Part shown: positions 1 to 22,678 of the stretch, in pieces
Layout: every line of letters starts with the position of its first letter
Position numbering within the stretch: position 1 is the stretch's first letter
Source: a virus
Length of the DNA stretch: 22,678 nucleotides
Virus record (IMG/VR): IMGVR_UViG_3300042691_031571
Coordinates: 1-22,678 of that record
Direction: 5' to 3' (one strand)
Position numbers and translations under genes: made by a program
Notes under the pieces: generated by a model
Told to the model about the DNA's origin: nothing
Seen by the model: the letters and a program-made list of their open reading frames with translations, nothing else
Database searches by the model: none

Positions 1-1400
1 AGCGCCGTGTATCCACTCTGCCACCTCGACTGCTGGTTCCCGCTTTGGTCGAGATATATGGTGATAGAGAAAGTGGTTTTTACCTCACCATTAACTGTCA
101 AAACAGGACGCGAATAAAGTGGAATATTTCCAACTTCGACGATTCCAGATTTCATTCTTGGATATACAGAGGAGAAGTTATATTCGGTACCAACTGTGGG
201 CAAGGGAAAATATCTTGCATCTGGAGGAGCCGGAATTGGTTTAGTTCCCTTTTTGGGCGTCACGCGTGTTGGTATTGGTGATTCAGCATCCGTCTGAAGG
301 AACCTCATTCCGACTTCAATCTCTCGTGGTTTGTCCACTTCTGGTGTCGGTTTTCTAAAAGACACCGTTACAGGGTCTGGAGCCCTATCGTTGAAGGAGA
401 CAGAATCAATCAGGTAGTAGCCATTGCTTCCCGGTACATCGCCGATATATGCAGTCATCCCGGGTCTTATTTGTGTGCCATTCTGCCTATCTACAAGAAT
501 TGAACCATCGCCGTATCTGGGGTCGTTGTTGGATACATTTATTGTTGGATAGCCCATCGTGAAGAAATAGCCAGGCGTGCCTTTAAAGACCGCTGGGTAC
601 TGAAGCGGTATATATTTTGCCGGTTTTGTTACAAACTTATTGTTTTTTTTATTCTTTACCTGGATTGTGTCGCCAGTATCCATTCCCCATTTATTCATCA
701 AGTATGTTTCAGAAGCAAAAACTAAATATCCATCAACTTCAAATATTACGAACTTTGCATCAGATGCCATTCGAGTAAGTACGTCCCAGAGGGAATCTGC
801 ATGTTTATCTCCGGTTGCCTTGGTTATAGCTGGTTTCTTTGAAGTCTCTTGCACGTAGGACTTTAAGCCGTACTTTTCCGCGGCAAGTTTAACGAAGTTG
901 CTTCCAGTTCCTTTGATGGTCCCAGGATTCCTATCGCGTTTCATTTGTTGAATTGCCTTAGAAAAGCACTTAACTTGCCAAGTCGGACTCCCTCCAGGGC
1001 CAGGAGAAAACGTGACTGTTGCTATTTCAAAAAGTTGGGATTGTCTAGTTGGGTTCTGATTGTTTGAAAAATCGTCACTAATTTCGTTAAGTGTTCGAGT
1101 CTTGTAAATAACATCTCGACCTATATTGAAATAGTTATTGTAGCCAAACTCCAACCTTCTTGGATGAGTTCCTTCTGGTGTTACTATTCTAGAAAAGTCT
1201 GTGGACATGGTTTCAACAACATCAAAACTCAACTGAGACGCTTCTGACATAGAGTATTCAACAGAAACATTTGTTATTGAATGGTCAATAGTGGCCATTA
1301 TCCCGTCTGATAAAGAGCCAATTAAAATTTCTCCAGCAATATTTTGGTCGTTGCTTGTAAAGCCAGAAATATTTGGTGGGAGGTAAGGGATTACTGCCAT
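1..1400 (-). CDS. Baseplate hub protein (gpD/XkdQ-like), 3' end beyond window
   Basis: I read this frame directly from the minus strand: an ATG at 1400-1398 opens about 466 codons with no stop before the left edge, so the C-terminus is missing. The protein starts MAVIPYLPPNISGF. Around residues 200-235 it has a segment of the kind found in late-control gpD/XkdQ-type tail hubs, where the ring binds the tube tip (SLWDVLTRMASDAKFVIFEV, followed by a short hairpin and YLVFASETYL). The remainder is beta-rich, with a Pro-rich linker near residues 385-400. It follows the 541-aa baseplate-type gene by 12 bases and lies two genes after the tape measure, which is the usual hub position in contractile-tail clusters. 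A weak GGA ribosome-binding sequence precedes the start. The hub role is inferred from position and motif flavour; a generic minor tail protein is the alternative. Confidence 0.7.
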   Translation of the reverse strand, partial: MAVIPYLPPNISGFTSNDQNIAGEILIGSLSDGIMATIDHSITNVSVEYSMSEASQLSFDVVETMSTDFSRIVTPEGTHPRRLEFGYNNYFNIGRDVIYKTRTLNEISDDFSNNQNPTRQSQLFEIATVTFSPGPGGSPTWQVKCFSKAIQQMKRDRNPGTIKGTGSNFVKLAAEKYGLKSYVQETSKKPAITKATGDKHADSLWDVLTRMASDAKFVIFEVDGYLVFASETYLMNKWGMDTGDTIQVKNKKNNKFVTKPAKYIPLQYPAVFKGTPGYFFTMGYPTINVSNNDPRYGDGSILVDRQNGTQIRPGMTAYIGDVPGSNGYYLIDSVSFNDRAPDPVTVSFRKPTPEVDKPREIEVGMRFLQTDAESPIPTRVTPKKGTKPIPAPPDARYFPLPTVGTEYNFSSVYPRMKSGIVEVGNIPLYSRPVLTVNGEVKTTFSITIYLDQSGNQQSRWQSGYTA

Positions 1401-1412
1401 GTTTATATCCGC

Positions 1413-3038
1413 TTATTTGGACTCGTAGCCCTTTACTTCTACAATTTGATTTGCTTGGTCTGTTATGAGTAGGCGCTCTCCATATACTGGTTCTTCACCA
1501 GGTGTGGTCGGTTTTATGGTCTGACCAGGTACGAGTTTTGGCAACGAAATTATATTTATATATTCGATTGGGACTTCTTGAAGCGTTATGTCGCATTGTG
1601 CTCTGTTTATTCCGCCATTTGGAGTTCTCATCATTGATGTTATTGAGAAGTCGGTAATTGCAAACTGAACTCCTGCACCAGATGACATTGAGAATGGGTT
1701 GGCATTGGCCAGAAGTTCATCGAAGCCGTAAAGAATTACTGGATATGGTCTTGCGGCTATATTCCTTAAAACCTCGAGCTTTGAGTCAATTGAAAGCGTT
1801 ATACCGTCATTTGCTGTTTCTCCGAATGCACCGAGTCTGTAGGTTTCATCAGGGATAACAAGGAATTGAAAAGATACCCTCATTAATTTGTAGTTCTTCC
1901 AATCAACAAGTGGTATGCGGCCAGCTCTTTCTATTTCTGTCCATTCAGAGCCGATATTCTGATAATTGATTTGATTTGGTTTCGGTGTGAAAATATGCCG
2001 AGCTGTTAGCGGAGCCTGACCACTGCTTGATTTGTAGTACTGAACCATTTGAGCCCCACCACCCTCAACTTCTCCAGGCTCTATATAACCGAAATTCCCT
2101 CTGACGCGAACTGTTGCACGGATTGTTGTATTCGGTGCCGTGCCAGTCGTCGACGACGTTCCACCACCACCAACGGCAAGAGATGCCTTCCCGCCTGCTT
2201 TGCCCGCTCCTGCGCCTGCAGCTCCTGCGCCTGCCGCTCCACCAACTCCACCAGGTGCAGCACCAACTTTAAAATCAGCATTGCTAATTTGCTCAATCGC
2301 TTGCTCTCTTGTTTTTCCTTGAACCATGAGAGAAAGAATTCTTCCCTCAATTATGGAATCTCGGATTATAAATTGCGTATTTGACTCACCAGAAACGTTT
2401 CTAGAAGTATTCGCATTATTTGCAAAAGTTATATTCGGATTTATTATATGGAATACTTTGTCTACTGGATTCCACCAATATACGAATCCCGTTTCTTCGC
2501 TTAAATTTGCACCACCAACTTTTACCCACACACGTACGTTTTCGGATATGTATGGGTTGGATTTAGAAATCCTCATAGATGGAACTGGAATTGTGTCGTA
2601 CGCAGCAATTGACTCCCATTTAACCAATTGAGAAGAAGCCTTATAGATGTCTCCACCAAATATCTTTGTCTCACCCGGGTTAGACGACAAATATTTTGTA
2701 GGCGCAACGGAAGTTGGATTATTCAGCCTGGAGGCAGGAGCTCCAACATCTTTTTCGGTGACACCAGTGTTTCGTTCATTGTATATTTGTTGTACCAATT
2801 CATCGCCGACTGTGTATTCATATAGGCTCGCAAGGCTAGGGAATGGACGCCAGTATTCTTTGTTGTCAATTCTTGTAAATCCACCACCATTTGGATTTTC
2901 AACTTTTGCTATTTTTGCGTTAGTAACTTTAAAATAGTGGAATATTGGATACCCAGAATAACTTGGAGCAAAGTTGACCTGAACAACAGGAAGATGTCTA
3001 ACTTTTAGATACAAGAGTTTTCCGTTATAAAGAGACAT
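1413..3038 (-). CDS. Baseplate/tail protein between tape measure and hub (541 aa)
   Basis: Its ATG shares one base with the tape-measure stop (TAATG), so the two are probably translationally coupled. Three parts are visible. Residues 1-250 form a beta-rich domain of unknown type. Residues about 256-300 form a Gly/Ala linker of low complexity. Residues about 330-510 form a C-terminal domain with a pattern seen in tail-tube-tip or baseplate adaptors next to the hub: RIPLVDWKNYKLMRVSFQFL, then a helix and FSMSSGAGVQFAITDFSITS, ending in ITLQEVP. In PBSX-like and other myoviruses this slot (XkdP position) carries the protein that joins tube and hub, often with a LysM domain; I cannot see a LysM motif here. 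Function is therefore inferred mainly from position. Confidence 0.6.
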   Translation of the reverse strand: MSLYNGKLLYLKVRHLPVVQVNFAPSYSGYPIFHYFKVTNAKIAKVENPNGGGFTRIDNKEYWRPFPSLASLYEYTVGDELVQQIYNERNTGVTEKDVGAPASRLNNPTSVAPTKYLSSNPGETKIFGGDIYKASSQLVKWESIAAYDTIPVPSMRISKSNPYISENVRVWVKVGGANLSEETGFVYWWNPVDKVFHIINPNITFANNANTSRNVSGESNTQFIIRDSIIEGRILSLMVQGKTREQAIEQISNADFKVGAAPGGVGGAAGAGAAGAGAGKAGGKASLAVGGGGTSSTTGTAPNTTIRATVRVRGNFGYIEPGEVEGGGAQMVQYYKSSSGQAPLTARHIFTPKPNQINYQNIGSEWTEIERAGRIPLVDWKNYKLMRVSFQFLVIPDETYRLGAFGETANDGITLSIDSKLEVLRNIAARPYPVILYGFDELLANANPFSMSSGAGVQFAITDFSITSMMRTPNGGINRAQCDITLQEVPIEYINIISLPKLVPGQTIKPTTPGEEPVYGERLLITDQANQIVEVKGYESK

Positions 3039-6000
3039 TATCTACGCTGCTCCTTATTACGGTTGCGCTCATCGATTTTTTGTATAACCGCGTTAGCTAT
3101 TGCCTCTGGTGATTGGCCAGGAGCGGCATTGATGGTTATGTTATTCGTATTGCTGGCAGGCGTAGCTGCACCAACCATTGCTGGAGCACGATACATAGAC
3201 GGGGTTGATGTATCCCCGAACGGACCAGGACCAGGGACCACATGGAGATGACGAGAACCGCCGCGACCATGGAACTCTGCAAACCCACCGTTTGCATGGA
3301 CGAGTCGCGAGTATGCACCGAGGTTCTGTCCTGTTAAGTCGTAGGCGCGTCCAGTGGCATGGTCGGAGCTTGGGGAGCCAAGTGCGACAGTCCTGTATGC
3401 AGATGTAATATTTCTACTTCCTGTCAACTGTGAATTCATTGCGGCATGTCGCGCCATTGTTTGTGACAGTCTTGACGACGTAGAGTCGCCAATGCCATTT
3501 CCACGAGGGCTGGAAGTATCTTGGCCCATTATCTCTTTCATGGCATCTTTAGACCACCACTCTGGTTTTCCGCCGTCACCGCCGAAGAATTCTTGAGTGA
3601 ATTTCTTGTACTCATCGACGGCTGTCTTGAAGTTTTCTGAAGCATCAGTCAAGTCTGTTAACTTGTCGAGCTCGTCATTATTAACTTTTTCTAGAGCCGC
3701 GTAGTCAATTCCGAGGGTCTTGAGGTACCCCTCCATGCCCATTCCACCAGCTTTACGTTCTGCAGCGTCACCAGTTCCACCCATCGTTGGAATTGCGCCC
3801 TGCTGCAACATTTGCAATTGAGCCATTAGTTCTTGGTCTGAAAGTTTGGAAAGAGAAGCTTTTATAGCACCAACATCTGCTACCTTGCCTGATTTACCAA
3901 TTAGCCCTGCAAGCTGTGTTGCTCCTGTATCTATCAATCCGCTCTTAGAGGTTTTAAGAAACTCTTGGAACATTGGATTGTCTGCGAATAGTGCTTCCTG
4001 GCCCTCTAGGGCGCCACCAGTTTGGAAAGCAGTTCCACCTTTGCCGTACAGACCGGAAATTGCTTCGAATGCCTTCAGCGAATCGCCCCCATACAACGCT
4101 GTAAAGTCTGCACCTAGACCTGACATGTAGGTCAGCATCTCTTCGCTGTCTGGCTTCAGAAGCCCTGCTTGAGCCTTATCTGCAATAGCCCTTGTCTTTT
4201 CATTTATTGCATATTCAGCTTTTTTCTTTTTGATAGCTGTATCAAATACTTTTGATGCACCGAGCAAAACATCCTGGTTTGCTGCCTGCATTTCAGCTGC
4301 TGTGCGAACCATGTTTATACCAAGCTTTGTAACCATGTCGTCAAACTTGATTGTGGCGTCGTATAGGTTTACGCCCATCTCCTTGGCAAGCGCTTCAAGT
4401 TCTGGACGAGACTTACCGCTCATTTTTTCAAGGGTGTCAAGACGCTTTGCGTTAACATCGTCGAGCTGAGTAAATGCTTCTCCGCGTTCTTCGATTTGTT
4501 TCACGAACTCTTTAACGCTGTTTTCTGGGTCTTTGAGTGCTTTTTTAAGCTCATCTTCGGTCATTTTCATACCGTACAGCGCTTGATTCTTGAATAGGTC
4601 GTTCAAGAAATCTTCATTTCTGTTGGTTCGTGCAGTCTTCACGTCCATTCCAATAAGACCTTTTGCCAAACCCATACCAGGAATTTTATTTAGCATTCCG
4701 CCACCAGGTATTTTGGACATAAGATTTCCAACAAAATCTGGGGTCAATGCGCTAAGCGTCCTAGTTGTAAGTGCTACCGGATTAATCGCGCGTGTAATAT
4801 TTCTATTAAGCACATCGGTAGCAGCTTCTCCGGCTCGTGTTTCTTGCCCAGCAGCAGCTTTATCGCTAAGTGGCTTCATCTTTGAGATGAACTCAGCCCC
4901 AACATTTTCAAGAGAACCTGCCCGACCTGCTGTATTTTGTCCTGCCGCTACAGCCCTCATGTTGTCCGTGAATTGTTCAGAACGTCCAGTCATAATTCCG
5001 GTAAGTACCGAACCAACTGCACTCTTGATTGAAGCACGAGCTTCTTTCGCGCGTTGTTTTACTTCATTAACTCCACCCATGATTCCGCCAGCAAGAAGAC
5101 CAAGGCCAGCACCCACGGCGACACCCATCGGACCAAAGAATGCACCAATCGCTGCACCGCCTGCTGCTCCAGCAAGAGCACCTTTACCTGCGCCTCGAGC
5201 TTTCATTGCAGAACCAACACCCGCAACAGCAAGACCAGCCATTGGGTTGAATGCTCCAATTGTTCCACCTAAGGCCAGTGCGCCCTTCATTTCTTCTGGG
5301 GCATACTGGCTCAAAGTACCGAGAGCCATTGCGGTTCCCATTTTTGCAGTCATGGAGTTATTTATGCCTTGCTTGCCAAGTTTCTCGTTACCGAAAAGGC
5401 CAGCACCAAATCTTGTTTCAGAACGGTTATAACGCACTCTCTGTCTGAATCCCTTAAACCCACCGCCAGGACCAGGTTTAGCAAAATCACTTGTACCCAA
5501 TGGACCTGTTGCCGGCATCATCATTCGAGAGTAGAAACTAGGAGATGCGGTGGCTCCGCTACCGGCATACGCACCAGCAGCGCGTGGTGCAGAAGCGGTA
5601 ATCGCAGCATTTTGCTGCCTCATATAATCACTAGCACTCATTCCGCCTCTAGCAGAAGCGGGCATGGCCAATGCCTGTTGATATGTCATTGGCTGTCTTG
5701 CTGAAGAAAACGCAGAAGGTCCACCAGTTGGGGGTGTGGTCCCAACTACCGGCGCTCCTGGAGCTCTTGGACCACCGATACCAGGACCACCAACATTTAC
5801 GCTCTGCGCGGTCACGTTCATCGTCTGAGTATTCTTTGGAACAGTAGCGAGAAATCCACCTTTATTCGCCGATAGCGCTCTTCCTCCAAGATACATTCCA
5901 AGAACTGGCAACAATGCCGTAAACATGTTTCCCTTGGAACCGAGAGTCATTAATCCGCTAAACACATTGAATATTTGCTTTACGCCACTGAGTACATCAT

Positions 6001-7456
6001 TTATCAGGGGGAGTGCAGAAAAAAATGCTTCCTTCAGTTTCATGCTGAAGTCAGATATAGCAGAAATTATTTCCCCTATGCGAGTTCCGAACTCGAGAAC
6101 TTCACCCCTATTTTCCTGAAGCAAATCATTAAATTGGTAAAAGTTTTTTGTTCCGCCTTTTAATGCTTCCCAAATTGGTTTGAATGCAGACTCAAGGACG
6201 CGCGCACCCTCGATAAACGGACGCATCGCTTCAACCATTCGACGCCATCCAGACTGAAAGCTTCCCCACCAACCACCTAGTCTGTCGCCCATCCCTTGCG
6301 CCATTGGAAGATATTTTTGAATGAGATTAACCATGCCCGAACTAATTTTGTCAACAGCAGATACAAGACCATCCATGAATGTTCCGGCACCAAACTCAGA
6401 CGTAACAGCCGTTAGTGCTTGAAGGTCTCGCTGGATAATTTTGAATATTTTTTGCATTGCAACTTTTGCTGGTTCAAGAAATGTCAAACCAAAGTCAGCG
6501 AATTGACCTTTTACGAGATTGAAGAATGTTTTAATCTGACCGATGAGTGTTTGGTTTACGGCATCAAACTGACCAGCAACACCACCAATTTTTGCCAACT
6601 CTCCAGACATAATGAGTTGCTTAAGTTGGTCTTTGGTTTTTACGTTAGCTTTCTTGAGTGCTTCCTGCATCTCGGGTCCAACCGCTTTTGCTGCAGCAGT
6701 GACGTCTGCAAGACTCTTTTTCTTATCAGAAAGAGCTGCAATTACTGCTCCGACTTTTTCTGCAGCAGCACCTGGGTCTTGACCAGCAGAACCAAAATCC
6801 ATGAGAGCTTTGAACAATCCAGTTGAAGCATTGATTTGCGGAGTTGTCATTGTCTTCGACATCGTTGCGTAAGCCTTGTTCAGATTTGCAACACCAAGTC
6901 CAGCGAGACTGGCATCCATTTGAAGTGCGCGCATAGCAACCCGTGCTTGACTTAAACCACTTCCAAATTCCTTCGCACCTTTACCGCGATATGCGTACAT
7001 GGCAGCCTGTTGTTCACGGACCGCAGCAGCCGCGGTGCCTAGAGCGATGGCCGCGGCAGCAGCACCACCTGCCAAAACCTGCATTGCCCCTGAATATGCC
7101 TTTGCCAATCCTTTTCCGACAAGAAATGCAGCATGAATACCCAGCATCGCTGCACCCATGAGGGCCATTTCTGCAACAACGCCTTTGATTGACATGGTTA
7201 CAAATTTCTTTAAGGTATTGCCAAACATCTTGGCACCCTTATCCATGAAGTCAAAATGGCGTTTCATTTTGGCAGCGCCACTGCCGAATTGATTCATGCG
7301 GGTAGCAGACTGTGCTAGGTAACTATTGACATCACCACGCCCAGAGCTGAACTTGCCAGCCTCACGCTTAAGACGTTTTACGGCCTGCGTTGTCTTTTCA
7401 ATTGCTGTAGTCCTTGCGTCTACATCAATTTTTATGACGATTCTCTCGTCTGCCAT
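3038..7456 (-). CDS. Tail tape measure protein with C-terminal M15-peptidase-like domain
   Basis: This 1472-residue protein is the longest gene in the window and sits right after the frameshifted chaperone, the normal tape-measure position; its length sets tail length. The N-terminus is Lys/Arg-rich and helical. Residues about 90-145 are strongly hydrophobic, and residues about 722-797 form a long Gly/Ala zipper with membrane-inserting character. Long helical stretches lie between. Near the C-terminus (about 1352-1409) is an M15-type zinc peptidase signature: SxHxxGxAxD (S1364, H1366, G1369, A1371, D1373), followed by a Gly-rich turn and an HxH pair at 1403/1405. This domain could cut peptidoglycan cross-links during DNA entry. 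The catalytic Glu expected three residues before the last zinc ligand is not evident, so activity is uncertain. A GGAG/GAAGG sequence precedes the ATG. Confidence 0.9.
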   Translation of the reverse strand: MADERIVIKIDVDARTTAIEKTTQAVKRLKREAGKFSSGRGDVNSYLAQSATRMNQFGSGAAKMKRHFDFMDKGAKMFGNTLKKFVTMSIKGVVAEMALMGAAMLGIHAAFLVGKGLAKAYSGAMQVLAGGAAAAAIALGTAAAAVREQQAAMYAYRGKGAKEFGSGLSQARVAMRALQMDASLAGLGVANLNKAYATMSKTMTTPQINASTGLFKALMDFGSAGQDPGAAAEKVGAVIAALSDKKKSLADVTAAAKAVGPEMQEALKKANVKTKDQLKQLIMSGELAKIGGVAGQFDAVNQTLIGQIKTFFNLVKGQFADFGLTFLEPAKVAMQKIFKIIQRDLQALTAVTSEFGAGTFMDGLVSAVDKISSGMVNLIQKYLPMAQGMGDRLGGWWGSFQSGWRRMVEAMRPFIEGARVLESAFKPIWEALKGGTKNFYQFNDLLQENRGEVLEFGTRIGEIISAISDFSMKLKEAFFSALPLINDVLSGVKQIFNVFSGLMTLGSKGNMFTALLPVLGMYLGGRALSANKGGFLATVPKNTQTMNVTAQSVNVGGPGIGGPRAPGAPVVGTTPPTGGPSAFSSARQPMTYQQALAMPASARGGMSASDYMRQQNAAITASAPRAAGAYAGSGATASPSFYSRMMMPATGPLGTSDFAKPGPGGGFKGFRQRVRYNRSETRFGAGLFGNEKLGKQGINNSMTAKMGTAMALGTLSQYAPEEMKGALALGGTIGAFNPMAGLAVAGVGSAMKARGAGKGALAGAAGGAAIGAFFGPMGVAVGAGLGLLAGGIMGGVNEVKQRAKEARASIKSAVGSVLTGIMTGRSEQFTDNMRAVAAGQNTAGRAGSLENVGAEFISKMKPLSDKAAAGQETRAGEAATDVLNRNITRAINPVALTTRTLSALTPDFVGNLMSKIPGGGMLNKIPGMGLAKGLIGMDVKTARTNRNEDFLNDLFKNQALYGMKMTEDELKKALKDPENSVKEFVKQIEERGEAFTQLDDVNAKRLDTLEKMSGKSRPELEALAKEMGVNLYDATIKFDDMVTKLGINMVRTAAEMQAANQDVLLGASKVFDTAIKKKKAEYAINEKTRAIADKAQAGLLKPDSEEMLTYMSGLGADFTALYGGDSLKAFEAISGLYGKGGTAFQTGGALEGQEALFADNPMFQEFLKTSKSGLIDTGATQLAGLIGKSGKVADVGAIKASLSKLSDQELMAQLQMLQQGAIPTMGGTGDAAERKAGGMGMEGYLKTLGIDYAALEKVNNDELDKLTDLTDASENFKTAVDEYKKFTQEFFGGDGGKPEWWSKDAMKEIMGQDTSSPRGNGIGDSTSSRLSQTMARHAAMNSQLTGSRNITSAYRTVALGSPSSDHATGRAYDLTGQNLGAYSRLVHANGGFAEFHGRGGSRHLHVVPGPGPFGDTSTPSMYRAPAMVGAATPASNTNNITINAAPGQSPEAIANAVIQKIDERNRNKEQRR

Positions 7457-7516
7457 ACCTTCACTACTCCATGATTTTTAAGTCACGTGAGTGTAAAAGC
7501 GGCCGAGCTATGCAGC

Positions 7517-8238
7517 TCAGGGCTGCTGAGTCTTCGACTTTCGCTCTTGCTCTTCGCGGTCGTTCGCTATAACTTTAGCACAGGCAAGCCTTATGAACCA
7601 GTCAGTCTCGTCGGAGTCGAGGAGCCGGAGTGGGTCCGTACCAAACAGCTCGCCCAGTCTGGCGGCTGTTTTAATGTCGGGCTCGTCAACTAGTTCGTCG
7701 AAGAGCCCCTCGTAGGGTCGACAGCGTCTACCGTATCCGAGAATCCTGCGGCATCAAGAATTGCAAGAGCAGCAGCCTCTACGTGTGGGTCAACACCAAA
7801 GAATGCACGAACGCAATCTGGAAGTGGGCGACTTGTTTCGGTCATTTCAAGCATTAACGGAGAGGCAAAAGTAATTTCATTGCCATTATCGTCGAATACT
7901 TCTTCGCCGTCAATTTCAATACCGACTGTTGTGTGTCCGATAACCATGCATGCAAACTTGGTTGCATCTAGACCGTTTCTTGAATCCTCACCAGCTTGCT
8001 TGCGCCAGTTGCGCATCTGATTCTGGGTGATGTTTGGGCTAATTCGCACATGAACGCCAGGACGTTCTGGCACCTCAAGAAGCACGACTGCGCGTTCAAC
8101 TTTTTTGGTCACAACTTCACGCAATCGTGAAAGTGCTGTGTCTGACTTCGACGCTGTCGGCTCGCTTTTTGCCTGCTTGGCTTTTGGCGCCGGGGTAGAA
8201 GGGGTATCGTCTGTGCTGTAAAGGCTGTTGTCGCTCAT
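7517..8238 (-). CDS. Tail assembly chaperone, long form by -1 frameshift (gpGT-like, 240 aa)
   Basis: The short frame (7690-8238) stops shortly after a GGGGC run. In the -1 frame an open extension runs from 7705 to a TGA at 7519-7517. Slipping at GGC to GGG (minus-strand AGGGGC, 7710-7705) joins 178 upstream codons to 62 more. The extension begins LFDELVDEPDIKTAARLGEL, carries a TDWFIRLA helix and ends in a charged EEQERK tail, which is the character of gpT-type extensions that recruit the tape measure. Frameshifted chaperones just before the tape measure are conserved in lambda, P2 and many actinophages. The exact slip site is inferred; CCT to CCC at the preceding CCCT is an alternative, because AGG to GAG repairing at GGGGC is poor. 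Confidence 0.75.
7690..8238 (-). CDS. Tail assembly chaperone, short form (gpG-like, 182 aa)
   Basis: This is the zero-frame product between tail tube and tape measure. The N-terminal 40 residues are Ser/Thr/Ala/Lys-rich and probably disordered. The middle has a compact alpha/beta segment (RVVLLEVPERPGV-type strand, then a helix ending in MRNWRKQAG). The C-terminus has FASPLMLEMTETSRPLPDCV and an acidic helix. It probably coats the tape measure during tail assembly and is absent from virions, as known for lambda gpG-type proteins. No strong Shine-Dalgarno is seen: the only candidate AGG lies within the arm of an inverted repeat (8242-8297), so translation may be limited. The family is called from position plus the frameshift, since sequence similarity in this family is low. 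Confidence 0.75.
   Translation of the reverse strand: MSDNSLYSTDDTPSTPAPKAKQAKSEPTASKSDTALSRLREVVTKKVERAVVLLEVPERPGVHVRISPNITQNQMRNWRKQAGEDSRNGLDATKFACMVIGHTTVGIEIDGEEVFDDNGNEITFASPLMLEMTETSRPLPDCVRAFFGVDPHVEAAALAILDAAGFSDTVDAVDPTRGSSTN
7705..7710 (-). other. Probable -1 programmed frameshift site in the tail chaperone
   Basis: The minus strand reads AGG GGC in the zero frame, with the -1 frame GAG GGG CTC open for 62 further codons. GGC to GGG preserves the first two codon positions; the P-site codon repairs poorly, so this is not a textbook XXXYYYZ heptamer. CCT to CCC in CCCT, two codons upstream, is a second candidate. Small hairpins lie downstream (stem CTCAG/CTGAG at 7517-7531), but they are far from the site and may be unrelated. 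Confidence 0.5.
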
Positions 8239-8241
8239 ATG

Positions 8242-8297
8242 GAAAAACCTAGCACAGGCCAGCCACTAATAGTGGAAGTACTGCGTCTAGGTTTTTC
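8242..8297 (-). promoter_or_regulatory. Nested inverted repeat between tail tube and chaperone (attenuator-like)
   Basis: An 11-base perfect inverted repeat (GAAAAACCTAG at 8242-8252, CTAGGTTTTTC at 8287-8297) encloses a second palindrome, CCACTAATAGTGG, near 8263-8275. Read leftward, the last arm ends in a run of five T, so the element resembles a partial intrinsic terminator that could lower chaperone and tape-measure expression relative to sheath and tube. The arm also covers the only Shine-Dalgarno-like AGG before the chaperone ATG at 8238, so translational control is another possibility. The read is symmetric and could act on either strand. Confidence 0.55.
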
Positions 8298-8301
8298 TAG
8301 A

Positions 8302-8775
8302 TTATGAAGTTGGTGACTCTACGTCCTGGATTGCGAATGTCATCGCAAATGTTGCAGGAGCGCCCGATGATGAGTCGCCGTCTGGCTCGGTGATACCGAC
8401 AAGGAGGGCCTTGTAATACACGCGGTCAGTGCCAGGAACTGCTAGGTCACAGTCATAAACCTGGATTGTCAAGTCGTACTCTGCACGACCAACAAGCGGG
8501 CGGAGACGAGCAATCTTCTCTGCAATTCCAGTTCCGAGGTCGCTAGCTACTCTGTCTGAGTCGTAGTGAGCCGTCAAAGTAACGTCACCGATTTCCGATG
8601 GAGCACAGAGTACTGTTGGACGGAGTTTGCCGCCTTCGTAAATCTTCTCCACTGAAGCGGTGATTTCGCCGCCAGAAACCTGAGCGAACTTGAAGTTCGT
8701 CCACTTTGGATGGCTCTGGTTGACGGGCACAATACTTCCGAGTACCTGCCTCTGAGAAACCTTTGTATTTGGCAT
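8302..8775 (-). CDS. Tail tube protein (157 aa)
   Basis: This small beta-rich protein lies directly downstream of the sheath, the fixed sheath-tube order of contractile tails. Tube subunits stack into hexameric rings inside the sheath and form the DNA channel. Visible features are an N-terminal loop (MPNTKVSQRQVLG), strands such as FAQVSGGEITASVEKIYEGG and a central GDVTLTAHYDS strand. A C-terminal strand (APATFAMTFAIQDV) is typical of the FII/gp19/XkdM-like fold. Length suits the family. A strong Shine-Dalgarno (GGAGG, about 8 bases before ATG) overlaps the sheath stop region, consistent with high expression. Confidence 0.8.
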   Translation of the reverse strand: MPNTKVSQRQVLGSIVPVNQSHPKWTNFKFAQVSGGEITASVEKIYEGGKLRPTVLCAPSEIGDVTLTAHYDSDRVASDLGTGIAEKIARLRPLVGRAEYDLTIQVYDCDLAVPGTDRVYYKALLVGITEPDGDSSSGAPATFAMTFAIQDVESPTS

Positions 8776-8789
8776 GCTTTATTCCTCCG

Positions 8790-10259
8790 TTAGACGACTG
8801 ACGCCGTAAGGTTTGACTTGATGATGTCGACTTCGATTTTGTCGCCAACACCGCTGACACGTAGGCCAACCTTTGCCTTCACAGTGCCACCGGCAAGCTG
8901 TGCAGTTGGGTTGAGCTTCGCATCGCAGCGGACTGTGAAACCTGAGTCGAGCTTTCTTCCGTTCACATCGTACGCCTCGAAGAGTGCACCAATGTCGCGG
9001 AGTGGAGAGAGAATCGCAATAAGTCGTGATTCAACAGCACTGAAGATTGTATTTCTTCCATCAATTGTGCTGAAGACCAAGTCCTCAAGGCTTCTCTGAG
9101 CCTCAACAACAACATGGTTAACCGTGTCTTGCTGAGTAATAAATCTAAAGTTGTCTTCATCCGAAGATAGTGAGCGAGCACCATAGACTCGAACCGAGTT
9201 CTGAATCAAACGGATGACGTTCACATACGCTTCGTCGAGTGCGTCTCCATCGGTTTTGTTGATGTCGGTCTTGACTCCAGAAACAAATCGCGCAGCTGAA
9301 AGAAGACCAGCTGGGGGAACATGTGAACCGGTTTGGTTGTGAGCAACTGCACGCTTTGCTGCTACGTAGCCATCTGGCGGGATGTAGCGAGTAACGCCAT
9401 TAGTCGTTGTTGGAACCTCAATCCATGGGTAGTACAACGCTGCATGTTCAGCATGGTCTCCACCTTGAACATCAAGAGCTCTTGTTTCTGCATCTGCGGT
9501 TGTTGCTGCTTCCGCGACATGCAGAATCGCGATTCTGTTATTTGCGTTTGCATGTGCAACCAAGTCTTCGCTCATTGCGAGAGTGTGTGCTTCTGGGCAT
9601 GCAACTGCACCAGAACCATACGAATCCAAGAACAAATCAAGCGAGTCTGCGTAATCAGACTGTGTCACCGATGCTCTGTCGTCTGCACCAGCAGAAAGTG
9701 CCGAGCCAGCAACTGTAGCTGGTCTAGTAGTTGCAGCTGCATTAGCTGTTGCCGTTACATAACGTGAAGCTACCGAGCTGAGATTGATTCTTCCAGCAGC
9801 CTGTGCAACAGTTGTTACTGTTCCAGTTGTGTAAATGACATCTCCGTTGTAGGAAAGTGAAACTTTAAATGTGTCCACGCTTGGATGTGTGACAGTAACC
9901 TCTACGTCTGCGCTCCATGCGCCAGCGCCATTAGCGTCAAGTGTCAAAACTGTTGATGCAGACTGTGCGCCAGTTCCCAAAAGTGCGAGAGTTCCCTCTG
10001 TTGCGGCGGCACCTACGGTACGAGCAACGTAGCACTGTGTGCCGCCTTCTTCGAAGAATGTCTCCACTGTCGGATGAAGATATGAGTACGACTGGTAACC
10101 ACCAAAGGTCGCCTCAAAATCGGCAATGCTCTCCACCATGACTGCTGCTGCATCTGGTCCTCGCTCTGCGAGACCGACTACGAACAGCTGTGACGACTCG
10201 CGAACGGTCGTTGCTGAAGGGCCTGTTCTTACTGCTGTTGAAATGACTACACCGGGCAT
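8790..10259 (-). CDS. Contractile tail sheath protein (489 aa)
   Basis: The N-terminus PGVVISTAVRTGPSATTV, then SSQLFVVGLAERGP and SIADFEATFGG, followed by a PTVETFFEEGGTQCYVAR strand, is the standard opening of phage sheath proteins. The middle (about residues 95-200) is Thr/Ala-rich and beta-like, probably a surface insertion domain. The C-terminal third has the conserved core: a VNVIRLIQNSVRVYGARSL segment, a helix ESRLIAILSPLRDIGALFEA and a final KVGLRVSGVGDKIEVDI strand that links neighbouring subunits. This gene is the key evidence for a myovirus. AGGAG lies 7 bases before the ATG, and the gene has its own 133-base upstream gap. Confidence 0.92.
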   Translation of the reverse strand: MPGVVISTAVRTGPSATTVRESSQLFVVGLAERGPDAAAVMVESIADFEATFGGYQSYSYLHPTVETFFEEGGTQCYVARTVGAAATEGTLALLGTGAQSASTVLTLDANGAGAWSADVEVTVTHPSVDTFKVSLSYNGDVIYTTGTVTTVAQAAGRINLSSVASRYVTATANAAATTRPATVAGSALSAGADDRASVTQSDYADSLDLFLDSYGSGAVACPEAHTLAMSEDLVAHANANNRIAILHVAEAATTADAETRALDVQGGDHAEHAALYYPWIEVPTTTNGVTRYIPPDGYVAAKRAVAHNQTGSHVPPAGLLSAARFVSGVKTDINKTDGDALDEAYVNVIRLIQNSVRVYGARSLSSDEDNFRFITQQDTVNHVVVEAQRSLEDLVFSTIDGRNTIFSAVESRLIAILSPLRDIGALFEAYDVNGRKLDSGFTVRCDAKLNPTAQLAGGTVKAKVGLRVSGVGDKIEVDIIKSNLTASVV

Positions 10260-10392
10260 TGGACACTCCTGTTGCTCGTTTACGGTTTGTGTATCCCGCT
10301 ATCGAGTTCAATTGTACAGATGAAAGTTGATTATCTAATGCAACTGTTCAAAAGAACTACTGTAAACGGATTTTTTATTTAACTTATTAATA
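10260..10392 (-). promoter_or_regulatory. Gap before the sheath gene, possible promoter
   Basis: This 133-base AT-rich gap separates the tail-terminator-like gene from the sheath. On the minus strand it contains TGTACAAT, a plausible -10-like element (10315-10322), and TTGCAT about 21 bases upstream, too far for a standard -35. Short complementary arms (CGTTTAC at 10277-10283, GTAAACG at 10362-10368) bracket the gap. A separate promoter for the abundant sheath and tube is reasonable, but the sequence evidence is weak. Confidence 0.3.
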
Positions 10393-11007
10393 TTAGACCT
10401 CATCTTCAATGAATGTAGGCAAATCTTCACCTATTGGCGTCTGTCTTGCCTCAAGGTCGAACTCGGCAACCTCGCCAATCGCCTCACGACTGACTATTTC
10501 ATCGATTTGCATTGTGTAAGCAACATATGAACCAGCAAGAAATCTGTCACCCTTCAAGAGGGTTAAGTCAGAGAACTCCTCTCTCATGGTCGATTCGTCA
10601 ATCATTGCCTGAAAAGAGTTACGAGCGTCATAGGCATTCAAACATGGTTTATCCAGGAGTGCTGACCGGATGACGGTAGTTAGGCGGTCTCTCATTATTG
10701 TCGCTTCTTCCGCGCCGCCAGCGCGAACCCATACGTACGTCCTCATTGAATAGTCGACCCTGTATAGGGGGTCCGAGCCATCATGGCCGATTCGGTTCAG
10801 TCTATTCGTCGATATCGCTACGGTTATAAGCGTCGGCCAATTGTCCATGGCTAGGGGTTCATGAATAAAATAATCAACAGGGTCTGGAAGGGTTATGTCA
10901 TCAACATTCCAGCCATTTCTGTAAGAGACGATACGCGATGGGATATCTGTTTTCAGATATTCATTGACATAGCTCTTGGCAAACTGCGGACCGTGCATCA
11001 AGTTCAT
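10393..11007 (-). CDS. Tail terminator/tail completion-like protein (204 aa)
   Basis: This gene overlaps the preceding morphogenesis gene by four bases (ATGA). Visible features are an N-terminal helix (FAKSYVNEYLKTDIPSRIVS), a strand segment WPTLITVAISTNRL, a YSMRTYVWVRAGG strand and a helix ATIMRDRLTTVIRSALLD. This strand-helix layout with a RDRLTTVIR helix before a DEFSDLTLL-type segment fits the tail terminator/joining proteins that cap the tube and bind the connector. Its position just before the sheath agrees. No catalytic motifs are seen. The name is a positional inference of moderate strength; an uncharacterised neck protein is the alternative. Confidence 0.6.
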   Translation of the reverse strand: MNLMHGPQFAKSYVNEYLKTDIPSRIVSYRNGWNVDDITLPDPVDYFIHEPLAMDNWPTLITVAISTNRLNRIGHDGSDPLYRVDYSMRTYVWVRAGGAEEATIMRDRLTTVIRSALLDKPCLNAYDARNSFQAMIDESTMREEFSDLTLLKGDRFLAGSYVAYTMQIDEIVSREAIGEVAEFDLEARQTPIGEDLPTFIEDEV

Positions 11008-11489
11008 ACAATTCCATCCTCGCCGAGAACTATGTACTTAGCCATAGTCACACCGAGTTCTTTAGGAAATTCTCGCGGCGTAAATACAATTTGCCGTTTC
11101 GGCATCTTTGTCGTCCCATACTGATGGAATTTTGCATACTCTACAGCTGTACCAAATGTTGCACTGTCATTGGAAATGATGTTCGCAGCAGAATCGCTAA
11201 GATTAGTTAAACTTCTAAATAATCTGCCAGTCTGACGAAGCATTCCAGTTCCTGGATAATTCGATGCTTTCCATGAACCGTAATCAGAGCTGAGTGGTTT
11301 CCATGTGCTGCCTGTTGGGAGACCATTTGCGGCGAAGTTGGCAGCATTGGCTTTTTCGAGGTAACTTTTTGTCCATCGAAATACTGGACGCATATCTTTT
11401 GAGCGGTCTTCAATTTTGTCTAGAAGTTCGAGAACGTCATCAGCCTCGACCTCAACCTCGATTGTTATTCGGCCTTGAACCTTAGCCAT
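11004..11489 (-). CDS. Virion morphogenesis protein, Mu gpG/P2 gpS-like (161 aa)
   Basis: The motif pattern is characteristic of the phage virion morphogenesis/tail completion family: W.PLS..Y..WK with PGTGMLRQTGRLFRSL in the middle, then VEYAKFHQYG and a PKRQI motif, with a C-terminal helix. Members join head and tail or complete tails; HK97 gp10-like proteins share this look. The ATG shares one base with the stop of the upstream connector gene (TAATG), implying coupled translation. The N-terminus (RITIEVEVEADDVLELLDKI) is a strand followed by an acidic helix. Confidence 0.8.
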   Translation of the reverse strand: MAKVQGRITIEVEVEADDVLELLDKIEDRSKDMRPVFRWTKSYLEKANAANFAANGLPTGSTWKPLSSDYGSWKASNYPGTGMLRQTGRLFRSLTNLSDSAANIISNDSATFGTAVEYAKFHQYGTTKMPKRQIVFTPREFPKELGVTMAKYIVLGEDGIV

Positions 11490-12133
11490 TACGCAACTCT
11501 TACTCTTCGATACCTCTTCAAAGCCATTAGCTCTCTATCGGTAAATCCAGTTTCAAGTGGTGCAACATTTCTTGTATTGAGGTCTTTAACGCCAACAACA
11601 TCGTCATGCATGTTTTGCATTTCTCGAGTTGCAGCACGAAGAATCATCAACTTAAATGCCGGAATATTATCTCCATCCAAACCTGCTGTGTAGGTGATAG
11701 TGACAACGTCGTTTGCCATTGCATAAAAATAATCGATTCCATATCGGCGAACAACGTAGTCTTCCTCTTCGACGAGGGTCCGGAGTGTTCCAAACTGCGG
11801 CTTAACGGTAACCAAGTCAACAGAAACAACAGGGGAATTACGCAGGTATATGGTCGGCGTTGGTTCGGAGTATGTGGTCCCTTCGATTGGACTTGAGGTA
11901 GTGAAGGAGTCGTTTACTGGGCGGTCGACCGAAAGCATTGTTCCCATAGGGATACCGATGTGTCCAGAATCAAGAACATGCTCTTCGGTGAACTCTGTTT
12001 GCTCGATGGGGCGACGCAGGTACGACTCAAGCTCACTCTGCAACCCGCTGAGTACAAGCTCGGCAGCATCCCTCTGACGCATGGAAAGGGAGATGTCCAT
12101 GTATGTGATTAATTCGTTGACTGAAACGAGCAT
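11489..12133 (-). CDS. Head-tail connector/adaptor protein (214 aa)
   Basis: The N-terminal part is helical (VNELITYMDISLSMRQRDAA, then a helix ending in ESYLRRPIEQ), which matches head-tail adaptors of the HK97 gp6/SPP1 gp15 type. A strand-rich central segment (PVVSVDLVTVKPQFGTLR) follows, then a YTAGLDGDNIPAFKLMILRA helix start and AATREMQNMHDDVVG. Such a C-terminal helix after a YTAG turn is common in this class. It would dock below the portal and connect to the tail terminator. A good Shine-Dalgarno (AAAGGTGA) lies about 5 bases before the ATG. Confidence 0.75.
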   Translation of the reverse strand: MLVSVNELITYMDISLSMRQRDAAELVLSGLQSELESYLRRPIEQTEFTEEHVLDSGHIGIPMGTMLSVDRPVNDSFTTSSPIEGTTYSEPTPTIYLRNSPVVSVDLVTVKPQFGTLRTLVEEEDYVVRRYGIDYFYAMANDVVTITYTAGLDGDNIPAFKLMILRAATREMQNMHDDVVGVKDLNTRNVAPLETGFTDRELMALKRYRRVRVA

Positions 12134-12163
12134 GACTCACCTTTGCTACAAATTTTCAGTCCA

Positions 12164-12172
12164 ATTGTAGCA
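12164..12172 (-). promoter_or_regulatory. Extended -10 promoter candidate before the connector gene
   Basis: Minus strand TGCTACAAT has a perfect TGn extension and a TAnnnT core about 31 bases before the connector ATG. No convincing -35 is present (TTTATT at 17-base spacing), as is acceptable for extended -10 promoters. A very similar TGCTACACT lies before the H1-like gene. Host sigma specificity is unknown. Confidence 0.35.
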
Positions 12173-12176
12173 TTAC

Positions 12177-12236
12177 CTAGTAATTCAATAAATTGTAATT
12201 AGATGTTTTAATTCTAAAAACCTTATTAATTACTAG
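12177..12236. repeat. 9-base perfect inverted repeat in AT-rich gap
   Basis: CTAGTAATT at 12177-12185 is exactly complementary to AATTACTAG at 12228-12236, with 42 bases between. It almost fills the gap between the 84-aa gene and the connector and lies just upstream of the extended -10 candidate. It could be an operator pair, an RNA hairpin or a weak terminator; there is no clear T-run after the leftward arm. Confidence 0.5.
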
Positions 12237-12487
12237 TTTCTGTAAGTCTGGACCATGCCCCTGGACCGCAACTCGTTTTCACATTCAAGAATTGTTTCAT
12301 AGTCTGGCGGGGAGAAATAATCAAACGGCCGGTCGGAAACTCGGCTTTCTGCATACTTCCGTGCATAGCGCTCACGCAGAAGCGACCATAATTCTTTTTC
12401 CCATTCAGTTTTGCTGAATGTATCTTCACCGTCGCCAAAGTACTTTGGCTTATGTACGTCTTGCACCATATTCCCCTTGTTGGTCAT
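12233..12487 (-). CDS. Hypothetical protein (84 aa)
   Basis: A short acidic/aromatic protein (KPKYFGDGEDTFSKTEWEKE, helix WSLLRERYARKYAESRV, then SPPDYETILECENELRSRG). Composition and predicted helices look like a real protein, and the gene sits 20 bases after the H1-like gene on the same strand. Translation could start at the first ATG (AGGG about 9 bases upstream) or at Met7, which has AAGGGG only 3 bases before it. No family is recognised. The position between DNA-binding and connector genes suggests a virion assembly role, but this is only context. Confidence 0.55.
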   Translation of the reverse strand: MTNKGNMVQDVHKPKYFGDGEDTFSKTEWEKELWSLLRERYARKYAESRVSDRPFDYFSPPDYETILECENELRSRGMVQTYRN

Positions 12488-12507
12488 ATTTTAAACCCTA
12501 AGTAAGG

Positions 12508-13050
12508 TTAGCGAGATTTCTTCGCTGCTTTCTTAACTGGTCTTGCTGATTTCTTTGCGGCCTTCTTCGCCGGTGCCTTCTTGGCGGCTTTCTTTGTAGC
12601 TTTCTTAGCAGGGGCCTTTTTGGCCGCCTTCTTTGCCTTCTTTGCTTTCTTTGTCGCCTTGGCTGCTTTCTTTGTTGCCTGACGCCCAGCATTTCTGATG
12701 TCGGCGGCGGAGCGATTAGCAAGTGAACGGCGAGCAAGTCTCGCTCTATCTCTTCTCTGCTTCAACAAACCAGGTGGAAGGGCTGGTCTGCCGCGGAGGT
12801 TAACGCCAGCGACGCTTCTTGTTCTGCCAGATTGGTCGTAGCCCTGTCGAGCAGTTGAGTACTTAGCCAGCTTGTTCATCGTTGCAACGTCGCCGAATCC
12901 AGCACGAATCGCATCCTGTACTTCTTTCATGCGCGACTTTGCTCTATCGGTCATACGACCTTGGCCACGAAGTTTGCGAAGACGCTCGTAATCCTTGCGG
13001 AGCACTTCTGCATCGTCTGTAATGTCTGGGCCGTATCTGAGTCCTGGCAT
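12508..13050 (-). CDS. Basic protein with histone H1-like Lys/Ala/Pro tail (180 aa)
   Basis: The first 120 residues are helical and Arg-rich (VLRKDYERLRKLRGQGRMTD, and a RRDRARLARRSLANRSA helix). Residues about 124-180 are a low-complexity tail of repeated AAKKAPAKK/ATKKAAKK units, very like the C-terminal tails of histone H1 and of actinobacterial HU (HupB). Such tails bind DNA or RNA by charge. The gene heads the virion-assembly block, preceded by AGAGG four bases before the ATG. Possible roles are an internal DNA-condensing virion protein, a packaging helper or a host-nucleoid mimic; I cannot choose. The repeats are also visible in the DNA (12520-12690), so length variation between relatives would be expected. 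Confidence 0.75.
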   Translation of the reverse strand: MPGLRYGPDITDDAEVLRKDYERLRKLRGQGRMTDRAKSRMKEVQDAIRAGFGDVATMNKLAKYSTARQGYDQSGRTRSVAGVNLRGRPALPPGLLKQRRDRARLARRSLANRSAADIRNAGRQATKKAAKATKKAKKAKKAAKKAPAKKATKKAAKKAPAKKAAKKSARPVKKAAKKSR

Positions 13051-13082
13051 GATTCCTCTTTATTTGTTGACTGTCATTTTAG

Positions 13083-13091
13083 AGTGTAGCA
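13083..13091 (-). promoter_or_regulatory. Extended -10 promoter candidate before the H1-like gene
   Basis: Minus strand TGCTACACT lies in the 52-base gap between the second ParB-like gene and the H1-like gene, about 33 bases before the ATG. It resembles TGCTACAAT before the connector gene, so both may be phage late promoters. No good -35 is visible. Confidence 0.3.
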
Positions 13092-13102
13092 CCAATAATA
13101 AA

Positions 13103-13651
13103 CTATCTATCGCTATTTGGTGGGCGCTCAATGTAGGGTCCTCCATCAACGGAGTTGCTTGGTGCTTCGATTGGAACCCAAGCCCTCGAATAGGTGTGTT
13201 CGGGAACCTTTCTTATCTTTATCAAGTCCCCCATTTCGAGCAACTCTAATTCATCTACACCTATTTTTAATAACTTATCAAAATCAGTTTTGTCATATCT
13301 TCCGGACATGCTTAGCTTTCGAATAATAGATGACACTTTCTTGGCCACTAAAGAGCCTTTCCCCCTGTTGAGCCTGAGGTGCATCATCATTGCCTCAATC
13401 GAATCGCAGTCGTGGAAAATCACGGGAATCTTGTTGTTGATTTTTTTAGCAATATGGGAAACATTTGAAGCAAGAAGCCATCTTTCACTTCCGTCGATAA
13501 TCTCCATAGTCTCGCGTCGCACATGGATTGGTTGTATAAAACCAAACTCATACAACGATGCAGACAAGACGAGTAAATCGGGTCTCAGTATGTGGGTCGC
13601 TTTCCATGATGGAATCTTTAGTTCACTTATTGCAACGTATTTAATATCCAT
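13103..13651 (-). CDS. ParB/Srx-domain protein (IbrB-like), 182 aa
   Basis: The N-terminal 100 residues match the ParB/sulfiredoxin fold: an ISELKIP strand at residues 8-14, LSASLYEFGFIQPIHVRRE with its GxxQPI core at 37-42, IIDGSERW at 51-58 in place of the usual G-E/H-x-R nucleotide loop, IPVI at 75-78 and LRLNRGKG at 92-99. Domains of this fold bind nucleotides and occur in chromosome partition ParB, serine kinases and the IbrB partner of IbrA. The protein lacks the helix-turn-helix DNA-binding half of true partition ParB. It overlaps the PAPS-reductase-like gene by 11 bases, as expected for an IbrA/IbrB-type pair. The reaction is unknown. Confidence 0.8.
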   Translation of the reverse strand: MDIKYVAISELKIPSWKATHILRPDLLVLSASLYEFGFIQPIHVRRETMEIIDGSERWLLASNVSHIAKKINNKIPVIFHDCDSIEAMMMHLRLNRGKGSLVAKKVSSIIRKLSMSGRYDKTDFDKLLKIGVDELELLEMGDLIKIRKVPEHTYSRAWVPIEAPSNSVDGGPYIERPPNSDR

Positions 13652-14774
13652 CTTGTTCTGCTTTCTCCTCTACTCTTACAGCATGGGCTTTAGTTTTTGG
13701 TCCAACAGGTGTTGGCGCTACAACATCGATGTCGTTAAGTAATAGGTTGCGAATCAGCCAGCTAATTGGGTATCCATATGGGTCCTGAACATGCTTCTGT
13801 CTAAATCTTGCTATAAAGGTTTTTGCTTGACGATTATCTCGTTCTCCAAGAATGTAGTCATCCACAAAACTGCCGGCACCAGTAAAACCATCTTTGGAGT
13901 AACTACCGATTAGTTTTTCAATGTCAAAATCTTTCCACCATCTCCTCTGCGCATCTATGTGCGGGAAACATTCATACAGTCTGTCGTAAAATTCTGGTTC
14001 GGTGGCAACCACATCACCGATTCTTCGAATGGCAACAGAGTGCAGCGGTATTCCGACTCGAGTATTGCTTCCCGTGAGCGCGGCCAAGTCGTAGTACTCG
14101 CAGTATTCTGCATTGTGTTCTTCGGTTATGAATTTGAAAACATCATCTGTGTTCCAGTCATAAATAATCTTTGCAAACTTCAGTGGAACGTTTCTGTTTA
14201 GCTTGTATGGCGTGACGATGTAGTTTTCATGCAGCTTCTGAACTATCGAGCGATACCTAACCATTGATTCGCTTGCCCTCACCCCAGTAAGGAACGCGAC
14301 ATTGCCGACCTTGCCATTCATGATGTAGGTATCTGTCTGGTCCGGCAATGAGCGGGAATGGTCTAATCCAAAGTCGTAGGCAGTAATCGCCCATGGCGGC
14401 ATATCTCGAACGAGCCTATTTTCGAGTCGTCGTTTCTCGCTCCACAGGACCGTGGTTTCACGTCTACCGAGAACCCATACTTCTGCCGGGTATGGAAGGC
14501 AGTACCACTCCATGTCTACCCAGTCATAATTGCGAACGCGCTCTACGTATTCAATCGTTTTTGGACTAACCATTTCCTCATCGCGAAATATTACTTTTAC
14601 CGGCCCAAGTCCTCGTTCTTCATGAACTTCTTTTGCTAAAAGCAGAACAGCGGTTGAGTCTTTGCCACCGGAGAACTGAACGCATACAGTGTCGAAAATG
14701 TCGTAAACATGTCGGATGCGTTGCCTAGCAGCCTCAAGGCACGACATGTCCAAGAACATTCTTTGTCTGGTCAT
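13641..14774 (-). CDS. PAPS-reductase-like (IbrA-like) N-type ATP pyrophosphatase (377 aa)
   Basis: The PP-loop SGGKDST is at residues 35-41 after a VCVQF strand. A second conserved patch, LTGVRASESMVRYRSI, is at 162-177. Both are seen in the PAPS reductase/IbrA superfamily of ATP pyrophosphatases, which adenylate a substrate or handle sulfonucleotides. Between them are YCLPYPAEVWVLGRRET and an aromatic region. The C-terminal half (DWNTDDVFKFI, then EFYDRLYECFPHIDAQRRWW) resembles IbrA-type proteins. The Cys of the ECGLH motif of genuine PAPS reductases is not seen, so simple sulfate reduction is unlikely. It overlaps ParB/Srx genes on both sides (4 and 11 bases). Substrate and role are unknown; DndC-like DNA sulfur chemistry is one speculative possibility. 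Confidence 0.85.
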   Translation of the reverse strand: MTRQRMFLDMSCLEAARQRIRHVYDIFDTVCVQFSGGKDSTAVLLLAKEVHEERGLGPVKVIFRDEEMVSPKTIEYVERVRNYDWVDMEWYCLPYPAEVWVLGRRETTVLWSEKRRLENRLVRDMPPWAITAYDFGLDHSRSLPDQTDTYIMNGKVGNVAFLTGVRASESMVRYRSIVQKLHENYIVTPYKLNRNVPLKFAKIIYDWNTDDVFKFITEEHNAEYCEYYDLAALTGSNTRVGIPLHSVAIRRIGDVVATEPEFYDRLYECFPHIDAQRRWWKDFDIEKLIGSYSKDGFTGAGSFVDDYILGERDNRQAKTFIARFRQKHVQDPYGYPISWLIRNLLLNDIDVVAPTPVGPKTKAHAVRVEEKAEQDGY

Positions 14775-15562
14775 GGCATTCGTGAATCTATAAAACTAAT
14801 TAACTTTTCTGCAGTGGTATTTCCAACAAATTCTGGGTCACTGCGAAGCCATTTTATAAACTTGTACCAAACAGCCTGTTGGTCGGAGTTGTCAAACACC
14901 AACGTGTATTGGACAGCCGCTTGAGGTGCTGCACCAGGAACCGCAATAGTAGAACCACGAGTTGCAATATCGTTGTGGTCGAGATTAGAGGGAGCAACAA
15001 TTCTGTTCTCTCCGTCTTTGTCTTGCTCAATCATTGTCTTAATTGAAGATGCGGCGGCTTCGTAATTTTTTCTGCTCTGCTCAAGCTCGGCATCAAAGCC
15101 ATCTTCAATTCCAGAAGCCGCACGGTGCTCGTCGATTATTGATTCACTCTCTATTGCTGCAAGCTCGAACTCATCCCAGCCAAGGTCCTCTAACAATTCT
15201 GGATAAAACTCACTAATATCAAGAAGCATGTCAGTAAGTAATTCCGGCTCTGTGTATCCAAGCTCCATTGTTCTGTTGTCTGCGAGAGCAAATGCGATAG
15301 CACGTTTATCGTCTGCATCCAAAAACACAACAGCAATCTCATCCCAGCCAAGAGCCTTTGCTGCTTCAAGCTGATGGTTCCCAGCGATTACCGTCGAAGT
15401 TCCATCTTCATTCTTTCTGGCGACAATTGGTTTTACTTGGCCAAACTCTGAATAGGAAGCCATGATTGCATCGACATTTCCAACTCTTGGGTTGCCCTCA
15501 AGAGGGGAAAGCGAATCAATATCAACTGCCATTGACTTGAGCGATTGGTGAATATTATTCAT
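14771..15562 (-). CDS. ParB-like nuclease-domain protein (263 aa)
   Basis: Residues 13-100 form a clear ParB/Srx domain: VDIDSLSPLEGNPR at 13-26, EFGQVKPIVARK at 39-50, the nucleotide-loop GNHQLEAAKALGW at 61-73 and the closing FALADNRTMELG at 91-102. An acidic region follows (LLTDMLLDISEFYPELLEDL), then a helix and a C-terminal segment (YTLVFDNSDQQAVWYKFIKW) that looks like a separate small domain. Many phage ParB-like proteins next to methyltransferases or PAPS-reductase-like enzymes share this ADNR architecture. The start overlaps the 111-aa gene stop as ATGA, and its own stop overlaps the PAPS-reductase-like start. Nucleotide binding is inferred from the fold; DNA cleavage is unproven. 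Confidence 0.85.
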   Translation of the reverse strand: MNNIHQSLKSMAVDIDSLSPLEGNPRVGNVDAIMASYSEFGQVKPIVARKNEDGTSTVIAGNHQLEAAKALGWDEIAVVFLDADDKRAIAFALADNRTMELGYTEPELLTDMLLDISEFYPELLEDLGWDEFELAAIESESIIDEHRAASGIEDGFDAELEQSRKNYEAAASSIKTMIEQDKDGENRIVAPSNLDHNDIATRGSTIAVPGAAPQAAVQYTLVFDNSDQQAVWYKFIKWLRSDPEFVGNTTAEKLISFIDSRMP

Positions 15563-15894
15563 ACTTGCACTCGCACGTTTGCATTAAGTGTTCTCATCGC
15601 ATCGATAGATGTTCTCAGGGAGAGCAGAGCCTCTCGCTTGGTTTTTACAAGTGCTTCTGCAATTTTAAAATCAAATGCAACTTGGTCAAGTTTGTAATCC
15701 GCCCATGCTTCTCGCTCTTTGATTGAGCCTTTTGCAGCAAGGTATTCTTTTGCCCAGTTAGACTTATAACCTGCTTCTTTCTTTGCGGCATCAACTGCAA
15801 GGACTTCAAATTTCTCTGTCTCTACTTCCAGTGCATCAATAAGTCGAAGCAATTCTTGCTCTATTTCGACTTGACTAATAGGCCCATTTCTCAT
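15559..15894 (-). CDS. Hypothetical coiled-coil protein (111 aa)
   Basis: This is an almost fully helical, charged protein. An N-terminal helix (VEIEQELLRLIDALEVETEK) is followed by AGYKSNWAKEYLAAKGSIKE and a C-terminal helix AEALVKTKREALLSLRTSID. Small proteins with this Y..ayA..yL..kGs...R...a pattern occur near recombination genes in many phages, but I cannot name a function. It overlaps both neighbours by four bases (RuvC-like upstream, ParB-like downstream), so it is co-translated with a resolvase, and a DNA-recombination accessory role is plausible. Confidence 0.7.
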   Translation of the reverse strand: MRNGPISQVEIEQELLRLIDALEVETEKFEVLAVDAAKKEAGYKSNWAKEYLAAKGSIKEREAWADYKLDQVAFDFKIAEALVKTKREALLSLRTSIDAMRTLNANVRVQV

Positions 15895-16427
15895 GACGCT
15901 CCAAGTTTTTCAATATAGGAATTTAGGTAGGTCCAATCTACTTTCTCTAGCGCTGTCATGTGTGTCGCTGGCCAACTAAATCTGGGGTTTCCGAGGCGAC
16001 ACAGGACCATTTCCTCCATCACCCATGCGTCGCATTTGTCGTCCGCACCGGGATTCTGCCAGATAAGTCCGGTTTTTGCAGATATCGAAGAAATAACTTC
16101 ATTTTTAGAAGCATTTCCTTTTCCTGTTGCAAATTTTGCTCGACACGTTGGAGGAATAGTTACCACCGGTTTTCCAAGTTCCCAAAGCAGAAGGCGTACA
16201 ACGCCGCCTAATTCACCGATTGAATGGGACTGTGAGTTTCTTGAAGAAAAGGCGTAGCCCTCAATAGCGACTAGGTCTATAGAGAATCTGATAACAAGAT
16301 TTTCTATTTCTTTTCTTATGAGCCAAAGTCGGTGTGGGCCAGTCTCGTTGGTGGAAATGACACCAGTTTCCCCGTTGTGGCAATATCCTGTCGAGGTGAG
16401 AGAAAGGTCTAGCGCAAGGATATTCAC
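15891..16427 (-). CDS. RuvC-like Holliday junction resolvase (178 aa from GTG)
   Basis: This is a RNase H-fold resolvase. Counting from GTG at 16427, the opening NILALDLSLTSTGYC gives catalytic D7; LVAIEGYAFSSR gives E56; the Lys-containing FATGKGNASKNEV is at 99-111; and NPGADDKCDAW gives D130/D133. It should cut four-way junctions or branched DNA before packaging. An ATG 14 codons upstream (16469) exists, but it lies in the loop of a strong terminator and would add the odd sequence MFGGFLLLWISIWQ; starting at GTG gives the normal RuvC N-terminus. No good Shine-Dalgarno precedes the GTG, so initiation may be weak or leader-controlled. It heads the operon continuing through the ParB/PAPS-reductase-like genes. 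Confidence 0.85.
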   Translation of the reverse strand: MNILALDLSLTSTGYCHNGETGVISTNETGPHRLWLIRKEIENLVIRFSIDLVAIEGYAFSSRNSQSHSIGELGGVVRLLLWELGKPVVTIPPTCRAKFATGKGNASKNEVISSISAKTGLIWQNPGADDKCDAWVMEEMVLCRLGNPRFSWPATHMTALEKVDWTYLNSYIEKLGAS

Positions 16428-16452
16428 TTGCCAGATACTAATCCATAAAAGC

Positions 16453-16486
16453 AAAAACCCGCCGAACATCTAGCCGGTTCGGCGGG
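16453..16486 (-). terminator. Strong intrinsic terminator just before the RuvC-like gene
   Basis: Read leftward, arms CCCGCCGAAC (16486-16477) and GTTCGGCGGG (16467-16458) form a perfect 10-bp stem with a 9-base loop, followed by TTTTT, GC and TTTT. This is the best terminator in the window, yet the next gene on the same strand starts only about 25 bases after the T-run, so it looks like an attenuator or the end of a short RNA. Confidence 0.85.
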
Positions 16487-16600
16487 TGTCACTTGGGCTG
16501 GTGGCGCTGATGTTTGCCGTCGCTTTGCCGTAGCTCTCGCTACTAGACCTTTGGGACCACCTGCCTTTCTTCCGCTGAGGGTAGATATGGGCTAGATGAA
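16453..16600 (-). ncRNA. Candidate structured leader/small RNA before the resolvase operon
   Basis: No credible gene covers this stretch. Leftward from repeat copy R1 it contains CATCTAGCC (16598-16590), a GTAGC-GAGA-GCTAC hairpin with a GNRA tetraloop (16543-16530), possible GGTGG/CCACC pairing, and the terminator at 16486-16453. The terminator loop (GGCTAGATG, 16475-16467) is complementary over 9 bases to CATCTAGCC. The two pairings probably exclude each other, the layout of a transcription attenuator or riboswitch, or a small RNA closed by a pseudoknot. I do not recognise a known family. Confidence 0.5.
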
Positions 16601-16629
16601 AAAAGAGTAACACTAAAAATAAATACTGA
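16601..16629. repeat. AT-rich repeat copy R1
   Basis: A 29-base sequence (plus strand begins AAAAGAGTAACACTAAAAAT and ends AATACTGA) recurs with one missing base and a two-base swap at 16739-16766. Read leftward it ends with TGTTACTCT, an extended -10-like element, followed by T-rich sequence. It immediately precedes the structured segment that ends in the 16453-16486 terminator. Confidence 0.65.
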
Positions 16630-16678
16630 TTAGTAAACAAATTAAAAATTAATTGTGGTGATTTTGTACATGCAAGAA

Positions 16679-16709
16679 CCGGGTGCTGCACGTTGCCCTT
16701 TGCACCCGG
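16679..16709. other. 8-bp GC-rich hairpin between the two repeats
   Basis: CCGGGTGC at 16679-16686 pairs perfectly with GCACCCGG at 16702-16709 around a 15-base loop. There is no T-run on either side (leftward it is followed by TTCTTG), so it is not a normal terminator. It is probably an RNA structure of the noncoding locus. Confidence 0.55.
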
Positions 16710-16718
16710 CCCTCGCAC

Positions 16719-16735
16719 CTATAACGGTCCTAAGG
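16719..16735 (+). other. 17-base match to 23S rRNA helix 69-71 (I-CeuI core)
   Basis: CTATAACGGTCCTAAGG is identical to the universally conserved segment of bacterial 23S rRNA (E. coli numbering about 1914-1930), which is also the core of the I-CeuI homing site. Flanking bases do not match. If the region is transcribed leftward from R2, the RNA would be antisense to the rRNA very near its 5' end. Confidence 0.6.
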
Positions 16736-16738
16736 ATT

Positions 16739-16766
16739 AAAAGAGTACAACTAAAATAAATACTGA
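16739..16766. repeat. AT-rich repeat copy R2
   Basis: This 28-base partner of the repeat at 16601-16629 differs by one indel and a two-base swap. Read leftward it ends with TTGTACTCT (-10-like TAnnnT), and a TTGACA lies 5 bases upstream of the repeat, 22 bases from the -10-like element, longer than a standard spacer. Two near-identical copies in one noncoding region argue for a phage-specific promoter or a protein-binding site; an origin role is also possible because of the AT content. Confidence 0.65.
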
Positions 16767-16777
16767 AAGTGTCAAAT

Positions 16778-16809
16778 AAAAAAAATCAAAGTTATTTTTT
16801 CCAACTTTG
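16778..16809 (-). terminator. Intrinsic terminator overlapping the HNH stop codon
   Basis: Read leftward, CAAAGTT (16809-16803) and AACTTTG (16793-16787) form a 7-bp stem with a 9-base A-rich loop, followed by ATTTTTTTTATT. The HNH stop TAA lies within the hairpin. It closes the operon that begins at the large terminase. Confidence 0.7.
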
Positions 16810-17166
16810 TTTTGCCAAACCTAAATCAAAAGATAGTTGCGGATTATTTCCAATTCTTGTGTGGCATTGCCTGCATACGGCAAGAACGTTATTTTCATCG
16901 AGAATGGAGCCGCCTTGAGAACGACGGATTAACTCATGAACGTCAACACTTGGTCTTTGAATAAACGTAGTTTTACCATCGTGCTTTGCAAACACTACGC
17001 ATGCCTCACAGTTTGGTCTCTCTGAAAGAATTTTCGCCACGAAAGGTCTGCGCTTTTCATAGGTGGCCTCCATCTTTTTGCTTCTTTTTTTAGGAGGAGC
17101 ACCTCTTTTTAATGGAGTTTTTTGTTTTGGTGGCTTGCTTCGCTTTATTGGCTTTTTGCGCTCCAT
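16792..17166 (-). CDS. HNH endonuclease (124 aa)
   Basis: The N-terminus (about 1-40) is a Lys/Pro-rich basic tail. The HNH domain follows: CEAC zinc knuckle at C53/C56, the catalytic DVHELIRRSQGG at 75-86 with H77, the ENNVLAVC strand at 91-98 with the N, and CRQCHTRIG giving C98/C101 and H102. Small HNH enzymes of this kind lie near terminases in many cos-type phages, where they are needed with the large terminase for DNA cutting at packaging. No separate terminase small subunit is seen in the window, which makes a packaging role attractive; free-standing homing activity is the alternative. It starts two bases after the stop of the 170-aa gene. Confidence 0.88.
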   Translation of the reverse strand: MERKKPIKRSKPPKQKTPLKRGAPPKKRSKKMEATYEKRRPFVAKILSERPNCEACVVFAKHDGKTTFIQRPSVDVHELIRRSQGGSILDENNVLAVCRQCHTRIGNNPQLSFDLGLAKQSWKK

Positions 17167-17168
17167 TA

Positions 17169-17681
17169 CTAGAGGTTATCAACATCCACCCGGTCGAATT
17201 CCCACCTATTATCCAATGCCGCCCAGAGAGCCCTGTCGATTGATGTTTCTTCAAGGTCGTAATCCCTCAACATCGAGCGGTGCTCGGCGATGGCTCTTTT
17301 AAGAAATTCAACTTCTTGCCAGCCGTCCCTAACTAACGCTTCGCCGCTTTCAATCATAAGTTGAACTTCGTCAAGTCTCTTGTCAACATGGAATTTAAAT
17401 CTTTTAATCTTTTTTATTTTCCCCTGGTACGCATTCATTGATTCGCGAAGAAGCCTTGCGCCTCGTTGTCCCATTGCGAGAAATCTTGCCTTATCCGCTT
17501 CAGAATCTATTTCGATGTCGTCAATTTGCTGTTGAAGGCTGTCCGAGAGAATCACAAGAGCGTCCCTCCATCTATCCCAATTGCCTTTTTCCATCAACAA
17601 CTGCTTATGTAATGGGGTTAGTTTATTTTTTACTTCTTCAGCCACGTAATAGGCGAAGGTGTCGTCATTCAAGATGCTCAT
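17169..17681 (-). CDS. Hypothetical helical protein (170 aa)
   Basis: The protein is helical and charged throughout, with no membrane segment or metal motif. Recognisable stretches are EEVKNKLTPLHKQLLMEKGN, then WDRWRDALVILSDSLQQQID, a basic helix KIKKIKRFKFHVDKRLDEVQ and a C-terminal EFLKRAIAEHRSMLRDYDLE. It begins next to the stop of the Cas4-like nuclease and is followed after two bases by the HNH gene, so it belongs to the recombination/packaging operon. The WDRWR...L segment and long helices suggest a scaffold or DNA-bound accessory protein, but the function is unknown. Confidence 0.75.
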   Translation of the reverse strand: MSILNDDTFAYYVAEEVKNKLTPLHKQLLMEKGNWDRWRDALVILSDSLQQQIDDIEIDSEADKARFLAMGQRGARLLRESMNAYQGKIKKIKRFKFHVDKRLDEVQLMIESGEALVRDGWQEVEFLKRAIAEHRSMLRDYDLEETSIDRALWAALDNRWEFDRVDVDNL

Positions 17682-18455
17682 TTATCTACTCCATGCAGGA
17701 CATATTTTCTTGTAACTACAAAAATTACAGAGATATGAAGTTCTTGCTTCAAACACTCCTGTTTTGCAGGAGTTGTCAACTTCTTGTTTTGTCTCCAAAA
17801 CATATTCTGTTGTCTTCTCGATATCCGCTGTAGTGATTGTCTTTTCTAATCGAACGCCATCTTTTAGGTACAGCAGTTCAACTTTGTCTACATCGCCAAC
17901 GCCAAGGTTTGAAAGAAGAATTGCATACAACAAGAGTTGTGTGAACTTCTCGTCAACATACGAACCCTTTGGTGTTTTGCCGGTTTTATAGTCGGAGACA
18001 GTAAGCATCAGAGAGTCTTTGCTGGGACCGTATCTATCTATAAATCCACGAATCTGAACGCCACCGATTTGCCCATTAAGTTCAAACTCAAGGCCTGTTG
18101 GTGCAACGAGTTTTGGGTCTTCAATCAACCAAAGATTTTCAACACAGAACCAAGCAGTCCATCGGAAATCTTTAATCTCCTTATCAGTACGCAATACGCG
18201 ATAAGCCTCGTCGGCCCATTTTGAATCCCACATGTCTTTTGCAATAAGACGAGCTGATTCAATTACGCGCATCTCTGGTGGGAGTTTGTACATTTCCTCA
18301 AGTATGTCGTGGACAAAATTACCCAATACCGCCCAGTGATTGGATGGGTCTGGTATCAGGTCAATCTTGTTGAACTTGAACTTCTGTGGACACTGATTGA
18401 AAGTGCTTAATGAAGACGGGGACAAATACTGAGGTGGCGATATGTCACTTATCAT
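17682..18455 (-). CDS. Cas4/RecB-like PD-(D/E)XK exonuclease with Fe-S cysteines (257 aa)
   Basis: Core nuclease motifs are in order: SPSSLSTFNQCPQKF with C22, GNFVHDILEEMY with H49, GFIDRY with D140 and SDYKTGK with D155/K157. The C-terminus has C243, C246 and C252 (YLCNFCSYKKICPAW), which with C22 give the four-Cys 4Fe-4S arrangement of AddB and Cas4. Such enzymes resect DNA ends. It overlaps the Rad52-like gene by 11 bases, suggesting a two-component exonuclease/annealing recombination pair analogous to lambda Exo/Beta. There are no cas1, cas2 or repeat arrays here, so it is not part of a CRISPR system. Confidence 0.88.
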   Translation of the reverse strand: MISDISPPQYLSPSSLSTFNQCPQKFKFNKIDLIPDPSNHWAVLGNFVHDILEEMYKLPPEMRVIESARLIAKDMWDSKWADEAYRVLRTDKEIKDFRWTAWFCVENLWLIEDPKLVAPTGLEFELNGQIGGVQIRGFIDRYGPSKDSLMLTVSDYKTGKTPKGSYVDEKFTQLLLYAILLSNLGVGDVDKVELLYLKDGVRLEKTITTADIEKTTEYVLETKQEVDNSCKTGVFEARTSYLCNFCSYKKICPAWSR

Positions 18456-19137
18456 CTATTACAACGTACTCTCCGTCGAATGCGAGGCGAGTTGCTTCGG
18501 CAATCAATTTGTCAAGGTCTGCCTCTGTGACAGTCTCTTTCTTTGGCTTCGGCTTGTTGTTGCTATAGGTTGCCCAGTACTGGTTCAGCTGTTCGCGCTT
18601 CTCTTGCGAAAGGGACTTTGCCATTCCAGTGAACGCATCCCACTTGGACGAAATTTCTGGAGCAACATTTGCCTGCATTGCCTTCACCTCTGCCTCTGAG
18701 TCAATTACTTGTTCAATCTCAATTGCATCTTCACTACGAGCCAAGTACAAACCGACTCCGAGTGTTTGTGCGGCCTTTTTCAGAGCATCTGAAATCGCGC
18801 CTTTAAATTCATCTCCGAGGTCAACAATTACCCCAGCCTTGGTGCGCTTGATTTTCTGACCACCGAATCCGTCACGGGAAACAAGTGTGTACCCATCTTT
18901 GTCAGAAATGCGCCAGTCGATGCGAACATGAGCCACAACAAATTCTGGGTCAATCGCATCTCGCTCGCAACGCAAAATAGTGAACGACCATTTTTCGACA
19001 CCAAGGACCTTGTTCAATCTGGTGATTACTTCACTGACAGGAATATAAACAAGATTGGTCCCACTCTTGGAAATATTTCTTTCCATCTCTGGCGGGAATG
19101 CCTCTGAGAGATTTGCGTAAATTGAATTGGTGGTCAC
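18445..19137 (-). CDS. Rad52/Rad22-like single-strand annealing protein (230 aa)
   Basis: Residues 31-132 carry the Rad52 core: YIPVSEVITRLNKVLGVEKW at 31-50, a central hairpin (FVVAHVRIDWRI), the GFGGQKI turn and the diagnostic DLGDEFKGAISDALKKAAQT with LGVGLYLA after it (106-133). Members form rings that anneal complementary single strands. The C-terminal third is acidic and linker-like (EQVIDSEAEVKAMQ, then KPKPKKETVTEADLDKLIAE), perhaps for partner binding. The start overlaps the 164-aa gene stop by four bases, and the nuclease partner follows with an 11-base overlap. Length suits phage Rad52-type annealing proteins. Confidence 0.9.
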   Translation of the reverse strand: MTTNSIYANLSEAFPPEMERNISKSGTNLVYIPVSEVITRLNKVLGVEKWSFTILRCERDAIDPEFVVAHVRIDWRISDKDGYTLVSRDGFGGQKIKRTKAGVIVDLGDEFKGAISDALKKAAQTLGVGLYLARSEDAIEIEQVIDSEAEVKAMQANVAPEISSKWDAFTGMAKSLSQEKREQLNQYWATYSNNKPKPKKETVTEADLDKLIAEATRLAFDGEYVVIDDK

Positions 19138-19628
19138 TTTGTATCCTTTCGCACGATGATGCTTGTTTTTAGATTTCCTGTTTCGCAGTAATTATCTGCG
19201 TTGATTCCGATGTTGGAAAGTTCCTTAACCCGCCAGTAGGAAGGTTGGACATAGTCCAAAATTTGAATCGCAACCTCTTCTGGAGTTTTTACTACTTCTC
19301 CAGTGTCCATGTCAATAGACATCTTCGACAACTTTGACGCAACAGCGCTTGCTAGGTCTCTGTGTTGCCACGCCCTTCGCTCATAAGAACTCTTCTTCTC
19401 AATAAGCCCCTTGCCAGCAATTTTCACTTCCGCATTGTTGTCAATCATGGTCCCAACAGCGGCTGCAAAATCGTCATAAATCATGGACATTTCTCGCTTC
19501 GCCATGTTTAGTTCAAACAGAATGGCGCACGCATCCTGTGACTCTGGTTTTGATTCAATGTATGATTCAAGCTCTCGTGAGAGGTTGAGCAAGTAGAGAC
19601 GTACTTCGTCAATTCTTTCAGGTGTCAT
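19134..19628 (-). CDS. Hypothetical protein of the recombination operon (164 aa)
   Basis: This helical protein has SELESYIESKPESQ-like and AKREMSMIYDDFAAAVGTMI helices, then a positively charged KIAGKGLIEKKSSYERRAWQ segment and WQHRDLASAVASKLSKM. The C-terminus has YWRVKELSNIGINADNYC. Its position directly upstream of (and overlapping by four bases) the Rad52-like gene suggests a recombination accessory role, for example loading or recycling, but no family is assigned. The K..SYERRAWQHRDLAS region appears the most conserved-looking. Confidence 0.75.
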   Translation of the reverse strand: MTPERIDEVRLYLLNLSRELESYIESKPESQDACAILFELNMAKREMSMIYDDFAAAVGTMIDNNAEVKIAGKGLIEKKSSYERRAWQHRDLASAVASKLSKMSIDMDTGEVVKTPEEVAIQILDYVQPSYWRVKELSNIGINADNYCETGNLKTSIIVRKDTK

Positions 19629-19660
19629 TATTAGTCATTCCTTTAATAGCAGTGGTAGTG

Positions 19661-20968
19661 CTAGATGACTATAGCGACCCTTCCTCTTTGTGGCAACCCT
19701 AGACCAGTTAAATGTGTAAAAGCTCCTACTGCCGAGTCGACTTGGTCGTCATGGTCGCATGCTTCAGGAAATGAAGAAAACTCATCCAACCAGTCGGACA
19801 GCCAAGGAGCCCGCACCACGCGGACGTTCCCATTGGCCACGGCAGCGGCCATCGGTCTAGCCCTCGTCACCTTATCCCCAGTAGTACGAATTGCCTGAAA
19901 GTCATACCCGGGGACTACATATCTGGCGTACTGGTCCATAAGAGCCTTGCCCGATGAGCCCGGTTCCTGCTCCATGCGAATCGCCACTCCATGGCCATCT
20001 TCGTAAGCAGTTCTGGAGATGAGTTCCTCAACCTTCTCGCCCCTAAGTCTGGCCCGTTTTACGTCCAACACATAGGCGATTCCTTGGTCGAAAAGCATCA
20101 GGGTCCCCACCGTGTAGTCAGGGTTTGGGTTGGAATGGGATGGCTCTGTAGCCGCGAGGTCCCAGAACCTCACCGCTCTTGCCATGGATGAAATCTGGGG
20201 AATTTCTGCAGAATCTATGATAACCATTGACGTACGGTCAAAGAGGGTGCCGAGCGTCGTGCTCCACCAGTCACCCTCTTCCAGTCTTCGGCGCTCAATG
20301 GGGTCCAGGGCCTGCAGGGCTTGGCGGTATGACTCTGCATCGATTCCTGGGTTATCGGTCAATTTTGATGGAACAAAAATACGACCTTCTGTTTTCCCTT
20401 CTACAATAAATCTCTGCCTAACCCAATTGGGTGCTGGGTTTGAGGCTGCGCGCATTCGTAATGGGACCTGGGAAAGAGGACCACTAGAAGGGCGACGCAA
20501 ACGGGAGAAGAGGTATCGGTAATCGGATTCTCTAATTTCTGTGACCTCGTCCATGCCGATGAACTGGAATTCCGAACCCTTATAACGCAGGTAGTCCCCT
20601 GTGTTGTTTAGGTACCCGAATGAAATTCTCGCCCCAGACGGGAAGGTTGCCATGAAGCTGTTAGCGTTCCAGTGAACGTCGTCATAATTCGACATCCAAG
20701 ACTTAAAGCGGTCCATGAGCGCTCCAGGAAGAGAAAGGTCGGCAAATGTGCGGCGGAAAAGGATTGCGGAATAATTGGGAATATCAACGTACTGCATTGC
20801 CGACATGAGTAGTGCGCTTGATTTTCCCCCGCCAGCTGCACCACCGAATAGGGCCTCAATTGAATTTGTTCGAAGGAAAACCTTTTGATTTATTGACGGC
20901 TCTTCCGGGCAGTATGGAGGCATCTTTGGTTGAAGATACTCGTAAACCTCGTTCCAATTTTTTGTCAT
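19661..20968 (-). CDS. terL: Terminase large subunit (435 aa)
   Basis: The ATPase domain has Walker A GGAAGGGKS at 42-50, Walker B FQFIGMDE with D140/E141 and the coupling SNPAPNW at 176-182. The nuclease domain has FWDLAATE with D270, an acidic MEQEPGSSGKA near residue 330 and the closing HDDQVDSAVG with D408/D411. It cuts and pumps DNA into the prohead. The ATG at 20968 is preceded by AAGAGG at about 11 bases. It opens the leftward operon, divergent from the portal-containing rightward genes. No small terminase subunit is visible; the HNH gene at the end of the same operon may supply part of the packaging function. Confidence 0.95.
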   Translation of the reverse strand: MTKNWNEVYEYLQPKMPPYCPEEPSINQKVFLRTNSIEALFGGAAGGGKSSALLMSAMQYVDIPNYSAILFRRTFADLSLPGALMDRFKSWMSNYDDVHWNANSFMATFPSGARISFGYLNNTGDYLRYKGSEFQFIGMDEVTEIRESDYRYLFSRLRRPSSGPLSQVPLRMRAASNPAPNWVRQRFIVEGKTEGRIFVPSKLTDNPGIDAESYRQALQALDPIERRRLEEGDWWSTTLGTLFDRTSMVIIDSAEIPQISSMARAVRFWDLAATEPSHSNPNPDYTVGTLMLFDQGIAYVLDVKRARLRGEKVEELISRTAYEDGHGVAIRMEQEPGSSGKALMDQYARYVVPGYDFQAIRTTGDKVTRARPMAAAVANGNVRVVRAPWLSDWLDEFSSFPEACDHDDQVDSAVGAFTHLTGLGLPQRGRVAIVI

Positions 20969-21022
20969 ATAAGTTTTGCCTCTTAATCTAGTTAAGCAGG
21001 TTTATGCGCTACTGTAGGAGAT
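20969..21022. promoter_or_regulatory. Divergent intergenic region with CTTAA-N5-TTAAG palindrome
   Basis: The only 54 bases between oppositely facing terminase and membrane-protein genes contain CTTAA at 20982-20986 and TTAAG at 20992-20996, an operator-like inverted repeat. Promoters for both directions must lie here or be absent; weak -10-like sites (TAGATT leftward, TACTGT rightward) are seen. Confidence 0.45.
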
Positions 21023-21223
21023 ATGCCGAAATTCTTGTTGTGGTTGACAAAAACCCGCTCAAAGCTTAAGGCGGCAGCTAAGCGCTCGACCTTCGCTAAC
21101 TTGTTCATGATTTCGTTTATACTGTTTACCAGTATTGGTGCGGCACTTATATTCCCTCCTGCCGGGCTGATAGTGGCAGGTATTACGTGTGGTCTATTCG
21201 GCTATCTATTGGGTCTTGAGTAA
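21023..21223 (+). CDS. Small two-helix membrane protein (66 aa)
   Basis: A basic N-terminus (residues 1-23, KTRSKLKAAAKRST) is followed by two hydrophobic segments, about 25-45 (FANLFMISFILFTSIGAALI) and 46-64 (PPAGLIVAGITCGLFGYLLG), joined by a Pro turn. The N-terminal charge predicts cytoplasmic ends. Its stop lies two bases before the portal ATG, so both are likely one transcript. AGGAG lies just two bases before the ATG, an unusually short spacing. A holin or other membrane function is possible but unsupported; phage genes of this size next to the portal are usually uncharacterised. Confidence 0.65.
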   Translation: MPKFLLWLTKTRSKLKAAAKRSTFANLFMISFILFTSIGAALIFPPAGLIVAGITCGLFGYLLGLE

Positions 21224-21225
21224 AT

Positions 21226-22678
21226 ATGGCGTGGAATCAATCGAGTAACAAATCTCTTAATAACGCTCAGGCCAAGACGCTTGGACCAGGCGCGCCAATA
21301 GCGCAGAATCCGGGATTTGCTGGTAAGCCATATCGCGATTCGTGGGACGTTGAGCGTGCATACAAAGAAGGAATGCAGAAGGTTACTTGGGTAGCCAGAT
21401 GTATCGATGCTATTGCCGGGAACCAGGCTCGTCTTCCAGTAATTCTAAGAAAAGATAATTCCCCAGACGGAGAAATTCTTTCTGGAAACAAAGCGAAGAA
21501 TTATTCTTTGCTCGAAGTTCTTAACACGAAGGCGAATGAAGGCGAAAATTCATTCATCTTTCGCTACAGAATGTCTGCACAATTACTTCTTGGAACACGT
21601 GGCGTATTCATTGAAAAAGTACGTGGACGAGATGGAAGCATTATCGGTCTAAACCTTTTGCCACCACAGTCGACTGCTCCAATACCAGACCCAAAGAAGT
21701 TTGTTTCTGGTTACGAAGTGCAGATGCCTTACGGCCAAAAGATAATAATGAAGCCGGAAGATGTTTGCTGGATTAGACGCCCCCACCCGCTCGACCCATA
21801 TCTGTCCTTGACTCCACTCGAGTCTGCAGGAATTGCAATTGAAATTGAAAATCTTGCAAAACTTTATAACAGAAACTATTTGATGAATGACGGAAGACCT
21901 GGTGGTCTTCTTGTTCTACGCGGCGAAATAGATGAAGACGACAAAGACGAGTTGCGCAACAGATTTAGGGGGAACATTGGAAAGGCGGGAATGACTACGG
22001 TTATTTCTGCCGATGACGGTGTTGACTATGTCGATACTTCTGCATCACCACGTGACGTTAACTACTCACAAATGCGCCAAATTACAAAAGAAGAAATTCT
22101 TGCATCATTCGGAGTTCCTGAATCAGTTATTGGAAATGCTGCCGGAAGAACCTTTAGTAACGCAAGCGAAGAAATACGTGTGTTCTGGATGGAGACGATG
22201 ATGCCTCACCTAGAACCGCTAGCTAGGGCGCTTGATGAACTTGATGACACTTATTATGTCGACTTTGACACAAGTGAAGTCCCAATTCTTCAGCTCTACA
22301 AGCAAGAACGTGAACGTTACCTGATGCAGGAATTCCAGGCTGGACTAATTAGTAACAACGAATACAGAATTGGTTCTGGCCGCAAGGAAGTAGAAGCAGA
22401 CTTGGCTGACTCTTTGTTGATGAATCCGAACCTAATTCCAATCGCAAACACAAAAAAGAAAATGGAAGACAAGCCAGCCGTGGATATGCCTGGTGCAGTT
22501 CCTGGAATGCCACCAATTCCTGGTGCGCCAGAAATGCCACCGGTTCCAGGCGCTCCACTCCCAGGCGAACCACCGCTTGACCCAAATACAATGCAGGGGG
22601 CGATGGCTGAAGTTGCTGGACAAGCAGTCGCTCCGGCGGCACCGACAGAAGAGCAATTGGCACAAAGCACGATTCCGC
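21226..22678 (+). CDS. Portal protein (HK97-like), 3' end beyond window
   Basis: I read the frame directly: ATG at 21226, then 484 codons to the edge. The N-terminal region VTWVARCIDAIAGNQARLPV, then FRYRMSAQLLLGTRGVFIEK and PLDPYLSLTPLESAGIAIEI are the typical portal core. QMRQITKEEILASFGVPESV followed by a GRTFSNASEE motif is the hallmark of HK97-type portals. YMPH-like and LQLYKQERERYLMQEFQAG lead to the crown, and GLISNNEYRIGSG is the standard C-terminal turn. It then ends in a Pro/Gly/Met-rich repeat region (about residues 425-455, PGMPPIPGAPEMPPVPGAP). The portal is the dodecameric DNA gate and binds the connector made from the other strand. Confidence 0.92.
   Translation, partial: MAWNQSSNKSLNNAQAKTLGPGAPIAQNPGFAGKPYRDSWDVERAYKEGMQKVTWVARCIDAIAGNQARLPVILRKDNSPDGEILSGNKAKNYSLLEVLNTKANEGENSFIFRYRMSAQLLLGTRGVFIEKVRGRDGSIIGLNLLPPQSTAPIPDPKKFVSGYEVQMPYGQKIIMKPEDVCWIRRPHPLDPYLSLTPLESAGIAIEIENLAKLYNRNYLMNDGRPGGLLVLRGEIDEDDKDELRNRFRGNIGKAGMTTVISADDGVDYVDTSASPRDVNYSQMRQITKEEILASFGVPESVIGNAAGRTFSNASEEIRVFWMETMMPHLEPLARALDELDDTYYVDFDTSEVPILQLYKQERERYLMQEFQAGLISNNEYRIGSGRKEVEADLADSLLMNPNLIPIANTKKKMEDKPAVDMPGAVPGMPPIPGAPEMPPVPGAPLPGEPPLDPNTMQGAMAEVAGQAVAPAAPTEEQLAQSTIP

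Follow-up and report, generated by a model that had tools for sequence, protein, structure and literature searches.

The window analysed here is a stretch of 22,678 nt (IMG/VR record IMGVR_UViG_3300042691_031571, positions 1 to 22,678) from a group of uncultured freshwater bacteriophages, in which a locus for two putative small RNAs, RNA-A and RNA-B, adjoins a DNA-repair gene. This gene (15891..16427, minus strand) encodes a RuvC-like Holliday junction resolvase (phrog_159, E 1e-32), and its reading frame starts at a GTG at 16427, not at 16469. Its upstream neighbour is an HNH endonuclease gene (16792..17166, minus strand; phrog_15522, E 9e-11), and between the two lies an intergenic region of 362 nt, the second half of which (16453-16600) had been singled out by the original prediction. 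Downstream of RuvC, a PAPS-reductase-like enzyme is found beside ParB-like proteins (window 13641-15562), in an arrangement resembling DNA sulfur-modification neighbourhoods. The window also contains a small protein with a histone-like KKAAKKAPAKKATKK tail (12508-13050) and a tail sheath protein (phrog_23; 8790-10259), so that the tail is probably contractile. The same RNAs beside RuvC have also been found in contigs of 150-170 kb.

When the RuvC protein was used as a query against IMG/VR, 80 loci were collected, in most of which the whole intergenic region is conserved. Judged by alignment, this region encodes two candidate RNAs on the minus strand, each with its own inferred promoter: RNA-A (about 16735-16671) and, downstream of it, RNA-B (about 16598-16453, some 145 nt long), which is the feature originally noticed. 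Two repeats, R2 and R1, each terminate in a TAnnnT hexamer, and a conserved minus-strand element begins 6-7 nt further on. The putative -10 box of RNA-A, TACTCT (16742..16747, minus strand), lies inside the second repeat copy and shows the TAnnnT spacing; that of RNA-B, also TACTCT (16604..16609, minus strand), lies inside R1, and its T, A and final T are invariant in the alignment.

RNA-B finishes at an intrinsic terminator, P3, with a U tract (16453..16486, minus strand). As had been predicted, its stem consists of 10 perfect base pairs (CCCGCCGAAC/GTTCGGCGGG, 16486-16477 and 16467-16458 on the minus strand) followed by TTTTT (16457-16453), and the 9-nt loop between them (16476-16468) carries GGCUAGAU. 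The GNRA hairpin GTAGC-GAGA-GCTAC, here P1, is likewise present (16543-16530, minus strand). The 9-base match also holds, the plus-strand letters at 16467-16475 (CATCTAGCC) being exactly complementary to those at 16590-16598 (GGCTAGATG). On the minus strand the latter are the 5' arm of RNA-B, CAUCUAGCC (16590..16598), whose pairing with the terminator loop (P0) is deduced from complementarity and from the comparison of homologues. Base 16467 is at once one of the nine and the first base of the 3' arm of the stem, so that 8 pairs are possible while the stem is closed.

Across homologues, P3 is paired in 99.2% of cells, with covariation in 6 of its 10 pairs, and P1 in 97.3%, with covariation in 3 of 5 (its loop is GNRA in this phage). 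P0 is paired in 84.6% of cells, and both sides change in only 2 of its 8 pairs. Loss of the 9-bp pairing in homologues that retain the terminator had been named beforehand as an outcome that would speak against it, and the result is divided: the main clade retains 6-9 bp, whereas the pairing is gone in L034, L070, L104, L062 and L072 and absent or very short in L074. As the functional core of the locus this pairing was rejected, being mostly an invariant CUAG, weakly covarying and missing in outgroups. Other parts of the region are better conserved and more unusual than this pairing; the best-conserved are a segment of RNA-B complementary to 16S rRNA (16570-16555) and a segment of RNA-A complementary to 23S rRNA (16735-16719), the second of which falls outside the interval first described. 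The strong evidence comes from this comparison and not from the folding of a single sequence; taken by itself, the 148-nt stretch has a fold energy only modestly lower than that of shuffles (z = -1.8).

The original prediction had offered two explanations for this structure. According to the first, the region would be an attenuator or leader of the RuvC operon, in which alternative pairing of the 5' arm sets read-through of the terminator. Both the terminator and the 9-base complementarity are real, and the 5' arm is predicted to be able to pair with the anti-16S segment instead. However, RuvC has a putative -10 box of its own 3' of the terminator (TAGTAT, 16435..16440, minus strand), 7 nt before the GTG (TAGTAT-N7-GTG), and of 34 distinct upstream sequences, 29 show a consensus match in which TAnnnT ends 6-8 nt before the start of RuvC. 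Since this is leaderless spacing, RuvC appears to be transcribed as a leaderless message from a point 3' of the terminator. Moreover, the loop pairing leaves the stem intact and is therefore not mutually exclusive with it, P0 has disappeared from several homologues, and in most members shuffled arms pair with the anti-16S segment at least as well as the 5' arm does, a result which also led to the rejection of autoinhibition of RNA-B by its own arm. The putative box of RuvC speaks against its transcription through the terminator from an upstream promoter, no mutually exclusive covarying pairings were found at the locus, and an Rfam search for a known riboswitch or leader family returned chance matches only, none near the gathering score. 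Attenuation of RuvC is consequently considered very improbable. The second explanation, a small RNA that ends at the terminator, is supported by the TAnnnT box 6-7 nt before the 5' arm, the covariation of P1 and the terminator, and the conservation of the RNA.

In the window, a TAnnnT also stands 6-7 nt before the start codon of the genes at 7690-8238, 12233-12487, 16792-17166, 17682-18455 and 21023-21223, as expected for leaderless messages of actinobacterial type, and other genes of this phage have SD-like sites instead.

The 5' segment of RNA-A, CCUUAGGACCGUUAUAG (16719..16735, minus strand), is an exact 17-nt complement of helix 69 of 23S rRNA, its target corresponding to positions 1915-1931 of the E. 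coli rrlA gene; in 2000 shuffles of the region, no complementary run exceeded 15. In 50 of 61 distinct sequences the TAnnnT box ends exactly 6 nt 5' of the CCTTAGG segment, and in 4 more it ends 7 nt from it, a spacing that would place the 5' end of RNA-A at the first complementary base. The segment is carried by 72 of the 79 RuvC loci with enough upstream DNA, all of which were collected without making use of it, and it is near-invariant in the RNA-A alignment; except for a T-to-C change in L072/L073, all differences fall within the first 1-3 nt. A single change inside the 17 nt (GUUACAG) is seen in L072/L073, L321 and L325. This near-invariance ends where the complementarity to 23S rRNA ends, and the adjoining hairpin (16671..16717, minus strand) varies with compensation: pairing is kept in 99.3% of its cells and both sides have changed in 15 of 16 pairs, a result that neither shuffles nor slid registers approach. 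Many of these pairs are G-U, which would be A-C mismatches on the opposite strand, indicating that the RNA that folds is the antisense of rRNA and not a mimic of it. Searches of RNA-A against 16S and 5S rRNA, and for rRNA mimicry by either strand, gave nothing long. The length of RNA-A is estimated at about 65 nt, its 3' end being uncertain because a U tract follows the hairpin in some members only.

It could be argued that the 17-bp identity with the 23S gene is a feature of the DNA, namely a homing-endonuclease site or the core of an integration (att) site. The sequence lies in the I-CeuI target region of the 23S gene, a known homing site, and an HNH gene adjoins the locus. Nevertheless, neither kind of DNA site accounts for a hairpin that covaries and has strand-specific G-U pairs, or for a -10 box at a fixed distance; no phage-host junction with GGYG was found in 84,980 genomes, and none of the 10 window proteins scanned is an integrase, which leaves this reading with almost no credit.

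In RNA-B, the best-conserved internal block is AGAAAGG-C-RGGUGGUC, represented in this phage by AGAAAGGCAGGUGGUC (16555..16570, minus strand). It is complementary to the last bases of actinobacterial 16S rRNA, GAUCACCUCCUUUCU, which constitute the anti-Shine-Dalgarno tail, and forms 14-17 bp with them in 38 of 38 homologues, the duplex reaching the 16S 3' end UUUCU (the assumed mature end). The 16S tail is the strongest site for RNA-B in the whole of 16S and 23S rRNA, and the anti-16S segment is the only such place in this phage. In the isolated RNA, most of this segment is predicted to be in base pairs, with a mean unpaired probability of about 0.2. The predicted internal partners of GGUGGUC vary among members, several of which have almost no downstream partner, and hence GGUGGUC does not seem to be kept for internal pairing.

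A different view of both RNAs is that they are structured small RNAs with other targets, a protein or a phage mRNA, and that their complementarity to rRNA is a by-product of SD-like purines in RNA-B and of a chance match in RNA-A. Indeed, the segment of RNA-B is purine-rich like an SD, shuffles of it match the observed energy in about 0.5% of trials, and almost all members keep a C that bulges or is mismatched in the duplex with 16S rRNA, a conservation that pairing with rRNA does not explain. However, distant homologues collected with a covariance model are a better test of the 16S pairing than these shuffles, their sequence being altered and their predicted pairing as good or better: L090 (AGGGAGGGGGUGGUCC) reaches -28.6 kcal/mol and L146 (AGGGGAAGGUGAUCC) -29.1 kcal/mol, in each case with 0 of 400 shuffles as good, and L101 (AGAAAGGUGGUGAUU) reaches -24.9 kcal/mol, with 2 of 400 as good. 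The match of RNA-A, for its part, is exact over 17 nt, nearly invariant and restricted to the unpaired tail, and both targets are functional centres of the ribosome. A by-product thus seems unlikely, although it deserves to be kept in mind. What the alignments do establish, at the level of sequence, is the structures and their strand, their conservation, the complementarity to rRNA and its upkeep in diverged homologues.

The junction pattern of RNA-A has matches in at least 119 stretches of IMG/VR and none in 84,980 genomes of bacteria and archaea; similarly, RNA-B was found in none of 395 Acidimicrobiia genomes, and both RNAs are absent from the cultured phages searched. Among the matches listed, RuvC lies directly downstream of RNA-A in 105 of 119 instances, and nine copies of RNA-A have no RuvC match in their locus; in eight of these the 17 nt are the same and the hairpin sequence is different. 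A second group of phages whose locus has no RuvC match can be recognised (L185, in the 2264 region, L109, L119, L121, L123, L188, L190 and L191), in which RNA-A has a different hairpin and an extra 5' stretch, GCAGCGAAAGCUAA; a GCUA within this stretch could lengthen the 23S pairing by 4 bp beyond a bulged A. The two RNAs are not always together, and either can occur alone. In a diverged group (L072, L325, L331), RNA-B precedes RNA-A, as seen in L072 and L325. Two further candidates were dismissed as chance: the one match to an RNA-A variant fitted to Actinomycetes helix 69, which is coding DNA without a hairpin, and a match in an apparent isolate genome (L324), which is also coding DNA.

As for the host, nearly all Acidimicrobiia with a match have the sequence ACGGUCC in helix 69, and their 16S tail is UUUCU. 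In Actinomycetes the sequence is ACCAUCC, which has two mismatches to RNA-A (-18.2 kcal/mol, as against -28.1 kcal/mol for ACGGUCC). Helix 69 of E. coli also matches RNA-A, so that the match cannot single out Acidimicrobiia and would rather count against Actinomycetes. Close relatives of the phage proteins (54% for RuvC, 81% for terminase) turned up in a single bacterial bin, which bears the label Acidimicrobiia and whose phage contig carries neither RNA-A nor RNA-B. An Acidimicrobiia host is therefore inferred from one binned contig, whose membership of the bin is weak evidence.

Both rRNA targets, which belong to the subunit interface or the mRNA path, lie exposed when the subunits are free, and helix 69 carries pseudouridines. 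Taking into account that bacterial growth is inhibited by antisense peptide nucleic acids (PNAs) directed at exactly these two sites (reviewed in PMC7038079), and that protein synthesis in mycobacteria almost ceases when the M. tuberculosis toxin MazF-mt11 removes the anti-SD (PMC12274833), the most likely reading, to which we assign a probability of about 0.6, is that the phage uses RNA-A and RNA-B as antisense RNAs against host rRNA, by which translation initiation in the host is inhibited or redirected during infection. The two RNAs would be transcribed from their TAnnnT boxes, bind rRNA and thereby affect translation. Thus, the 17-nt 5' tail of RNA-A would invade helix 69 of 23S rRNA (intersubunit bridge B2a), through which RNA-A would occupy free 50S subunits. 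RNA-B, closed in most members by the pairing of its 5' arm with the terminator loop, would pair through its 16-nt segment with the 16S 3' tail and occupy the anti-Shine-Dalgarno of free 30S subunits, and together they would inhibit or redirect initiation.

Some points speak against this proposal: helix 69 has to open before RNA-A can bind, the occluded anti-16S segment of RNA-B would need opening, and many genes of this phage have SD-like sites, so that a block of the anti-SD would hit the phage too. The last of these would be explained if the RNAs paired with rRNA in order to protect 16S and 23S from the cuts of host defence toxins (of MazF or RelE type, known in actinobacteria), keeping ribosomes for a phage that itself needs SD initiation. 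But a tightly paired anti-SD would itself block initiation, and the cut of MazF-mt6 presumably falls about 9 nt outside the pairing of RNA-A; protection in this sense appears quite improbable. A more elaborate form of antisense control, which we hold to be doubtful, is a two-part attack in which, with the anti-SD and helix 69 both blocked, assembly-dependent SD-led initiation would be stopped and intact 70S ribosomes left to leaderless messages, some of them from the phage. The escape of leaderless messages is speculative, and earlier evidence from E. coli for such selectivity was not supported by follow-up work (PMC12274833).

If antisense control of host translation by these RNAs is true, it would represent a new mode of host takeover, with two natural translation inhibitors acting at sites that already serve as antisense drug targets, and the matching of helix 69 and the 16S tail would provide a host-prediction key for uncultured phages. 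To our knowledge, no known phage controls host ribosomes by antisense RNA against rRNA, and a full-text literature search covering open-access PMC papers found no phage antisense RNA of this kind.

Among known systems, trans-acting base-pairing sRNAs with Rho-independent terminators share with the phage RNAs an own promoter, a structured body, a conserved pairing segment and a terminator. RNA-B has a putative -10 box and a covarying Rho-independent terminator, RNA-A has a clear box, the terminator of the locus being that of RNA-B, and both possess conserved segments complementary in trans, to 23S helix 69 and to the 16S tail. The difference is that such sRNAs target mRNA, whereas the apparent target of the phage RNAs, which match no Rfam family, is rRNA. 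MazF-mt11, MazF-mt6 and RelE1 of M. tuberculosis (PMC12274833, PMC12620021) disable the same regions of the actinobacterial ribosome, the anti-SD and 23S rRNA, although they are host protein ribonucleases and the phage candidates are base-pairing RNAs. The archaeal tRNA-derived fragment Val-tRF (PMC11009984) is, like them, a non-coding RNA, which binds the 30S subunit and inhibits translation; it is a tRNA fragment acting at the decoding site, whereas the phage RNAs carry a long antisense stretch against helix 69 or the 16S tail. Synthetic PNA oligomers directed at helix 69 of 23S rRNA and at the mRNA-binding site of 16S rRNA (Kulik 2017; Hatamoto 2009, as cited in PMC7038079) resemble the phage RNAs in having the same two rRNA targets and in acting on them by base pairing, and, according to that review, they inhibit growth; these oligomers are man-made, whereas the phage RNAs would be their natural, phage-encoded and conserved counterparts.
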